Source of the DNA: Gloeocapsa sp. PCC 7428
GTDB lineage: Bacteria > Cyanobacteriota > Cyanobacteriia > Cyanobacteriales > Chroococcidiopsidaceae
Assembly: GCF_000317555.1 (NCBI RefSeq)
Contig: NC_019745.1
Coordinates: 3,348,001-3,412,000, forward strand
Direction of reading: 5' to 3'
Length of the DNA: 64,000 bases
The position numbers and the translations under genes were made by a program. This document shows, one piece after another, positions 1 through 64,000 of the stretch (position 1 is its first letter; every line of letters begins with the position of its first letter). Under the pieces are notes generated by a model. The model was not told where the DNA came from. It saw nothing but the letters and a program-made list of their open reading frames with translations, and ran no database searches.

Positions 1-704
1 GCGGGCATTGGTTCAAGCAAGATACAGGTTTTATTGTCTCTCCTATCTTACGTTTAATCTCGCCTGCCTACTTATCTAAGCTTACTCGTTGTTTTTGCAC
101 GCCTAGATAAGAACCTAAAAGAGAGGTTAGTGAGTCACTTAAGATTGCTAAAACTCATAATACTTATTAGCTATTGTATCGAATAATACAAGTTCGTTTT
201 GTTTACTAGGAGATTTTGATCTCTTTGAAAGTAAAATGAGTAGATTGATTCTCTTTAAGCTTCTATGAAAAGTTATTTTACCACATCTAACTAGAGAAAG
301 ATATGCTTTTGTCTGTCATTCTTTACTGTTATTTCTATATAAAAATAAGCCGATTGTTAATTGCAGATACAGACGCTTGTAGCCAAGAATACAAAAAAAA
401 ATTAACACAAACATACTTCAAAAGTTAGAGATGATAACGAAGATGTAGCTATTAGTTTAAAAAAATAAAAATGAAGTCTTAAAAAATTAGGAAGCTCGTA
501 CTAAGTTAAATTGACCAAATCAAATACGCAATATGAGTTAAGCATCGCGCAAGCCTACGCCCATTAGGTTAGATGACGATGCGGGATTTAATATATTGCT
601 GACTTAGTAGAGACGGTAGAATCAAGTTTTAGGAATATTCAGGAGAAGTAGAGCATGATATTGCAACGTTAATAAAGCTTTTGATTACTCTAGTGAGTCA
701 AATC
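1..704. other. AT-rich non-coding stretch at left edge
   Basis: No convincing gene is visible. The three plus frames entering from the left edge stop after about 18 to 36 codons, so any gene tail here is short and I cannot identify it. The rest is AT-rich with scattered stops. A good ribosome binding site (AGGAG at 641-645) sits before an ATG at 655 that opens a five-codon frame ending at 672, just ahead of the next gene. Confidence 0.5.
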
Positions 705-1808
705 ATGATTTCTCGTAAAAATGGCTATAAATCAAGAGCTAGAATTAAAAAACAAGTACTCGCAAGGAAATATACTCAAACTGAGCAGCAACTCAAGGCA
801 CTCATCAATTTAGAAGAATTGGATGAGCGAATCCAAGCACAGCCTTGGATGGTGAGTGAGTTTGAGCTAGTTCTGGAAGACGCGATCGCAGCAGCGTATC
901 AATCAACAACGAGTTGTGCTTTAGCTCAACATTTCTTGCATCGCTTGCTGTATCGTATTAATCGACTCAAGCTATTCTGGTACGATAATTTACGGCATTA
1001 CACAAACGAAAGATCTATTTACCTGCATTTGTGCCGTGAAAAGATTGAAACAGCTTGGCAACAGTGGGAACTTGCGAATATTGATGTGCTAACACTGCAA
1101 ACGCTAGACGTTCAAACAAGTCTACTCACCCAGGTTAATGGCGATCGCAACTTCTGGGATACTCAACAAGAGCATGACCGACTGCACGAAATGACTCATG
1201 CTGAATATCATAAACTGCTAGCGATCGCTGCCTTCGATACTCTACAAGCAAGAAACAAGTTTTTCCGCACGCTTGCCAATGCCGTTAACGAAGTCGAGTC
1301 AAAGTTAACACAGTTATTACTTGAAGACTACAGTCGCAATTACTTAAGCACTCAACACTCGACATTGTTAGCGCAAATGTTGAGCGAGTTACAGCTAGAT
1401 AGCATTCCCGAAGCATACTTCAAGATTGTTCCGTATGAGGTGCTGGCGTGTGCTAACCACAACTTTCTCCTAACCGACTGCAAACGTTTGTTTCTCCGCT
1501 GCATCGGTGGGATGATTTATTCAGAAATTGCCAAATCGACAACATACAAACACTACTCAGTCTCCGCACAACGGCTAGGGTTGTCAGCTACCAAAAGTTA
1601 TTGGGAGCGGTGCATTATAGAAGATGAATGCTATAAACACCGGATACTTGAAGAAGTGGCTTTACCGTTGGTAGAAAAATATCCTGCAAGCGCGTGGGAG
1701 TTACTACTAGGGTACGAACAACAAAAGCAAATTCATCAGCGTGCGAGTGCTGCTACACTAAACTCTTGTCGGGAATCTAGCAATAATGTCATATTTAGTG
1801 CTAGGTAA
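705..1808 (+). CDS. Iron-containing redox enzyme / heme-oxygenase-fold protein (HDO-like)
   Basis: The product is about 367 residues and almost entirely helical. The C-terminal half carries spaced acidic and histidine residues typical of diiron heme-oxygenase-like oxidases, notably HEMTHAEYH in mid-protein and IEDECYKHRILEEV near the C terminus. Members of this superfamily bind two irons and oxidise small molecules; the substrate here is unknown. I chose the ATG at 705; the frame also contains TTG at 681 and GTG at 693, so the start is uncertain. The best ribosome binding site upstream serves a five-codon frame at 655-672, which could act as a leader. The gene stands alone, with a repeat-bearing spacer after it. 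The family call rests on motif spacing only. Confidence 0.5.
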   Translation: MISRKNGYKSRARIKKQVLARKYTQTEQQLKALINLEELDERIQAQPWMVSEFELVLEDAIAAAYQSTTSCALAQHFLHRLLYRINRLKLFWYDNLRHYTNERSIYLHLCREKIETAWQQWELANIDVLTLQTLDVQTSLLTQVNGDRNFWDTQQEHDRLHEMTHAEYHKLLAIAAFDTLQARNKFFRTLANAVNEVESKLTQLLLEDYSRNYLSTQHSTLLAQMLSELQLDSIPEAYFKIVPYEVLACANHNFLLTDCKRLFLRCIGGMIYSEIAKSTTYKHYSVSAQRLGLSATKSYWERCIIEDECYKHRILEEVALPLVEKYPASAWELLLGYEQQKQIHQRASAATLNSCRESSNNVIFSAR

Positions 1809-1829
1809 AAATTTTCTCGCCCCCCCTAA

Positions 1830-1971
1830 TCTAGAAGCCCCCCAGAATTGGTGGGTTGGCGGGCAAATGCTCTAGAATCTGTGGTGTATGCACTAATTTT
1901 CTCGCCCTCTAAATTCCCTACCAGTGGGGGACTTTAAGTAGTCTAGAAGCCCCCCAGAATTGGTGGGTTGG
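1830..1971. repeat. Pair of 30-bp direct repeats in spacer
   Basis: A 30-base unit beginning TCTAGAAGCCCCCCAGAATT occurs at 1830-1859 and again, identical, at 1942-1971. Each is preceded within about 50 bases by ATTTTCTCGCCC. The C-run/G-run composition resembles the inverted-repeat element at 5277-5573, which also contains CCCCCAGAATTC. It is probably a decayed copy of the same repeat family. Confidence 0.7.
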
Positions 1972-2031
1972 GGGATACGCTAGTTTAAGCTTTTACATAA
2001 CATATAAGCTATTCCTAGTTTTATTAGCCTA

Positions 2032-5000
2032 ATGCGGTCATTTAATTTTTCTCAACTACAGCGCTATAAAGTCGCGTTACTAAGTGTTGCGATCGCCGCG
2101 CTGTTGACTTTATTTTTATCCGAATTTGTTGCGCCTGCGATTGCGCTTGACTTAGACTATATACAGCTTGTTTTGTTTGTTGTTGTAGCACTCAGCATAA
2201 GCACCGTAGCAGTTGCACTTCGCCAGGAACGACAAAACGCGGCGATGATTCAACCGCCACAAACAATTCAAGACTCATCGACACAAGCAAACCAACTTGC
2301 AGGTAATATCTTAGAAAGTATCACCGATGCTTTCTTTGCGCTCGATCAGGAGTGGCGCTTTATCTACATAAATCGTCATAGTGAAGATATTTTTCAGCGA
2401 TCGCGCGAATCACTTTTAGGACAATCGATTTGGGAAGCATTTCCAGAAATTGTCGGTTCCGTTTACGATCAACAATACCGCCGTGCGATGCAAGAACAAG
2501 TTGCGGTGAATTTTGAGAGTCTCGCGCCAGATGGGACTCAGCGCTACTTTGAAATTCATGCTTACCCCACACCCGCAGGTTTAGCCGTATATTTTCGCGA
2601 AATGACGCAACGCAAACAGGCGGAAATGGCATTAGTTGCGAGTGAGTCTCGCTTGCGCCGCTTGGTTGATTCTAATATAATTGGCGTCATATTTTGGGAT
2701 GAAAGCGGTCAAATCACCGATGCCAACGATGCTTTTTTAAAAATTGTAAGGTCTCAGCGTTCTGATTTAGTTGCGGGGCGGTTGAATTGGCGCAACCTCA
2801 CACCAGAAGAACAACTTGCGAGTAGCGAACAATTGCTGAATGAGATGAAAGCTTCTGGTACAAGTTCTTATTGTGAAAAAGAATATATTCGTGCTGATGG
2901 AACTCGCGTTCCGGTGTTACTCGGTAGTGTTTTTTTAGAAGCATCAACCACACAAGGCGTTAGCTTTGTCCTCGATTTGACGCAACTCAAACAAACCGAA
3001 GCCGCACTCCGCGAAAGTGTCAGCTTGTATCGAACTTTAACCGAAGTATTGAAACACCATGTTTGGATAGCCCGTAGCGATGGTTTTGTCGAGTATGTAA
3101 ACAAGCATTGGTATGATTATTCTGGCGCGACGCTTGATGACTTTAATCAGGGAAATTGGAGTCAGCTATTTCACCCAGAAGATGTGCCACGCTTACAAGA
3201 AAGATGGGCAAAAATGCTGACAACAGGAGAAACCGAAGGTATGGAGTACCGCATACGCGGTGCAGATGGACAATATCGCTGGTTTTTGGGTAAAGTCGCA
3301 CCTTTAAAAGATGCACGCGGTAAAATTATCCGTTGGGTGGGGACGAATACTGATATCGACGATCGCAAGCGGTTTATCAAAGAACTACATCGCCGAGAGC
3401 AACAGTTTAAAACCTTAGCAGAAAACGCCCCAGATGTGATTGAACGCATCGATCGCAATTACCGTCATCTCTACGCTAGTCCTGCGATTGAAACTGTAAC
3501 AGGAATCGCACCGGAAGCATTTATCGGCAAAACCCCAGAAGAGTTAGGCATACCAGAAGAATTATCCCGCGTGTGGCGATCGCACGTGGCGACAGTTTTT
3601 GCTACCAAGCAACCAACAAGCTATGAGTTTATCTATCCTACTACCAAAGGCGATCGCTACTATCAAATGCGCCTTGTCCCAGAATTTGCTGCTGATGGTT
3701 CAGTCGAAACAGTTCTCACAATTTCACGCGATTTAACCGAGTTGCAACGCCATCAACAGGCGCTACACGAAAGCGAACAAACGCTCAAAATCGCCTTAGA
3801 AACCGCGCAACTAGGTTCTTGGCAATTAGACTTAGCAACAATGACGCTGACGAGTTCTGATTTGTGCAAGGCAAATTTTGGACTACCCCCCACAGCCGAG
3901 TTCACTTACGAAAAACTGTTTGAATTGATTCATCCAGAAGATCGCGATCGCGTCCGTACAGCGATCGCGACTGCAATTCAAAACCACACCGATTACGATA
4001 TCAAGTACCGAATTACTTGGGTGGATAGTAGTTTGCACTCGATCGTCGCGAGAGGTCGCACTTTATACGCTGCGGATGGTAAACCGCTACGCATGGTTGG
4101 CGTGACACTCCTTATTACCGAACCCAACCGCAAACAAGAATCAGTGCAGATGCTGGTAGAAGCGAGTGCAATTTTTAACGCTGAACCCAACTATCAAACC
4201 GCACTGCGCAAAGTTGCGGATCTTGTCGTACCAACGCTTGCTGACTACTGTTTTTTTGATATTGTCAGTGCAGATAACACGCTTGAACGCATCGCCTGGC
4301 AACACGCCGCCATCGAAAAACGCGAACACTTTCAACAGATTCAGCGTTATGTACCACCAATAGATGCACAAAATAACCCTGTTGTCAAGGTCTTGCATAC
4401 AGGACAACCACAATTTACACCGCAAGTTACTGATGAATGGTTGCAAGCAACCGCACTCAATGCCGAACATTTACAATTTCTGCGCGAGTTTCAGCCAAGT
4501 TCGACGATTTCAGTTCCCTTAGTCGCGCGCGTAATCGCGCGCGATCGCCGCTTGGGAGTTTTAACATTTTGTCGCGAGGCGCGATCGCAACGTCACTACA
4601 CCCATGAAGATTTCAACTTAGCCGTTTATCTTGCTTACCGCACTGCTTTAGCGATCGACAACGCGCTACAGTATCAAGCAGCCGAACGCGAAGATACTCG
4701 CGCAGCGCATCTTCAAGTTTTAAATGCGGCTTTATTAGAAGCTTTAACCAGTACTCAAGTAGCCGAATTAATTGTCAATCAAAGTATGACATTATTAGGC
4801 GCAGCAAATAGCGCTGTATCGCTTTTAACCGACCAAAAGAGTCACTTAAAAACAATTGCGACAGTAGGCTATTCGCCAGCAGCACTCGAAACTTGGGAGT
4901 ATTTCCCTATAACCCTACCATGTCTTCTCACCGACAGCATCCGCACAAAAGAGCCAATATTTTTAAAAAGCTTTGATGCGTTTGCAACCCGATATCCGCA

Positions 5001-5214
5001 CTTAGTCAACAATGCTGCATTTATTGATAAGTATGCCTTCGCCGCTATTCCTTTGCTAGCTGAAGGACAAAGTATTGGCGGAATCGCCCTCAACTTCGAT
5101 ACTCCCCAAGCGTTCAGCGCTCAAGACTGTGCATTTATGCGCGCATTAGGTGCGCAGTGTTCCGCAGCACTCGCCCGCACTCATCTCTACGAAGCTCAAC
5201 AGCACACTACCTAA
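2032..5214 (+). CDS. Membrane-anchored multi-PAS/GAF sensor protein lacking an output domain
   Basis: 1060 residues. Two hydrophobic segments lie at about 11-33 and 41-62. Five PAS-type domains follow (about 90-195, 205-320, 330-445, 455-572 and 580-700), several ending in PAC-like strands, then two GAF domains (about 715-880 and 895-1055). Such arrays normally lead into a histidine kinase or GGDEF domain, but this frame stops after the last GAF helix (AALARTHLYEAQ). No H-box, HATPase, GGDEF or HTH motif is present, and no kinase remnant is visible downstream. It may pass its signal to a separate protein by heterodimerisation, or may have lost its output domain. Residue ranges are read by eye. 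Confidence 0.75.
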   Translation: MRSFNFSQLQRYKVALLSVAIAALLTLFLSEFVAPAIALDLDYIQLVLFVVVALSISTVAVALRQERQNAAMIQPPQTIQDSSTQANQLAGNILESITDAFFALDQEWRFIYINRHSEDIFQRSRESLLGQSIWEAFPEIVGSVYDQQYRRAMQEQVAVNFESLAPDGTQRYFEIHAYPTPAGLAVYFREMTQRKQAEMALVASESRLRRLVDSNIIGVIFWDESGQITDANDAFLKIVRSQRSDLVAGRLNWRNLTPEEQLASSEQLLNEMKASGTSSYCEKEYIRADGTRVPVLLGSVFLEASTTQGVSFVLDLTQLKQTEAALRESVSLYRTLTEVLKHHVWIARSDGFVEYVNKHWYDYSGATLDDFNQGNWSQLFHPEDVPRLQERWAKMLTTGETEGMEYRIRGADGQYRWFLGKVAPLKDARGKIIRWVGTNTDIDDRKRFIKELHRREQQFKTLAENAPDVIERIDRNYRHLYASPAIETVTGIAPEAFIGKTPEELGIPEELSRVWRSHVATVFATKQPTSYEFIYPTTKGDRYYQMRLVPEFAADGSVETVLTISRDLTELQRHQQALHESEQTLKIALETAQLGSWQLDLATMTLTSSDLCKANFGLPPTAEFTYEKLFELIHPEDRDRVRTAIATAIQNHTDYDIKYRITWVDSSLHSIVARGRTLYAADGKPLRMVGVTLLITEPNRKQESVQMLVEASAIFNAEPNYQTALRKVADLVVPTLADYCFFDIVSADNTLERIAWQHAAIEKREHFQQIQRYVPPIDAQNNPVVKVLHTGQPQFTPQVTDEWLQATALNAEHLQFLREFQPSSTISVPLVARVIARDRRLGVLTFCREARSQRHYTHEDFNLAVYLAYRTALAIDNALQYQAAEREDTRAAHLQVLNAALLEALTSTQVAELIVNQSMTLLGAANSAVSLLTDQKSHLKTIATVGYSPAALETWEYFPITLPCLLTDSIRTKEPIFLKSFDAFATRYPHLVNNAAFIDKYAFAAIPLLAEGQSIGGIALNFDTPQAFSAQDCAFMRALGAQCSAALARTHLYEAQQHTT

Positions 5215-5276
5215 TTTGAGATCCTGAGTTATGCGTGGAAGCCAAAATTCAAAACTCAAATGAGGCACTTTGAATA

Positions 5277-5573
5277 CTCCCCCAATTCTGGGGGCTACGG
5301 TGTACACACAAATGGTCGGATATAAAAAGTCTTTGGCGAACCGCCCCCCAACGCACACCAGTTGTACGCCACTTCTCTCCACGGGGTAAACCCCCGCACG
5401 AGAGTGGCTCCTCAACGGAGGACACCTCCGCACGACACTGGCTCCCCAATTTGGGGGACTTCTGAGCCAGTTCTACTTCAAAGTCCCCCACAGGTGGGGG
5501 ATGCAAGGGGGCGAAAAAGCTTGGAGCGACGCCAGTCTAGACTTGTGTGTACAGCGTAGAATTCTGGGGGAGA
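5277..5573. mobile_element. MITE-like element with terminal inverted repeats
   Basis: An 11-base arm TGTACACACAA at 5301-5311 is matched exactly by its reverse complement at 5543-5553. Similarity continues outwards: both arms carry a CCCCC(A)GAATTC-like block and TACG next to the core. The total length is about 297 bp with no coding capacity. Inside are nested palindromes such as CCCCCAATTCTGGGGG and CCCCACAGGTGGGG, and a duplicated CGCACGA-A-TGGCTCC module. The structure suggests a non-autonomous miniature element; no target-site duplication was confirmed. Confidence 0.65.
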
Positions 5574-5633
5574 AGACAAAAAAACATTTATAGCCATAGT
5601 CAACAGAGTTAGGACATTATAGAAGCTCGTATT

Positions 5634-5759
5634 GACTTCCCTGAGCGGAGTTAAACTCCGACCCCTGCTATAGTCTATTACTTAAAGTGCGCCTGCGCAC
5701 ACTTCGCTTAAGTAGCCCCGACTTCAGTCGTAGGGCGTTTATGATTCATACAGGAAGTC
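5634..5759. repeat. Short inverted-repeat element with internal hairpins
   Basis: The ends are near-inverted (GACTTCCCTG at 5634, CAGGAAGTC at 5751). Inside are three palindromes in a row: CGGAGTTAAACTCCG, GTGCGCCTGCGCAC and CGACTTCAGTCG. The last two modules recur in 37070-37115, and the last also in 35458-35510 and 47745-47797, so this belongs to a dispersed family. Confidence 0.6.
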
Positions 5760-5800
5760 TACTGTTAAATCTAACTGTACTTTGAAGACTGGTAATTCAA

Positions 5801-6967
5801 CTAAAAACGAAAAATTGCTGCTGCTGGCGATTGTGGTACATCTTCAGGATCTAAAGCGTAAACCGTCCCACCATTCAACAATGTATGAATAGCAGCAAAA
5901 TCCAACATATCTTCATCATCTGGTTCGGGTTCTGAATGTAACTCTACAGCCATCGTATCGGGATCGAACTCGCCCCAAAGCTTCTGTCCGACTGGTACAA
6001 ATAAAGAATCAATCCTTTGAAAGTAAGCGGCTGAAACAATCTCTTTAACATCATTTGAAGCCTTGCCAGTACCAGCACCAGCTAGTTCTTGATAACGCTC
6101 TATTGCCTCTTTTTCTGCCTGATGGAACAGAGGTTCAACAATAGGTAAAGCTTTGTCTTGCAATTCTTCCGGCTTGACGATATCTACATTGACATTGATA
6201 CCTTCTTCCACTAAATGCGGATACTCGTTAGTCTCTTTATAAATGGGGAAAAGATACTCAACTCCTGCCAACACTAAAGGTGCTTTTTGATTCTTCAGTT
6301 TCTGACACACCGCATCATCAACTAGGTGAAAGAATTGCAAGATATCTTTCTGATGCTGATCTCGATCAGGACTTCCTTGCCCGTGAAATGAACCAGGCTG
6401 CGTCATTGCATTAGCCGTTCCGCCTCTAGATGTTGCAATGCGGAACTGCCCTGATGAGGCAGTTTCGTCATAACCAAGGGCTTCATCCAGACTCTTGGGC
6501 ATATTTGGTACTTCTACTTCCTTAATACTGTAAGGCGTACCTTCAAAGAACCGAATATTATCTTGGCTCAAAGCTAAAATGTAAAATCGGTTATCGTTGT
6601 CAATCAATTGCAGTAGCGGCTTGAGGTGAAACTGCTTGCTAACAACTACCAATTCTTCAAACTCGATTGGCAACTGGTAGTAGCGGAAAACTGTTGGCGA
6701 GATAAAAATAACTAGTCCGCGATCTTGGTTCTCCCAAAAATCGGGCGTATCAAGTTCATGCGCTTGTTTAAAAAGTTCTACTGCGTCTGTCTGAGGCATT
6801 TTGATTGCTTCTAACCGTGCCTCAGCCTCACGAATTAAATTCTTGAAACGAATGGGATTTTCTCTCACCTCTGGTCCTGCTTTTTGCATTGGCATATATA
6901 AAGATATACAAGGGCTTTGAGGATTTTCTACTAAAGCTTTTAATTCATCTATATTCAATAGCGGCAT
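5801..6967 (-). CDS. baeRF-family protein (bacterial release-factor-1-like fold)
   Basis: 388 residues, soluble, no signal peptide. The opening LLNIDELKAL followed by PCISLYMPM, the central FHGQGSPDRDQHQKDILQFF segment, and the end AAAIFRF are typical of the bacterial relatives of archaeo-eukaryotic release factors (baeRF group, probably type 3). These have an inferred ribosome- or RNA-related role, but no reaction is established. The start is supported by a strong AGGAGT site just upstream of the ATG at 6967. The gene is monocistronic and converges on the preceding repeat-rich spacer. The family call is from motif recognition. Confidence 0.7.
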   Translation of the reverse strand: MPLLNIDELKALVENPQSPCISLYMPMQKAGPEVRENPIRFKNLIREAEARLEAIKMPQTDAVELFKQAHELDTPDFWENQDRGLVIFISPTVFRYYQLPIEFEELVVVSKQFHLKPLLQLIDNDNRFYILALSQDNIRFFEGTPYSIKEVEVPNMPKSLDEALGYDETASSGQFRIATSRGGTANAMTQPGSFHGQGSPDRDQHQKDILQFFHLVDDAVCQKLKNQKAPLVLAGVEYLFPIYKETNEYPHLVEEGINVNVDIVKPEELQDKALPIVEPLFHQAEKEAIERYQELAGAGTGKASNDVKEIVSAAYFQRIDSLFVPVGQKLWGEFDPDTMAVELHSEPEPDDEDMLDFAAIHTLLNGGTVYALDPEDVPQSPAAAIFRF

Positions 6968-7334
6968 ACTTAACTCCTATCAACGTCGCCAATAGCAAAT
7001 TACTCTAGATTTATTTCATGTAGAGGTTAATTAGCTTTCATCTTTCTTGCGACGAGAATCAACTATTATATAACCTGTCCTTAGATATATTTGAGAAGAT
7101 TTTATGTATTTTGCAATTCAATACGTTCCAGAATAACGATTTATGGAACTATCGGCAATGACTGAATCGACAGCGAGAGCTTATATTAAGACAAAGTATA
7201 TCAATAAACACAAAACCGCGTAAAGTTGAATTATCACTTTTGGCAGAGTTTATTTAAACTAAATCTATCAAACATTTAAAAGTAGCAAAATCTTTTTATT
7301 ATTCAATCTTGCTCTCCCGAATCCAGGTGAATCT
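6968..7334. other. AT-rich divergent promoter region
   Basis: This 367-base gap separates the minus-strand baeRF gene from the plus-strand DUF4383 gene and must hold both promoters. I see the AGGAGT site for the former and a weaker AGGTG before the latter, but no recognisable operator or repeat. Confidence 0.5.
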
Positions 7335-7859
7335 ATGGCTAATAAACAAAATTTTTGGAGTGGATTACAAAATCAAGTTGATAGTACAAAAATCCGTTAT
7401 TTCGCGTTGATTACAGGAATTCTTTTTCTGCTATTAGGAATAGCGGGCTTTGTACCAGGGCTTGTTTCGCTACCAGCAGGTGCGCCTAACGTTGCCGTTG
7501 ATGCACCTCGATTATCACTTGATAGTGGCTACGGCTATGTTCTCGGTTTATTTCCTACTAATTCCTTACATAACGCGGTTCACATTGTTGTAGGGCTATT
7601 AGGAATTGCGGCTTACACCAGTGCTAGCGGTGCGCTGACATTCACGCGTGGTTATGCGATCGCCTACGCGCTGATCGCGTTGATGGGCTTGTTTCCCTTT
7701 TCCAACACAACATTTGGTTTAATGCCTATCTATGGAAATAATGTGTGGTTGAACGGAATTACTGCGGCGATCGCTGCTTATCTTGGCTTTAGTAAACCAC
7801 CTGAAACAAGCACTGCTTCTACCCCAACGAATGTAGATTCTGGTTCCTCAACTGTGTAA
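7335..7859 (+). CDS. DUF4383 domain membrane protein
   Basis: 174 residues with four predicted transmembrane helices (about 20-40, 78-98, 104-124 and 130-148). Features such as AVHIVVGLLGIAAYTS in the middle and NVWLNGITAAIAAYLG near the end fit the DUF4383 family of small integral membrane proteins, whose function is unknown. The C-terminal tail is Ser/Thr/Pro-rich and probably disordered. An AGGTG motif lies upstream of the ATG. It stands alone, with a likely terminator at 8039-8063. Confidence 0.75.
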   Translation: MANKQNFWSGLQNQVDSTKIRYFALITGILFLLLGIAGFVPGLVSLPAGAPNVAVDAPRLSLDSGYGYVLGLFPTNSLHNAVHIVVGLLGIAAYTSASGALTFTRGYAIAYALIALMGLFPFSNTTFGLMPIYGNNVWLNGITAAIAAYLGFSKPPETSTASTPTNVDSGSSTV

Positions 7860-8038
7860 TCAGACCATTAGCTCAAAGTAGGCTAATTACTAACAGCGTT
7901 TATCATAGCTATCAAGTATCTTTGATTACAAACAAAACAAGTTTATCCATCTTTTGGTAGCTGTTATTCAAAGAGTAAGTATTCTAGGATGCAAGAGTGA
8001 AAAAACACACCCACGGCAAGCAAGAGTGCTTACATCAT

Positions 8039-8063
8039 TGCCTCAGCAAAACTGGGGCATTTT
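8039..8063 (+). terminator. Intrinsic terminator hairpin before crtO
   Basis: An 8-bp stem (TGCCTCAG at 8039-8046 with CTGGGGCA at 8052-8059, one G-T pair) with a five-base CAAAA loop is followed by TTTT. It probably ends the upstream DUF4383 transcript. Because it lies only 33 bp before the crtO ATG, it could alternatively act in the crtO leader. Confidence 0.6.
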
Positions 8064-8095
8064 CTATTAATGTAAAGAGCTAAAAACCTTTTCAA

Positions 8096-9790
8096 ATGCA
8101 AGCTTACGATGTTATTATTATTGGTGCAGGACATAATGCTTTAGTCTGTGCAGCGTATCTATTAAAAGCAGGCTACAGCGTTGTTTTATTAGAGAAAAAT
8201 TCGATTCCAGGAGGCGCAGCAACAACTCAAGAAATTATGCGCGAATCGGCTCCTGGTTTTCAATTCAACCCGTGTGCGATCGACCATATTTTTATTCATT
8301 TAGGTCCTGTCGTTAGAGAATTAGAACTTCATAAATACGGCTTAGAATATCTATACTGCGACCCCATCACTTTTTGCCCACATCCTGATGGCAAATATTT
8401 TCTCGCACATCGTTCGGTTGAAAAAACTTGTGCTGAAATCGAACGGTTTAGCCCGCGCGATGCCAAACAATATGCAGAATATATCGATTTTTGGCAGCGG
8501 GTCACACAAATGATTATCCCGATATTTAATGCGCCGCCCAAGTCCATTATCGATATGGCAGGCAATTACGACGCTGGCAAAATTAAAGATATGTTGTCTT
8601 TAATGGGACCTCCCGATAAGACGTTAAACTTGATGCGATCGCTGTTTACCAGCGCCAAGGACATCATCGAAGAATATTTTGACGCCGAATTTATCAAAGC
8701 ACCGCTAGCCCGAATGGCGGGAGAACTCAGTACACCACCTTCGCAAAAAACGAGTGCGATCGGCTCAATAATGATGGCAATGCGCCACAATCCTGGTGTG
8801 AGTCGTCCCAAAGGCGGTACAGGGGCGCTGACTCAAGCCTTAGTTGCAGCAGTAAAAGACCTTGGTGGTGGCATCTTCACCGACCAACACGTCGAAAAAG
8901 TCTTAATTGATAATGGACGCGCTGTCGGTGTCCGTGTCGCCAATAATAAAGAATATCGGGCAAATCGCGGCGTGATTTCAAGTATTGACGCCAAGCGCCT
9001 ATTTTTGCAACTTATCGATAAAAGTGACGCTGATGCTGCCGATCCTCACTTGCGTTCTACCTTATCGCGTCGCATCGTCCACAACAACGAATCAATTCTG
9101 AAAATCGACTGTGCGCTTGCTGAACCGCTGCGCTTTAGCGCGCATAACCACACCGATGATTATTTGGTTGGTTCAGTCCTCATTGCAGATTCAGTGAATC
9201 ACGTCGAAGTTGCACACACCGACTGTAATGTAGGTAAAATTCCTGATGCCGATCCTTCAATGTATCTTGTTGTCCCCACCGTACTCGATCCCTCAATGAC
9301 ACCACCAGGTAAACATACGTTGTGGATCGAGTTTTTCGCCCCATATCAAATCGCTGGTGCAGAAGGTACAGGCTTAGACGGTACAGGTTGGACAGACGAA
9401 CTCAAGCATAAAGTCGCCGATCGCGTCCTCGATAAACTCGCAGATTATGCGCCTAACCTGAAGAATGCCACGATCGCCCGACACGTAGAAAGTCCTGCGG
9501 AATTGGCAAAGCGTCTCGGAGTTTTAGAAGGAAATTACTATCACCTCGATATGACGTTTGACCAAATGATGTTTTTCCGCCCAATTCCAGAACTTGCTAA
9601 CTACAAAACTCCCATTGAGGGCTTATTTCTCACCGGTGCAGGTACGCATCCTGGCGGTGCCATTTCTGGCATTCCTGGACGCAACTGCGCGCGTGTCTTT
9701 TTGCATACACAACAACCCATGAGACAAACATTAACCGATGCTGCTGATGCACTTAAGTCAAAAGTCAAATCTTTTTTAAAACTTTCTTGA
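8096..9790 (+). CDS. crtO: Beta-carotene ketolase, CrtO type
   Basis: 564-residue FAD-dependent enzyme of the phytoene-desaturase superfamily. The N-terminal dinucleotide motif (DVIIIGAGHNALVCAAYLL) is followed by PGGAATT. CrtO hallmarks include FNPCAIDHIFIHLGPV, ARPKGGTGALT-like RPKGGTGALTQAL, and the C-terminal GLFLTGAGTHPGGAISGIPG. I recall close similarity along the whole length to Synechocystis CrtO, which adds a keto group to beta-carotene to give echinenone or canthaxanthin. The product would feed membrane photoprotection and orange carotenoid protein, although no OCP gene is in this window. It is monocistronic and full length for the family. Confidence 0.9.
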   Translation: MQAYDVIIIGAGHNALVCAAYLLKAGYSVVLLEKNSIPGGAATTQEIMRESAPGFQFNPCAIDHIFIHLGPVVRELELHKYGLEYLYCDPITFCPHPDGKYFLAHRSVEKTCAEIERFSPRDAKQYAEYIDFWQRVTQMIIPIFNAPPKSIIDMAGNYDAGKIKDMLSLMGPPDKTLNLMRSLFTSAKDIIEEYFDAEFIKAPLARMAGELSTPPSQKTSAIGSIMMAMRHNPGVSRPKGGTGALTQALVAAVKDLGGGIFTDQHVEKVLIDNGRAVGVRVANNKEYRANRGVISSIDAKRLFLQLIDKSDADAADPHLRSTLSRRIVHNNESILKIDCALAEPLRFSAHNHTDDYLVGSVLIADSVNHVEVAHTDCNVGKIPDADPSMYLVVPTVLDPSMTPPGKHTLWIEFFAPYQIAGAEGTGLDGTGWTDELKHKVADRVLDKLADYAPNLKNATIARHVESPAELAKRLGVLEGNYYHLDMTFDQMMFFRPIPELANYKTPIEGLFLTGAGTHPGGAISGIPGRNCARVFLHTQQPMRQTLTDAADALKSKVKSFLKLS

Positions 9791-10534
9791 TTTGCGGATT
9801 TTTTAATAGTTAAACCAATAAAGCTTGGTGAATAAATTCACTGCTAGACAAACCCTGTACACTACCATGAAGTTATAAGTGTTGAATTTTGAATCGATTT
9901 GAAGAAGTTTTAACTCAAAACTTTGTTTGGATAGCCACGAAGAGAGTTTATACCATGTCACTTTGAATTTACTACAAATAGGCAGCTTCAGGAGCCTGCG
10001 CCGTGCGGGGGTTTACCCCCAATCCCCACTACGTGGGGTCCCCGAGTCCCCCGTTGAGGCGACTGGCGTGGGCAGAGGAGCAGAGGAGAAATGATTTGTA
10101 GTTTTTATTTGGTGAAATGGTATTAGGGGGCATCCACAATCCTTTTTTATCTTCTTGATCGCGAGATATATCTATTAATACTATTCACCGCTAAAGTAAC
10201 AACATTAAACATACATTTTTGGATTTATTAATGTGTTTTTATCCACATTCTCTTTTATTGAGAGCCAGTGTATTTTGCACAACAGGTTTGTTTATAGTTA
10301 ATTGATTCTTTAGACATAGAACAATTTGTATCTCTAGTAGAAGATAAAAATAGGAACTAGCCGATATTGTTAGTTTAGAAGAATCTCCAAAAATGAAGTT
10401 GCCAGTACTAGTACTCTTTTTTTATGTTGGCTTAACTAGTTAGCACTTCAGCAAATGAGCACGAGAAAATACGAAAGTGTTTTCTAAAACTTTCGTGATG
10501 ATAAATTTCCCTCACTAAAAATTTCAAATAATAT
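9791..10534. other. Long intergenic region with one inverted-repeat element
   Basis: Apart from the MITE-like element at 9950-10123, these 744 bases are AT-rich and contain no supported gene. The part from 10124 to 10534 presumably carries the promoter and leader of the glycosyltransferase gene; I could not identify a specific operator. Confidence 0.5.
9950..10123. mobile_element. MITE-like element, copy A (ATACCAT...ATGGTAT)
   Basis: Ends are inverted: ATACCATGTCACTTTGAA at the left and TTTGGTGAAATGGTAT at the right. Internal blocks CTACAAATAGGCAGC and AGAGGAGAAATGATTTGTAG recur in the copies at 24886-24966 and 40439-40542. This copy is longer because a block of G/C palindromes, related to modules in the element at 5277-5573, sits in its middle. 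That looks like one element inserted in another. No open frame is present. Confidence 0.75.
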
Positions 10535-12961
10535 ATGTCAGAGCATAATCAAATTGCGCATAATGGAAGCCACAATCATATTTCAGCAAATCCGGCGGAA
10601 AGTACGTTATTAAATTCATCAAAAACGGAAGAATTAAACGCCTCATTAGTCAATCTATCTTTAACAGCTAAAAGCTTTAAGCTAGCTAATAAAGAAACAC
10701 CTGATCTTGTTTGTTTATCGCACTTGCGGTGGAAATTTGTCTATCAAAGACCGCAACATTTATTGACGCGCTGCGCGCAAGGACAACGCGTTTTCTTTAT
10801 TGAAGAGCCAAATTTTAGTTCAGACTTAGAAACAGCCCCAGAGGGAAAATTAGAGATCAACTTAGACGAAAGTGGAGTTTGGGTTATTGTTCCGCACCTC
10901 AAACACGGTTTGAGTCAAGAACAGAGCAATGCTCAACTCGCAGTTTTGATTGATACTTTATTTACCGAACAACAAATTAGTAAATATATTTGTTGGTACT
11001 ATACACCAATGGCGATCGCCTTTACACGTCAGTTGCAACCGCTAGCAACTGTCTACGATTGCATGGATGAGTTATCTGCATTTCAGGGCGCACCGCCAGC
11101 GCTAAAAAGCTACGAAGCTGAACTGTTTCGCCGTGCCGACTTAGTATTTACCGGCGGACAAACTCTTTACGAAAGTAAAGCCAAGCAGCATCCCAATGTT
11201 TATGCATTTCCGAGTAGTGTCGATGTGGCGCACTTCGCCCAAGCGCGAATTGTTGCAGAAGATCCCGCACAAGCCCACATTCCGCATCCGCGTCTGGGTT
11301 TTTATGGCGTCATTGACGAACGCATGGATATCGAATTGCTAGCAGGCATTGCCGATGCGCGTCCTGATTGGCATTTAGTCATCATTGGACCTGTTGTCAA
11401 AATTGATCCCGCAACTTTGCCGCAACGCGAAAACATTCATTACCTAGGGGCTAAGGATTACAAACAGCTACCTGCGTATCTTGCGGGATGGGATTTGGCG
11501 ATGCTGCCGTTTGCGCACAACGAATCAACGCGCTTTATTAGCCCGACAAAGACTCCAGAGTATCTCGCTGCGGGGAAACCTGTTGTATCAACTTCGATTC
11601 GCGACGTAGTGCGTCCTTATGGTGAGACAAGATTAGTGCGCATTGCAGATAGCGTTGCAGAATTTGTCACCGCCGCCGAACAGGCGATGCAAGAAGACAC
11701 CTCTGCATCAGGGTGGTTAAGTCGTGTTGATGCTTTTTTAGAGCAAATTTCGTGGGATCGCACGTGGGCATCGATGATGAAACTAATCGACTCGGCGATC
11801 GCTGCTAAAAGTGACACTCCTGCTATCAGTATCCCGCAAGCACCAAGTGTTATTACGCGAGATTTTGTTTTCGATTACTTAATTGTCGGGGCGGGATTTT
11901 CTGGAAGTGTCATCGCTGAACGCCTAGCCAGTCAGTCGGGTAAAAAAGTGTTGGTTGTGGACAAGCGCAATCACATTGGCGGTAACGCATATGATTGTTA
12001 CGACGATCATGGCGTCCTGATTCACAAATATGGTCCGCACATTTTTCACACCAACTCGCGCGAAGTTTTCGAGTATCTTTCGCGTTTCACGCAATGGCGG
12101 GCTTACGAACACCGCGTTCTTGCGAGTGTAGACGGGCAACTTTTACCGATTCCGATTAACCTCGATACGATTAATAAGCTATATGGAATGAACCTCAATT
12201 CATTTCAAGTCGAAGACTTCTTCAAATCAATCGCTGAACCAAAAGAATACATCCGCACGAGTGAAGATGTTGTGTTAAGTAAAGTTGGTCGAGAACTCTA
12301 CGAAAAGTTTTTCCGAGGTTACACGCGCAAACAATGGGGACTCGATCCATCCGAACTTGATAAATCGGTGATCGCGCGAATTCCTACCCGCATCAACCGT
12401 GACAATCGCTATTTCACCGATACCTACCAAGCAATGCCCTTACACGGCTTTACGCGGATGTTTGAAAATATGTTGGCGCATCCCAACATCAAAGTCATGC
12501 TCAATACGGACTATCGCGAAATTACCACCGCGATTCCTTGCCGCGAAACCGTTTACACAGGTCCAGTTGATGAATTCTTCGAGTTGCGCTATGGCAAGTT
12601 ACCGTATCGCTCGCTCGATTTTAAACACGAAACGCATAACACGCAAGTCTTTCAACCTGCTCCGGTCATCAACTATCCAAACGAACACTTGTACACGCGC
12701 GTCACAGAGTTTAAATATCTCACCGGACAAGAACACCATAAAACGAGCATTGTTTACGAGTTTCCCAAAGCCGAAGGCGATCCCTATTACCCCGTACCGC
12801 GTTCAGAAAATCAAGAAATCTACAAAAAATACAAGGCACTCGCTGACGCCACTCCAGGAGTCTATTTTGTAGGCAGGCTCGCAACTTACAAATACTACAA
12901 CATGGATCAGTGTGTCGCCCAAGCGCTGGCAGTTTACAAACAAATTGCAGTCAAAGCTTGA
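10535..12961 (+). CDS. Fusion: glycosyltransferase + UDP-galactopyranose mutase
   Basis: 808 residues in two parts. Residues about 55-420 form a GT-B glycosyltransferase (family 1-like: RPQHLLTRC at the start, then AMLPFAHNEST and SPTKTPEYLAAGKPVVST in the donor site). From about residue 443 the chain is a complete UDP-galactopyranose mutase (Glf): FAD motif YLIVGAGFSGSVIAERLA, then RNHIGGNAYD, KYGPHIFHT and VYTGPVDEFF. Glf interconverts UDP-galactopyranose and UDP-galactofuranose, so the fusion would make and perhaps transfer galactofuranose or a related sugar in surface glycans. The next gene is another two-enzyme fusion, about 100 bp downstream on the same strand. The acceptor is unknown. 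Confidence 0.85.
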   Translation: MSEHNQIAHNGSHNHISANPAESTLLNSSKTEELNASLVNLSLTAKSFKLANKETPDLVCLSHLRWKFVYQRPQHLLTRCAQGQRVFFIEEPNFSSDLETAPEGKLEINLDESGVWVIVPHLKHGLSQEQSNAQLAVLIDTLFTEQQISKYICWYYTPMAIAFTRQLQPLATVYDCMDELSAFQGAPPALKSYEAELFRRADLVFTGGQTLYESKAKQHPNVYAFPSSVDVAHFAQARIVAEDPAQAHIPHPRLGFYGVIDERMDIELLAGIADARPDWHLVIIGPVVKIDPATLPQRENIHYLGAKDYKQLPAYLAGWDLAMLPFAHNESTRFISPTKTPEYLAAGKPVVSTSIRDVVRPYGETRLVRIADSVAEFVTAAEQAMQEDTSASGWLSRVDAFLEQISWDRTWASMMKLIDSAIAAKSDTPAISIPQAPSVITRDFVFDYLIVGAGFSGSVIAERLASQSGKKVLVVDKRNHIGGNAYDCYDDHGVLIHKYGPHIFHTNSREVFEYLSRFTQWRAYEHRVLASVDGQLLPIPINLDTINKLYGMNLNSFQVEDFFKSIAEPKEYIRTSEDVVLSKVGRELYEKFFRGYTRKQWGLDPSELDKSVIARIPTRINRDNRYFTDTYQAMPLHGFTRMFENMLAHPNIKVMLNTDYREITTAIPCRETVYTGPVDEFFELRYGKLPYRSLDFKHETHNTQVFQPAPVINYPNEHLYTRVTEFKYLTGQEHHKTSIVYEFPKAEGDPYYPVPRSENQEIYKKYKALADATPGVYFVGRLATYKYYNMDQCVAQALAVYKQIAVKA

Positions 12962-13062
12962 ACTCCAAGTAGTAAAAGCAATTAGCTGTTAGCACTTAGC
13001 AATTGAAACCTAGCTAATAGCTAATCGCGCTCTCATGACCTTTTCAGCTTGAATTGTAAATT

Positions 13063-15255
13063 ATGGCTTTGTTGAACTCAAAACCTCCCCTAGAAGTCTG
13101 GGCGGGAGTCGAGTGTACGGTTAACCGCGTGGGGAATCGGTATTTCGACCAATTAGAACGCAACGGTCACGGAACGCGCTTGGATGATTTGGACTTGTTC
13201 GCGCAATTAGGAATACACGCGATTCGTTACCCAATATTATGGGAGCGAATTGCCCCTGATGGCTTAGAAAATGCAAACTGGTCGTGGGCAGATACGCGAT
13301 TAGAGCGATTGCAGGAACTCGGTATTCGTCCGATTGTCGGATTAGTCCATCATGGCAGTGGTCCGCGCCATACCAGCTTGATCGACCCTGCGTTTCCAGA
13401 GAAACTCGCAGACTTTGCGCGTGCAGTTGCCGATCGCTATCCTTGGGTGACGCACTATACGCCAATTAATGAGCCGCTGACAACGGCAAGATTTAGTGGA
13501 TTGTATGGTCATTGGTATCCTCACGGTCACGACGATCGCACTTTTGTACGGGCGTTGTTGGGGCAAATCCGCGCGATCGCACTTTCCATGGCAGCAATCC
13601 GCGAAGTCAACCCTCAGGCGCAACTCGTGCAAACCGAGGATTTAGCGAAGGTTTTTAGTACGCCGTTATTAGCGTATCAAGCCACGTTTGAAAACGAGCG
13701 CCGCTGGTTAAGCTTCGATTTATTGTGTGGTAGAGTGTCGCCAACGCATCCAATGTGGCAATACTTACAGAAGTGTGGCATTAAGGAAGCTGAACTTGCA
13801 GAATTTTCAGACAATCCCTGTTTGCCGGACATTATTGGCGTTAACCACTACTTGACGAGCGATCGCTTTTTAGACGAACGTACCGAACGCTATCCGATTT
13901 GGACTTATGGTGGCAATGGCAAGCATCAGTACGCGGATGTTGAGGCAGTGCGAGTGCGTGCGGAGGGTATCGCCGGACACCGCTGCTTGCTGCAAGAAGT
14001 TTGGGAACGCTATCAACTGCCGATTGCTGTCACCGAAGTTCATTTGCATTGCACGCGAGAAGAACAGTTGCGTTGGCTATATGAAGTTTGGCAAACCGCA
14101 CAGGAATTACGTCAACAAGTCGATATCCGCGCTGTCACAGCTTGGTCGCTTCTCGGTTCTTACGATTGGAATACTTTATTGACGTGCTGTGTTGGTGACT
14201 ACGAGTCGGGTGTTTTCGATTTGCGTTCTCCCCATCCGCGACCGACGGCGATCGCAAAATTCGTCCGCGATCTCGCAACAGGGCAGACACCTTCGCACCC
14301 TTTACTAACAACACCAGGATGGTGGCATCGACAAGAACGCTTATTATACCCAGCCTATCAGACAGAACAAGATAGCAACGAAGTCTCAATTTCCTCTGCA
14401 CCACATCCCTCACGCCTGGCAATTATTGGCGCAACCGGAACTTTAGGCAAAGCTTTTGCCCGCATCTGTGCTGCTAGAGGAATCGCGTACCACCTCCTGA
14501 CACGCCAAGATGTGAATATTACCGATCCAGCGTCGGTTGATGCGATGCTGGCACAGTTGCAGCCGTGGGCAGTTGTGAATGCTGCGGGCTACGTGCGGGT
14601 AGATGATGCGGAACGCGAACCAAATGTTTGTATGCAGGTCAACGCCGAAGGTTCCGCAATACTTGCGGCGGCTTGCGCTCGCTCTAATGTGCCGTTGGTC
14701 ACTTTTTCGTCGGATCTCGTGTTTGATGGTGCCGTGTCTAATCCTTATACCGAAAGCGATAGAGTTGCGCCGCTGAATGTGTATGGACGCAGCAAAGCTT
14801 TAGCAGAACAACAAGTATTGCAAGCGCATCCTTCGGCGCTGGTCGTGCGCACGAGTGCTTTCTTTGGACCTTGGGATGATTACAACTTCGTGACTCTCGC
14901 GTTGCGTCAGTTGCGTCAAGGACAAATGTTCGTCGCCGCCGAGGATGTTGTCATTTCACCTACATACGTACCGGATCTTGTCAATACCAGTCTTGACTTA
15001 TTAATCGACGGTGAAAGTGGGCTGTGGCATTTAGCAAACCGAGGCGCGATCGCCTGGGCTGAATTAGCGTGGCTCGTTGCCAAAAAAGCAGGGCTAAATG
15101 TCGATTTTATTATTGCCCGTCCCCTGCAAGAACTAGGTTTTACCGCTTTGCGTCCCAGTTACAGCGTTCTCGGTAGCGATCGCGGTCAGTTACTACCACC
15201 GCTGGGTAGTGCGATCGCGCGTTACTTCGATGAAATTGAACAATTAGACAAATAA
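13063..15255 (+). CDS. Fusion: GH1-like glycosidase + RmlD-like sugar-nucleotide reductase
   Basis: 730 residues. The first 400 or so resemble a family 1 glycoside hydrolase barrel: YTPINEPLT gives the acid/base Glu (about E137) and AVTEVHLH the candidate nucleophile (about E325). From about residue 450 an extended SDR of the RmlD type begins (RLAIIGATGTLGKAFA), with DLVFDG and the active-site VYGRSK (Tyr-x-x-x-Lys). RmlD reduces dTDP-4-keto-rhamnose. Together with the preceding GT-Glf fusion this suggests a deoxysugar or galactofuranose polysaccharide pathway. Whether the hydrolase half is catalytic or works as a transglycosidase is unknown. Confidence 0.8.
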   Translation: MALLNSKPPLEVWAGVECTVNRVGNRYFDQLERNGHGTRLDDLDLFAQLGIHAIRYPILWERIAPDGLENANWSWADTRLERLQELGIRPIVGLVHHGSGPRHTSLIDPAFPEKLADFARAVADRYPWVTHYTPINEPLTTARFSGLYGHWYPHGHDDRTFVRALLGQIRAIALSMAAIREVNPQAQLVQTEDLAKVFSTPLLAYQATFENERRWLSFDLLCGRVSPTHPMWQYLQKCGIKEAELAEFSDNPCLPDIIGVNHYLTSDRFLDERTERYPIWTYGGNGKHQYADVEAVRVRAEGIAGHRCLLQEVWERYQLPIAVTEVHLHCTREEQLRWLYEVWQTAQELRQQVDIRAVTAWSLLGSYDWNTLLTCCVGDYESGVFDLRSPHPRPTAIAKFVRDLATGQTPSHPLLTTPGWWHRQERLLYPAYQTEQDSNEVSISSAPHPSRLAIIGATGTLGKAFARICAARGIAYHLLTRQDVNITDPASVDAMLAQLQPWAVVNAAGYVRVDDAEREPNVCMQVNAEGSAILAAACARSNVPLVTFSSDLVFDGAVSNPYTESDRVAPLNVYGRSKALAEQQVLQAHPSALVVRTSAFFGPWDDYNFVTLALRQLRQGQMFVAAEDVVISPTYVPDLVNTSLDLLIDGESGLWHLANRGAIAWAELAWLVAKKAGLNVDFIIARPLQELGFTALRPSYSVLGSDRGQLLPPLGSAIARYFDEIEQLDK

Positions 15256-15263
15256 TACCGAAA

Positions 15264-15337
15264 TCGGGATGACTGGATTCGAACCAGCGGCCCCTTCGTC
15301 CCGAACGAAGTGCGCTACCAAGCTGCGCTACATCCCG
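15264..15337 (-). tRNA. tRNA-Pro (anticodon CGG)
   Basis: Read on the minus strand, CGGGATG (15337-15331) pairs with CATCCCG (15271-15265) as a 7-bp acceptor stem. The D arm is GCGC/GCGC, the anticodon arm is CTTCG-TTCGGGA-CGAAG with anticodon CGG, and the T arm has the TTCGAAT loop. The discriminator is A at 15264 and CCA is not encoded. The gene is 74 nt with no intron. It lies between convergent genes. Confidence 0.95.
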
Positions 15338-15447
15338 TTACTACTTTTCAGCAGCGATCATTAATCTTAGAGCATTCTAACATACCCGTTTGTCCACAAA
15401 TTGAGTTAGATTTGGGTACGAAACAACTAAAATCTCTAGCAATTTAT

Positions 15448-16962
15448 TCATTGCAACTGCCGCTGAATCCGGCTACTCAAAGTGCTATGTTTTGATGCTA
15501 AACGCGCTTTACCCGCCGCAGCCCATTCTTGGAGAAACTCAATTTGCTCTTGTGCGGTTCGTGCTAACGGAATAATTTGGCTAGCAGCTTCTAAAATATC
15601 GTCGGTGGTAAAGTCGCGGTTTTGACTAAAGCCAATATGCATTGCTTCGATCAGCGTTTGCTCAATTTCTGCACCGGAAAAGTCAGGGGTTTCGTAAGCT
15701 AAGCGTTCGATGTCGTAAGTTTTGATATTGTGAGGGCGCAATCGCGATAAATGAACGGTAAAAATTGCTTTGCGTTCTTCTTGAGTTGGTAAACCCACAA
15801 AGAAGATTTCATCAAAACGTCCTTTACGGAGCATTTCGGGTGGCAGCGATTGAATATCATTAGCGGTAGCAACAACAAACACTGGCGATGTTTTTTCCGC
15901 AAGCCAGGTGATGAATGTACCAAATACGCGGCTCGTCGTACCAGCGTCGCCTTTCCCACCAATACCCGCAAACGCTTTATCAATCTCATCAATCCACAAA
16001 ATGCAGGGCGACAAGGCTTCCGCAACTTGAATCATTTGTCGCGTGCGCGACTCAGACTCACCGACTAAGCCACCAAACAAACGTCCGACGTCTAACCGTA
16101 GTAGAGGTAAATGCCAGTGATGCGCGATCGCTTTAGCAGTAAGCGACTTTCCTGTTCCCTGAATTCCCACTAACAATAAGCCACGCGGGTGCGGTAAGCC
16201 ATAAGTTCTCGCACGTTCGGTAAATGCCCCACCCCGCCGTAATAACCAATCTTTAAGATTATCTAATCCCCCAATATCCGAAATCTTTTCCGTAGCAGGG
16301 TAAAAGTCGAGAATTTGGGTTTGCCGAATCGTTTGTCGCTTTTCTTGCAACACAAGTTCGACATCTTCCGGCTGAATTTGCCCATGCGTGGCGATCGCCC
16401 TTGCCAAAACTCGCCGGATGCGCTCCATCGATAGCCCTTGACACGAACGAACTAATTCATCAAGCACTTTTCCTGTCAGTGACTGTCCTGTGGCTGCGAA
16501 CAACCGTTCGATTTCTACTTTAATTTCTGGTGCTGCGGGTAGCGGAAACTCTAAAACGGTTAAAACTTCGCTTAAATCTTCAGGAATTGCCACTTTTGGC
16601 GAAAGAATAACGATATTTTTAGGTTGCGACTTCAACAGCTTTGCTAAATTACGCAACTTCCGGCAAACCGACACGTCTTCTAAAAAGCGATGAAAGTCGC
16701 GCAAAATAAATACCGCTGGTGCTGATACCGGCAGTTTTTCAACTAACTCCAGCGCTTGTAGCGGGTTACGACGACCAAAACCTGCATCATTAGGATTCGC
16801 GGTGTATCCATCTACAAAGTCCCAAATATAAATTGCCCGATTGCCTTGACGCTGTGCTACTTCCCGAACTGCTAGTTCTACGCGTTCTTCTTCAAAGGTG
16901 GGAATATAAATCAAAGAGTAGCGGGCGCGCAGTAGCAGTTCAAACTCATCGTGGAAGCTCAT
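15448..16962 (-). CDS. ycf46: Ycf46 AAA+ ATPase
   Basis: 504 residues. A cyanobacteria/plastid-specific N-terminal region of about 225 residues is followed by one AAA+ module: Walker A GIQGTGKS (266-273), Walker B ILWIDEID (321-328), then TANDIQSLPPEMLRKGRFDE with sensor and arginine-finger residues. The length and N-terminal MSFHDEFELLLRARYSLI match Ycf46; the Synechocystis homologue (Slr0374) has been linked to low-CO2 responses. The molecular job is not settled. It is the last gene of the minus-strand rpmH-to-ycf46 block. Confidence 0.88.
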   Translation of the reverse strand: MSFHDEFELLLRARYSLIYIPTFEEERVELAVREVAQRQGNRAIYIWDFVDGYTANPNDAGFGRRNPLQALELVEKLPVSAPAVFILRDFHRFLEDVSVCRKLRNLAKLLKSQPKNIVILSPKVAIPEDLSEVLTVLEFPLPAAPEIKVEIERLFAATGQSLTGKVLDELVRSCQGLSMERIRRVLARAIATHGQIQPEDVELVLQEKRQTIRQTQILDFYPATEKISDIGGLDNLKDWLLRRGGAFTERARTYGLPHPRGLLLVGIQGTGKSLTAKAIAHHWHLPLLRLDVGRLFGGLVGESESRTRQMIQVAEALSPCILWIDEIDKAFAGIGGKGDAGTTSRVFGTFITWLAEKTSPVFVVATANDIQSLPPEMLRKGRFDEIFFVGLPTQEERKAIFTVHLSRLRPHNIKTYDIERLAYETPDFSGAEIEQTLIEAMHIGFSQNRDFTTDDILEAASQIIPLARTAQEQIEFLQEWAAAGKARLASKHSTLSSRIQRQLQ

Positions 16963-17011
16963 GGCAGTGATGGGGGCTAGGGGCTAATGAAGACTCGTGG
17001 GCATTTTAATG

Positions 17012-17515
17012 TTAAAGGTCTTTCTTTAGAGCTTGCAGCGAAGCCCAGCGTTTGTCAATAAGTGCCGTTGCAGCATCATTATTTTCTGGTTGAATTCCTG
17101 AGCATTTGGCGTCGCATAATTGCCTTTGCGGCAGTTCTAGACATAACTGCTCGTAAAGCCACTGACTAGGCTCGAAGAAACCGCGCGGTGGCAATGTTTC
17201 TACCAAGTCTTCCATCGCGATTTCTCGCTCAACTAAAAGCATATCTGTTTGTTCGGCAGCTTCGTCTAACCAGATAATCTCTGAAGTATCGACAACCAAA
17301 CGATGATTGTATTGTTGCAGGCAGCGATGGCACGTTAGCGTGATGATGGTTTCAGCAGCGGCAGACACTTCTAAATAATTGCCGCAATGCTTGACTTTGA
17401 TCCAACCACGAACAGGTGTCAGGGTTTCTAAGTCTTGCAAAAACTCCTGAACTTGGATCGTCTCAGTTTTCTCCGGCGCTTTCAGTAGCTGCGGAATATA
17501 AATGGCTTCCATCAT
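17012..17515 (-). CDS. DUF177 / YceD family protein
   Basis: About 167 residues from the ATG at 17515. A longer frame opens with TTG at 17536, but its AAGGGG looks more like the ribosome binding site. The CHRCLQQY motif in the middle and the Cys pair CDAKCSG near the C terminus fit the YceD/DUF177 family. Relatives in other bacteria and plastids are implicated in 23S rRNA accumulation and often sit beside rpmF. Here it lies between jag and ycf46, in a ribosome/membrane-biogenesis neighbourhood. Confidence 0.75.
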   Translation of the reverse strand: MMEAIYIPQLLKAPEKTETIQVQEFLQDLETLTPVRGWIKVKHCGNYLEVSAAAETIITLTCHRCLQQYNHRLVVDTSEIIWLDEAAEQTDMLLVEREIAMEDLVETLPPRGFFEPSQWLYEQLCLELPQRQLCDAKCSGIQPENNDAATALIDKRWASLQALKKDL

Positions 17516-17659
17516 AATTTTGCGCCACCCCTTCAAACAAATAGTATTTCCAACACAGCGTTAGTACTCAAATAACAGTCTAGCTGTTGTCGTAGCGGTC
17601 GGAGATCGGAACTTACGATTCAAATGGGCGCAATTGCGCCCATGCTTGGTATGCTGTTC

Positions 17660-18166
17660 CTATTGCAGCTGGCGCACTACTAAATGTCGGTGTGGCTCCT
17701 TACCTTTACTAAAGGTTTCTAAATCTGGAAAAGTTTTCAAGAACGTATGAACTTGACGGCGCTCTGCTGATGAGAGCGATTTGATTTCGACTTCTTGCCC
17801 TGAAGCGCGGACTTGTTCAGCTGCTGCTTGGGCGATCGCTTGCACTTCTGCTTGACGACGTACGCGATAACCGTCTAACTCAACGGTGTATGATGCTTGG
17901 TCGGCTGGCGATTGGTTCAAGTTAAGCGTTGCATTCGCTAAGTATTGAATTGCATCAAGTACACTGCCTTCTGAACCAATAAGAATTTCTATCTGTTCTG
18001 GTGTGAGTTTTGTATTATCAATCGTCAACCAGTAGTTATCTGGCTCTCCCGCACCTTCGATTTGATTTGCTTCTAAGTGTGCCTCCACACTCGGAGACAC
18101 ACCCATCAGCTGAAGCAGCGATTCTAGCCACACTTGACCTCGCTGCATACGCGTATCCTCTGTCAT
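17660..18166 (-). CDS. Jag/KhpB-like RNA-binding protein (KH + R3H)
   Basis: 168 residues. The middle has a KH-like segment (ILIGSEGSVLDAIQYLANATLN), and the C-terminal half is an R3H domain (SSAERRQVHTFLKTFPDLETFSKG then RHLVV). The N-terminal Jag domain of Firmicutes is absent, as is usual in cyanobacteria. It follows yidC by 2 bp on the same strand, the classic spoIIIJ-jag arrangement, so the two are probably cotranscribed and translationally coupled. It likely acts as an RNA chaperone; its targets are unknown. Confidence 0.88.
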   Translation of the reverse strand: MTEDTRMQRGQVWLESLLQLMGVSPSVEAHLEANQIEGAGEPDNYWLTIDNTKLTPEQIEILIGSEGSVLDAIQYLANATLNLNQSPADQASYTVELDGYRVRRQAEVQAIAQAAAEQVRASGQEVEIKSLSSAERRQVHTFLKTFPDLETFSKGKEPHRHLVVRQLQ

Positions 18167-18168
18167 AC

Positions 18169-19314
18169 TTACCCTGAAGCTTTTTTCTTAGAACGTCCTG
18201 GCTCGAAAGGAAGTGATTCACGTCCTTTGGCTTCTGATTCTTTTGGTTCGGATGCCGCTACAATTTTTTGCAGGTTTTCTGGCAGAGGTTCGCGGGACAC
18301 GACAAATGTCTGCAACGTTTGGAAGATATTAGCAATGAGCATATACATCAGGACTCCCGCAGGTAGGGGGAAAAACAAAAACATCCCTGAAAAAATGACC
18401 GGAGTGATTTTGTTAACTGTGTCCTGTTGGGGATTACCTGAGGCACCTTGACCGGAAAGTACTTGGTTGAGGTACAAGCTTAAACCAAAGCCAATCACCA
18501 TCGCCACAATATCCCAGTGGATTGTGCCATCGGGATCAAAAGCGCCTACTCTCCCTAAAGCATCAATGAACAGAAAGCCTTTCTCAGACGCAATTCCAGG
18601 AATTGTCCCTTGAATTGTTGCGTCACCTGGTTGCAATGCTGTAATATTGCCTGCTTCGTCGATTTGTACCCGCTCTTGACCTTTTGCGATCTTCCAGTGG
18701 GGTGTAATACTCGATTCTGGATGCTCGGCGACCAACTCTTGCAGTGGCTTGCCTTCTACGGTTTGAAATTCGAGCTTTGTTTTTTCGCCGACTGCTAAAT
18801 TGTTACCGCTAGGAAGAATCGCGCTAATGCGGTAATGTTCGCCATCTGCAATGTAGATGTTTTGCGGTGAAGTCGCAAAGGCTTTTGGTTGAATCCGTTC
18901 GATTTGTTCCTGAGGCAGGATTTGCAGGTTGACAGTATAGTTGACATCCGAAAACGGCGAGCCGCGTAGCGTGGCGAATAAAGCAAATAATACTGGCATT
19001 TGCAGCAGTACGGGTAAGCACCCAGACAGTGGATTACCAAATTCTTTGTATACCGCGCTCATTTCTTCCTGCAACTTGGCAGGATTGTCTTTGTGGCGCT
19101 CCTGAATTTCTTTTACCCGCTTTTGCATTAAAGGTTGCGTGATTCGCGTGCGCCGCATATTGCGAATCGAGCCAGCACTGAGAGGGTAGAGTGCAAAGCG
19201 AATGACGAGTGTTAACGCCACGATCGCTAATCCATAGCTTGGCACGATCCCATAGAAGAAATCCAGGATCGGCAGCATTACGTTGTTAGAAAGAAACCCG
19301 ATACCAAAATCCAT
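18169..19314 (-). CDS. yidC: YidC/Oxa1 membrane protein insertase
   Basis: 381 residues. YidC signatures are visible: [20 protein letters not shown] near the N terminus, KYG-type substrate-groove helices, and [18 protein letters not shown] periplasmic or lumenal insertion (about residues 140-260) includes a Big2-like strand pattern ([17 protein letters not shown]), common in cyanobacterial YidC. The C-terminal tail is basic (GRSKKKASG), as expected for ribosome contact. It inserts membrane proteins in the plasma and thylakoid membranes. It is followed by jag with 2-bp spacing; the PH-domain gene and rnpA lie upstream. Confidence 0.93.
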
Positions 19315-19479
19315 TGGCGTTAAGTCAACCTGAACTACTCTAATATGTCTGAATCTAATGTATCCGAACTAAGGGTCAGGCGTTGGAATTAGAGAACAGA
19401 GGATCAATTTTCCTGATGTCTAATACCGATATATCGTTATTTAATTTATCAAGCCTGCCCTAGATTAATCGATTTCAGA

Positions 19480-19857
19480 CTATGCTGCACCTACTTTCTT
19501 GGCAGCGACTTGCTCGTTGATATAGTCGTAAATCTCGCGAAACTTGGGAACCGCGCGTAATTCTAAACGGCTACCGTCTCTGAGCGTGAGTACCATATCT
19601 CCCCACAAGCCGACACCTCTGGGAACTTTAACAATTTTAACTATTTCCGCATAAATTACATCAGTGCGATCGCGTCCTTGCCACCCTCCCGTTACCGTAA
19701 TGCGCCGACTTGTAATGCGATAGCGCAGCCACAAGGCGCGGACAATCGCTCCAACTGTTAGCGGTAGACCAATTAACGTTAATCCAATGAGTAAATTAAT
19801 AATAAGATCCCCAATATGCGGTCCGCCTTCAAAAAATACGTCCTCACGAATGCCCAT
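19480..19857 (-). CDS. Bacterial PH-domain membrane protein
   Basis: 125 residues. Two hydrophobic segments (about 18-45) precede a bPH2-like domain (RYRITSRRITVTGGW, then LTLRDGSRLELRAVP). The gene sits between rnpA and yidC, overlapping the end of rnpA by 14 bp, a position conserved in cyanobacteria. It probably binds the membrane; no reaction is known. Confidence 0.75.
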   Translation of the reverse strand: MGIREDVFFEGGPHIGDLIINLLIGLTLIGLPLTVGAIVRALWLRYRITSRRITVTGGWQGRDRTDVIYAEIVKIVKVPRGVGLWGDMVLTLRDGSRLELRAVPKFREIYDYINEQVAAKKVGAA

Positions 19858-20257
19858 CTATCACCTCAGCTTCGGTCAACAACTGCTCTAATTCTTGCAG
19901 AAATTGACCGTAATCGCACTGAGCTTGTACCGCTGACGGGTGTATAATCACCACCAGTAACCATCCAGGCGCGATTCGCGGTAATAAATTTCGGAAAGCT
20001 GCTCGAACCTGACGCTTAATCCGATTGCGAATGACAGCGCGTTTACTCACTTTTGTGCTGACTGAAATACCAAGACGTGTTGGTACTTCTAATAACTCAG
20101 ATGGCTGGAGATCTCCACTAGCAGTGTTAGCAGTATGCTTAGCTTTCCGCTGTAAGGCTCTAAGCGTTATGTGCGAACCATTACGGCGGATTCCTTCCCG
20201 AAACACGGCTCGGAAATCGTGCCGACTTTGCAGTCGATTTGCTTTATGTAAAGCCAC
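19844..20257 (-). CDS. rnpA: Ribonuclease P protein component
   Basis: 137 residues from a GTG start at 20257, giving MALHKANRLQSRHDF, the usual family opening. A longer TTG start at 20281 is also open but less family-like. The RNR motif VSKRAVIRNRIKRQVR is intact. The protein supports RNase P RNA in 5' tRNA maturation. It follows rpmH by about 50 bp on the same strand and overlaps the PH gene by 14 bp. A mid-protein insertion rich in Lys/Ala/Ser (about residues 35-60) is longer than in enteric RnpA. Confidence 0.9.
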   Translation of the reverse strand: MALHKANRLQSRHDFRAVFREGIRRNGSHITLRALQRKAKHTANTASGDLQPSELLEVPTRLGISVSTKVSKRAVIRNRIKRQVRAAFRNLLPRIAPGWLLVVIIHPSAVQAQCDYGQFLQELEQLLTEAEVIDGHS

Positions 20258-20304
20258 GCGTGTTGATCTCGAATGTATCAACGCCTGATTTTTTGCGACT
20301 AATG

Positions 20305-20439
20305 CTAAACCGTTAACCGATGACGTCCTTTTCTTCTACGGGCTTTTATGACATTTTGTCCATCTGGAGTCCGCATCCGAGCGCGGAAACCAGAGGTTCT
20401 TTTTCGTTTGCGGTTAGTACCTTCTAAAGTGCGCTTCAT
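20305..20439 (-). CDS. rpmH: Ribosomal protein L34
   Basis: 44 residues, very basic, beginning [18 protein letters not shown] and ending [11 protein letters not shown], which is textbook L34. The frame runs from ATG at 20439 to TAG at 20305. It heads the conserved rpmH-rnpA-PH-yidC-jag block; the upstream gap to the DUF2808 gene is about 118 bp. Confidence 0.95.
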
Positions 20440-20557
20440 AATTCTTCCTAGCTTAGCTGCCTATGAAAAGTCACAATCTCTTATTATATCACCAAAGTGT
20501 AACTTCAGCAGCAAGGGAGATACAGTAAATTCCGTATCCCATAACCCCAATTTCTTC

Positions 20558-21091
20558 CTAGGTGATACTCAAAATCCACGTGCCTACATAGCGTAGCAGC
20601 GGGACATCACCAGGCGTTTGAATTTGGCAGTTGAAATAGTACATTCCACCAAACGTAGGATTTCTGACATTAGAGAAGACAATTTCAGTACGCGTATTAG
20701 CTGGTACAGGTTCAACTGGGAAGATTTCCACGACGCGGTTTTCTTGATCCCATCTTACTTCTTGTAGTGGTACACTTTTTCCTCTAACACGAACTTCAAT
20801 TCGGTCTGTGTCAAACTTGCCGCGATAGTTTTCAGGATAAGTAACTGTAAATTGAGCAGCAGCCAAATTTAGTCTATTTCCTGGAATGCGCAAACGATAG
20901 CGATCCCAGCCATTAGCTTGTCCACCAAAATCTAGGCGAAAAGGCAACTGGTTCTCGCGTCTGACGCCGCTAAATATTGTAAAACCAGGCAAGGACTGGG
21001 CAAGGGAAACAACAGGGAACCCAGCAATTAAACAACCAGTAACGGCTAAAGCAGAAATTACACGACGCATAGATACTTTTGTGGCTACCAT
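20558..21091 (-). CDS. DUF2808 secreted protein
   Basis: 177 residues with a Sec signal peptide (hydrophobic stretch VISALAVTGCLIAGFPVVSL ending in an AQS cleavage region). The mature part is beta-rich (FRLDFGGQANGWDRYRLRIP, RGKSVPLQEVRW), as in the cyanobacterial DUF2808 family. It is probably periplasmic or on the outer surface, with unknown function. A downstream ATG eight codons in (about 21070) is an equally likely start. Confidence 0.75.
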   Translation of the reverse strand: MVATKVSMRRVISALAVTGCLIAGFPVVSLAQSLPGFTIFSGVRRENQLPFRLDFGGQANGWDRYRLRIPGNRLNLAAAQFTVTYPENYRGKFDTDRIEVRVRGKSVPLQEVRWDQENRVVEIFPVEPVPANTRTEIVFSNVRNPTFGGMYYFNCQIQTPGDVPLLRYVGTWILSIT

Positions 21092-21669
21092 CGGTCTGAT
21101 ACCTAAATAATAGGTGTTTTTACTAAACTTTACCAGAAAGGAGCGAGGAGCTAGGGATAAAGCACGAGGACAAAAAACAAGAGTCTCGCCCCGTGAATCA
21201 GGTCTAATACTCCAGCACTAACGCCATGCAGAGGACGCAGTCTGACACACAAAGCGTCACGATGCAATCCACCAAATGCGTGCTATGAGGTTCTCTTACC
21301 CTCGCTCTTCACTTCTATGATTTGGACGTGCTGTAGTCAAAAAAAGTGCCAATGCTTTGCAATTTTTTAGTATTCGTATTTTAGGCAAATGAGTTAAATT
21401 ACCTTTGCACAATTCACAGAAATGTATTGATAAATGTGTACCAGTGTGTCTATATTTTTGGTTTTCGTTATAAAAGTTGAAACATTTTGCTACACAAATG
21501 CCTATCAGATACGCTAAATTCATCAAGACTCCCAATTTGTTCAAGAAGACTCTTGATGACCAAGTATTAAAGTTACAAAAAGTAACATATAAAATGCTTA
21601 TGGTCACTCAATTTATAAAAGAAGCTAAAGATTGGAATTAGACATCTGGGGATCGCAATAAGATGTGCA

Positions 21670-21688
21670 AAGTTAAGTACAAGTTAAG
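21670..21688 (-). promoter_or_regulatory. Two Pho-box-like half-sites
   Basis: On the minus strand CTTAACTT occurs twice with exactly 3 bp between, matching the PyTTAAPyPy(T/A) half-site with 11-bp period of cyanobacterial SphR/PhoB sites. Only two repeats are present and no gene starts close downstream on that strand; pntA starts 172 bp away on the other strand. It may be chance. Confidence 0.25.
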
Positions 21689-21724
21689 TTTTGAAAAATA
21701 TTAAATCGCAATTGCCGAACCGAT

Positions 21725-21786
21725 AAAGCCTCCACGTAGTCGCAAAGTGGAACACCACTTTTATTTAAAACTCACGGGGAGGTTTT
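21725..21786 (+). ncRNA. Candidate structured leader (attenuator-like) before pntA
   Basis: An outer stem pairs AAAGCCTCC (21725-21733) with GGAGGTTTT (21778-21786), which ends in a T run as in an intrinsic terminator. Inside is a perfect hairpin, AAAGTGG (21744-21750) with CCACTTT (21755-21761) and an AACA loop. It ends 75 bp before the pntA ATG. It could be a conditional terminator in the leader or the end of a separate small transcript. Confidence 0.4.
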
Positions 21787-21860
21787 CATTTGGCTGGAGG
21801 AGCTAGCAAAAAGCCTATTTTTAAGTTGCTTATTTTCGAGATTGTCAGGAAGGAGATTGC

Positions 21861-23027
21861 ATGAGACTAGCAGTTGCAAAAGAAATTGAAGTTGGCGAGC
21901 GTCGTGTTGCTTTAGTACCGGATACTGTCGCCCGATTAGTTAAACAAGGAATTGAAGTATGGGTAGAAGCAGGTGCGGGAGAAAGCGCCTTTTTCACAGA
22001 TACGGATTATGAAACCGCAGGTGCAAAAATCATTAACGACACAGACACTTTATGGCGAGAAACTGATGTTCTCCTCAAAGTAGGAATACCCAAAGAGCGC
22101 GAAGACGGACGCTTGGAGATAGATTTATTGCGTGAGGGCGCAGTTATAGTTAGCTTCTTAAATCCGTTAGGCGAACCCGCGATCGCCCAGCGTTTGGCAC
22201 AAAAACAAATTACCGCGCTGAGTATGGAAATGATCCCGCGCACAACTAGAGCGCAAAGCATGGATGCATTATCATCACAGGCATCGATTGCGGGATACAA
22301 AGCCGTATTAATTGCCGCAGCAGCACTACCAAAATACTTTCCGATGCTGACAACAGCCGCAGGGACAATCGCGCCAGCTAAAGTATTTATCATGGGTGCG
22401 GGAGTTGCAGGGTTACAGGCGATCGCCACCGCCAGACGCTTGGGCGCTGTCGTAGAAGCTTTTGATATTCGCCCTGCGGTGAAAGAAGAAGTTCAAAGCT
22501 TAGGAGCGAAATTTGTCGAAGTACAACTTAACGAAGATACTGTAGCGGATGGCGGATACGCGAAAGAAGTGTCAGAAGCCGCTAAGCAGCGGACGCAAGA
22601 AGTTGTCGCCGAACACATCAAGCAATCTGACGTTGTGATTACAACCGCACAAGTTCCTGGCAAAAAAGCCCCGCTACTCGTGACGGAAGACATGGTGGCG
22701 AACATGAAACCAGGTTCAGTGATTGTCGATCTTGCCGCTGAACAAGGTGGAAACTGTGCTTGTACCGAACCAGGTAAAGACGTGCAGCGCAATGGCGTAA
22801 CAATTATTGGTCCTATCAATTTACCTTCATCGATGCCCGTTCACGCCAGTCAACTGTATTCTAAAAACCTTGTTTCACTTGTTCAACTGCTGATCAAAGA
22901 TGGCAACCTAGACGTAAATTTTGCAGACGATATTGTGAGTGCTGCTTGTATTACACACGCGGGTGAAATTTGCAATCAACGTGTAAAAGAAGCTTTGGCA
23001 ACGTTGAGTAGTGCAACAGCTGGATAA
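21861..23027 (+). CDS. pntA: NAD(P) transhydrogenase subunit alpha part 1 (PntAA)
   Basis: 388 residues; the NAD(H)-binding domain I of proton-translocating transhydrogenase. Visible are MRLAVAKEIEVGERRVALVP, the RTTRAQSMDALSSQA loop, the dinucleotide motif FIMGAGVAGLQAIATARRLGA, and DLAAEQGGN. With the next two genes it forms the split alpha1/alpha2/beta enzyme usual in cyanobacteria, which exchanges hydride between NAD(H) and NADP(H) coupled to the proton gradient. An AGGAAGGAG site precedes the ATG. It is followed after 66 bp, containing short repeats, by the membrane subunit. Confidence 0.93.
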   Translation: MRLAVAKEIEVGERRVALVPDTVARLVKQGIEVWVEAGAGESAFFTDTDYETAGAKIINDTDTLWRETDVLLKVGIPKEREDGRLEIDLLREGAVIVSFLNPLGEPAIAQRLAQKQITALSMEMIPRTTRAQSMDALSSQASIAGYKAVLIAAAALPKYFPMLTTAAGTIAPAKVFIMGAGVAGLQAIATARRLGAVVEAFDIRPAVKEEVQSLGAKFVEVQLNEDTVADGGYAKEVSEAAKQRTQEVVAEHIKQSDVVITTAQVPGKKAPLLVTEDMVANMKPGSVIVDLAAEQGGNCACTEPGKDVQRNGVTIIGPINLPSSMPVHASQLYSKNLVSLVQLLIKDGNLDVNFADDIVSAACITHAGEICNQRVKEALATLSSATAG

Positions 23028-23033
23028 GCGGTG

Positions 23034-23080
23034 ATAGGTAATCAAGGCAATTACCAGTGACCAATTACCAATTACCAATC
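23034..23080. repeat. Short tandem heptamer-type repeats
   Basis: The spacer between pntA part 1 and part 2 is largely copies of (T)AATTACCA and its variants. This STRR type is spread through cyanobacterial intergenic DNA. It lies inside an operon, immediately before the ribosome binding site of the next gene. Confidence 0.7.
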
Positions 23081-23093
23081 AGGAGATTTTTCA

Positions 23094-23387
23094 ATGACAG
23101 AAGCATTACTTGCCGCTTTGTTTGTATTTGTTTTGGCATCTTTTACGGGATTTGAAGTTATTAATAAAGTCCCACCCACACTACATACGCCTTTGATGTC
23201 TGGCGCGAATGCGATTTCAGGCATTGCGGTAATCGGCGCGATTCTAGTTTCAGGTGCCAATGAAGGAAGCGTATCAGTCATTTTAGGCTTAATCGCCGTT
23301 GTGCTAGCAACCATCAACGTTGTAGGTGGTTTTCTAGTAACAGATCGGATGTTGCAAATGTTTAAGAAAAAAGAGGTGAAAGCGTGA
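23094..23387 (+). CDS. NAD(P) transhydrogenase subunit alpha part 2 (PntAB)
   Basis: 97 residues, three to four transmembrane helices with the family segment FEVINKVPPTLHTPLMSG. It is the small membrane part of domain II in three-subunit transhydrogenases. AGGAG lies just upstream of the ATG. It overlaps pntB by four bases (GTGA), so translation is probably coupled. Confidence 0.93.
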   Translation: MTEALLAALFVFVLASFTGFEVINKVPPTLHTPLMSGANAISGIAVIGAILVSGANEGSVSVILGLIAVVLATINVVGGFLVTDRMLQMFKKKEVKA

Positions 23388-24778
23388 GTGACTTTCTACC
23401 AACAGGAATTCAGTTAACTTATTTAGTCGCGGCTTCGTTATTTATTGTCGGTTTAAAGAAATTAGGTTCGCCTGCTACCGCGCGTCAAGGTAATTTCTTA
23501 GCAGCAGTCGGGATGTTGCTTGCTGTTGTGGCAACGCTGCTCGATCGGCAGGTACTAAGCTATGAAATGATTTTAGTCGGCTTGGCAGTTGGTTCGTTAA
23601 TTGGGGCGATCGCGGCGCAAAAAGTAGCAATGACCGCAATGCCACAAATGGTAGGCTTATTAAACGGACTCGGTGGCGCGGCTTCTGCGCTTGTCGCCGT
23701 TGCTGAGTTTTGGCGATTAATGGGAACGTCGCAAGCAATCCCCCTCGATGCCAATATATCGATGCTATTAGATGTGTTTATCGGTGGCGTCACGTTTACT
23801 GGCAGTATGATTGCCTTTGCTAAGTTGCAAGGTTTAATCAGCGGTTCCCCTGTCACATTTCCCCTACAGCAACCGATTAATGCCTTACTTTTAGTTGGTT
23901 TTGTTGTTGGTAGCGGGTATTTATTAGTCTCCCCTGAAAATCTACCCATCTTCTTAGCAGTAGCGGGTATTTCCTTACTCCTTGGCGTATTATTCGTTCT
24001 CCCAATTGGTGGCGGCGATATGCCAGTTGTCATTTCGCTGTTGAACTCGTTATCCGGTTTAGCGGCGAGTGCAGCTGGTTTTGTCGTGATGAATAATATG
24101 CTGATCATCGCGGGTGCTTTGGTAGGTGCATCTGGGTTAATTTTGACGCAGATCATGTGCAAGGCAATGAACCGCTCATTGGGAAGCGTTTTATTTGGCT
24201 CGTTTGGTAAGGCGGGTGTCTCTGGTGGTAGTGGGACAGAAGATAAAACTGTCCACAGCATTGATCCCGAAGAAGGCGCAATGATGCTGGGTTATGCGCG
24301 ATCGGTGGTGATTGTTCCTGGCTACGGTATGGCAGTCGCGCAAGCACAGCATAGCGTTCGCGAATTGGCAGATCAACTCGAAAAAATGGGCGTGGAGGTT
24401 AAGTATGCAATTCACCCCGTTGCAGGAAGAATGCCAGGGCATATGAATGTGTTGCTTGCCGAAGCGAACGTACCGTATCCGCAGTTGTACGACATGGACG
24501 ATATCAATCCCCAGTTTGAGCAAACTGATGTCGCGTTGGTAATTGGGGCAAATGATGTCGTGAATCCCGCAGCGCGTAGCGATGCTGCTAGCCCAATTTA
24601 TGGAATGCCCATTTTGGAAGTCGATCGCGCTAAGCACACAATCGTGATTAAACGGGGAATGAGTACCGGCTTTGCTGGAGTAGATAACGATCTATTTTAC
24701 AAAGATAAAACGATGATGCTCTTTGGCAGTGCGAAAGATGTGGTAGCGAAGTTGGTTTCTGAAGTGAAGCAGCTATAA
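23384..24778 (+). CDS. pntB: NAD(P) transhydrogenase subunit beta (PntB)
   Basis: 464 residues starting with GTG inside the end of the preceding gene. About nine transmembrane helices (1-260) are followed by the NADP(H)-binding domain III with VIVPGYGMAVAQAQHSVREL, HPVAGRMPGHMNVLLAEA, GANDVVNPAA and KRGMSTGFAGVDN. It completes the proton-translocating transhydrogenase with the two genes before it. A strong terminator follows at 24811-24848. Confidence 0.94.
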   Translation: MSDFLPTGIQLTYLVAASLFIVGLKKLGSPATARQGNFLAAVGMLLAVVATLLDRQVLSYEMILVGLAVGSLIGAIAAQKVAMTAMPQMVGLLNGLGGAASALVAVAEFWRLMGTSQAIPLDANISMLLDVFIGGVTFTGSMIAFAKLQGLISGSPVTFPLQQPINALLLVGFVVGSGYLLVSPENLPIFLAVAGISLLLGVLFVLPIGGGDMPVVISLLNSLSGLAASAAGFVVMNNMLIIAGALVGASGLILTQIMCKAMNRSLGSVLFGSFGKAGVSGGSGTEDKTVHSIDPEEGAMMLGYARSVVIVPGYGMAVAQAQHSVRELADQLEKMGVEVKYAIHPVAGRMPGHMNVLLAEANVPYPQLYDMDDINPQFEQTDVALVIGANDVVNPAARSDAASPIYGMPILEVDRAKHTIVIKRGMSTGFAGVDNDLFYKDKTMMLFGSAKDVVAKLVSEVKQL

Positions 24779-24810
24779 ACTATCTCAATCACAACTGATA
24801 AATCTATGAG

Positions 24811-24848
24811 CTTGCCTTGAGAGATGAAGCCTCTTGAGGCAAGTTCTT
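24811..24848 (+). terminator. Intrinsic terminator of pnt operon
   Basis: CTTGCCTTGAGAG (24811-24823) pairs with CTCTTGAGGCAAG (24831-24843) over 13 bp with two G-T pairs, and is followed by a T-rich run. It lies 33 bp after the pntB stop. Confidence 0.85.
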
Positions 24849-24885
24849 TTATTTAAGTAGAATTACTTATGGTTATTACTATATT

Positions 24886-24966
24886 GTACCATTTCACTAA
24901 ATGAAAACGACAAATCATTTCTCCTCTGCTCCCTATTTGTAGTAACTTCAAAGTGAAATAGTATTA
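24886..24966. mobile_element. MITE-like element, copy B
   Basis: Short 81-bp copy of the family seen at 9950-10123 and 40439-40542, in the opposite orientation. It runs from GTACCATTTCACTAAATGA through AATCATTTCTCCTCTGCTCC and CTATTTGTAGTAACTTCAAA to GTGAAATAGTATTAT. It lies between the pnt terminator and the promoter of the candidate small RNA at 25017. Confidence 0.75.
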
Positions 24967-24982
24967 TACAGGTTCGCTATAG

Positions 24983-25011
24983 TTGACGAAAAGTTGATTA
25001 AAAGGTATATT
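24983..25011 (+). promoter_or_regulatory. Sigma-70-type promoter of candidate small RNA
   Basis: TTGACG at 24983-24988 and TATATT at 25006-25011 are separated by exactly 17 bp, a near-consensus vegetative promoter. Transcription would begin around 25016-25019, immediately before three hairpins. No open frame follows. Confidence 0.6.
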
Positions 25012-25016
25012 TAAAG

Positions 25017-25087
25017 GTAGGCTCAGCCTAGGGGTGGTCGTAGACCGCCGCACCATTACCGCGTTTCAAGGCGGTTTTGTTGTTTTT
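25017..25087 (+). ncRNA. Candidate small structured RNA converging on the DUF3800 gene
   Basis: About 70 nt. Three consecutive hairpins are visible: TAGGC-TCA-GCCTA (25018-25030); GGTGGTC-GTA-GACCGCC (25033-25049, one G-T pair); and ACCGC/GCGGT (25058-25062 with 25071-25075), followed by TTTTGTTGTTTTT, so the last hairpin is an intrinsic terminator. A good promoter with 17-bp spacing lies immediately upstream. The RNA ends at the stop codon of the minus-strand DUF3800 gene and is antisense to its 3' untranslated region. Candidate structured RNAs near DUF3800 genes have been reported as a set of families in comparative surveys; whether this belongs to one of them needs a covariance-model search. 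Confidence 0.6.
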
Positions 25088-25895
25088 AGGGGTAATCATC
25101 AAAGCAGTAATATTTAACTCCTAAACTATCTACAAGACTAAGTTCTAAGTCACAATCAACTAGCAACTTAGCCTTTTTAAGGCTTAAAAACGCTTGGTTA
25201 TTTGGATTGGTTTTACTAGTAACAACCGGATATAAGCATAAGTCAGCAATTTGCATCACTGCATTACTCTTTTTCTTGCTATCGATTCCACGCAGTAGAG
25301 ATGAAAAGTCGTTAGCAGATAGCGGAAAATATTTATTTGCTCGAATAGTATCAAAAGGGTGTCCTTGAGAGCGCAATTCATTAAAGTAGGATTTGATTAG
25401 TCTATCTTCTCTTTTTCCAGCAGCTTCAAAATAAACCATTAATGTACCATTTTTGGCAGCTACGTACTTAGCTGCACGTTCCACTAAAATAGTGAATGCA
25501 CTTTTCATCATCTCCCATGTATCCTCGCCATATTTTTCTAAGTAGCGTTTCAGATAACCATGACGAGATATAACACAGGCATGAACAATAATAGGGCAAC
25601 GAACGATTGTATTAGTTAAATCCTCCATGAATTGTTGATACTCTACTTCTGAAAGATTTCCTAACCAATCATAATTGTTCTTTTTAGAACGTATTTCACT
25701 CCCGTGCAAAGGTATATCTACAGCAATATTCCAACGCTGTTTAAACTCTAACACTAATGCTTCAATAATCTGTTCGTGACCTCTATTTATTAAAACACCA
25801 CCCATCCCAAAAAAAGGACACTGGTCTTTTGGATTAGGTTTAGGACTACCTGAATCATCGAGGTATAAAGCAAATTCACTGTACTGTAATTTCAT
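25086..25895 (-). CDS. DUF3800 domain protein
   Basis: 269 residues. The N terminus has YLDDSGS (D13, D14, S15, G16), the DUF3800 signature. Other conserved points are PLHGSEIR (H64, E67), VYFEAAG (E157) and MQIADLCLYPV (D218). The spaced acidic residues, starting on a first beta strand, resemble an RNase H-like metal site; that is an inference and no activity is established. DUF3800 genes are often found in mobile or defence-type contexts and near small structured RNAs. Here the gene is alone between the pnt operon and phoD, with a MITE and a candidate RNA at its 3' end. It looks AT-richer than its neighbours, consistent with transfer. Confidence 0.8.
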   Translation of the reverse strand: MKLQYSEFALYLDDSGSPKPNPKDQCPFFGMGGVLINRGHEQIIEALVLEFKQRWNIAVDIPLHGSEIRSKKNNYDWLGNLSEVEYQQFMEDLTNTIVRCPIIVHACVISRHGYLKRYLEKYGEDTWEMMKSAFTILVERAAKYVAAKNGTLMVYFEAAGKREDRLIKSYFNELRSQGHPFDTIRANKYFPLSANDFSSLLRGIDSKKKSNAVMQIADLCLYPVVTSKTNPNNQAFLSLKKAKLLVDCDLELSLVDSLGVKYYCFDDYP

Positions 25896-26023
25896 AAAAT
25901 GGGAAATCGTAATAAATTTCTTTTTGTTTCATACTCAACAATTTCTATAAAAAACACTACACAATTTTGATTAAAGGTATAAAACAAAGCCATAGTAAAA
26001 TTCTTCTCAAAGTGAAATTTTAG

Positions 26024-26064
26024 CTTAAAACAAGTTTAACGCTAGCTTGAACAGCAGTTAATTA
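26024..26064 (+). promoter_or_regulatory. Pho box (SphR-type) upstream of phoD
   Basis: Four 8-base units, CTTAAAAC, TTTAACGC, CTTGAACA and GTTAATTA, are each separated by 3 bp. This gives the 11-bp period of cyanobacterial Pho boxes (PyTTAAPyPyT/A). The array lies 113 bp before the phoD ATG. The genes for the likely regulator pair SphS/SphR are at 45.3-47.5 kb in the same window. Confidence 0.65.
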
Positions 26065-26176
26065 TCAATTGATATCTTTCATAAGAGTCTTTTACTCAGA
26101 AAAAGTTTGGTTACTTTATTAAGTCTTGGATTTTTTGAGTTACCCGACTTTAAAGAAGATATTTAGAGGAATTAAT

Positions 26177-27751
26177 ATGGCTCGTTGGGATGTGGAGCGT
26201 TTGCTGTTGACTGGGATGCAGCGGCGACGCTTGCTGATCGGTGTGAGTGCATTAACAAGTTTGGCGATCGCAAGTCAATTTTCGCGGCGAGTCGTTGCTC
26301 AACCAAAATTTTCTGATTATCCCTTCAAACTTGGTGTCGCTTCAGGAGAACCATTACCCGATGGTTTTGTGATTTGGACGCGGTTAGCACCTCAACCCCT
26401 CAACGGTGGGGGAATGCCAAGGCAGAATATTGAAGTGCGCTGGCAAGTAGCACGAGATCCCAAAATGCAGCAAGTTGTCCAAAAAGGAACGGCGATCGCA
26501 ACTCCTGAACTTGCGCATTCGGTTCATGTCGAAGTGCAAGGTTTAGAACCAAATCGCTGGTATTGGTATCAATTCAAAGTAGGTAACGATACAAGTCGCA
26601 TCGGCAGAACGCGCACTGCACCTGCAAGAGGCGATCGCTTACAACAACTGACTTTTGCGTTTGCTTCATGTCAAGATTGGCAAAATGGTTTTTATTCTGC
26701 CTACCGCAACATGGCGCGAGAAGAACTCGATTTTGTCGTCCATCTCGGCGATTATATTTACGAATACGGACCTGATTTTAGCAAACCACGCCAACACAAC
26801 AGCGCTGAAATTATCAGCCTTGTAGATTACCGCAATCGTCATGCTTTGTACAAAACCGGATTTCACTTACAAGCGGTTCATGCAAAGTTTCCTTGGATTG
26901 TCACTTGGGACGATCACGAAGTTGATAATAATTACGCCAACTTCATTCCCGAAGACGATCAAACGCGCGAAGAGTTTATTCAACGTCGTGCCAATGCTTA
27001 CCAAGCTTATTACGAGCATATGCCATTGCGTTTATCTTCCTTGCCCAAAGGTCCCGATATGCAACTTTATCGGCGTTTGACTTTTGGTGATTTAGCAGAG
27101 TTTTTTGTCTTAGATACCCGCCAATACCGCAGCGATCAGCCGTGTGGAGATGGCTTAAAACCTCGGTGCGCGGAGGCTTTGGCAGAAAAGGCGACGATGA
27201 CGGGTAAAGAACAAGAACGCTGGTTATTTAAAGGATTAGAGCGATCGCCCGCGCGTTGGAATGTGATTGCCCAACAAACAATGATGGCTCAATTTGACTT
27301 TGATGCGCGTTCAGATAGTGAAACGTTTAACCTCGATCAATGGGATGGCTACGTTGCCGCACGCGATCGCCTGTTTCACTTCATCCAACAACGCAAAGTG
27401 GCTAACCCTGTTGTGATTACAGGTGACATTCACTCTAGCTGGATACACGATCTCAAAGCCGACTTTAACAATCCTGCTTCACCTACCATCGGTACAGAAT
27501 TTGTCGGAACTTCGATTACTTCGGATTTTCCTACGCAGTTTATCGCCCCAGTCACCGCAGCTTTAGCCGATAATCCACATACTAAGTTTTTCGACGGTGC
27601 TTTTCGCGGCTACGTTCGCTGTCAACTTACACCTAAACAATGGCGTAGCGATTATCGAGTTGTTTCATCAATTCTCGACCCACAAGCTCCAGCGAGTACG
27701 CTAGCGTCGTTCATTGTCGAAAATGGACATCCAGGCGCTCAAAATGCATAA
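26177..27751 (+). CDS. phoD: Alkaline phosphatase PhoD
   Basis: About 524 residues from the ATG at 26177, which has GAGGA upstream; a TTG 17 codons earlier is open but unlikely. The N terminus carries a twin-arginine signal (QRRRLLIGVSALTSLAIAS), so the enzyme is exported folded. PhoD-family features follow: FPFKLGVASGEP-like start of the Ig-like domain, SCQDWQNGFY, HLGDYIYEYG, WDDHEVDNNY, and GDIHSSW near the C terminus, which together give the Ca/Fe metal site. It releases phosphate from esters outside the cytoplasm. A Pho-box array precedes it and a terminator follows. Confidence 0.92.
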   Translation: MARWDVERLLLTGMQRRRLLIGVSALTSLAIASQFSRRVVAQPKFSDYPFKLGVASGEPLPDGFVIWTRLAPQPLNGGGMPRQNIEVRWQVARDPKMQQVVQKGTAIATPELAHSVHVEVQGLEPNRWYWYQFKVGNDTSRIGRTRTAPARGDRLQQLTFAFASCQDWQNGFYSAYRNMAREELDFVVHLGDYIYEYGPDFSKPRQHNSAEIISLVDYRNRHALYKTGFHLQAVHAKFPWIVTWDDHEVDNNYANFIPEDDQTREEFIQRRANAYQAYYEHMPLRLSSLPKGPDMQLYRRLTFGDLAEFFVLDTRQYRSDQPCGDGLKPRCAEALAEKATMTGKEQERWLFKGLERSPARWNVIAQQTMMAQFDFDARSDSETFNLDQWDGYVAARDRLFHFIQQRKVANPVVITGDIHSSWIHDLKADFNNPASPTIGTEFVGTSITSDFPTQFIAPVTAALADNPHTKFFDGAFRGYVRCQLTPKQWRSDYRVVSSILDPQAPASTLASFIVENGHPGAQNA

Positions 27752-27770
27752 AGATAATATTTTGTCAAGA

Positions 27771-27797
27771 GGGTAAGGCGATGCTTTACCCCTTTTT
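27771..27797 (+). terminator. Intrinsic terminator of phoD
   Basis: GGGTAA (27771-27776) pairs with TTACCC (27786-27791) around a 9-base loop, followed by CTTTTT. It overlaps the last codons of the convergent small membrane-protein gene. Confidence 0.7.
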
Positions 27798-27956
27798 GCG
27801 TTTGTATCTACCTGAGGTGCGGTTTTCGCGTTTTTCTTTATCTTGGCGACGGCGATCGCGCCAATCAGCAGCTGTTAAGTACAAAACACCTCCGGTTACT
27901 GCAACCAGTAACCCAAAGGCAATTAAAACAAGAACATTAAGTGCTGTCGTTTCCAC
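27786..27956 (-). CDS. Small single-pass membrane protein downstream of petN
   Basis: 56 residues from a GTG start at 27956 to TAA at 27786. One hydrophobic helix (LNVLVLIAFGLLVAVTGGVL) is followed by YLTAADWRDRRRQ and a strongly basic tail. It starts 8 bp after the petN stop on the same strand, so it is probably cotranscribed. I do not recognise a named family. The location suggests a thylakoid membrane role, but that is inference only. Confidence 0.7.
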   Translation of the reverse strand: METTALNVLVLIAFGLLVAVTGGVLYLTAADWRDRRRQDKEKRENRTSGRYKRKKG

Positions 27957-27964
27957 TTGAGCTT

Positions 27965-28054
27965 TTACAGTCCGTTACGACCCCAAACTACCATTGCAAT
28001 TGACCATGTGAATGTAACAAGCAGCGTAACCCAACCAAGTGTCAGAATTTCCAT
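27965..28054 (-). CDS. petN: Cytochrome b6f complex subunit PetN
   Basis: 29 residues, [20 protein letters not shown] then MVVWGRNGL, the standard length and sequence type of PetN. It is a single transmembrane helix at the periphery of the b6f dimer and is needed for a stable complex in photosynthetic electron transfer. ATG at 28054 and TAA at 27965. Confidence 0.95.
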
Positions 28055-28179
28055 AGCCGTGTATCAAGCAAGTAAATCAGTCTTAAAAATTATCATACTG
28101 CAAGATCGTCACTAGAAGATGAAGCGTTAGAGAAACCTATGAAGATAGGTTTCGTTTGTGTAGCGGCAATTTCAATCGC

Positions 28180-28851
28180 TCAGCTTACATCAAATTCAAC
28201 AAAATCAGGTTGACCGTACATCATTTGGCGATCGACAGCAGAGAGAATTTTATTATTCGCCTTTTCCGAATTAAGACAGCGACAGACAAGTTGCGCGACA
28301 TCAGCGCGGTAAATTGTCCCAGCAACGCGCGGATCTTCAGTAAGCACGCCATTACCTGTTGCAGGTTCTGATTTTAAACCACCTGGGCGAATGATTGTAT
28401 ACGTCAGTCCACTGTTGATCAAATGCTGTTCAGCTTTTTCCTTTTCAGCTAATACAGAACCTAATGTCGCCAAAGCTTGGGGTGGTAAAGCTTGCGCGCT
28501 ATCGCCGCTACCAATCGAAGAAACTAAAATAAATTTCTGTACTCCAGCTTTGACGGCTGCATCGATGAGGTTTTTATTGCCTAAATAGTCTGCGCGATCG
28601 CCATCTTTGGGTAAACCACCGATCGTACTAATCACTGCTGTGATTCCTTGTGTTATTGCACTTTCTACATCACTAACACGCAACGCGTCGCCTAAAATAA
28701 CCTCAATCCCCATTGCTTCTAAATCTGCACGAGTCGCCTCGCTGCGCAGTAAAGCCTTTACCTTTAATTGTTGTTGCGTCAAATAATGCACAATTTCTCG
28801 ACCAACGCCACGGCTGGCTCCCGCAAGAAAAATGTAGGATGGATTTATCAT
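28180..28851 (-). CDS. Atypical SDR / NAD(P)-binding protein
   Basis: 223 residues with an N-terminal dinucleotide motif FLAGASRGVGREIVHYL and VSSIGSGDS in place of the classical Ser-Tyr-Lys site. It then has LTYTIIRPGGL, typical of the SDR_a5/NmrA-like group that includes Tic62 and Ycf39 relatives. The substrate is unknown; a regulatory or assembly role is possible. It is monocistronic, divergent from the membrane-protein gene at 28957 across a repeat-filled spacer. Confidence 0.75.
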   Translation of the reverse strand: MINPSYIFLAGASRGVGREIVHYLTQQQLKVKALLRSEATRADLEAMGIEVILGDALRVSDVESAITQGITAVISTIGGLPKDGDRADYLGNKNLIDAAVKAGVQKFILVSSIGSGDSAQALPPQALATLGSVLAEKEKAEQHLINSGLTYTIIRPGGLKSEPATGNGVLTEDPRVAGTIYRADVAQLVCRCLNSEKANNKILSAVDRQMMYGQPDFVEFDVS

Positions 28852-28862
28852 GCTCAGTTTTG

Positions 28863-28945
28863 TTGGGTAATGGGTAATGGGTAACAGGTAATGGGTAATG
28901 AATCGGAACTATGACCAATTATCAATTACCAATGACCAATCACCA
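28863..28945. repeat. Short tandem repeats between divergent genes
   Basis: Multiple copies of GGGTAAT or AATTACC-type units (TGGGTAATGGGTAAT, then CAATTATCAATTACCAATGA) fill the gap between two divergent genes. This is the usual cyanobacterial STRR type. Confidence 0.75.
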
Positions 28946-28956
28946 GCCTTTTAGTT

Positions 28957-29637
28957 ATGTTCGTTTTCACTCGCTTACTTATGAGTAGAAAAATGATTTT
29001 ATGGGTGCTTTGGGCAGCATTTATTATTTATGTGCTGTTTTTTGCACCACCGTTGCATCTACAAGAAACCTTAACACTGTTAATCAATATTCTGACGTTG
29101 CAGTGGACAAAGGTGAATCCAGTCATTTTATCGTTGTTTTCGCTCATTGGTGTTTGGGTATTTATTTATAGCTGCGTTTTATTTTTTGATGGCAGAATGC
29201 AGAAAATTCCATTTTGGGCTTTTGCACTCGCGTCACTTGGTACAGGTGTGATCGGATTAATTCCTTACTTAGCCTTACGCGAAGCGAATCAAGAATTTAC
29301 TGGTGCTAAAGATCCGTGGTTACAGTTGCTAGACTCGCGTAGTACTGGTGTCGCTGTGACGATATTTACGCTTGGTTTAGTCGCTTTTGGTTTAGTTGCT
29401 GGCGATTGGGGAGATTTTGTGCAGCAATTTTTGGGCGATCGCTTTATTCATGGTATGAGTCTAGCGTTTTGTGTGTTTGCGGCGTTGTTTCCTACCGTAC
29501 TTGGTGACGATATGGCGCGTCGCGGTTATTCTAGCAATTCACAACTTTTCTGGGTATTTGCGCTTATTCCTTTATTTGGTCCGCTTGCTTACCTTTGCTG
29601 GCGTCCGCCTTTACGCGATACCGTTGCATCGATTTAG
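28957..29637 (+). CDS. Conserved integral membrane protein
   Basis: 226 residues with about six hydrophobic segments. Notable stretches are GTGVIGLIPYLALRE and LIPLFGPLAYLCWRPP near the end. I do not recognise a named family; it looks like a cyanobacterial/plastid membrane protein. A second ATG nine codons in (28981) is an alternative start. It is followed 155 bp later by another unnamed gene. Confidence 0.65.
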   Translation: MFVFTRLLMSRKMILWVLWAAFIIYVLFFAPPLHLQETLTLLINILTLQWTKVNPVILSLFSLIGVWVFIYSCVLFFDGRMQKIPFWAFALASLGTGVIGLIPYLALREANQEFTGAKDPWLQLLDSRSTGVAVTIFTLGLVAFGLVAGDWGDFVQQFLGDRFIHGMSLAFCVFAALFPTVLGDDMARRGYSSNSQLFWVFALIPLFGPLAYLCWRPPLRDTVASI

Positions 29638-29792
29638 TACTTGCGTACTATTAAAATAGAATGAAGAAGGGCTAAGAGCTAAAAGTCAGGATTCATAGAA
29701 CAATCTATTTTGGTAGAAACGACGCGTCAGTTTAAGTTCTATCTAAAAAACGCTGACCTCTGACTTCTTTATTATTCAGGGAGAACATCACT

Positions 29793-30176
29793 ATGGCAAT
29801 TGCAGATTTACGCAAAAGCGACATGATGGCGCATCTACTTGATGCATTAGACGCGGGTAAGGATATTGGTCATTACGGTAGATTAGTGTTTGCGATGGTA
29901 GCGCGGCACTTTTTAAGCGAAAAAGAGTTAATCGAATATCTACAAAAAGATCGCGATTTTAGTGCAGAAGACGCGCGATCGCTTTATCAACAAGTGCAAG
30001 GTAAAGACTATAATCCCCCGCGCCGCGAAAGAGTATTGGAATGGCAACAACAGCAAGATTTTCCAATTTGCCCCAATCCTGACGATCCTGATGCTTGCAA
30101 CGTTTACAAAGATTTGCAGTTTCCTGAAGAAGTTTACGAGCACATATCAGAGTACCACGAGCAAAAGGAAAGTTGA
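29793..30176 (+). CDS. Conserved hypothetical acidic protein
   Basis: 127 residues, soluble and largely helical, no signal. The first part (MAHLLDALDAGKDIGHYGRL) looks like a small helical domain; the second part has ICPNPDDPDACNVY with two cysteines. AGGGAGAA lies before the ATG. I do not recognise it. It precedes the ABC transporter by 47 bp on the same strand, so cotranscription is possible. Confidence 0.6.
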   Translation: MAIADLRKSDMMAHLLDALDAGKDIGHYGRLVFAMVARHFLSEKELIEYLQKDRDFSAEDARSLYQQVQGKDYNPPRRERVLEWQQQQDFPICPNPDDPDACNVYKDLQFPEEVYEHISEYHEQKES

Positions 30177-30223
30177 GTAGCTGGGGTTAGTAAAAAGAGT
30201 GAGTTTCCCGTATTTGATCGTAG

Positions 30224-32062
30224 ATGAAAAGTTATCCGCAGGGAATCGCACTCCCATTGCAGCAAAGCTTGCGACAAATATTCGCAATATTTCGTTATAG
30301 TAGACGGGCTATCGAACTTGTATGGACAACTAGCCGCGTTCTCACAGTTGTTCTTGCAGTATTTACTTTAACAGCAGGTTTACTTCCTGCGGCGATCGCC
30401 TACATTGGTAAGTTGATTGTTGATGCGGTTGTTATTGCCTCGCAGTCAGGAGTAGAAAATAATCGGGCGATCGCATTAGGCTATTTAACATTAGAAGCCA
30501 TACTAGTCGCCTTACTCGCAGGTAGTCAACGCGGATTGAGTATTTGTCAATCACTTTTACGCGTGTTGTTAGGGCAACGAGTTAATGTTTTAATTTTAGA
30601 AAAGGCTTTAACCCTCGATCTTGCTCATTTTGAAGACTCCGAATTTTACGATAAGATGACGCGGGCGCGGCGCGAAGCATCAAGTCGTCCGTTGTCACTT
30701 GTGAGCCGAACATTTGGTATCGTTCAGGATAGTCTTGCACTCGTTACCTACGGTGGTTTGCTGCTGCAATTTTCGCTGTGGGCGTTGTTAGCACTCGTTT
30801 TAACAGCAATCCCAGCATTCGTTGCAGAAACAAAATTTGCAGGCGAAGCATTTCGCTTATTTCGCTGGCGCGCACCAGAAACGCGAGAACAGCATTATTT
30901 AGAAACATTAATTGCGCGTGAAGATTTTGCGATGGAGGTGCAGTTGTATCAACTAGGACCCATGTTGCTACAACGCTACCACAATATTTTTAATCGCCTA
31001 TACCGTGAAGATCGCAATTTAACTTTACGCCGAGGTGTGTGGGGTTACGCATTAGGTTTACTCAGTAGTGCGGCGTTTTATGCAGCGTATGCTTGGATTG
31101 TGATAGAAGCGATCGCCGGACGCATTTCGCTTGGTGATATGACGATGTATCTCGTTGTGTTTCGCCAAGGACAAACAACGTTCTCGTCAGCACTTACTTC
31201 ATTGGGAGGAATGTACGAAGATCAATTGTATCTATCTAATCTCTATGAGTTTCTCGAACAAGACATTCCCACACCACGCGGTAACGCCACCCAAGGAACC
31301 TCACCGCAAGATGGTATTCGGTTTGAGAATGTGACTTTTACCTATCCAGGAAGCTTGCAACCTGCTGTAAAAAACTTGTCGTTGCATCTTAAACCAGGTG
31401 AGAAACTTGCGATCGTCGGTGAAAATGGTTCGGGAAAAACGACTTTAATCAAGTTATTAACCCGCCTTTACTCTCCAGATTCAGGACGAATTCTGCTTGA
31501 TGGCTTAGATTTACAAGAATGGGATATCAAAGTATTGCATCGGCGAATTGGCGTGATTTTTCAGAATTTCGTCCGCTATCAATTCACTGTCGGTGAGAAT
31601 ATTGGTGTCGGAGATGTTCAACACTTAGTTGAAGAACCACACTGGCATATTGCCGCAGAAAAAGGCATGGCGCAACCTTTTATCGAGCAAATGGCAGATA
31701 AATTTTACACGCAGTTAGGACGTTGGTTCAAAGGCGGTCAAGAACTTTCTGGCGGACAATGGCAAAAAATTGCGCTGTCGCGGGCTTTTATGCGGACGCA
31801 AGCAGATATTCTTGTCTTAGATGAACCTACCGCAGCCATGGACGCGGAAGCTGAAGTATTAATCTTCCAGCGATTTCGCACGCTTAGTAAAGATAAAATG
31901 GCGATTTTAATTTCACACCGTTTCTCAACTGTCCGTATGGCAGATAAAATTATTGTTCTTTCTGGTGGAGAATTAATCGAACAAGGAACGCACGAGGAAT
32001 TACTTCAAGCCCAAGGGCGCTACGCCCGACTTTTCTCGCTACAAGCGGCGGGGTATCGGTGA
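30224..32062 (+). CDS. ABC exporter, fused permease-ATPase
   Basis: 612 residues. Six transmembrane helices (about 30-330) precede one nucleotide-binding domain: Walker A GENGSGKTT, Q-loop GVIFQNF, signature LSGGQ, Walker B ILVLDEPTAAMD and the switch His in LISHRFST. It is a half-size type IV exporter, working as a homodimer or with a partner. Substrate not deducible: drug, lipid and peptide exporters all share this layout. Confidence 0.85.
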   Translation: MKSYPQGIALPLQQSLRQIFAIFRYSRRAIELVWTTSRVLTVVLAVFTLTAGLLPAAIAYIGKLIVDAVVIASQSGVENNRAIALGYLTLEAILVALLAGSQRGLSICQSLLRVLLGQRVNVLILEKALTLDLAHFEDSEFYDKMTRARREASSRPLSLVSRTFGIVQDSLALVTYGGLLLQFSLWALLALVLTAIPAFVAETKFAGEAFRLFRWRAPETREQHYLETLIAREDFAMEVQLYQLGPMLLQRYHNIFNRLYREDRNLTLRRGVWGYALGLLSSAAFYAAYAWIVIEAIAGRISLGDMTMYLVVFRQGQTTFSSALTSLGGMYEDQLYLSNLYEFLEQDIPTPRGNATQGTSPQDGIRFENVTFTYPGSLQPAVKNLSLHLKPGEKLAIVGENGSGKTTLIKLLTRLYSPDSGRILLDGLDLQEWDIKVLHRRIGVIFQNFVRYQFTVGENIGVGDVQHLVEEPHWHIAAEKGMAQPFIEQMADKFYTQLGRWFKGGQELSGGQWQKIALSRAFMRTQADILVLDEPTAAMDAEAEVLIFQRFRTLSKDKMAILISHRFSTVRMADKIIVLSGGELIEQGTHEELLQAQGRYARLFSLQAAGYR

Positions 32063-32240
32063 AGAGGAAGCAGAGGAGATAGAGAGTTATGAGTTCTCGT
32101 TGTTGAGTGTTGAGTTCTGAATGAGACGATTTAACTCAAAACTCATCACTAACCACTAGCAAAAAGTAAAGAATTTCTAAGAAGACCGATATTTTAACGA
32201 AACTAGCGTCAAAATCAATGGCAAGTATTTTGATGTTGCC

Positions 32241-32447
32241 ATGATGGTCAATTCTGCGCAAAACTCAAATCAATCAGCGGAAGTGCTGCTAACAGCGGCG
32301 GAACAAGATCTTATTGAGCAAATGCAATCGGAGTTAATATCGTTGACGCGTGTTACTCCTAATGAAACGATGGATTGGCAGCAATTTCCGTTTGGGACGA
32401 ACTGGAGTAGTACTTGGGAAGGAGAAATCTACCGTAACCTTTGGTAG
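32241..32447 (+). CDS. Small hypothetical protein
   Basis: 68 residues, acidic, no signal or membrane segment, with a tryptophan-rich end (MDWQQFPFGTNWSSTWEGEI). It stands between the ABC exporter and tlyA on the same strand. Composition looks protein-like, but no family is recognised and no clear ribosome binding site is seen. Confidence 0.45.
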   Translation: MMVNSAQNSNQSAEVLLTAAEQDLIEQMQSELISLTRVTPNETMDWQQFPFGTNWSSTWEGEIYRNLW

Positions 32448-32503
32448 AACTCGATAAGCATTAAAATAGACAAAGCTTATATATAAATGCTTTGTAATTG
32501 GTC

Positions 32504-33322
32504 TTGGCTAAACAACGACTTGACACGCTACTCGTAGATTTAGAACTTTGCACTTCTAGACAACAAGCCCAACGCTTAATTCGCGCTGGCGAAGTTTTTG
32601 TAAATCAACAAGTTGTTGATAAGCCTGGTACTGAGGTTGAGACAACAGCAGTAATTCATATTAAAGCGCGATCGCCTTATGTTTCACGCGGTGGCGAAAA
32701 GCTTTTCAAAGCCTTAACTGAATTTGATATTTCAGTCACTGGGCGTGTTTGTATCGATGGCGGAATATCGACTGGCGGTTTTACCGATTGTCTCCTACAA
32801 GCTGGAGCAAAACGCGTTTACGGAATTGATGTTGGCTACGGACAAGTTGATTGGGGTTTACGCAACGATCCGCGTGTTGTTTTGAAAGAACGAACCAACT
32901 TACGCTATCTGCAACCAGCGCAACTATATCAAGAAGGTGACGCTGCGGCTGATTTTGCGGTAGTTGATGTATCTTTTATTTCTTTAACTAAGATTCTACC
33001 TGCTTTGTGGGAATTACTACAACCCCCACGCGAGGCAGTTTTACTCGTTAAACCGCAATTTGAAGCGGGGCGATCGCACGTTGGAAAAAAAGGCGTGGTA
33101 CGCGATCCAGAAGCCCAAGCTGAGGCAATATTTCAAGTACTACAAGCCGCACAACAAATGAGTTGGCAATATCGCGGCTTGACTGTCTCGCCGTTGCTTG
33201 GTCCTGCTGGTAATATTGAATACTTATTGTGGTTAGGAATGAGTAGTCACACTCTACCACCTGATTTTCCTCAGATTATTCAGTTTGCCCAGACAGTCCG
33301 CGCACAATTCGCCACTAAGTAA
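32504..33322 (+). CDS. tlyA: TlyA-family rRNA 2'-O-methyltransferase
   Basis: About 272 residues. An N-terminal S4 RNA-binding domain (RLDTLLVDLELCTSRQQAQR) leads to an FtsJ-type methyltransferase domain: CIDGGISTGGFTDCLLQ, YGIDVGYGQ, and LVKPQFEAG with the catalytic Lys. TlyA methylates ribosomal RNA cytidines; bacterial homologues have also been called hemolysins. I take the TTG at 32504 (MAKQRLD), which fits the family opening; another TTG lies two codons upstream at 32498. No ATG is available, so this is a non-ATG start either way. Confidence 0.88.
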   Translation: MAKQRLDTLLVDLELCTSRQQAQRLIRAGEVFVNQQVVDKPGTEVETTAVIHIKARSPYVSRGGEKLFKALTEFDISVTGRVCIDGGISTGGFTDCLLQAGAKRVYGIDVGYGQVDWGLRNDPRVVLKERTNLRYLQPAQLYQEGDAAADFAVVDVSFISLTKILPALWELLQPPREAVLLVKPQFEAGRSHVGKKGVVRDPEAQAEAIFQVLQAAQQMSWQYRGLTVSPLLGPAGNIEYLLWLGMSSHTLPPDFPQIIQFAQTVRAQFATK

Positions 33323-33839
33323 ATCGACTTTTTATCGACTAAATACCAACTCATTTCTAAATCTTATACACAACAGGACTCACGCAGTTGAATCTATTTT
33401 GCTCCCCTAGCCCCAAACACAAAAGTTTCATCCTTATCTTCTCCCCCATGCATTGGGGGAGAGTGAGAGGGGGCGGGGGGAATCTGAGTTGAAGTCCCCC
33501 ATGAGTGGGGGATTTAGGGGGCAAGTGCGTAACTCCTAACACAAATTAAAACAGCGTTGCTGCGTAACTGCTTACCACGAACAATATTGTCATGATACTT
33601 GAATATTCAAACACAGATTTCCATTAAATTTTAGTTTTCTGGTAATACTTGAAAAATTGCAAGTTTCAGTAAATTACAGTAATACTTTTGGCGCATCTAT
33701 AATCCTCACTTATGATGATGTTTAATCATTAGAAGCGGGTATAAATTCTAAAATATTTAGATTCTTAATTAAGTATTTCTATTCAAGAAAAATTATTCAG
33801 ATTAAGTTATTAATTTAAAGAGCAGTAGAAGCACAAGCA
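33323..33839. other. Intergenic region with one inverted-repeat element
   Basis: 517 bases. The first half contains the element at 33369-33543; the second half is AT-rich and without a supported frame. It presumably contains the gloB promoter. Confidence 0.5.
33369..33543. mobile_element. MITE-like element with GGAGTTACGCA-type ends
   Basis: The right end reads CAAGTGCGTAACTCCTAACA (33522 on); the left end is its imperfect inverse (CAACAGGACTCACGCAGTTG at 33371). The inside has paired G and C runs, CCCCCATGCATTGGGGGA-type and CCCCCATGAGTGGGGG. Terminal GTTAGGAGTTACGCA-like repeats are widespread in cyanobacterial genomes. No coding capacity. Confidence 0.65.
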
Positions 33840-34613
33840 ATGGAAGTCATCAGAATTTCGGCACTTTATGATAATTACATTTTTTTGCTGCATGAACCCA
33901 TGCAAAATATAGCTGCGGTTGTAGACCCAGCAGAAGCAGAACCAGTACTAGAACAGCTAGAGCAACTAGGCGCGGAATTAGTAGCAATTTTTAACACGCA
34001 TCATCATAACGATCATGTAGGTGGTAATCGCAAATTAATTCAGCGTTTTGGAAGTGTTACAGTGTATGGTGGCGAGAAAGATCGCGGCAGAATACCAGGA
34101 CAGCAAGTTTTCTTAAAAGAAGGCGATCGCGTTGACTTTGGCGATCGCAGCGCTGAAGTTATTTTTGTCCCAGGACACACTCGCGCACATATTGCTTACT
34201 ACTTCCCGCCAGAAACACCAGACACCAACGGAGATTTATTCTGTGGTGATACATTATTTGCTGGGGGATGTGGTCGCTTATTTGAAGGAACTCCAGCACA
34301 AATGCTCGATTCTTTGACAAAATTAAGAGCTTTACCAGACAATACGCGCGTGTGGTGCGCTCACGAATATACTTTAAAGAACTTGCAATTTGCGCTGACG
34401 GTAGATGGTGGAAATCCCGAATTACAGGCTCGTTATGAAATAGTCAAAGCAGCACGCAATCGTTTGGAAGCTACAATACCTTCGATGTTGAACGTTGAAA
34501 AGCGTACAAATCCTTTTCTACGCTGGAATCAACCTGAGTTACAATCAGCAGTGCAAAGCAACGATCCACTACAAACTTTTGCACGCTTGCGCGGAATGAA
34601 AGATCAGTTCTGA
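33840..34613 (+). CDS. gloB: Hydroxyacylglutathione hydrolase (glyoxalase II)
   Basis: 257 residues, metallo-beta-lactamase fold. The metal motif [12 protein letters not shown] is followed by [25 protein letters not shown] and [14 protein letters not shown], then the C-terminal glyoxalase II helix region ending LRGMKDQF. It hydrolyses S-lactoylglutathione to lactate and glutathione in methylglyoxal detoxification. Full length and monocistronic. Confidence 0.9.
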
Positions 34614-34843
34614 GTGAAGAAAGGCAGAAGGCTTTGCTGTTCTAGACCGATTACTCCTGGTATCTTCATCGTTTGAAAGACATTTTGCATGAATACGATC
34701 CTATTGCTGTCGATTAACCAGACGTAGTACGATATACGGTTGCGATCGCTTGCTACATTTCGTTACGATTATAGATTCTGACCAATTTTTTGACTAAACA
34801 TTCGCAACGATACCAACGTAATTGAACCACTACAGGAAAGATC

Positions 34844-35302
34844 ATGGCAAAACGCGTGCAATTAGTTCTCAATCAGGATGTTAGCAAGCTAGGAAAATCT
34901 GGAGATTTAGTAGAAGTTGCACCAGGTTACGCTCGCAACTATTTGCTTCCCCAAAATCTTGCAATGCAAGCAACTCCAGGGATTCTCAAGCAAGTTGAGC
35001 GCCGACGCGAAAAAGAACGTCAGCGTCAAGAAGAATTACGTCAACAAGCCCTAACCCAGAAAGCAGCATTAGATAAAGTAGGGCAATTCACAATCGCGAA
35101 GCAAGTTGGTGAAAAAGACGCTATTTTTGGTACTGTAACCGCTCCCGAAGTCGCAGCCTTAGTTCAAGCAGCAATCGGTCAAGAAGTAGATCGGCGCGGG
35201 ATCACTTTACCAGATATCAGTAAAACAGGTACTTACACCGCTGAAATTAAACTTCATCCAGAGGTAACAGCAGAAATCCAAATTCAGGTTGTACCAGAAT
35301 AA
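34844..35302 (+). CDS. rplI: Ribosomal protein L9
   Basis: 152 residues, with the L9 opening [20 protein letters not shown] and the RNA-binding [14 protein letters not shown] charged connecting helix ([17 protein letters not shown]) links to the C-terminal domain with [17 protein letters not shown] precedes the ATG. dnaB follows after a repeat-bearing spacer, a common cyanobacterial arrangement. Confidence 0.95.
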
Positions 35303-35457
35303 AGAAGAGGTCAGGGTTCAGAGGTCAGGGTGATGTTTGCACCAAAGGTCTATGTAATTCCCGTTCATGAACGAGAAATACGCAAAAGTTCTTCCCTGCA
35401 CTTAACGCGTCTTGGCTTACTACCTGATGAAGATCAACCCCAACTTGAAACGGTATT

Positions 35458-35510
35458 AGCCCACGCAGGTGGGCTTAGTCTGTCAAGCAGCGACTTCAGT
35501 CGCCAGGCTT
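35458..35510. repeat. Dispersed hairpin repeat (AGCCCACGCAGGTGGGCT type)
   Basis: A perfect hairpin AGCCCACGCAGGTGGGCT is followed after 13 bases by GCGACTTCAGTCGCC, also self-complementary. The same two modules with the same spacing occur at 47745-47797, and the second module alone in 5634-5759 and 37070-37115. It resembles non-coding ends left by IS200/IS605-type elements, but no transposase is present. Confidence 0.7.
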
Positions 35511-35637
35511 TTCATAAATGTGTAGCGCGTAACCCTATTTAGGACAATCAAGGCAAGCGGAAAGAGAGATAATAGACACAGGATTTCATTCTTCTTGCCC
35601 TAACCCTAACCTCCGACCTCTGAACCCTGACTGCTTT

Positions 35638-36993
35638 ATGACTCAACAACTGAGTTTTCAAGATAATATCGGCAGCTTACCTCCACAGAATATTGATGCC
35701 GAAGAAGCCATTTTGGGAGGGATTTTACTCGACCCTGAAGCAATTAGCCGTGTAAGCGATCGCCTTGTCAAAGAAGCTTTTTACATCAGCGCCCACAGGG
35801 AAATTTACGAAGCCGCCTTCAGACTCCACCAGCAGGGAAAACCGACGGATCTTCTCAGTCTATCCGCATGGTTAGCAGACCACGATTTACTATCTCGTAT
35901 CGGCGGGAGAAGCAAACTTACTCAACTTGTAGACCGCACTGTATCAGCCGTTAATATTGATGTCCTAGCAATGCTAGTCATGGACAAATTTCTGCGGCGC
36001 AAGTTGATTGAATCGGGTAATGAAATTGTCCAGCTAGGCTATCAAACCGATGTTGAGTTAGCAACAGTTTTAGACCGCGCGGAGCAAAAAGTTTTCAGCA
36101 TTACGCAAGAACGTCCGCAAAAAGGTCTTGTCTCAATTTCAGATACGCTGATTGATACATTTCAGGAACTCGAAAGTCGCGACCAAGGACAAACCCTACC
36201 AGGACTATTGTGCGATTTTTACGACCTTGACGCGCTTACAGGTGGTTTCCAACGTTCTGATTTAATCATCCTTGCAGGACGCCCAGCGATGGGGAAAACG
36301 GCGCTAGCACTGAATATTGCTAAAAATATTGCGGCTCGCTACGAACAATCTGTCGCGGTTTTTAGCTTGGAGATGTCTAAAGAGCAATTAGTACAACGAC
36401 TCTTAGCCAGCGAAGCCGGAATCGAAAGTCATCGGATGCGCGCGGGACGTATTAGCCAAAATGAGTGGGAACAATTAAGCCGTGCGTTTGGGAATTTATC
36501 TGAATTACCGATTTATATCGACGACACCGCAAATATGACGGTGATGGAAATGCGATCGCAAGCCCGACGGCTGCAAGCTGAAAAAGGAACCGAGTTAGCG
36601 TTGATTTTAATCGACTACTTACAACTGATGGAAGGTAGTAGTAGCGACAACCGCGTTCAAGAATTATCGCGAATTACGCGATCGCTTAAAGGTATGGCAA
36701 GAGAACTCAAAGTTCCCGTAATTGCGCTATCGCAATTAAGTCGCCAAGTAGAAGCACGTACAAATAAGCGACCCTTACTCTCAGACTTACGCGAATCTGG
36801 CTCGTTAGAACAAGACGCGGATTTAGTTTTAATGATTTATCGCGATGATTACTACAATAGCGATACTCCCGATCGCGGTATTGCCGAAGTGATTGCAGCA
36901 AAACACCGTAATGGTCCCACAGGTACTGTAAAGTTATTATTCGACCCGCAATTTACGAAATTCAAGAATTTAGCCAAGCCTCCAAGTTACTAG
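35638..36993 (+). CDS. dnaB: Replicative DNA helicase DnaB
   Basis: 451 residues. The N-terminal primase-interaction domain (PPQNIDAEEAILGGILLDPE) is followed by the RecA-like helicase: Walker A LAGRPAMGKTALALN, FSLEMSKEQLVQRLL, Walker B LILIDYLQLM, and DLRESGSLEQDADLVLMIYR. The chain is uninterrupted; the inteins found in DnaB of some cyanobacteria are absent. It unwinds DNA at the replication fork. Confidence 0.95.
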   Translation: MTQQLSFQDNIGSLPPQNIDAEEAILGGILLDPEAISRVSDRLVKEAFYISAHREIYEAAFRLHQQGKPTDLLSLSAWLADHDLLSRIGGRSKLTQLVDRTVSAVNIDVLAMLVMDKFLRRKLIESGNEIVQLGYQTDVELATVLDRAEQKVFSITQERPQKGLVSISDTLIDTFQELESRDQGQTLPGLLCDFYDLDALTGGFQRSDLIILAGRPAMGKTALALNIAKNIAARYEQSVAVFSLEMSKEQLVQRLLASEAGIESHRMRAGRISQNEWEQLSRAFGNLSELPIYIDDTANMTVMEMRSQARRLQAEKGTELALILIDYLQLMEGSSSDNRVQELSRITRSLKGMARELKVPVIALSQLSRQVEARTNKRPLLSDLRESGSLEQDADLVLMIYRDDYYNSDTPDRGIAEVIAAKHRNGPTGTVKLLFDPQFTKFKNLAKPPSY

Positions 36994-37069
36994 ACAAGGC
37001 TCAAAGAAACTCCTTGGCGCATAAATCTACGCGTAAAGCACGCCTTACCCCCACAAGACTCTTATTTTA

Positions 37070-37115
37070 GTGTGCGCAGGCACACTTCGTTTCGGTAGCC
37101 CTGACTTCAGTCGGA
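37070..37115. repeat. Dispersed hairpin repeat downstream of dnaB
   Basis: GTGTGC-GCAG-GCACAC (37070-37085) is followed by CTGACTTCAGTCGG. The same pair of modules is in the element at 5634-5759. As a strong hairpin about 75 bp after the dnaB stop, it could also influence transcript ends. Confidence 0.6.
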
Positions 37116-37232
37116 GCGCATATTTTTCCATTCCCAAACAGAAAGTAAATTTAGTGAAATATCGCAGTCAAATTCGTTAAGATTTGAAATGGCTAATTAC
37201 GCTACAAATCAAAATTGGAAGATAACTAAAAA

Positions 37233-37679
37233 ATGCGCGATCTTGACCAGAAAAAAACGATTGATATATTAAACTCGATCATGGAATTTGAACTTGCGGG
37301 AGTCGTGCGTTATACCCATTATTCCTTAATGGTGACAGGACCTAACCGCATTCCCATCGTGGACTTTTTCAAGACACAAGCAAACGAATCACTAACACAC
37401 GCACAACAAGTAGGCGAAATCCTTACAGGCTTAGAAGGACACCCAAGCCTGCGCATCGCACCAATGGAAGAAACATACAAGCATTCTGTGCGAGATATTC
37501 TTGAAGAAAGTTTGAACCACGAAAGAAAGGCTTTGGAGTTATACAAAAATCTCCTAGAAACCGTAAACGATGCGAGTGTTTATTTAGAAGAATTTGCCCG
37601 CACAATGATCGGACAAGAAGAACTGCACAACATTGAAATTAAAAAAATGTTGCGCGACTTTAGTGGTAGTGCTGTGTAA
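37233..37679 (+). CDS. Bacterioferritin-like diiron protein
   Basis: 148 residues forming a four-helix ferritin fold. Metal-ligand residues appear in EFELAGVVRYTHY, ANESLTHAQQ, ESLNHERKALELY and GQEELHNIEI. Bacterioferritins store iron as ferric mineral; the heme-binding Met was not assigned here. It lies 41 bp before an FTR1-type iron permease on the same strand, so the pair probably couples iron uptake with storage. Confidence 0.82.
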   Translation: MRDLDQKKTIDILNSIMEFELAGVVRYTHYSLMVTGPNRIPIVDFFKTQANESLTHAQQVGEILTGLEGHPSLRIAPMEETYKHSVRDILEESLNHERKALELYKNLLETVNDASVYLEEFARTMIGQEELHNIEIKKMLRDFSGSAV

Positions 37680-37720
37680 AAAAGCAGTTGCTAGTCACGA
37701 ATCACTAACTATGTATCTTT

Positions 37721-38680
37721 ATGAGTCTTAGTGCTGCGTTACCAACATTTGTTATTACCCTCCGTGAAGGAGTTGAAGCCGCCTTAGTCGTAGGAATTGT
37801 TCTCGCGTGTCTCAAAAAAGCACAGCAAACTCATTTAAATTCTTGGGTTTATGCCGGTGTAGGCGCGGGAATAGGTGCGAGTGCATTAGTCGGTTTGCTG
37901 TTTAGTTGGGTTATTCCGGCAATCAGTGCTGCAAATCCTAAGTATACGCCTGTTATCAAACCTTTGTTGGAAGGAAGCTTCAGCGTTGTCGCCATTTTCA
38001 TGCTGAGTTGGATGCTCATTTGGATGACACAGCAGGCGAAGCATCTCAAAGCCGATATTGAAGGAACACTCGCCAATACTTTGCAACAAAATCAAGCAGC
38101 GGGATGGGGTGTCTTCAGCTTAATCTTCATCGCAGTGCTACGTGAGGGCTTTGAAACGGTTGTCTTTATCGCTGCCAATTTTCAACAAGGCTTATTTCCG
38201 GCTTTGGGTGCAGTTTTGGGCTTAGTAGGTGCTGTGTTGATCGGCGTGATGCTATTTAAGTGGGGCGTCAAGATTAATATCCGCCGCTTTTTCCAGGTAA
38301 TGGGCGTTTTGTTACTTTTAATTGTTGCCGGATTAGTGGTATCAGCATTAAAGCATTTCGATGCCGCTGCTGCAACGCTTGCAAGTATGGATCGCAGCTT
38401 GGAATCACTCTGCTTCTATCACGATCAGTTTGCTAAAAATCCTTCTTGTATCTTAGGACCAAGAGTGTGGGATACTTCGCACATTCTGCCCGATAACCAA
38501 TTTCCTGGAATAGTTCTCAAAGCACTATTTGGCTACCGACAAAATCTCTTCTTGGTGCAAGCTATTGCGTATGTTGTCTTTTTAGTAACGATTGGTGGTC
38601 TTTACTTCCGCAGTTTAGGCGAGGGATCTCAAAAAATGAGTACTACAGCGCAAAAATCTGCAAGTTCGCAGCCAGATTAA
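37721..38680 (+). CDS. FTR1-family iron permease
   Basis: 319 residues with seven predicted membrane helices. Two REG-E motifs typical of FTR1/EfeU are present: ITLREGVEAALVVG near the N terminus and VLREGFETVVF in the middle. These glutamates bind iron during transport. EfeO and EfeB partners are not adjacent; the partner here is the ferritin-like gene upstream. Confidence 0.88.
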   Translation: MSLSAALPTFVITLREGVEAALVVGIVLACLKKAQQTHLNSWVYAGVGAGIGASALVGLLFSWVIPAISAANPKYTPVIKPLLEGSFSVVAIFMLSWMLIWMTQQAKHLKADIEGTLANTLQQNQAAGWGVFSLIFIAVLREGFETVVFIAANFQQGLFPALGAVLGLVGAVLIGVMLFKWGVKINIRRFFQVMGVLLLLIVAGLVVSALKHFDAAAATLASMDRSLESLCFYHDQFAKNPSCILGPRVWDTSHILPDNQFPGIVLKALFGYRQNLFLVQAIAYVVFLVTIGGLYFRSLGEGSQKMSTTAQKSASSQPD

Positions 38681-38709
38681 TTTGCAGTAACACTCGCTCA
38701 ATTTAATTA

Positions 38710-38988
38710 TCAGGAAACTGGAGGTAAACTACGCAACTGACGAACAGCATTGATACAAACTAAACAATCACAACCAAATAGCCTAACGGCTGCATCACTT
38801 TCTTCGTCAGTGAATGCAAGCATCGAAGTTTCATTAGATTGTTGAGCCGGTTCAGCAGTCTGTATTGTAATAAATTTAGAATTGCTAGAAGACTGTGAAA
38901 CTCGCTGGCAACTTAAAGGTCGTGTATAAGAAGTCTGTTGACATTCTATAGTCGTTACTGGATACTGGTTCAGTAGTATTAGCGACAT
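38710..38988 (-). CDS. Small hypothetical protein with CxC-x2-C motif
   Basis: 92 residues. The C terminus contains FGCDCLVCINAVRQLRSL, a compact cysteine cluster that may bind metal; the rest is polar and Ser/Gln-rich. It converges on the FTR1 gene. I believe similar short cyanobacterial proteins with this C-terminal motif exist, but no function is known. Confidence 0.5.
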   Translation of the reverse strand: MSLILLNQYPVTTIECQQTSYTRPLSCQRVSQSSSNSKFITIQTAEPAQQSNETSMLAFTDEESDAAVRLFGCDCLVCINAVRQLRSLPPVS

Positions 38989-39147
38989 TGATACTCAGTA
39001 GTAAAGATAATGCAGAGCTAAAAATTGTAAGTAATTCTATCGTGAGAAGTTTTTTGCACGCTTAAGGTATCAATTTTCGATATTTAGAGCAAAGTTAACG
39101 ATTTTTATCAAAAGATTGGGAGAAATTAAAAAAGCTCCTTCTAGCTA

Positions 39148-39777
39148 TTAATGTTCAAAAATATCTTTGAATTGCAATAAGTCTAGCGTGACAATTGTCG
39201 GCAAACACTCAAAGCACGCTTGTGCTAACTCTAATCGATCTTCACGTTCGAGCATAGCAACGAGTTTTTGCTGTGCAGAAAGCAAATAACGAACATCGTT
39301 TGCGGCGTAACGGAGTTGTTGTTCGCTTAAAGATGCAGCGTTTCCCCAATCAGAACTTTGGGCGCTTTTATCAAGTTCAACTTTTTCAAGTTCTTGAATT
39401 AAATCTTTTAGCCCGTGTCGATTTGTGTAGGTGCGAGCAAGTTTACTGGCAATTTTAGTGCAAAAGATGGGTGATACTTGAATGTTGAGATGATAGCTTA
39501 AGGTTGCAATGTCAAACCGTGCAAAGTGAAAGACTTTGAGGATATCAGTTGCTTGCATTAACTTTTGTAAGTTTGGTGCAGATTCTTGTCCTTTAGCAAT
39601 ACGAATCGCCGTAACACGCCCTTGAGGATCGCAAAGTTGTACAAGACACAAGCGATCGCGCCAGGGTAATAAACCCATTGTCTCAGTATCTACAGCGATC
39701 GCTTCCGCATTCATGTACTGCGTTAAAATTTCGTCATCAATATCGCGATCGCAAACTTGAAAATCGGTTAATTCCAT
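39148..39777 (-). CDS. rnd: Ribonuclease D-like 3'-5' exonuclease
   Basis: 209 residues, only the DEDDy exonuclease domain: AIAVDTETMG (D30, E32), VFHFARFDIATL, and YAANDVRYLL with the catalytic Tyr and Asp. The HRDC domains of enteric RNase D are absent, as is usual for short cyanobacterial versions. It trims structured RNA 3' ends. A short-repeat spacer separates it from the CAP gene upstream. Confidence 0.87.
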   Translation of the reverse strand: MELTDFQVCDRDIDDEILTQYMNAEAIAVDTETMGLLPWRDRLCLVQLCDPQGRVTAIRIAKGQESAPNLQKLMQATDILKVFHFARFDIATLSYHLNIQVSPIFCTKIASKLARTYTNRHGLKDLIQELEKVELDKSAQSSDWGNAASLSEQQLRYAANDVRYLLSAQQKLVAMLEREDRLELAQACFECLPTIVTLDLLQFKDIFEH

Positions 39778-39780
39778 AAG

Positions 39781-39812
39781 GAGGGGTCAGGGGTCAGAGG
39801 TTGGGGGTCAGG
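39781..39812. repeat. GGGGTCA-type short tandem repeats
   Basis: Tandem GGGTCAG variants lie directly upstream of the RNase D start codon. Related runs are at 35307-35331, 35609-35632 and 55362-55396. Confidence 0.7.
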
Positions 39813-39837
39813 TAAACTCAGAATGATTCTTTTGATA

Positions 39838-40362
39838 TTAGCGGCTGCGGATAAAGATTTGGGTAAAGTAATATTCACCGTTAGCGTTGCGACTAATACC
39901 AATACCTGTTAAATCATATTGACCTTCGATGTTAACGCGATGACGAGGGCTTTTAATCCAACCTTGGACAGCTTGCACATCTGGATTACTATAGCCTTGA
40001 TTAAACGCAACGTTTTCAGCGGCTGCGCGATAAGGTATTGTACGGCGAATAATTTGAACGCGCTGATCGAAACCATCGTGGCTAAAAGCAACCTTACCAC
40101 TTGCCATCGCTTGACTGTGGGCTAATGCTTGGTCGCTAATGCGAGAATCGAGAGTGAGTGGTGGTAAATTGCGCGATCGCCGATACTCATTGATTTGTCG
40201 ATGAATTGATTGTTCCAAAGCTGTATGAGAACTTGAAGCAGGTGTTGGTATACGTGACATTTGTGCAGGTACAATTCTTTGAGCAACCGATGCAGCATGA
40301 CAGCTAACCGTTCCACTTGCAACAAGCAAGCTCAAAGCCATGCTGGAAAAATACTTTTGCAT
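39838..40362 (-). CDS. CAP-domain secreted protein
   Basis: 174 residues. An N-terminal signal (ALSLLVASGTVSCHAA) is followed by a CAP/SCP domain: IHRQINEYRRSRNLPPL, ALAHSQAMASGKVAFSHDGF, AAENVAFNQGY and SPRHRVNIEG. The SCHA segment could be a lipobox. Extracellular; bacterial CAP proteins have poorly defined roles. Upstream lies a MITE-like element. Confidence 0.82.
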   Translation of the reverse strand: MQKYFSSMALSLLVASGTVSCHAASVAQRIVPAQMSRIPTPASSSHTALEQSIHRQINEYRRSRNLPPLTLDSRISDQALAHSQAMASGKVAFSHDGFDQRVQIIRRTIPYRAAAENVAFNQGYSNPDVQAVQGWIKSPRHRVNIEGQYDLTGIGISRNANGEYYFTQIFIRSR

Positions 40363-40438
40363 TCTAGCGGTTATTGTTCAAACAGTTCATTGATTTCAGC
40401 GTTGCTGATTAGCGTATGATTTGCCCCCTAGCCCTGCA

Positions 40439-40542
40439 ATACCGTTTCACTTTAAAGCGGCTACAAATGGGCAGCAGAGGGAGCAGGGGCGCAGAGGGGG
40501 TAAGGAGAACTTATTTGTAGCGATCATTTAGTGAAATGGTAT
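40439..40542. mobile_element. MITE-like element, copy C
   Basis: 104 bp from ATACCGTTTCACTTTAAA to TTTAGTGAAATGGTAT. It shares CTACAAATGGGCAGC and ATTTGTAG blocks with copies A (9950-10123) and B (24886-24966). A G/A-rich centre replaces the G/C palindromes of copy A. Confidence 0.78.
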
Positions 40543-40615
40543 AAATAGATTGTTTTTCCTGATTTTCTCCCCTAACGTAGCCCAAAATTGCTAGAGAGAC
40601 TTTAAAAGAACATTT

Positions 40616-41218
40616 TTACTGAAGTGATTCAGGAACACTTACAGCAGATAAACCCGCGATCGCGCGTAAATTTTGGCAACGAATAAGTTCAACGAAGGTT
40701 AAGCTAGGACGCTTTTCGAGTTTGGCGACAGTTTCGATTGCAGATAATAAATATTCTGCGGCTTCGGCTTCGATGTAGTTGCGCCTTTGGGCAATTTGAA
40801 TCGCGGCTTCATCGGCGGCGATTTCGAGTTGCGTACTGCGATTATTACGCCAAATGCGATTAATGGCGATCGCGCTCAAACCTCCTGCAACTAAAACTCC
40901 GACAGCGTCTTGCTGCACTAACTCGATTGTTGCGCCGATTAGTCCTGCGATCGCAACACCTTGATAAATATCTGGCTTTAACCACTTAACTTGCAAAAGC
41001 CATGATACGGTGCGTAACAACAGCAGATCTCTTTGCGGCTGCGAAAGCCGACGCCACAAGTCAAAGTTAATATATATTAGCCGTTGCTGATTCCAAGGCA
41101 GAGGAAACGGGCTATGAATTACGGTTGCTTGCTCTGGTTTATGCACAATTTTAGTCATCATGCGACCAGAAGCAGGCATAATCTCTACAAGGCGGCGAAT
41201 TTCAATAGCTGGCTCCAT
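40616..41218 (-). CDS. DUF3318 domain protein
   Basis: About 200 residues from the ATG at 41218, which gives MEPAIEIRRLVEIMPASGRM, the family opening. A longer frame to 41299 runs into an AATTACC-type repeat and is unlikely to be translated. Two hydrophobic helices (VAIAGLIGATIELVQQ and VLVAGGLSAIAI) lie in the middle. The DUF3318 family is cyanobacterial, membrane-associated and of unknown role. Confidence 0.75.
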   Translation of the reverse strand: MEPAIEIRRLVEIMPASGRMMTKIVHKPEQATVIHSPFPLPWNQQRLIYINFDLWRRLSQPQRDLLLLRTVSWLLQVKWLKPDIYQGVAIAGLIGATIELVQQDAVGVLVAGGLSAIAINRIWRNNRSTQLEIAADEAAIQIAQRRNYIEAEAAEYLLSAIETVAKLEKRPSLTFVELIRCQNLRAIAGLSAVSVPESLQ

Positions 41219-41390
41219 TGACTTTAGTTCAGCAATAGTACGACGGTTGGGCAATAAGACAACTGGGAGGGGGGAATAGACATTCTTTTCAATTACCAAT
41301 TACCAGTCACGCTATATTTATTTTCTCCCACTTACTATAGATAATAAGCACTTGAAATGAGGATTTCGGTATAGATGCATTTGCTTTGCT

Positions 41391-41424
41391 GACCTCCGAC
41401 CTCCGACCTCCGACCTCCAACCTC
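41391..41424. repeat. CCTCCGA tandem heptamer repeat
   Basis: Four to five perfect or near-perfect copies of CCTCCGA stand between two divergent genes, just ahead of the small zinc-ribbon gene. Classic STRR heptamer. Confidence 0.85.
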
Positions 41425-41442
41425 TTCATAAAGGATTCCTGA

Positions 41443-41700
41443 ATGGATGCGTTTGCTCCTGTTCCGCCTGAATGGACTAATAAGGCAATTCACGCGTATG
41501 AATTTTGCTGTCCTACTTGTCGTGCTGCGAGTCGAGATGCGAAAAATGTGTGGCTGAATCGACGATCGCCTGTGATGACCGATAATTATCGCCGCAAGTG
41601 GCAAGAGTTTTATCAGTGTCGTTGTGGTTGTGTATGGTGGGCTTGGAGTAGCGATCGCCCGCCTTCGGAGTTTTCTTCATCTGAGCAGCAATCGATGTAG
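41443..41700 (+). CDS. Small zinc-ribbon-like protein
   Basis: 85 residues. Two cysteine knuckles, FCCPTCRAAS and YQCRCGCVWW, are separated by about 35 residues and could bind one zinc. The C terminus is Ser/Gln-rich. No named family is recognised. AAAGGA stands before the ATG. Confidence 0.6.
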   Translation: MDAFAPVPPEWTNKAIHAYEFCCPTCRAASRDAKNVWLNRRSPVMTDNYRRKWQEFYQCRCGCVWWAWSSDRPPSEFSSSEQQSM

Positions 41701-41770
41701 TATGCAAAAGTAAGTGGGGCGACCCAGTAGCGATCGCCCCAGCCTCAGTTAAATAGTCTTAACAATTACT

Positions 41771-43507
41771 TTAGAACGAGAATGTCGTCCGAAGTGTTCC
41801 TACATAGATCGTGTCGTTAGCAGTGTTGTGCTCTGGATTGAAGATCACTAACACGCCAGGAGTAACCGAAACGTTTTCGGTAAGTTGTAGGCGGTAGAAT
41901 CCTTCGAGGTGGTAGGAAATATCAGGATCTTCAGCTGTTGCAATGCTGCTTTCTGTCACTCGCGGTGGTTGACCAAAAATGACACCTAGCTGATTACCTT
42001 CTCTACCGAAGTCTTGTACTGCTAGTGCAGCCGCCCAATAGAACATATCAGCATCAGCAGCAGGTCCTACTAAAGCATCAGCGGTTGAGTAACCTGCCCA
42101 ACCTGAGAGGTTCAAGGTTGTACCGAGTTGTAAACTTGCTTGTACGCCGTAGTGGTTAGCTTCGGTTGCAACGTCGCCAAAAGGTGCATTGGCATTCGCG
42201 CTACCTGTAGAACCGAACAGATTAATTCCGCTCGCTGTGTTTTGATAAGCACGAGCGTAGGTAGCACCGATTGTGAAAGTATCACTGAACCGAAAAGCAA
42301 CTTGACCTAATGCGACGTAAGCACCCTCAAAAACTCCAGTACCTGCTTCAGGAGTGTTTGCAGTAGGCGCTAGAAACGCCCCCGACACGGTTAAAGGGCC
42401 TTCTGGGTTAAGAATAACAGATAGTCCAGCACCGGTGCCGCTTGTGCGGAAGATCGGGCTACGTTGACCGTAACGCGAGATTGAACCGCGACCACTACTA
42501 TCAAAGGAAGGGTTGAAAGTGAATAAACCTGCGTCTAGTCCGGCGTTAGCATTGAGTTGAACTAAAGCCGCGTCACCAACGGGGAAACGATAGAACAAGT
42601 CATCGATTTCAACATTGTTATCAGTGGTGATGTCGTAGCCCAAGCGGGTCATTACTGTACCCGTCTCGCCAGCGTTATTGTCTATATTTCCAGCTTGTAG
42701 ACGAGTTCTCAAGAGATCGTCGCCACCAAAGCTCGTGTCAAAGTTCAACCGCGCGCGTGCCCCAACAACGGTATTGTAATCTAAGTCTGTTCCGCCTACG
42801 GCTGCGTCACCGAAGACGTCAGATGCGGAAATAATGACTTCGCCGTTGAGTACAGTTGTTGTCGAGAACTGATTTGCCTCAAGTTCTGCGGTTTGCGCTT
42901 CTAGAGCATCGACTCGACCGCGCAGGGTAGCGATTTCTGCGGCAAATTCTTCTTGCAGGCGCTGGAGGGTCGCTAGGTCTTCGCGAGTTACCATGTCTGC
43001 TGTCGCTGTCGCAATCAACTCGTTTACACGGTCTAAACATGCGTTTAAACCAGCGGCAAACTCGTAGCGCGTCAAGGCGCGATTACCGCGATAAGTGCCG
43101 TCTGGATAACCAGCAATACAGCCGTAGCGTTCAACAAGTGACTGTAAAGCTTGAAATGCCCAGTCGGTAGGCTGGACGTCTGACAACTGCGAGACTGATG
43201 TCACCTGCGCTAGCGAGTTACTTGCGGGGGCTTGGCTCACCAAGCTTGGCGCTACGCGATTATCGGCAATTTTGATTTCGCTAGCAACGGTTGGCGTTGC
43301 TGCGTTGCTGGTCGGAACTACGATGCTTTCAGTTGCTGGTTCAACAGCCGCAACTTGACTTGTTGTAGCTGTAGTCGCAACAACTAAATCGGCAGCCGCA
43401 GGAGTTTCAGCTGCTTGAGCGCGATTACCTAGAAGCAACGCTCCTAGAATCACTGGACTTAGCTTTAAAGCATTCCAGAAAAATTTCGTCATAGTTTTCT
43501 CACTCAC
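41771..43507 (-). CDS. Iron-uptake porin (SLH + OprB-type barrel)
   Basis: 578 residues with a signal peptide (SPVILGALLLGNRAQAAE). An SLH domain (DVQPTDWAFQALQSLVERYG, then YPDGTYRGNRALTRYEFAAG) binds peptidoglycan-linked polymer. A short coiled coil (LQEEFAAEIATLRGRVDALE) leads to a C-terminal beta barrel ending in TLRTTFSF, with the usual terminal Phe. This is the Slr1841-type major outer-membrane porin of cyanobacteria, linked to inorganic iron uptake. A Crp-family regulator lies 131 bp upstream on the same strand and probably controls it. Confidence 0.88.
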   Translation of the reverse strand: MSEKTMTKFFWNALKLSPVILGALLLGNRAQAAETPAAADLVVATTATTSQVAAVEPATESIVVPTSNAATPTVASEIKIADNRVAPSLVSQAPASNSLAQVTSVSQLSDVQPTDWAFQALQSLVERYGCIAGYPDGTYRGNRALTRYEFAAGLNACLDRVNELIATATADMVTREDLATLQRLQEEFAAEIATLRGRVDALEAQTAELEANQFSTTTVLNGEVIISASDVFGDAAVGGTDLDYNTVVGARARLNFDTSFGGDDLLRTRLQAGNIDNNAGETGTVMTRLGYDITTDNNVEIDDLFYRFPVGDAALVQLNANAGLDAGLFTFNPSFDSSGRGSISRYGQRSPIFRTSGTGAGLSVILNPEGPLTVSGAFLAPTANTPEAGTGVFEGAYVALGQVAFRFSDTFTIGATYARAYQNTASGINLFGSTGSANANAPFGDVATEANHYGVQASLQLGTTLNLSGWAGYSTADALVGPAADADMFYWAAALAVQDFGREGNQLGVIFGQPPRVTESSIATAEDPDISYHLEGFYRLQLTENVSVTPGVLVIFNPEHNTANDTIYVGTLRTTFSF

Positions 43508-43638
43508 ACCAATGTGTTACAGACAAATTTAAACTTGTAGGTATATCTGCTGCACCATGTAGATTATACAAGCTTATATCACTCAAAAATCAATAGTAAA
43601 ACCTCGGATTTCATAATTTTTTTAATTTAATGAGTTGA

Positions 43639-44205
43639 CTACTTGATTAAGCAGAGAATTAATCGCCGTTGATGACGAAGCAACATTCCTTCTTCCTCGA
43701 ATTGCTGTAACAATCGAGTGACGGAGACGCGTGTTGTATTGATGACTTCAGCTATTTCTTGGTGCGTAATCGCTAAATCAATTAACCGCCCTTGCTCCAC
43801 TTCGCGACCGAACTTCTCTGATAGCCAGATTAAAAAGTGCCACAATCGCATAGACACAGGTTTGCGATGCACGATACTAAGGAGTTCTTCAGATTGTTGA
43901 ATGTGGAGTAACATTGCATCTACTGCTTGGTGCCAGAATCCCGCAGGCAAAAGACTCATCTCGACACTTGTTAAGCACTCGATTTGGTAGGGATTAACGC
44001 GCGAAAGAGGATAACCGACTACATCGTCGGTTCCCCAATATCCTAATGTAATTAATGTGCCTTGCTCGCTCCAAGTAAAGGTACGTACGGCTCCACGCTC
44101 AATTTTCCACAACAGATCTTGACGAGGTGGAATGAGTTCTTTACGGCTAAATATGCGCTGACTAATTGGAGAAGGTAAAGCTGGGTTTGGAGCGGAGATA
44201 GTCAT
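43639..44205 (-). CDS. Crp/Fnr-family regulator next to porin
   Basis: 188 residues. A reduced effector-type beta domain (WKIERGAVRTFTWSEQGTLI) is followed by a C-terminal Crp helix-turn-helix (LAITHQEIAEVINTTRVSVT, then RLLQQFEEEGMLL). The cyclic-nucleotide phosphate cassette is not evident. The protein at 51575-52141 is a clear paralogue with the same layout (GYWGxxDVxGxPLSRxxPYQ). It lies directly upstream of the iron-uptake porin. Confidence 0.82.
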   Translation of the reverse strand: MTISAPNPALPSPISQRIFSRKELIPPRQDLLWKIERGAVRTFTWSEQGTLITLGYWGTDDVVGYPLSRVNPYQIECLTSVEMSLLPAGFWHQAVDAMLLHIQQSEELLSIVHRKPVSMRLWHFLIWLSEKFGREVEQGRLIDLAITHQEIAEVINTTRVSVTRLLQQFEEEGMLLRHQRRLILCLIK

Positions 44206-44615
44206 ATTTGGTTTAACCGTTTTTTGTTTCGTTGGTGTGGTTATGATTTATTACTCTTCACTCATATTTCGGTAAATTTCGTTCTCCATAGGCTGCATAT
44301 TTATATAACTTTAGATATTTTGGATATTTACGACCAAATATTATTTTGATAAAACTAGCGTATTTTTTTGTTTACAGGTAAAACGCTGTATCTGCAAAAG
44401 TAGATTGTAAATTCAAGTTGTCACACTTGATGTTCATTATTTGTAAGCTTAAGTGTAACTATAATAATGTTGAACTAGCCTGAATAAGGCTTTTGCTATA
44501 GTTTTAATGATGATCTTAAAACGACAAGTTTAAGAATAGGTAAGCCTTTGTTAAAGATTAGAGCGGTGGGTGAATCGCGCTGGATAACTCACAAAAATTT
44601 CGACATAAAGCTATA
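44206..44615. other. AT-rich intergenic region
   Basis: 410 bases between the regulator gene (start) and phoU (end), both on the minus strand. Very AT-rich; it should contain the regulator's promoter. No gene, repeat or clear operator was recognised. Confidence 0.5.
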
Positions 44616-45284
44616 CTACGATCGATGTCCGGTGACAATGTATGCCACTCTTTGACCAATATTAGTTGCATGATCTGCCATGCGTTCTAAGTGGCGAATG
44701 ACAAGTACTAATAACAAAATTGGTTCGACAACGCCTTTAATATCGCGTTCGGTTGCTAAAGTTTGGTAGAGTGTTTCGTAGGCATCGTCTACAAAGTCAT
44801 CAAGTTGCTTGACTGTTTTTCCAGCATCGGCGTCGAGATCGGCAAGCGCGACTAAACTCGTAGCGAGCATTGCTTGCGCGTGATGTGACATCTCTTCGAT
44901 TTGCGGAACACAGCGATGCGGAGGATAAGGAAAAAGCTTGATGGCGATTTCGGCTAGATCTTTAGCATAATCACCGATACGCTCTAAGTCGCGGACGAGT
45001 TGCATGAAAGCACTCAATAGACGTAGATCTTGTGCGACAGGGGATTCTGACGTGAGTAAAGCTGCACACTCTAACTCGATTTGTTTATAAAAGCGATCGA
45101 TTTGTTTATCGAGGCGGGGAAGTTCTCTCGCTACTTCTAAATCACGTGCAAACAATGCTTGATGGCTCAGCCTAAAGGAATTTTCAACTAAAGCCCCCAT
45201 CCGCAGAACGTCACGCTCTAAGCTTTTGAGACGACGTTCAAAGTGGCGACGCTCCGAATTAGAATTAACATTCACGCTTCGCAA
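44616..45284 (-). CDS. phoU: Phosphate signalling protein PhoU
   Basis: 222 residues, two three-helix PhoU repeats with conserved acidic metal-binding clusters (RDLERIGDYAKDLAE and RHLERMADHATNIGQ). PhoU links the phosphate transporter to the SphS sensor and represses the Pho response when phosphate is plentiful. It is the last gene of sphR-sphS-phoU; the gap to sphS is 44 bp. Confidence 0.92.
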   Translation of the reverse strand: MRSVNVNSNSERRHFERRLKSLERDVLRMGALVENSFRLSHQALFARDLEVARELPRLDKQIDRFYKQIELECAALLTSESPVAQDLRLLSAFMQLVRDLERIGDYAKDLAEIAIKLFPYPPHRCVPQIEEMSHHAQAMLATSLVALADLDADAGKTVKQLDDFVDDAYETLYQTLATERDIKGVVEPILLLVLVIRHLERMADHATNIGQRVAYIVTGHRS

Positions 45285-45328
45285 TGTTTGCGCTCAAGTC
45301 ATTAGTTAGTGTTGCCTTAATGTTAGTG

Positions 45329-46612
45329 CTAATTTTGAGGATTCGCTAATACCTCTGGTAGCAGAACTTGCAACCAAGCGCCACCAGTTTGCGGATGATT
45401 CATTGCTTTGATTGTTCCGCCGTGGGCTAAAACAATTTGTCGGGCGATCGCTAGACCCAAACCACAACCTGTACTCACAGGACAACTGGGATGCGTGAAC
45501 GTTTCTTGGCGCGTGCGCGAGGGATCGCCTCGGTAGAGTCGATCGAACACACGAGGTAAATCAGTGCTAGGAAAGCCTGGACCAGAATCAATAATATCAA
45601 TTTGTACTTGCTCGGCTGCAATCATACTGAGCTTGACATCAACTTTTCCTTGGGGAGGGCTGTATTTGATGCTGTTATCAAATAAATTCAAGAACAAGCG
45701 ATAAAGTCGCGATTCATCAGCGTTAAGCCATACGGCTTCAGGTCCAGAATAACTCCATTGCATCTGTTTATTTTGCGCTATAGGTTCGAGCGTTTCCCAC
45801 ACAGCGCTGATGAGCGATCGCAGTTCGACGTTTTGGCGATTTAACTTACTGTTGGCTTCGAGTTGATTGAGTTCTAACCAGTCTTGAACTAAGTTAATCA
45901 GGCGATCGATTTCAGGAAGAATACGCGCCGCCCAACGTTGAAGTGGTGGCTGTAACTGATCGTGCAAAGTTTCGGCGACAAGACGAATTGAGGTGAGGGG
46001 TGTTTTTAGTTCGTGGGCTAAATCTGAAAGCGTGCGATCGCGGGATTGCGCGAGTTCTACTAAAGGTTGGCGATTTTCAATAAAGACGCCGACTCTTCCT
46101 TCTGGTAACGAATAACCAAAAGCTCGTAACGTGCGGGGTTGGGCTTCGCCGAGGGATACTGCATTGGTAAAAGTTGGATGAAATACCCATTCTTTGACTT
46201 GTGGCTGTTGCTGATCGCGTGTTAGTTCAATTAAATAATCCAACTCATACGATCGCACAAGCTCTAGAAGCAGCCTCGTTTGTTGTGGGTTCCACTTTTG
46301 GATGTTCAATAACTGCTGTGCTTGGAGGTTGCAGCACAGCAATTGATTTTCTTCATCTACTTCTAGATAACCTATCGGCGCAACTTCTAAGAGATATTCG
46401 CTCAAGTCAATTTTTGCTTGTAACTCGGCGTTGTGTTCTTTTTGCTTGATAATTGCCCGCTGTAGTAAATTGATAGAAGGTAACGAAATTTCTGTCACTT
46501 CCGAAGGAAGCCTGCGTAATACTTGCTGTAGTCTTTTTTGGAATTGGGTATATTGCCATAACCAAATCCCAAGTCCTATCGTTAGTCCCAATAAGAATTC
46601 TAACAACGCCAT
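45329..46612 (-). CDS. sphS: Phosphate sensor histidine kinase SphS
   Basis: 427 residues. One N-terminal hydrophobic helix (LLEFLLGLTIGLGIWLW), a PAS-like domain (about 65-185), a HisKA domain with SDLAHELKTPLTS (H200), and a HATPase with NLFDNSIKYSP, DSGPGFP and TGCGLGLAIARQI. Layout and neighbours match SphS/PhoR of cyanobacteria. It should phosphorylate SphR under phosphate limitation. Confidence 0.9.
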   Translation of the reverse strand: MALLEFLLGLTIGLGIWLWQYTQFQKRLQQVLRRLPSEVTEISLPSINLLQRAIIKQKEHNAELQAKIDLSEYLLEVAPIGYLEVDEENQLLCCNLQAQQLLNIQKWNPQQTRLLLELVRSYELDYLIELTRDQQQPQVKEWVFHPTFTNAVSLGEAQPRTLRAFGYSLPEGRVGVFIENRQPLVELAQSRDRTLSDLAHELKTPLTSIRLVAETLHDQLQPPLQRWAARILPEIDRLINLVQDWLELNQLEANSKLNRQNVELRSLISAVWETLEPIAQNKQMQWSYSGPEAVWLNADESRLYRLFLNLFDNSIKYSPPQGKVDVKLSMIAAEQVQIDIIDSGPGFPSTDLPRVFDRLYRGDPSRTRQETFTHPSCPVSTGCGLGLAIARQIVLAHGGTIKAMNHPQTGGAWLQVLLPEVLANPQN

Positions 46613-46767
46613 TTAAAGCTCATAGCTTTTTACCCATTAGCTACTAGCTTATCGGTTTTGGCTGGGAATGAGTTAATGTGAGAGGTTAGCGGTCGAGGGA
46701 CGCTCCGCAGGCTTTCGGTGCAAAGGACTCATCACTTACTACTAGCCCTCATCACTTGCTCTTTTTT

Positions 46768-47469
46768 TTACCCAAAGCGGTAGCCGAAGCCGCGTACAGT
46801 AATGATGTATTCAGGATGACTGGGGTCTTTTTCTAATTTTTCGCGTAGCCAACGGATGTGAACATCGACGGTTTTGCTGTCTCCAATAAAATCTGCGCCC
46901 CAGACTTGATCGAGTAATTGTTCGCGCGACCAAACGCGGCGGGGGTATGTCATGAATAGTTCAAGTAAACGAAATTCTTTAGGTGAAAGACTTGCTTCTT
47001 CACCGCGTACAGTGACGCGACATTCTTGTGAGTAAAGCGTGACATCTTTGAACTGGAGTAGCGGGAGTTGCGGTAAGCTATTGAAGCGCTGGCGACGCAA
47101 CAAAGCGCGACAACGAGCAACAAGTTCGCGCATACTAAAAGGTTTGGTGAGATAGTCGTCGGCTCCTACTTCTAAACCTAAAACGCGATCTGTCTCGCTA
47201 CCTTTTGCACTCAGAATGAGGATAGGAATTTGATTTCCTTGATGACGCAGTAGGCGACAGACGTCTAAACCGTTCACTTGCGGTAACATTAAGTCTAAAA
47301 TCAGCAAGTCATAAGGTACTTCGCCTTGAGTTGCCTCGGAAGTTGGTAGCATAGATAATGCTGTTCTACCATCAGTAGCAGTTGCGATCGTATAACCTTC
47401 AGCCTCTAGCGCGAGAACTAGCATTTCGCGGATTAACTCTTCGTCCTCGACGACTAAGATGCGGCTCAT
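46768..47469 (-). CDS. sphR: Phosphate response regulator SphR
   Basis: About 233 residues from the ATG at 47469 (MSRILVVEDEELIREML). A frame extending 18 codons further to 47523 adds a poorly conserved tail. The receiver domain has LLILDLMLPQVNG with the phospho-Asp (about D59), and the C-terminal winged helix has VDVHIRWLREKLEKDP and TVRGFGYRFG, as in OmpR/PhoB. It should bind Pho boxes such as the one at 26024-26064. About 155 bp separate it from sphS. Confidence 0.9.
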   Translation of the reverse strand: MSRILVVEDEELIREMLVLALEAEGYTIATATDGRTALSMLPTSEATQGEVPYDLLILDLMLPQVNGLDVCRLLRHQGNQIPILILSAKGSETDRVLGLEVGADDYLTKPFSMRELVARCRALLRRQRFNSLPQLPLLQFKDVTLYSQECRVTVRGEEASLSPKEFRLLELFMTYPRRVWSREQLLDQVWGADFIGDSKTVDVHIRWLREKLEKDPSHPEYIITVRGFGYRFG

Positions 47470-47710
47470 TTGTCCAATTTCTGCCCTCGGAGGACACTTG
47501 GCTGGTTCAAGAGTAAACATCAATCAAATATTTCGCGAGTAGGCTGCATAATTTATTATCTACCTCTGATGGTATACGTAGTTATCCTACTTATGAAATT
47601 AATATACAAATTTATTTTGAAATTTACGTGGCAAAGTTTGGCGGAACTGCGGATTTGACAAATGAATTGGGTTTGTTAGTGTCTAGCGGTTGAACCATGA
47701 CTACACAGAC

Positions 47711-47731
47711 AAAACCCGTCTTCACGGGTTT
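47711..47731 (-). terminator. Intrinsic terminator after flavoprotein gene
   Basis: A perfect 8-bp stem AAACCCGT/ACGGGTTT (47712-47719 with 47724-47731) has a four-base loop. Read on the minus strand it is followed by TTTT, suiting the gene that ends at 47804. Confidence 0.7.
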
Positions 47732-47744
47732 CTTTAAATTTGAG

Positions 47745-47797
47745 TTAGCCCACGCAGGTGGGCTTAGTTTGTGAAGCGGCGACTTTAGTTGCCAAGC
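47745..47797. repeat. Dispersed hairpin repeat, second copy
   Basis: AGCCCACGCAGGTGGGCT followed by GGCGACTTTAGTTGCC, the same layout as 35458-35510 with compensatory changes that keep the second hairpin. That argues the structure is what is maintained. Confidence 0.7.
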
Positions 47798-47803
47798 TGA
47801 GCG

Positions 47804-49024
47804 TCAGTGGGAAAAAGTAAGGCTGGGTTTCCACAGCGCGGGGATAATTTTTTCACTTGCCATTCTAGCACCGGATAAATTACGGGCTACAGGTCCGACT
47901 TGGAGTGCGGCGAGTCCGCCAGTGATGAATAATTCGCAACCCGCCCAGCGTAAGTGAGGATCGAGGACTGGTAAACCTTTAGCGGTGGGAAGCGGATAAT
48001 GTTCGATGATTTCTGTGAGTAAAGGTTCAGCGGTGAGGTCGATTTTGGTTCCTGTGGCAAGCCAAATGCGATCGCACTCGTGTTTACTGCCATCATCACA
48101 AGTAATCTGCCACGCCTTATGCCATGTTACGGATAGCACTTGACATTTTTCCATTATTTTGATATAGTCCCTACGATGGGCGCGGCGCAGTTGCAGCATA
48201 ATTGCGGGTGTCAGAGAACCGCCGTTTCTGGCGTTTTGAATTGTTTCGGCGCGGTTTTCCCAATCCGGTTCTGTCCAGAAGTTTTTGAGGTATTTTGGTC
48301 CTAGCCAACCAGGATCGGCATCGAAGAGTTTTTCTTGCAGATCGCGACGGGACATGAGTATGACTTTAGCACCACGAGCGATCGCGCCTAAAGCTAGGTG
48401 CCCGCTGGTTAATCCACCGCCGACGATCAGTACGGTTTCGCCGTGTAGTTGTAAATGACGCAAATCGACATGACGCGAATGGCAAAGTCTGTCTTGCGGG
48501 TAGGGTGATGCGATTTTTTGCACCCAAGCGGGAATTTGCGGCGTACCGCTACCTGTCGCGAGAATAACGCGTCGCGCCACGATTGATTGATCGTTGTCTA
48601 ACCAAAGACGAAAGCGCGATCGCAAGTTTTGTTTAATCGGTTCAATGCGAACAACTTTAGCGGCGACAATGTGCTGTTGTAATGACCAACGGCGAATCAA
48701 CTCTTGGCAAAAATCTTGAAATAATAAGGTTCCTGGAAGATCGTAAGGCGGGTAAAGTTCGTGCGATCGCGATTGCGCAAATTGTCTTAAAGCATAGGGG
48801 TTGGGATCGGGATGATGTACCGCAGGCGATCGCAAATGCGGAATCTCAAACGCACTAAATTGATTTTGCCATTGTTGCATCCAAGTGCCATGAGGATCGA
48901 AGACTAATAACCGCTGACGTAACTGCTGGCGTTTTTGCAATAAGTGCGTCACGACAGTCATTGCATGAGGTCCCGCGCCAATGATGGCAATATCTGTGTA
49001 ATTAGGTAGTAAGGTTGCCGCCAT
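47804..49024 (-). CDS. FAD/NAD(P)-binding monooxygenase-like protein
   Basis: 406 residues. FAD motif DIAIIGAGPHAMTVVTHLL at the N terminus, a second dinucleotide motif VLIVGGGLTSGHLALGA in the middle, and ATGTKIDLT near the end, as in the ornithine/lysine N-hydroxylase-like flavoprotein group. The substrate is unknown. It diverges from the CobW-like gene across a perfect Zur-type palindrome at 49059-49075, 35 bp before its ATG, suggesting induction under zinc shortage. A role in making a metal-binding metabolite is possible but unproved. Confidence 0.7.
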   Translation of the reverse strand: MAATLLPNYTDIAIIGAGPHAMTVVTHLLQKRQQLRQRLLVFDPHGTWMQQWQNQFSAFEIPHLRSPAVHHPDPNPYALRQFAQSRSHELYPPYDLPGTLLFQDFCQELIRRWSLQQHIVAAKVVRIEPIKQNLRSRFRLWLDNDQSIVARRVILATGSGTPQIPAWVQKIASPYPQDRLCHSRHVDLRHLQLHGETVLIVGGGLTSGHLALGAIARGAKVILMSRRDLQEKLFDADPGWLGPKYLKNFWTEPDWENRAETIQNARNGGSLTPAIMLQLRRAHRRDYIKIMEKCQVLSVTWHKAWQITCDDGSKHECDRIWLATGTKIDLTAEPLLTEIIEHYPLPTAKGLPVLDPHLRWAGCELFITGGLAALQVGPVARNLSGARMASEKIIPALWKPSLTFSH

Positions 49025-49058
49025 ACTCGATGTCGATTTGTGTCATAATTTTTATGCA

Positions 49059-49075
49059 ATGATAATCATTATCAT
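49059..49075. promoter_or_regulatory. Zur-type operator between flavoprotein and CobW-like genes
   Basis: ATGATAAT-C-ATTATCAT is a perfect 8+1+8 palindrome matching the Zur (FurB) box of cyanobacteria. It lies 35 bp before the minus-strand ATG and 16 bp before the plus-strand ATG at 49091, so it can control both directions. A Fur site would look similar; zinc-related neighbours favour Zur. Confidence 0.78.
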
Positions 49076-49090
49076 ATCGTGAAGCAACGG

Positions 49091-49828
49091 ATGACTGCGG
49101 TGGCTGGTCTTCCTGGTGTAGGAAAGACCGATTGGATTCGCCAGCAATTTACGCAAAAACCCACTTTGTATTTTTCACCAGCAACGCGGGTTGGAATTGA
49201 CCAAACTCGTTTAGCAGCGGAGTTTCCTTCTGTGCAATTTTTAGCTGACGACCAACAAGCACAATTGTGGAATTTACTTGCTGCGGGTGTTACGGCTTAC
49301 TTGGAGTTAGGATACCACTTAGACTTAGCCCAAATAGCGCCGATTCTCGATACTCTCAACTGTCATCGCGTAGCGATTGTTCCTGCTGGGATGCAAGCTG
49401 CTGATTGGGAAGAATGGGCGGATGAGATTGTTGAAGGTTCATCAACAGCAACGGATGCAACTTCGTTATGGGTTGCGAATACGACGGGTCATGTCATCGA
49501 TCCTGATAGTTTAGAGGTTTTTTGGTATGAACTTACTCAAGGCGCTTACGGTACAGTATCGCGCGCCAAGGGGATTTTTGAGCTTGCGGATGGGTTATCG
49601 GTTTATGGTGACTTTATTGCAGGGAGGGAACTGCAATTTGATGAGTTAAATCTACCACGCTGGCTTGAGGGAAGACCGCAGCGCCTCAGTGGTCTTGAAG
49701 TGTGGGGAAATCAATTAGATGAAGTTGCGATCGCTCAAACTTTTCAAGATTGCTGTTTATCAGATGCTGCGATTCGTCACTATCAACAACAAGTAAAAGA
49801 AATGCTCATTGAGGAAGCTATGGTATGA
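49091..49828 (+). CDS. CobW/COG0523-like protein with reduced GTPase domain
   Basis: About 245 residues from the ATG at 49091; a GTG at 49079 falls 3 bp after the operator, leaving no room for a ribosome site. Walker A is GLPGVGKT at the N terminus. The C-terminal third (GRPQRLSGLEVWGNQLDEVA) fits the CobW C-terminal domain. The usual CxCC metal motif and an NKxD motif are not visible, and the chain is shorter than usual COG0523 proteins, so it is a divergent member. Related proteins are proposed zinc chaperones induced by zinc limitation. It overlaps the next gene by 4 bp. Confidence 0.7.
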   Translation: MTAVAGLPGVGKTDWIRQQFTQKPTLYFSPATRVGIDQTRLAAEFPSVQFLADDQQAQLWNLLAAGVTAYLELGYHLDLAQIAPILDTLNCHRVAIVPAGMQAADWEEWADEIVEGSSTATDATSLWVANTTGHVIDPDSLEVFWYELTQGAYGTVSRAKGIFELADGLSVYGDFIAGRELQFDELNLPRWLEGRPQRLSGLEVWGNQLDEVAIAQTFQDCCLSDAAIRHYQQQVKEMLIEEAMV

Positions 49829-50640
49829 AATTAGCCGTTATGTCGTGCATTCACGGAAATTTACCTGCATTAGATGCAGTTTTAGCAGATATTGCCCAAC
49901 AAAAAGCTGATAGAATCTATTGTGTTGGCGATCTCGTTGGCTATGGTCCTTATCCTAACGAAGTCGTAGAACGCATCCGCACGTTAAATATTCCGACGTG
50001 TGCAGGTTGCTGGGATGAAGATGTTGTCGAAGGACTCAATGCGTGTGACTGTAGTTATCCTTCATTATTAGCCGAAAAACGCGGTATGGCTGCCCATGCG
50101 TGGACAAATCAAGAAGTTACACCAGAAACACGCGAATTTTTAGCGCAATTACCTCACAGTCTCCACGAAGGTAATTTATGCTTCGTTCATGGTAGCCCTT
50201 ACAGCGCGCATGAGTATCTGTTACCCGAAATGGATGCTTTTGTGGCGATGGAACGCGTACTTTCGACAGGGGCGGATGTGCTATTCTGCGGACATACTCA
50301 CGTACCTTACGTGCGATCGCTTGATAATGGACAATGGCAAATTCGGATTACCGGTCCTAGTCTTGATTCAGAACAACATTTGAAATTTACAGCGCCTTTC
50401 AAGCAAATTGTGAATGTCGGTTCAGTCGGCGAACCGCGTCACGGACGCCCAAACGCAACTTATGTTCTTTACGATACTGAGACGCAGCAGGTAGCGCTAC
50501 GCGAAGTTGCTTACGATTACCAAAAAACTTGTGCTGCGATCGCTGAAAAAGGTTTACCGCCTATTTTTGCTTGGCGTTTAGCCAGAGGATTGGAATATGC
50601 AGAAAGGGCGGAAGATCCTACTCATGTGTGTGCACGTTAA
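49825..50640 (+). CDS. Metallophosphoesterase-like protein with altered metal site
   Basis: 271 residues of the calcineurin-like YfcE/MPE type. Motifs are recognisable but changed: the first DxH is CIH (C8, H10), GDLVGYGP keeps D36, the GNHD motif is GCWD (C62 for Asn, W63 for His), while FVHGSP (H122) and GHTH (H157, H159) are intact. Extra cysteines (C33, C59, C73, C75) lie near the altered positions. The site may bind a different metal or may have lost catalysis. It overlaps the CobW-like gene by 4 bp and is followed by a second, more degenerate paralogue after 3 bp. Confidence 0.75.
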   Translation: MKLAVMSCIHGNLPALDAVLADIAQQKADRIYCVGDLVGYGPYPNEVVERIRTLNIPTCAGCWDEDVVEGLNACDCSYPSLLAEKRGMAAHAWTNQEVTPETREFLAQLPHSLHEGNLCFVHGSPYSAHEYLLPEMDAFVAMERVLSTGADVLFCGHTHVPYVRSLDNGQWQIRITGPSLDSEQHLKFTAPFKQIVNVGSVGEPRHGRPNATYVLYDTETQQVALREVAYDYQKTCAAIAEKGLPPIFAWRLARGLEYAERAEDPTHVCAR

Positions 50641-50643
50641 GTT

Positions 50644-51360
50644 ATGGGTTACTGGGCAATTTTAAGTGGTGTTGAGGGGAATTTAGCGGCTTATGAAGCT
50701 GTGCTTGCGGATATTAAACAAAAGGCTGTAGAAGAAATTTATATTTTAGGAGATTTAGTCGGACCGCACCCAGACTGCGAAAAATTAGTACAGCGAGTTC
50801 AAAATCCTCGTCAGGGAGAATTGCAACCTCAAATATGCAAAGGATGGTGGGAGGAACAATGTTTAATTTTGCATGGTGTTGGTACGACGGGGGATGCGAC
50901 TGAGTTGACGCATAAGTACGGCGCTGAAATTGTCGAAGTGTTGTGGAAATCTGTTTCGCGTCAAACTGTGGAATGGATACGCAAGCTTGATTTTGGTTTT
51001 CACGATTGCGATTGCTTATTGGTTCATGGTAGTACTCTGGGTGTTGATGATGAATTAACTCCCGAAACACCTGCACCGCAAATGCTCGATCGCCTTGTAC
51101 GCGGAGACGCACAAACGTTATTCTGCGGGCGTTCGGGTTTGGCGTTTCAGTATCAAGTGCAATCAGGTTCGATCGCAGCAAGCGTCACGACGTTGGATGC
51201 GCAAAAATCACCCTGCGCGATCGCCACACAGCCACGCCAAGTTATTGGGGTAGGTAGTGTTGGCAAATTGCCAGAAATTGCTATCTATACTTTGTTTGAA
51301 CCGCAAGCTAATCACGTACACTTTAAGACTGTTCATTACAAACTAAAAAAAAGTGACTAG
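50644..51360 (+). CDS. Degenerate metallophosphoesterase paralogue
   Basis: 238 residues aligned along their length with the preceding protein (opening YWAILSGVEGNLAAYEAVLA against LAVMSCIHGNLPALDAVLA). The metal ligands are largely lost: DxH has become GVE, GNHD is GWWE, and GHTH is GRSG; GDLVG and LVHGS remain. It is therefore probably not an active phosphoesterase and may be a structural partner of the preceding protein. Same likely operon, 3-bp gap. Confidence 0.72.
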   Translation: MGYWAILSGVEGNLAAYEAVLADIKQKAVEEIYILGDLVGPHPDCEKLVQRVQNPRQGELQPQICKGWWEEQCLILHGVGTTGDATELTHKYGAEIVEVLWKSVSRQTVEWIRKLDFGFHDCDCLLVHGSTLGVDDELTPETPAPQMLDRLVRGDAQTLFCGRSGLAFQYQVQSGSIAASVTTLDAQKSPCAIATQPRQVIGVGSVGKLPEIAIYTLFEPQANHVHFKTVHYKLKKSD

Positions 51361-51574
51361 CAAGTGTTCGCAGTAAATACCCCTTGGTGTAGAGACCTTC
51401 TTTAAAGTTTTTGTCATCTTCCCTTAGTCATATTCCCCTAGAATTATTTTTTCGCCAGATGAAGAATATATGTTTTATTGAGAATTCTTTTCATTTAACT
51501 TGCTTTTTCGAGTCAACGAATCTATACTCAATTCCAAGCAATATCCGCACTCCTCACTTTTAAATCCAAATGCT

Positions 51575-52141
51575 ATGGCTTTTGTAACTCACAGCCCAAC
51601 GTCGCCGGCTAATTGGAGTCAGTTCACCTTCAGTCGTGGCGATAAAATTCCATTACAACCAAATGTCCTACTGCGTATTGAACGCGGGGCAGTACGTAGC
51701 TTAACGTGGAGTGAAGAAGGTACAACAGTAACGCTGGGTTATTGGGGCGCTGGGGATGTCATAGGTCAACCTTTATCTCGCATTCAACCATATCAAATTG
51801 AATGCTTAACGAGTGTCGAGGTGACTTATGTTCCCGCTTTACAGTGGTCTCAGATCATTGATAACATTTTGCGGAACGTGCAGCAAGCGGAGGAATTACT
51901 CTGTATCGTCCGCCACGAACGAATACCCAATCGTTTACTGCAACTTCTATCTTGGTTGGCTAGCAAGTTTGGGCGTAGCGTCGATCAAGGACAGTTAATT
52001 GATTTGCGGCTGACGCACCAAGAAATTGCTGAAGTGATTGGCACAACGCGAGTTACGGTAACGCGAATGCTAGCACGGTTTGAGGAAGAAGGTATTATTT
52101 ATCGCCCTCGGCGTCATTTTATTTTGTTGCGTCGGGTTTAG
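51575..52141 (+). CDS. Crp/Fnr-family regulator in Zur-type island
   Basis: About 188 residues from the ATG at 51575; an upstream TTG at 51500 is open but poorly supported. The N-terminal beta domain (LLRIERGAVRSLTWSEEGTT) and C-terminal helix-turn-helix (LRLTHQEIAEVIGTTRVTVT) make it a paralogue of the porin-linked regulator at 43639-44205. No ligand is inferable. It lies between the phosphoesterase pair and hemB. Its own upstream region has no clear Zur box. Confidence 0.8.
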   Translation: MAFVTHSPTSPANWSQFTFSRGDKIPLQPNVLLRIERGAVRSLTWSEEGTTVTLGYWGAGDVIGQPLSRIQPYQIECLTSVEVTYVPALQWSQIIDNILRNVQQAEELLCIVRHERIPNRLLQLLSWLASKFGRSVDQGQLIDLRLTHQEIAEVIGTTRVTVTRMLARFEEEGIIYRPRRHFILLRRV

Positions 52142-52195
52142 AGTTTTTCGATTTTCTTAGGGGCGATCGCAATTCATTCACGCTTTTATGAAATA

Positions 52196-52212
52196 ATGAT
52201 TATCATTCTCAT
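52196..52212 (+). promoter_or_regulatory. Zur-type operator before hemB
   Basis: ATGATTATCATTCTCAT matches 15 of 17 positions of the perfect box at 49059. It ends 11 bp before the hemB ATG, a position suited to repression. Confidence 0.7.
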
Positions 52213-52214
52213 AA

Positions 52215-53243
<1,029 letters not shown>

Positions 53244-53286
53244 AAACGTCATAAAGAATTGTACTCAATGTAAATGGTAGAAGCTT

Positions 53287-54114
53287 ATGACTACTACAGC
53301 GAAAGAAGCGACAAATAAGATTTCGGGTGTTTCGGAAACTTTGATGATTACACTATATGCGCGGTATGTGGAATCGCAGCGCCAGGATGCAATTCTTAAG
53401 GACGATAAAGCAACAGAAATTGTTGGAAAGATTGATTATGATTTTACAAAATATGCTCAAGGATGGGCGTCGCAACTAGGATGTGTAATTCGTGCGGAGG
53501 TTTACGATCGCCTAATTTCAAAATTTATTCAAAATCATCCTAAGGCAACTATTATTAACTTGGGCGCAGGGCTTTGTACGCGATTTTTTCGCGTTGATAA
53601 CGGGGAAATATCTTGGTATGAAGTTGACTTTCCTGAAGTGATTGACCTAAAACGTAAGTTGATTAATGAAGGCGATCGCTTGCATTTTATTGCTGGTTCT
53701 ATTTTAGATAATTGGATTGAAGAAGTTCAGCCTGTAGCACCAGTATTAATTATTATGGAAGGAGTGTCAATGTATCTAACAGAAGTAGAGATGAAAACTC
53801 TATTTCAAAATATTACTCGCGATCTTGCACCTGTTACCATGTTACTCGATGTCATTGCAACTAAAAGAGCGAAAAATACTAAGAAACACGATACTGTATC
53901 TAAGACTAATGCAGAATTTAAGTGGGGAATAGATAATTCCAAAGAATTAGAAAGTTGGGAACAGGGAATTAAAGTAACTGAGGAGATTTACTATTTGACT
54001 CGCTTTGCAAATTACCCAGATCGCTTACCTTGGTGGGGGAGATACTTGCGGTTTCTTGTGACTGCTGTGTTTAAAAACTTTGGTCGCGTGATTCAAGTGG
54101 AAATTATGAAATAA
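53287..54114 (+). CDS. LCMT-type class I SAM methyltransferase
   Basis: 275 residues of the leucine carboxyl methyltransferase (PPM/LCMT-like) group: RAEVYDRLISKFI, IINLGAGLCTRFFRVD with the SAM-binding motif, WYEVDFPEVIDLKR, and IIMEGVSMYLTE. In bacteria these often methylate small-molecule carboxylates or hydroxyls in secondary metabolism; the substrate is unknown. It lies 43 bp after hemB on the same strand and may be cotranscribed from the Zur-type promoter. Confidence 0.78.
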   Translation: MTTTAKEATNKISGVSETLMITLYARYVESQRQDAILKDDKATEIVGKIDYDFTKYAQGWASQLGCVIRAEVYDRLISKFIQNHPKATIINLGAGLCTRFFRVDNGEISWYEVDFPEVIDLKRKLINEGDRLHFIAGSILDNWIEEVQPVAPVLIIMEGVSMYLTEVEMKTLFQNITRDLAPVTMLLDVIATKRAKNTKKHDTVSKTNAEFKWGIDNSKELESWEQGIKVTEEIYYLTRFANYPDRLPWWGRYLRFLVTAVFKNFGRVIQVEIMK

Positions 54115-54202
54115 AGCGGAGTAGACAGCGATATCTCTACTTTGGATAGACGTAAGTTTGGATGAGACTGCTCTACCGTTTTATTAGCGTTTTTGGTTGC
54201 CT

Positions 54203-54619
54203 ATGTCTTCTACGCACAACCCACATCGCCGCAAGGAAATTTTACGCGGCGTCTTTGCTGTATCTTTAGTTATTGTCGGAATTACGCATTTTATCCGACC
54301 AGAGCAATATGCACGGATTGTACCGCCACCATTTCCGCCCTTCGCTTCAGTCTATTTGAGTGGTGTATTTGAGATTCTCGGCGGTATTGGGTTATTGATT
54401 CCTAGTATGAGTGTCACAGCAGCCTGGTGTTTAATTGCTTTATTTATCGGGGTGTTTCCAGCGAATATTTATATGACTATACACAACATCAAAGTTGAGG
54501 GAATTCCTCATAGTCAATTGCTGTATTTAGCAAGGCTACCGCTACAAGCTGTCTTAATTGCCTGGGCGTATTGGTATACTCGCAATCCAGAAACACAATT
54601 AGAAACAACAGATGGATGA
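54203..54619 (+). CDS. DoxX-like small membrane protein
   Basis: About 138 residues from the ATG at 54203 (a TTG lies two codons earlier). Four hydrophobic segments; features include VGITHFIRPEQYARIVPP, GVFEILGGIGLLIP and PANIYMTIH, as in DoxX/DoxD-related membrane proteins. Function unknown; relatives act in quinone-linked or oxidative stress contexts. Confidence 0.72.
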   Translation: MSSTHNPHRRKEILRGVFAVSLVIVGITHFIRPEQYARIVPPPFPPFASVYLSGVFEILGGIGLLIPSMSVTAAWCLIALFIGVFPANIYMTIHNIKVEGIPHSQLLYLARLPLQAVLIAWAYWYTRNPETQLETTDG

Positions 54620-54682
54620 TTTAAATAAATGCGGTCAAATCACTGCTAGATTTTATAATTATAGTACTTGCGCATCGTAATA

Positions 54683-54699
54683 ATGATAATGTTTATCGC
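54683..54699 (+). promoter_or_regulatory. Zur-type operator before sufE
   Basis: ATGATAATGTTTATCGC matches 13 of 17 positions of the box at 49059 and ends 8 bp before the sufE ATG. It is weaker than the other two, but the left half-site is perfect. Confidence 0.5.
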
Positions 54700-54707
54700 C
54701 AGTAATT

Positions 54708-55139
54708 ATGACTTCTACCGCAGCACCTTTACCAGATTCACTTGTGCGTGTTGTGCAGCGCTTTCAACGACTTTCTAACCCGAAGCAACGTTACGAGCAG
54801 TTAGTTTGGTATGCTAAACGGCTAAAGGAATTTCCAGAAGCTGATAAAGTGCCAGAAAATAAAGTTCCAGGTTGTGTTTCGCAGGTGTATATCACTGCGG
54901 GGCTAGATCAAGGAAAAGTTTGGTATCAGGGTGATTCAGATTCTGCACTTGTCAAGGGGTTAGTTGCTGTATTAGTTGAAGGTTTGAGTGGGTTGTCACC
55001 TGAGGAAATTCTGAAAGTATCGCCAGAGTTCATTAAGGATACTGGCTTGAATGCGAGTCTAACACCTTCGCGTAGTAATGGGTTTTATAATATTTTTCAG
55101 AAAATGAAAGAAAAGGCTTTGCAATTGCTGATGGAATAA
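54708..55139 (+). CDS. sufE: SufE-type sulfur acceptor protein
   Basis: 143 residues. KQRYEQLVWYAKRLKEFPEA and the active-site loop VPGCVSQVY with the acceptor Cys identify SufE, which takes persulfide from cysteine desulfurase SufS and passes it to Fe-S assembly. It is full length. A weak Zur-type box sits just upstream, linking it to the zinc island; that is unusual and inferred only from sequence. Confidence 0.87.
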   Translation: MTSTAAPLPDSLVRVVQRFQRLSNPKQRYEQLVWYAKRLKEFPEADKVPENKVPGCVSQVYITAGLDQGKVWYQGDSDSALVKGLVAVLVEGLSGLSPEEILKVSPEFIKDTGLNASLTPSRSNGFYNIFQKMKEKALQLLME

Positions 55140-55472
55140 TGTTGAAATGCATAGCAAAGCCTAGTAAGTGGGTAGAAATGAACATAACTTAAGCGCTGGT
55201 AACTATTAGCGATTAGCTTTTGGGGAAATTGCTAAATGCTAACAGAAGAATTGCTAAGTGCTTTGCTATTACCCATTACCCAACAAATGTTGTGTATAGC
55301 AATTGAAGGGATGCTTAGGACATGATAGAGGTTTAGAATCATCACTTCTTCTAGCTTTTAACCCTGATCTCTGACCTTTGATCCCTGACTCCTGCTATAT
55401 GATGTTTAATTATGTCCACCTACTTAGTCAAATTCTGATTTTCTGTGTTGCTACTCGACGAGTGATGCACTG
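55140..55472. other. Repeat-rich spacer
   Basis: 333 bases made of short-repeat material: GGTAACTATTAGCGATTAGC-like, ATTACCCATTACCCA and CTCTGACC-type units. No gene is seen. A segment at about 55166-55204 recurs at about 56355-56393. Confidence 0.6.
55166..55204. repeat. Left copy of direct repeat flanking methyltransferase gene
   Basis: AACATAACTTAAGCGCTGGT with upstream AAGTGGGTA matches AACATAACTTAAGGGCTGGT at about 56355-56393. The two copies are about 1.2 kb apart in the same orientation on either side of the gene at 55473-56150. Confidence 0.65.
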
Positions 55473-56150
55473 TTATTGTTTCACAAACTTCCAGAGAATT
55501 TTGTAATCCCAATAGTAGTTAAGAGAATCAACAACACTTGGAAAATAACTACTACTTTCCTTCATAAGCATAAAGTCGTTTAACATGAACTTTTGAGCAA
55601 AAACAGTGAATCCTGTATCGCGAAATGTGTCGGCAATAAAATTCAAGCTATAGTTTTGCACCTCAATATTAGAATCTGCTTCAATCATTTTTTTCCAATT
55701 TGACCACAAAGGATTATCTGAATGACATCCTAATGCAGCGTAGTAGACGCCTTTGTTTTTCAAACAATCAAATATTTTTTGAGCGTGTTGCTGTAAATCT
55801 TGAATTAAGTACAAAACTTCATGACTAAAAGCAACATCAATTTCTGATTGAAATGGATCTAGATTGTCACGAACTTCGTAGGTTAGTGGTAAATTTCCCT
55901 TGTTTTCATTGGCAATTTGAATAGCTTGTCGCGCCACATCAATTCCAATTCCTTTTTGAAAAGGCTTGTCGTGATACAAAACTCGTAAAAAACCGCCTTG
56001 ATTACAGCCGAAATCAAGGACTGTTTTTCCTTCTAAACTTGTCTCAGACATGCGCTCAATCATTACTTTCCACAATGGGTAATGATCGTCAAACATAGCA
56101 TTTTCTTCTTGAGAATTGGTCAGCCAAGTGTCAACAATTTTACTAGTCAT
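55473..56150 (-). CDS. Class I SAM-dependent methyltransferase
   Basis: 225 residues. SAM motif I is VLDFGCNQGGFLRVL, then KGIGIDVARQAIQIAN and DVAFSHEVLYLIQDLQQH. It is a Methyltransf_25/11-type enzyme with unknown substrate. The gene is AT-rich compared with its neighbours, is the only minus-strand gene between sufE and nik, and is bracketed by a direct repeat (55166 and 56355), which suggests acquisition. Confidence 0.75.
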   Translation of the reverse strand: MTSKIVDTWLTNSQEENAMFDDHYPLWKVMIERMSETSLEGKTVLDFGCNQGGFLRVLYHDKPFQKGIGIDVARQAIQIANENKGNLPLTYEVRDNLDPFQSEIDVAFSHEVLYLIQDLQQHAQKIFDCLKNKGVYYAALGCHSDNPLWSNWKKMIEADSNIEVQNYSLNFIADTFRDTGFTVFAQKFMLNDFMLMKESSSYFPSVVDSLNYYWDYKILWKFVKQ

Positions 56151-56471
56151 GAGTTTATTCTCACTGTAGGATTACGTTTGAAAATTTGTTCAGATCAGCA
56201 TATTAGAAATCAAAGCCTATCATTCTAATTCCTGCAAGTAAAATACTCCCTGGGGGGATATTGGCTAAATCGCTATTATTTAAATTGCCAAAAATTAAGT
56301 GAATATGAGATTATTAAAAGTTAGAATAAGTAAAAATTATTCTGATTAATAGATAAGTGAGTAAAAATAAACATAACTTAAGGGCTGGTAACTGGTAATT
56401 GGTTAAGCAGTATCTATTACCCATTACCCATTCTTAGTTCTAGATCCACTGCCACTAGTAGTAATAAGTGT
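56151..56471. other. AT-rich spacer upstream of nikA
   Basis: 321 bases. The second half contains the right copy of the direct repeat (about 56355-56393) and TAATTGG/ATTACCC-type short repeats. No nickel-responsive operator or riboswitch was recognised. The region must contain the nik promoter. Confidence 0.5.
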
Positions 56472-58061
56472 ATGAGTTTTTTAGGTAAGGTTTTACTACC
56501 TCTTGCGATCGGAGCAATGGTTGTATTACCTGGTTGTACGCAACCGCAAGCAGAAACAAATCAACAAGAAAATCTTGTCTTTTCTTGGTCACAAGATGTT
56601 GGACCACTCAATCCACACCTTTATGGTCCTAGTCAAATGTTTGCTCAAGATATGATTTTTGAGTCATTGGTGAACTATGGGCGGGGCGGTGAAATTTTAC
56701 CTGCTTTAGCCGAAAGTTGGGAAGTTTCGCCGGATGGCAGAGTGGTGACTTTTCAACTGCGTCAAGGAGTACAGTTCTCGGATGGAGAGGCATTTAATGC
56801 TACAGCGGCTAAACTCAATTTCGATCAAATCTTAGCAAATGCGGAAGCGCATGATTGGTTAGAATTGATTAGGCAAATTGACCGCGTTGAAGCAGAAGGC
56901 GAGTATACGCTAAGAATTCACCTCAAAAATGCTTACTATCCAGCCTTGCAAGAATTAACACTAATTCGTCCAGTGAGGTTTCTCTCGCCCGCAGCCTTTC
57001 CTGAATCAGGAACAACCGCTGATGGCATTAAGCAACCAATAGGTACAGGTCCGTGGATACTGACAGAATACCGTAGAGATAATGTTGCCGTATTTCGGCG
57101 TAATGAAAACTACTGGGGTGAGTTACCCAACGTAGAACAAGTCACAGTCAGGGTGATTCCAGATGGTGAAACGCGGGTAGTGGCGTTTGAAAGTGGAGAG
57201 TTGGATTTAATTTATGGTAATGGTGTCATTAGTTTGGATGCTTTTGAGCGGTTGCAGAAGTCTGGTCGCTATCAGGCTGAAGTTTCGCAACCTCTGAGTA
57301 CGAGGGCGATCGCTATTCACGCTGGTCGCGGTCCAACGCAAGAATTAGCGGTGCGACAGGCAATTCAGCACAGCTTTAACAAAGATGCGGTGATTCAAGC
57401 AATTTTCTACAATACCGAGCGACGAGCCGATACGTACTTTTCTGATGAAGTCCCCTATGCTGATATTAACCTAGAGCCGTATAGCTATGATGTAGAACGC
57501 GCCAATGCTTTGTTAAATGAAGCAGGATGGAGATTGCCCGCTGGGGGAAATATTCGTCAAAAAAATGGTCAGTCGTTAACTTTGGAGCTATCTTTTAATG
57601 CACTCGACAATATTGACAGGGCGATCGCAGAAGCCTTACAAGCTGATTTGAGACAAGTTGGCATTGATTTGCGGCTGTTGGGAGAAGAAAGACAAGCGTG
57701 GCTCGATCGCCAAACAAACGGTGAATTTCACCTCATTTTCAATAACACTTGGGGACCGCCCTATGAACCTCACGCGATGATGTCATCGATGCGCAAGCCC
57801 TCTCATGCTGACTATGAGGCACAGTCGGGGTTGCCCATGAAAGCAGAGATTGATCGAAAAATTGCCGAGGTATTGGTATCAACAGAGGAAGCAACGCGGC
57901 AGCAGTTGTACAGTGACATTCTCACTACATTACACGAGCAAGCAGTTTATCTACCAATTTCTTATTCAACGAAGCTTGCTGTCTTGCAAGAAAACATCGG
58001 TGGATTTGAATTTATGCCTCAAGAAAATCAGGTTCCGCTTAGTAAGTTAACCAAACAATAG
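56472..58061 (+). CDS. nikA: Nickel ABC transporter substrate-binding lipoprotein NikA
   Basis: 529 residues. A lipoprotein signal ends in LPGC (C22). The mature protein is SBP_bac_5 type and closely follows E. coli NikA: VGPLNPHLYGPSQMFAQ, GTGPWILTEYRRDN, FESGELDLIYGN, and TWGPPYEPHAMMSSM then KPSHADY, which keeps the His used as a direct nickel ligand. It binds nickel, probably as a small chelate, outside the inner membrane. Four more transporter genes follow in order. Confidence 0.9.
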   Translation: MSFLGKVLLPLAIGAMVVLPGCTQPQAETNQQENLVFSWSQDVGPLNPHLYGPSQMFAQDMIFESLVNYGRGGEILPALAESWEVSPDGRVVTFQLRQGVQFSDGEAFNATAAKLNFDQILANAEAHDWLELIRQIDRVEAEGEYTLRIHLKNAYYPALQELTLIRPVRFLSPAAFPESGTTADGIKQPIGTGPWILTEYRRDNVAVFRRNENYWGELPNVEQVTVRVIPDGETRVVAFESGELDLIYGNGVISLDAFERLQKSGRYQAEVSQPLSTRAIAIHAGRGPTQELAVRQAIQHSFNKDAVIQAIFYNTERRADTYFSDEVPYADINLEPYSYDVERANALLNEAGWRLPAGGNIRQKNGQSLTLELSFNALDNIDRAIAEALQADLRQVGIDLRLLGEERQAWLDRQTNGEFHLIFNNTWGPPYEPHAMMSSMRKPSHADYEAQSGLPMKAEIDRKIAEVLVSTEEATRQQLYSDILTTLHEQAVYLPISYSTKLAVLQENIGGFEFMPQENQVPLSKLTKQ

Positions 58062-58093
58062 ACCTCCTTCCTGCACGAATCAAAAAATCATGA

Positions 58094-58163
58094 ATGTCAT
58101 TCTGAATGAAACGCAGTGGAGTGAAGAATCTAGGAGATATTTCGCTTCGCTCAATATGACAAT
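58094..58163. repeat. Palindromic GTCATTCTGA-type repeat in nikA-nikB spacer
   Basis: The ends are inverted: ATGTCATTCTGAATGAAACG at the left and GCGAAGCGAAATATCTCC/ATTGTCATATTGAG on the complementary right side, folding into a long imperfect hairpin. This type of repeat is common between genes in many bacteria. Inside the operon it may lower expression downstream of nikA. Confidence 0.65.
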
Positions 58164-58187
58164 TTAAGTATTCACGCAGGAGGTCTA

Positions 58188-59180
58188 ATGACAACCGAAC
58201 AATATCACTCATGGTTAAGATCCTTTGAGCAGTTTACTCAGTTGTATGCAATTCGGCGGCTACTGCAATTGATTCCAGTGCTGCTAGGGATTTCATTGGT
58301 GACATTTTTGCTCGTGCAATTGATGCCAAGCGATCCGGCGGTTGTCGTTTTGCGAATTTCAGAAGTACCAATCACACCAGAAGCGATCGCGGCGATGCGA
58401 GAGCAATTAGGGCTAAATCGTCCTTTGCCAATTCAGTATCTCAATTGGTTGTGGCGTGTCATTCAACTTGACTTTGGGACTTCCTTCATCACTGGGCGAC
58501 CTGTGCTACAAGAGATTTTTTACTACTTGCCAACAACTATAGAACTAACTCTTAGCACAACCGTTTTAATTTGGTTAGTAAGCATTCCTCTAGGAGTTTT
58601 AGCGGCGCTTTATCGAGATAGTATTTTTGATTATGCTAGCCGTCTTTTTGCTTATGTAGGAGCGGCTTTACCTAACTTCTGGCTGGGCTTTTTGCTGATG
58701 TATTTTTTCAGCTTTCAATTAGGTTGGTTGCCAGTAATGGGGCGCGGTAACTGGACTCATTTAGTACTGCCTTCAATCACGCTAGCATGGTCTCCCGCTG
58801 CTGTTTACGCACGACTGTTACGTAATAGTATGTTGGATAGCTTGAGCAAAAATTATGTTCTCTACGCGCGTGCTAGAGGGTTAAAAGAGCGTTTTGTTGT
58901 GGGCAGACACGTGTTAAGAAACGCTTTGCTTCCTGTTGTGACGTTGTTTGGCATGAGTATTGCGCATCTACTCGCAGGAGCCGTCATTGTCGAGAATGTG
59001 TTTGCTTTACCAGGAATTGGACGATTTGCAGTGAGATCGATTCTCAGTCGAGACTATCCGGTGATTCAAGCTTATGTCTGCTTGGCAGCGATTTTCTTTG
59101 TGATGACCAACTTGATTGTCGATTTGACTTACAGTTACCTCGATCCAAGAATTCGTTTAGGAAAGGTGGAGGATTTGTAA
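58188..59180 (+). CDS. nikB: Nickel ABC transporter permease NikB
   Basis: 330 residues, six transmembrane helices. Opens with a non-hydrophobic tail, then IRRLLQLIPVLLGISLVTFLL. The permease EAA loop (YVLYARARGLKERFVVGRHV) contacts the ATPases. It is of the dipeptide/nickel family; the nickel assignment follows from nikA. AGGAGG precedes the ATG. Confidence 0.86.
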   Translation: MTTEQYHSWLRSFEQFTQLYAIRRLLQLIPVLLGISLVTFLLVQLMPSDPAVVVLRISEVPITPEAIAAMREQLGLNRPLPIQYLNWLWRVIQLDFGTSFITGRPVLQEIFYYLPTTIELTLSTTVLIWLVSIPLGVLAALYRDSIFDYASRLFAYVGAALPNFWLGFLLMYFFSFQLGWLPVMGRGNWTHLVLPSITLAWSPAAVYARLLRNSMLDSLSKNYVLYARARGLKERFVVGRHVLRNALLPVVTLFGMSIAHLLAGAVIVENVFALPGIGRFAVRSILSRDYPVIQAYVCLAAIFFVMTNLIVDLTYSYLDPRIRLGKVEDL

Positions 59181-59188
59181 AGCGAATC

Positions 59189-60070
59189 ATGTTACTGCTA
59201 AAACGATTATTGGACAACAAAGCGGCTTGGTTCAGTGTAGGAGTCATCTTTTGCATTGCTTTGATCGCCTTGTTTGCTCCCTACATTGCACCGCACGATC
59301 CTTTAGAAGTGGAACTCACTCGGCGGCTGCAATCTCCAAGTGCCACTTTTTTGCTCGGTACGGATCATTTAGGGCGCTGTATTCTGTCACGATTAATTTA
59401 TGGAGCGCGAATTTCTCTTTCAATTGCTCTTACTGTTACCGCACTCACGACGAGCATTAGTTTGATTGTGGGTACGATCGCAGGTTACATTGGCGGGAAA
59501 GTTGATAGCGTTTTGATGCGGATTTGCGATGTGTTTTTGTCGTTCCCTAATTTAATTTTGGCATTAGCGATCGTTGGTATTATGGGTGCGAGTCCTGTAA
59601 ACTTGGTTATTGCCTTAGGGGCATCGCACTGGGCTTGGTATGCTAGAATTGTCCGATCTAAAGTCCTCAGCTTAAAGCAAGAGAATTTTATCAAAGCAGC
59701 GATCGTGTCTGGGACAAGTAGCGCTTATATCATGATTAAACACCTGTTGCCGTACACCATCGCCGAAATTGCTGTGTTAGCTTCTTTAGATACAGGATGG
59801 GTTATTTTACAGATTTCAGCTTTGTCGTTTTTGGGATTAGGAATTCAGCCACCGACTCCAGAGTGGGGAGCTATGATTACTGATGGTCGCGAATTTTTCC
59901 GCCGCGAACCAGGGTTGATGCTTTATCCTGGCTTGACAATTTTTATTGTTGCGTTGTCGTTCAACTTGCTAGGTGATGCCTTGCGCGATGCGCTTGATCC
60001 TCGTTTTGGTAAGACAATTAAACAAAGATCGTCGCTTACTACTGTAGAAACATCACTTCCCAATGGTTGA
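59189..60070 (+). CDS. nikC: Nickel ABC transporter permease NikC
   Basis: 293 residues, six transmembrane helices, with the family segment GTDHLGRCILSRLIYGARIS and EAA loop ENFIKAAIVSGTSSAYIMIK. It pairs with NikB to form the channel. It starts 8 bp after nikB and overlaps nikD by 8 bp. Confidence 0.86.
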   Translation: MLLLKRLLDNKAAWFSVGVIFCIALIALFAPYIAPHDPLEVELTRRLQSPSATFLLGTDHLGRCILSRLIYGARISLSIALTVTALTTSISLIVGTIAGYIGGKVDSVLMRICDVFLSFPNLILALAIVGIMGASPVNLVIALGASHWAWYARIVRSKVLSLKQENFIKAAIVSGTSSAYIMIKHLLPYTIAEIAVLASLDTGWVILQISALSFLGLGIQPPTPEWGAMITDGREFFRREPGLMLYPGLTIFIVALSFNLLGDALRDALDPRFGKTIKQRSSLTTVETSLPNG

Positions 60071-60863
60071 TCCGGTTCTCACAGTTACAAATCTCCATGT
60101 CGAGTTTCAGCAGGAAACTAGTTGGACACAGGTTGTGCGTGGCGTGAGTTTTCAACTCAAACCAGGAAAAGTTTTAGGCATTATTGGCGAAAGCGGCTCA
60201 GGTAAAAGCACCATCTGTTTAGCAATTTTAGGCTTACTAGGTCGTGAGGGACGAATTTCACAGGGAACAATTCGCCTATCGCAGCAAGATCTCACGAGTT
60301 TACCGCCTACTACTTTACGTCAAATTCGCGGACAGCAGATTGGTGTCGTGTTACAAAATCCCTCTAGCTTTTTCAATCCTATTTTGACTATTGGACAACA
60401 GTTTACGGAAACTTTGCGATCGCATCAATCTTTAACTCAAGCAGAAGCAAAGTCGATGGGAATCAGTTATTTATCTGATGTGAATTTACCTCATCCAGAG
60501 CGTATCTGGAGACAATTTCCCTTTCAACTTTCTGGGGGAATGTTGCAGCGGGTGATGATTGCGATCGCCATCTCGCTGCGTCCTCAGATTTTAATTGCCG
60601 ATGAACCGACGACAGCTTTAGATGTGATTACCCAAATGCAAATTTTGAACTTACTCGCACATCTACGGCAACAACATGATGCCGCAATTTTGCTTGTGAC
60701 GCATGATTTGGGCGTAATTGCTCAATTAGCTGATGAAGTTGCCGTGATGTATCAAGGAGAATTTGTTGAACAGGCAAATGTTAGACAACTATTCGACCAA
60801 CCGCAACATCCTTACACGCGATCGCTACTTGCGTCTCGTTTGCAAGTGAGGACTGAGGTATGA
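60063..60863 (+). CDS. nikD: Nickel ABC transporter ATPase NikD
   Basis: 266 residues. Walker A GESGSGKST, Q-loop VLQNPSS, signature LSGGM, Walker B LIADEPTTALD, switch His LLVTHDLGV. The signature is LSGGM rather than LSGGQ, as also seen in some Nik/Opp ATPases. It overlaps nikE by 4 bp. Confidence 0.86.
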   Translation: MVDPVLTVTNLHVEFQQETSWTQVVRGVSFQLKPGKVLGIIGESGSGKSTICLAILGLLGREGRISQGTIRLSQQDLTSLPPTTLRQIRGQQIGVVLQNPSSFFNPILTIGQQFTETLRSHQSLTQAEAKSMGISYLSDVNLPHPERIWRQFPFQLSGGMLQRVMIAIAISLRPQILIADEPTTALDVITQMQILNLLAHLRQQHDAAILLVTHDLGVIAQLADEVAVMYQGEFVEQANVRQLFDQPQHPYTRSLLASRLQVRTEV

Positions 60864-61669
60864 CGCTGTTATCGATTCAGAAGGTTTCCAAAACCTATGA
60901 AGTTCAGCAAGGTTGGTGGGGACAAAAGCACTTGGTAAGGGCATTACAAGAAGTTTCACTTACTGTTGAACCTGGTTGCTGTCTAGGAGTTGTCGGCGAG
61001 AGTGGTGCGGGGAAAAGTACTTTAGGGCGGATTGTACTGGGGCTAGAACAACCCGATCGCGGTGAAATTTGGTTTCAAGGCAAAAATCTGAGACATCTGA
61101 ATCGCGATCAACGGCGAATTTTGCGTCGCGATCTCCAAGTTGTGTTTCAAGATAGTTTGAGTGCGGTAAATCCTCGGTTAAGCGTTCGTGAAATTATCGG
61201 CGAACCGATGCAGAACTATCTTAATTTGTCAACAACGCAGATGAGCGAGCAAATTCAGCAGTTGCTAGAAATTGTCGGATTACGTGCAGCAGATATCGAT
61301 AAATATCCTCATCAGTTTAGTGGTGGGCAATTGCAGCGCGTTACCATTGCTAGAGCGATCGCGCTTAAGCCTAAGTTGATTGTCCTCGATGAACCTGTTG
61401 CTAGCTTAGATATGACGATTCAAGCTCAAATTCTGCATCTGCTAGCAGATCTCAAAGAACAGTTCGAGTTGTCTTATTTGTTCATCTCGCACGACTTAGC
61501 CGCAGTTTCCTTCATGGCTAATAAACTCGCAGTGATGTACCAAGGAGCGATCGTGGAAACAGTAGAAGATCTTAAACAACTGCGTCACCTTCAGCATCCT
61601 TATGCTCAACAACTAATGGCTGCGCAATTGCCCTCTCATCCACGCGATCGTTTGCTGTTTACTTCCTAA
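60860..61669 (+). CDS. nikE: Nickel ABC transporter ATPase NikE
   Basis: 269 residues. Walker A GESGAGKST, Q-loop VVFQDSLSAVNPR, signature FSGGQLQR, Walker B LIVLDEPVASLD, switch His FISHDLAA. Completes the five-gene importer. All five genes have close spacing or overlaps except nikA-nikB, which is separated by the repeat. Confidence 0.87.
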   Translation: MTLLSIQKVSKTYEVQQGWWGQKHLVRALQEVSLTVEPGCCLGVVGESGAGKSTLGRIVLGLEQPDRGEIWFQGKNLRHLNRDQRRILRRDLQVVFQDSLSAVNPRLSVREIIGEPMQNYLNLSTTQMSEQIQQLLEIVGLRAADIDKYPHQFSGGQLQRVTIARAIALKPKLIVLDEPVASLDMTIQAQILHLLADLKEQFELSYLFISHDLAAVSFMANKLAVMYQGAIVETVEDLKQLRHLQHPYAQQLMAAQLPSHPRDRLLFTS

Positions 61670-61784
61670 GTAGAAGTCAGGGTTACAAGAAACGCCTGGC
61701 GACTTTCTTCACGGCTCATAAAAAAAGACAACGAAGGTGGTCTTATTACTAAAACTATCAGCTTTAGCTTTAATTGGGGTCAAA

Positions 61785-64000
61785 TCAAGAAATGGTTTGC
61801 GTGAGATCAGTATCTACTAATAGCGTTGCCGCTCCAGCAGTAAACTGATTGTAGGTGATACCATCAAGTGTTGTTTCGTTACCACGAAGCCATCCTTGCC
61901 CAGTTGATGTCACCGAGTCACCAGTATTACCATTCACAATCAAGCGATTGGTACTTTCCGAAAGATTGAGTAAGTTTAAGCGCGTCAGGATGAGATTGTT
62001 ATTACCTGTACCAGTGAGGTCAATAATTTCAATGTCGCGAATTTGATTACGAGGTAAAGATGTTAAATCGATGGTGATATCGCTAGTATCAACAGTTAAA
62101 GTATCTGTACCGCTACCACCATCGAGACGGCGATCGCGCACGCCAAAACTAAGGGTATCATCTCCAGCACCACCGTAGAGGACATCAACACCGCGACCAC
62201 CGATGAGGCGATCGCTTCCTCTGCCACCGATAAGGATATCATCACCATTTGTACCAATGAGGGTATCATCGCCATCAGTACCCAGGTGAGTAACAGAGTT
62301 TGTAAAGTCACGACCAAAGATAACGTAGCTTTCTCCCGCAGACTCTCGACCATTCGGGTCAGCACCAGGTGCGCCAATAATCAAGTCATCGAAGCCATCA
62401 CCATCAACATCTCCTGCTTTACTGACAGAGATTCCTGAAAAGTCATCTGCATTAATCCCATTAATCACAAAGCCATTACTACCATCGAGAGTTGCCAAGT
62501 CAAAATTTGCATCAAATCCCGATGCTTTACCAAATACAACATAGCTTTGTCCCGCACGTGATTGAAAATTGGGAGTAGCACTTGGTGCGCCAACAATCAA
62601 GTCATCAAAGCCATCACCGTTGATATCTCCCGCACTACTGACAGAGAAGCCTGAACCGTCGTATGCATTAATGCCATTAATAACGAAGCCATTGCTACCG
62701 TTGAGTGTCGCCAAGTCGAGACTGGTATCAAATCCTGATGCTTTGCCAAATACAACGTAGCTTTTACCTACAGAATATTGACCATCAAGTCTGGCACCAT
62801 CTGCCCCAATAATCAAATCATCAAAGCCATCACCATTAATATCTCCCGCACTACTAACAGACCTTCCTGAGTAGTCATTAACATTGATACCATTAATGAC
62901 AAAACCATTGCTACCGTTGAGTGTCGCCAAGTCGAGACTGGCATCAAATCCTGAGGCTTTGCCAAAAATAACGTAGCTTTTACCTACAGAATATTGACCA
63001 TCAAGACTGGCAAGTGGTGCGCCAATAATCAAGTCAGCAAAGCCATCACCATTAATATCTCCCGCATTGCTGACTGAGACTTTAGTGGTAGTACCTAAGA
63101 CATTGCCTATATCAATGCCATTCACAACAAAGCCATTGTTACCGTCGAGTGTTGAAGCGTCGAGACTGGCATCAAACCCTAAGGCTTTGCCAAATACAAC
63201 GTAGCTTTGTCCCGCACCATTTGCCCCAATAATCAAATCATCAAAGCCATCTCCGTTAACATCCCCCGCACTGCTAACTGAGTAGCCTGAGAAGTCATAA
63301 ACATCGATGCCATTCACAACAAAGCCATTGTTACCGTCGAGTGTTGAAGCGTCGAGACTGGCATCAAACCCTGAGGCTTTGCCAAATACAACGCAGCTTT
63401 GTCCCGCACCATTTTGACCATTAGGCTCAGCATAACGGATACCAACAATCAAATCATTAAAGCCATCTCCGTTAACATCCCCCGCACTGCTAACTGAGTA
63501 GCCTAAACCGTCGAATCTATTGATGCCATTAATGACAAAGCCATTGTTACCGTTGAGTGTCGCCAAGTCGAGACTGGCATCAAACCCTGAGGCTTTGCCA
63601 AACACAAGATAGCTTTGCCCCGCACCATTTTGACCATTAGGATTAGCACGCGGTGCCCCAATAATCAAATCATCAAAGCCATCACCGTTGACATCTCCTG
63701 CATTGCTAACAGACCTTCCTGAAAAGTCAAATTCATTAATTCCTTGAATCACAAAGCCATTATTGCCATTGAGTGTCGCAAGGTCAATCTCATCATCTGT
63801 GAACTTGAAATAGTTGCCGTTCAAACTTAGTGAGGAACTTCCTTGGATAATTGCAATCAATTCATCCGCTTCCCCATTAACTTTACGGAAGATTGCAGTT
63901 CCTTTAGGTAAATTGCCTTCCCCAGAGGAAGCGCTTAAGAAATAATCAGTTCGTTTGCCGTTGAGGCGGATAAAATCATCATTGATATTGAAATCGGTAA
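61785..64000 (-). CDS. FG-GAP/RTX calcium-binding surface protein (partial, 5' end outside window)
   Basis: The frame stays open to the right edge; codons upstream of 63860 (for example FIRLNGKRTDYFLSASSGEG) are clearly part of the protein, so the start lies beyond 64000. Seven FG-GAP (integrin alpha-like) repeats are present, each with a Ca-binding DVNGDGFDDLIIGA-type loop. RTX-type nonapeptides follow (GTDGDDTLIGTNGDDILIGG, GGAGDDTL). The C terminus ends in ITYNQFTAGAATLLVDTDLT, a possible type I secretion or sorting region. It is probably a secreted beta-propeller adhesin or S-layer-like protein. Repeats are nearly identical at the DNA level. Confidence 0.85.
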   Translation of the reverse strand, partial: TDFNINDDFIRLNGKRTDYFLSASSGEGNLPKGTAIFRKVNGEADELIAIIQGSSSLSLNGNYFKFTDDEIDLATLNGNNGFVIQGINEFDFSGRSVSNAGDVNGDGFDDLIIGAPRANPNGQNGAGQSYLVFGKASGFDASLDLATLNGNNGFVINGINRFDGLGYSVSSAGDVNGDGFNDLIVGIRYAEPNGQNGAGQSCVVFGKASGFDASLDASTLDGNNGFVVNGIDVYDFSGYSVSSAGDVNGDGFDDLIIGANGAGQSYVVFGKALGFDASLDASTLDGNNGFVVNGIDIGNVLGTTTKVSVSNAGDINGDGFADLIIGAPLASLDGQYSVGKSYVIFGKASGFDASLDLATLNGSNGFVINGINVNDYSGRSVSSAGDINGDGFDDLIIGADGARLDGQYSVGKSYVVFGKASGFDTSLDLATLNGSNGFVINGINAYDGSGFSVSSAGDINGDGFDDLIVGAPSATPNFQSRAGQSYVVFGKASGFDANFDLATLDGSNGFVINGINADDFSGISVSKAGDVDGDGFDDLIIGAPGADPNGRESAGESYVIFGRDFTNSVTHLGTDGDDTLIGTNGDDILIGGRGSDRLIGGRGVDVLYGGAGDDTLSFGVRDRRLDGGSGTDTLTVDTSDITIDLTSLPRNQIRDIEIIDLTGTGNNNLILTRLNLLNLSESTNRLIVNGNTGDSVTSTGQGWLRGNETTLDGITYNQFTAGAATLLVDTDLTQTIS

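Follow-up and report, generated by a model that had tools for sequence, protein, structure and literature searches.

A candidate small structured RNA convergent with a DUF3800 gene in Gloeocapsa sp. PCC 7428 and its relatives

Layout of the DUF3800 locus

The window, a stretch of 64,000 nucleotides from the 5.88 Mb genome of Gloeocapsa sp. PCC 7428, contains a DUF3800 gene on the minus strand (25086..25895), which encodes a protein of 269 amino acids with a predicted RNase H-like fold. Tail to tail with this gene, on the plus strand, lies a candidate small structured RNA of about 70 nt (25018..25087), whose start is placed from the position of the -10 element. It is preceded by a sigma-70-type promoter on the same strand, TTGACG-17-TATATT (24983..25011). 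The RNA is predicted to fold into two small hairpins and a terminator hairpin. The first hairpin, P1 (25018..25030), has 5 bp and a loop of 3 nt. The second, P2 (25033..25049), has 7 bp with a U.G wobble as its third pair; GG precedes it and GCA comes after it. The intrinsic terminator stem-loop, P3, lies at 25058..25075. A U-rich tail follows (25076..25087), the end of which overlaps the complement of the stop codon (25086-25088).

An earlier note on this DNA had described the promoter, the hairpins, the terminator and the convergent DUF3800 gene, including a T run that ends at the stop codon, and all were found at these positions. Its claim that the transcript holds no open frame stands in so far as ATG is absent, but one GTG-containing frame runs through the RNA without a stop. 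RNA lengths of 69, 70, 71 and 74 nt exclude a frame shared across relatives.

The module sits between a gene at 23384-24778, which from its protein sequence we take to be pntB, and a gene starting near 26177, which on the same grounds is presumably phoD-like. A separate terminator follows pntB (24808-24846), and a MITE-like element with inverted arms (24879-24898 and 24952-24971) lies at 24879-24971. Two related genomes (G012 and G013) carry the same flanks without the module. Homology to them stops near 24855 and picks up again near 26025, so that approximately 24856..26024, the MITE-like element included, is missing from their intergenic region. This means that the module was gained or lost as one unit of about 1.1-1.2 kb. 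In a casual look at the site, no transposase or target duplication was noticed.

The earlier note had also read the adjoining MITE as a sign of mobility. This was rejected, because three further genomes (G011, G014 and G015) have the module at this site but lack the MITE; in G011 and G014 the DUF3800 gene is broken. The right arm of the element has more than 30 copies in the genome. From the comparison of these loci, the MITE is evidently a later insertion, unrelated to the module.

The protein belongs to DUF3800 (PF12686), with a score of 53.3 bits (curated cut-off 21) over residues 10-224 (E 6e-14). In alignments of 17 and 22 sequences E157 and D218 are invariant, and D13 is present in at least 90%. 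An AlphaFold2 model built from 22 sequences (pLDDT 86.7) has RNase HII (1eke) as its best PDB structure match (prob 0.99, E 0.01, TM 0.43-0.50), with no match at E <= 0.001, and shares its fold with the model of a viral DUF3800 protein (TM 0.79-0.87). With these weak scores, the model supports the proposal that the protein is RNase H-like, with D13/E157/D218 as candidate acidic catalytic residues, much as the earlier note had suggested. A sequence search of the PDB returned no relevant relative, and the PADLOC match of the protein itself was weak (homing endonuclease, E 0.015). Among the papers listed for DUF3800 (PF12686/IPR024524), none has a functional study of it in its title or abstract.

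A scan of 1.4 kb gives six promoter-like sites, of which the promoter of the RNA is the best; by itself it means little, since shuffled sequence yields 4.9 comparable sites on average. The minimum free energy fold contains P1 and P2 and is moderately stable (-29.3 kcal/mol, z -2.8). With a promoter no better than chance and a fold of moderate stability, the single locus proves little and comparison has to carry the case. One alternative proposal is that this is a mere terminator region between convergent genes, its hairpins having arisen by chance. The clear P3 terminator and the result of the promoter scan fit this proposal, yet pntB already has a terminator of its own, and the comparisons below speak against it.

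Conservation and co-inheritance of the RNA

With a pattern in which TTGAC and TA...T were obligatory, all 15 of 15 cyanobacterial loci show a promoter spacer of 17 nt (16-18 allowed) and a gap of 5-6 nt between promoter and hairpin 1 (4-10 allowed). One locus, G015, has a poor -10 element, TAGCCT. Across 22 locus pairs the RNA is 76-100% identical. Identity over the 200 nt that precede the promoter region is 40-63% in 15 of these pairs and 71-100% in the other 7. P1, P2 and the linkers are near-constant; only the terminator loop, the length of the P2 loop and the 5' leader vary freely. Beyond this leader of 5-6 nt and the hairpin loops, the cyanobacterial RNAs compared contain no variable guide segment.

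Covariation is uninformative among close relatives, as the RNA is too alike there (in close cyanobacteria alone, 1 of 17 pairs is compensated). A more distant set (A7) adds four rhizobial cores and cyanobacterial relatives whose proteins are 38-57% identical. The resulting 17 distinct cores were picked by pattern, and five of them come from loci with broken genes; L017, which has the window's pairs, the L113 allele, which has a 1-nt deletion in P2, and the Rhizobium etli type (L109, L110) were left out. Pairing is kept in 98.9% of 187 cells. Two-sided changes, 25 cells in total, occur in 5 of 11 pairs, namely two of the 4 bp of P1 common to all 17 cores and three of the 7 pairs of P2. The covariation score of 0.432 compares with 0.151 +/- 0.024 for shuffled alignments, none of 500 reaching it, and with at most 0.088 for slid ones. 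The third pair of P2 is UG in 16 cores and UA in one. The earlier note would have given up the module had homologous loci lacked covariation or conservation; the RNAs in the 3' flanks of the homologues both covary and are conserved.

The RNA also accompanies the gene. All 13 intact cyanobacterial genes of the window's clade that were examined have it at their 3' end, with the U-run at the stop codon or no more than 4 nt away (a gap is present in L020, L030 and L031). Within the family the protein occurs in 4 of 19 genomes, the RNA (87-100% identity) in those same four, and neither in the other 15. A further 11 loci from named genomes all have a tail-to-tail RNA at the 3' end of the gene, its U-run likewise reaching the stop codon or ending no more than 4 nt from it. 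Among 386 genomes drawn from the phylum, a model of the RNA (R1) matches in 23 and the protein in 12, with both in 10; some of these loci, or close relatives of them, were part of the model's input. The two genomes with protein matches but no RNA (G262 and G118) contain gene fragments only. Above 35 bits, R1 matches in nine genomes, eight of which have the protein too, while the ninth locus ends at a contig edge. R1 matches without a protein match occur in 13 genomes: one lies at a contig end (G172), one adjoins a gene remnant recognised by eye (G196), and the other 11, at 23-29 bits, were judged chance terminators, with no DUF3800 gene in the up to 1.5 kb covered on each side (three of these loci are shorter, at contig ends). 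The R1 score alone cannot separate true from chance matches, as G184 (32 bits) and G392 (29 bits) are true by position.

The second DUF3800 gene of the window's genome (L009, G000:C5:166930-167796) has no detectable convergent RNA; it lies on another contig, within a longer open frame. In the plasmid collection, the RNA has a single match, in Geminocystis. A Uma2-like gene adjoins this module (L031, 3885-4562), and PADLOC lists it as the phage-defence candidate PDC-S03.

A second model (R2), built from cyanobacterial RNAs only, was run on 98.5 kb from 20 proteobacterial plasmid loci. Its top seven matches (E 0.015-0.52) are all convergent 3' flanks of rhizobial DUF3800 genes (L035, L032, L106, L108, L113, L114 and L115). 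The remaining three were rejected by strand or by location: one of 12.1 bits falls at the stop of the unlinked gene of L128 but on that gene's own strand, and two of 9.7 bits fall within genes. R2 found nothing at the convergent 3' flank in the other 13 loci; by eye, the same layout is present in L111, L112 and the R. etli group (L033, L109 and L110). That shape and placement of the RNA are kept from cyanobacteria to soil bacteria suggests that gene and RNA work as a unit. The terminator-only proposal has to be set against this reach into rhizobia, the constant promoter spacing, an RNA identity above that of the flanks and the covariation of P1 and P2, and we consider it very improbable.

Several neighbours of these genes are of defence type. 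On R. etli p42a (L033, 919-2560), TIR-like and caspase-family genes lie beside the DUF3800 gene, with an E2-ligase-fold gene further upstream, and L110 has a caspase gene as well. AbiEi/AbiEii adjoin a decayed DUF3800 copy.

An unlinked copy, gene decay and the possible roles of the RNA

On the Sinorhizobium plasmid pRRI128_4, the two parts are separated. The gene (66,094-66,921) has no RNA beside it, and an intact RNA lies at 105,068, 38 kb away. Group II intron sequence comes after this RNA, and the hydrolase gene next to it is the one found beside the module in L106. The DUF3800 reading frame is open, its last codons altered and its tail extended by 7 residues. Group II intron sequence is found within about 750 nt of both gene and RNA (L163 and L128). 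We infer that the two were split by a rearrangement at an intron. L107, an apparent exception with no RNA next to the gene, was rejected as such, an intact RNA being present elsewhere on the same plasmid. By comparison of loci, then, the predicted structure and its placement are conserved, RNA and gene are co-inherited, and both parts persist when unlinked in one plasmid.

One alternative is that the RNA acts in cis and has no other role, convergent transcription or pairing with the 3' end of the mRNA limiting DUF3800 expression. The tail-to-tail arrangement and the closeness of the U-run to the stop codon in cyanobacterial loci with intact genes agree with this. So does a scripted count, with 9 edge cases set aside, in which 42/68 DUF3800 ORFs have a convergent terminator close to their stop, versus 18/250 other ORFs in the same loci. 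However, P1 and P2 covary although such pairing can do without a conserved fold, and the 38 kb between RNA and gene on pRRI128_4 make a purely cis action unlikely. As regards type I antisense pairing, the RNA overlaps the coding frame by the U-run and stop codon at most, and it is retained when unlinked. We regard the cis explanation as improbable.

To follow gene decay, a gene was called intact if a single open frame held both the N- and the C-terminal motifs. Among 38 loci and the window, this rule gives 22 intact genes and 17 that are not, one of them (L027) only because the contig ends there. Each of the 22 has an RNA on the same plasmid or contig, next to the gene in 21 cases and unlinked in one, on pRRI128_4; the RNA was recognised by model or regex in 18 cases and by eye in four (L111, L033, L109 and L110). 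The RNA is retained with 12 of the 16 genes that are truly broken, L113-L115 sharing a single RNA allele, and is missing from four (L071, L074, L034 and L118). L034 is a partial exception: it has an open frame of 291 codons and no RNA, fails the rule only by its missing C-terminal motif, and if counted as intact would bring the tally to 22/23. The genes are broken in different ways, by frameshifts, by deletions and by stops (at positions 30, 77 and 233 of the matched pieces), so breakage is recurrent. In L017, L029 and L113-L115 (a 1-nt deletion in the last group), where the gene is broken, the RNA has changed at positions that are constant elsewhere, which means that selection on the RNA in the absence of the protein is not clear. 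dN/dS is 0.09-0.30 in six pairs of intact genes and 0.12-0.28 in three pairs that include a broken gene.

The earlier note had proposed an RNA-protein module, and this is supported by co-occurrence, covariation and conservation across phyla. Structure, placement and the unlinked copy argue that the RNA is probably a trans-acting partner of the DUF3800 protein. In the mechanism we propose, an RNA of about 70 nt would be transcribed from its own promoter, ended by its own terminator, and act in trans as a dedicated partner of the convergent RNase H-fold protein. It would bind the protein through P1 and P2, the conserved GGGGU...GCC wobble stem being the likely contact. The RNA may then keep a costly or defensive nuclease inactive until it is lost or outnumbered, similar to type III toxin-antitoxin systems. 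Given a trans-acting partnership, this inhibitor role is slightly favoured. We lean to it because of the recurrent gene breakage with the RNA kept and because of the defence-type neighbours. As a whole, the reading of a trans-acting RNA that restrains a costly nuclease in a type III-like manner comes close to an even chance.

A type III system for comparison is AvcID, in which a structured RNA directly inhibits its enzyme partner; the avcI transcript falls slightly short of 300 nt, about 171 bases of it are functional, and between avcI and avcD no terminator was predicted (PMC10511110). Both systems combine a structured RNA with one enzyme gene. Unlike AvcID, the window RNA is about 70 nt long and convergent, with its own predicted promoter and terminator, and its inhibitory action would be an analogy. 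The RNA gene adjoins the protein gene; in type III systems it lies beside a toxin gene, and here the protein would be a toxin by analogy.

A close rival, nearly as likely as the inhibitor, although on balance doubtful, is that the RNA is an obligate cofactor: only together would RNA and protein be active, as a ribonucleoprotein nuclease, and the protein alone would be inert. The asymmetry between intact genes and RNA fits this as well, as no gene that passes the intactness rule lacks an RNA on its plasmid or contig. The RNase H-like fold, with its weak scores, also fits, as do published links of DUF3800 to CRISPR. DUF3800 proteins occur in many bacteria. In the portions of two papers considered here, they are found in CRISPR type V-A2 and VI-F loci, some beside the effectors, and no tested function is given (PMC10910872, PMC12669027). 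These proteins share the DUF3800 domain and RNase H fold with the window protein, but are described there as TPR-DUF3800 or CRISPR accessory proteins. In the window, no CRISPR family reaches the Rfam gathering threshold. Against a cofactor stands the missing guide segment, which OMEGA and CRISPR-like guided nucleases possess, and frequent gene breakage with retention of the RNA suits a costly protein better.

If the RNA does restrain or activate the nuclease, either role would open up the function of a whole protein family. With its predicted promoter, fold, terminator and fixed partner, the 70-nt RNA is a small, directly testable unit, for which the separation on pRRI128_4 and the many broken-gene loci are ready natural controls.

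Known DUF3800-associated RNAs and other clades

Weinberg et al. 2017 reportedly described candidate RNA families near DUF3800 genes, for example DUF3800-I (RF02969), DUF3800-VI (RF02915) and DUF3800-IX (RF02968). These have candidate status only; like the window RNA, they are structured RNAs near a DUF3800 gene with no assigned function. The earlier note had named such families as a check of the locus, and no DUF3800 RNA family matches. Against Rfam 15 the window RNA finds no family at E up to 10 and none at the gathering threshold, and the RNAs of 14 relatives find no model at E up to 3. As a positive control, cmscan recovers DUF3800-VI at L084 (1427-1477, plus strand), where the gene's ORF begins at 1495 on the same strand. 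DUF3800-VI thus lies just upstream of its gene and is typed as cis-regulatory, whereas the window RNA is convergent at the 3' end. RF02969 has no match in 98 genomes of the phylum or in the controls.

In the viral contigs searched, the window-type RNA pattern is absent, and tblastn found nothing in phages. The viral contigs do contain 28 DUF3800 loci, with 21-26% identity. Twenty-four of these, some of them near-identical, were read by eye, and 23 have a convergent hairpin of another type (GGAYUGGG...CCCGGUCGG and variants of it) ahead of a terminator; the exception is L130, where the hairpin is absent. For this hairpin 13 cores were chosen, including three from plasmids; covariation among them is weaker, with 5 two-sided cells and a score reached by 2 of 500 shuffles.

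This same layout with a different hairpin leads us to a wider reading. DUF3800 clades with a convergent, terminator-ended RNA of their own, gating an RNase H-fold nuclease in trans, may form a widespread and so far undescribed class that serves in defence or mobile-element addiction. We put this forward as a tentative possibility. In other DUF3800 clades of the phylum (L077-L101) the script finds no convergent terminator for 16 of 18 ORFs, so the layout is common but not universal.

Despite the script's result for these clades, a convergent RNA is visible by eye in L077 and L078. In these loci and in L091, all from small-genome members of the phylum, a different RNA lies downstream of the DUF3800 gene on the opposite strand, and no Rfam family matches it. 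Its outer stem encloses GACTGCGTCG...GCAGG and covaries by eye (ACGTCGAG/CTCGACGT, ACGTAGAG/CTCTACGT and ACATCGGG/CCCGGTGT). L097 and L101 have a candidate RNA downstream of DUF3800 on the gene's own strand, with a promoter-like site and a closing outer stem recognised by eye.
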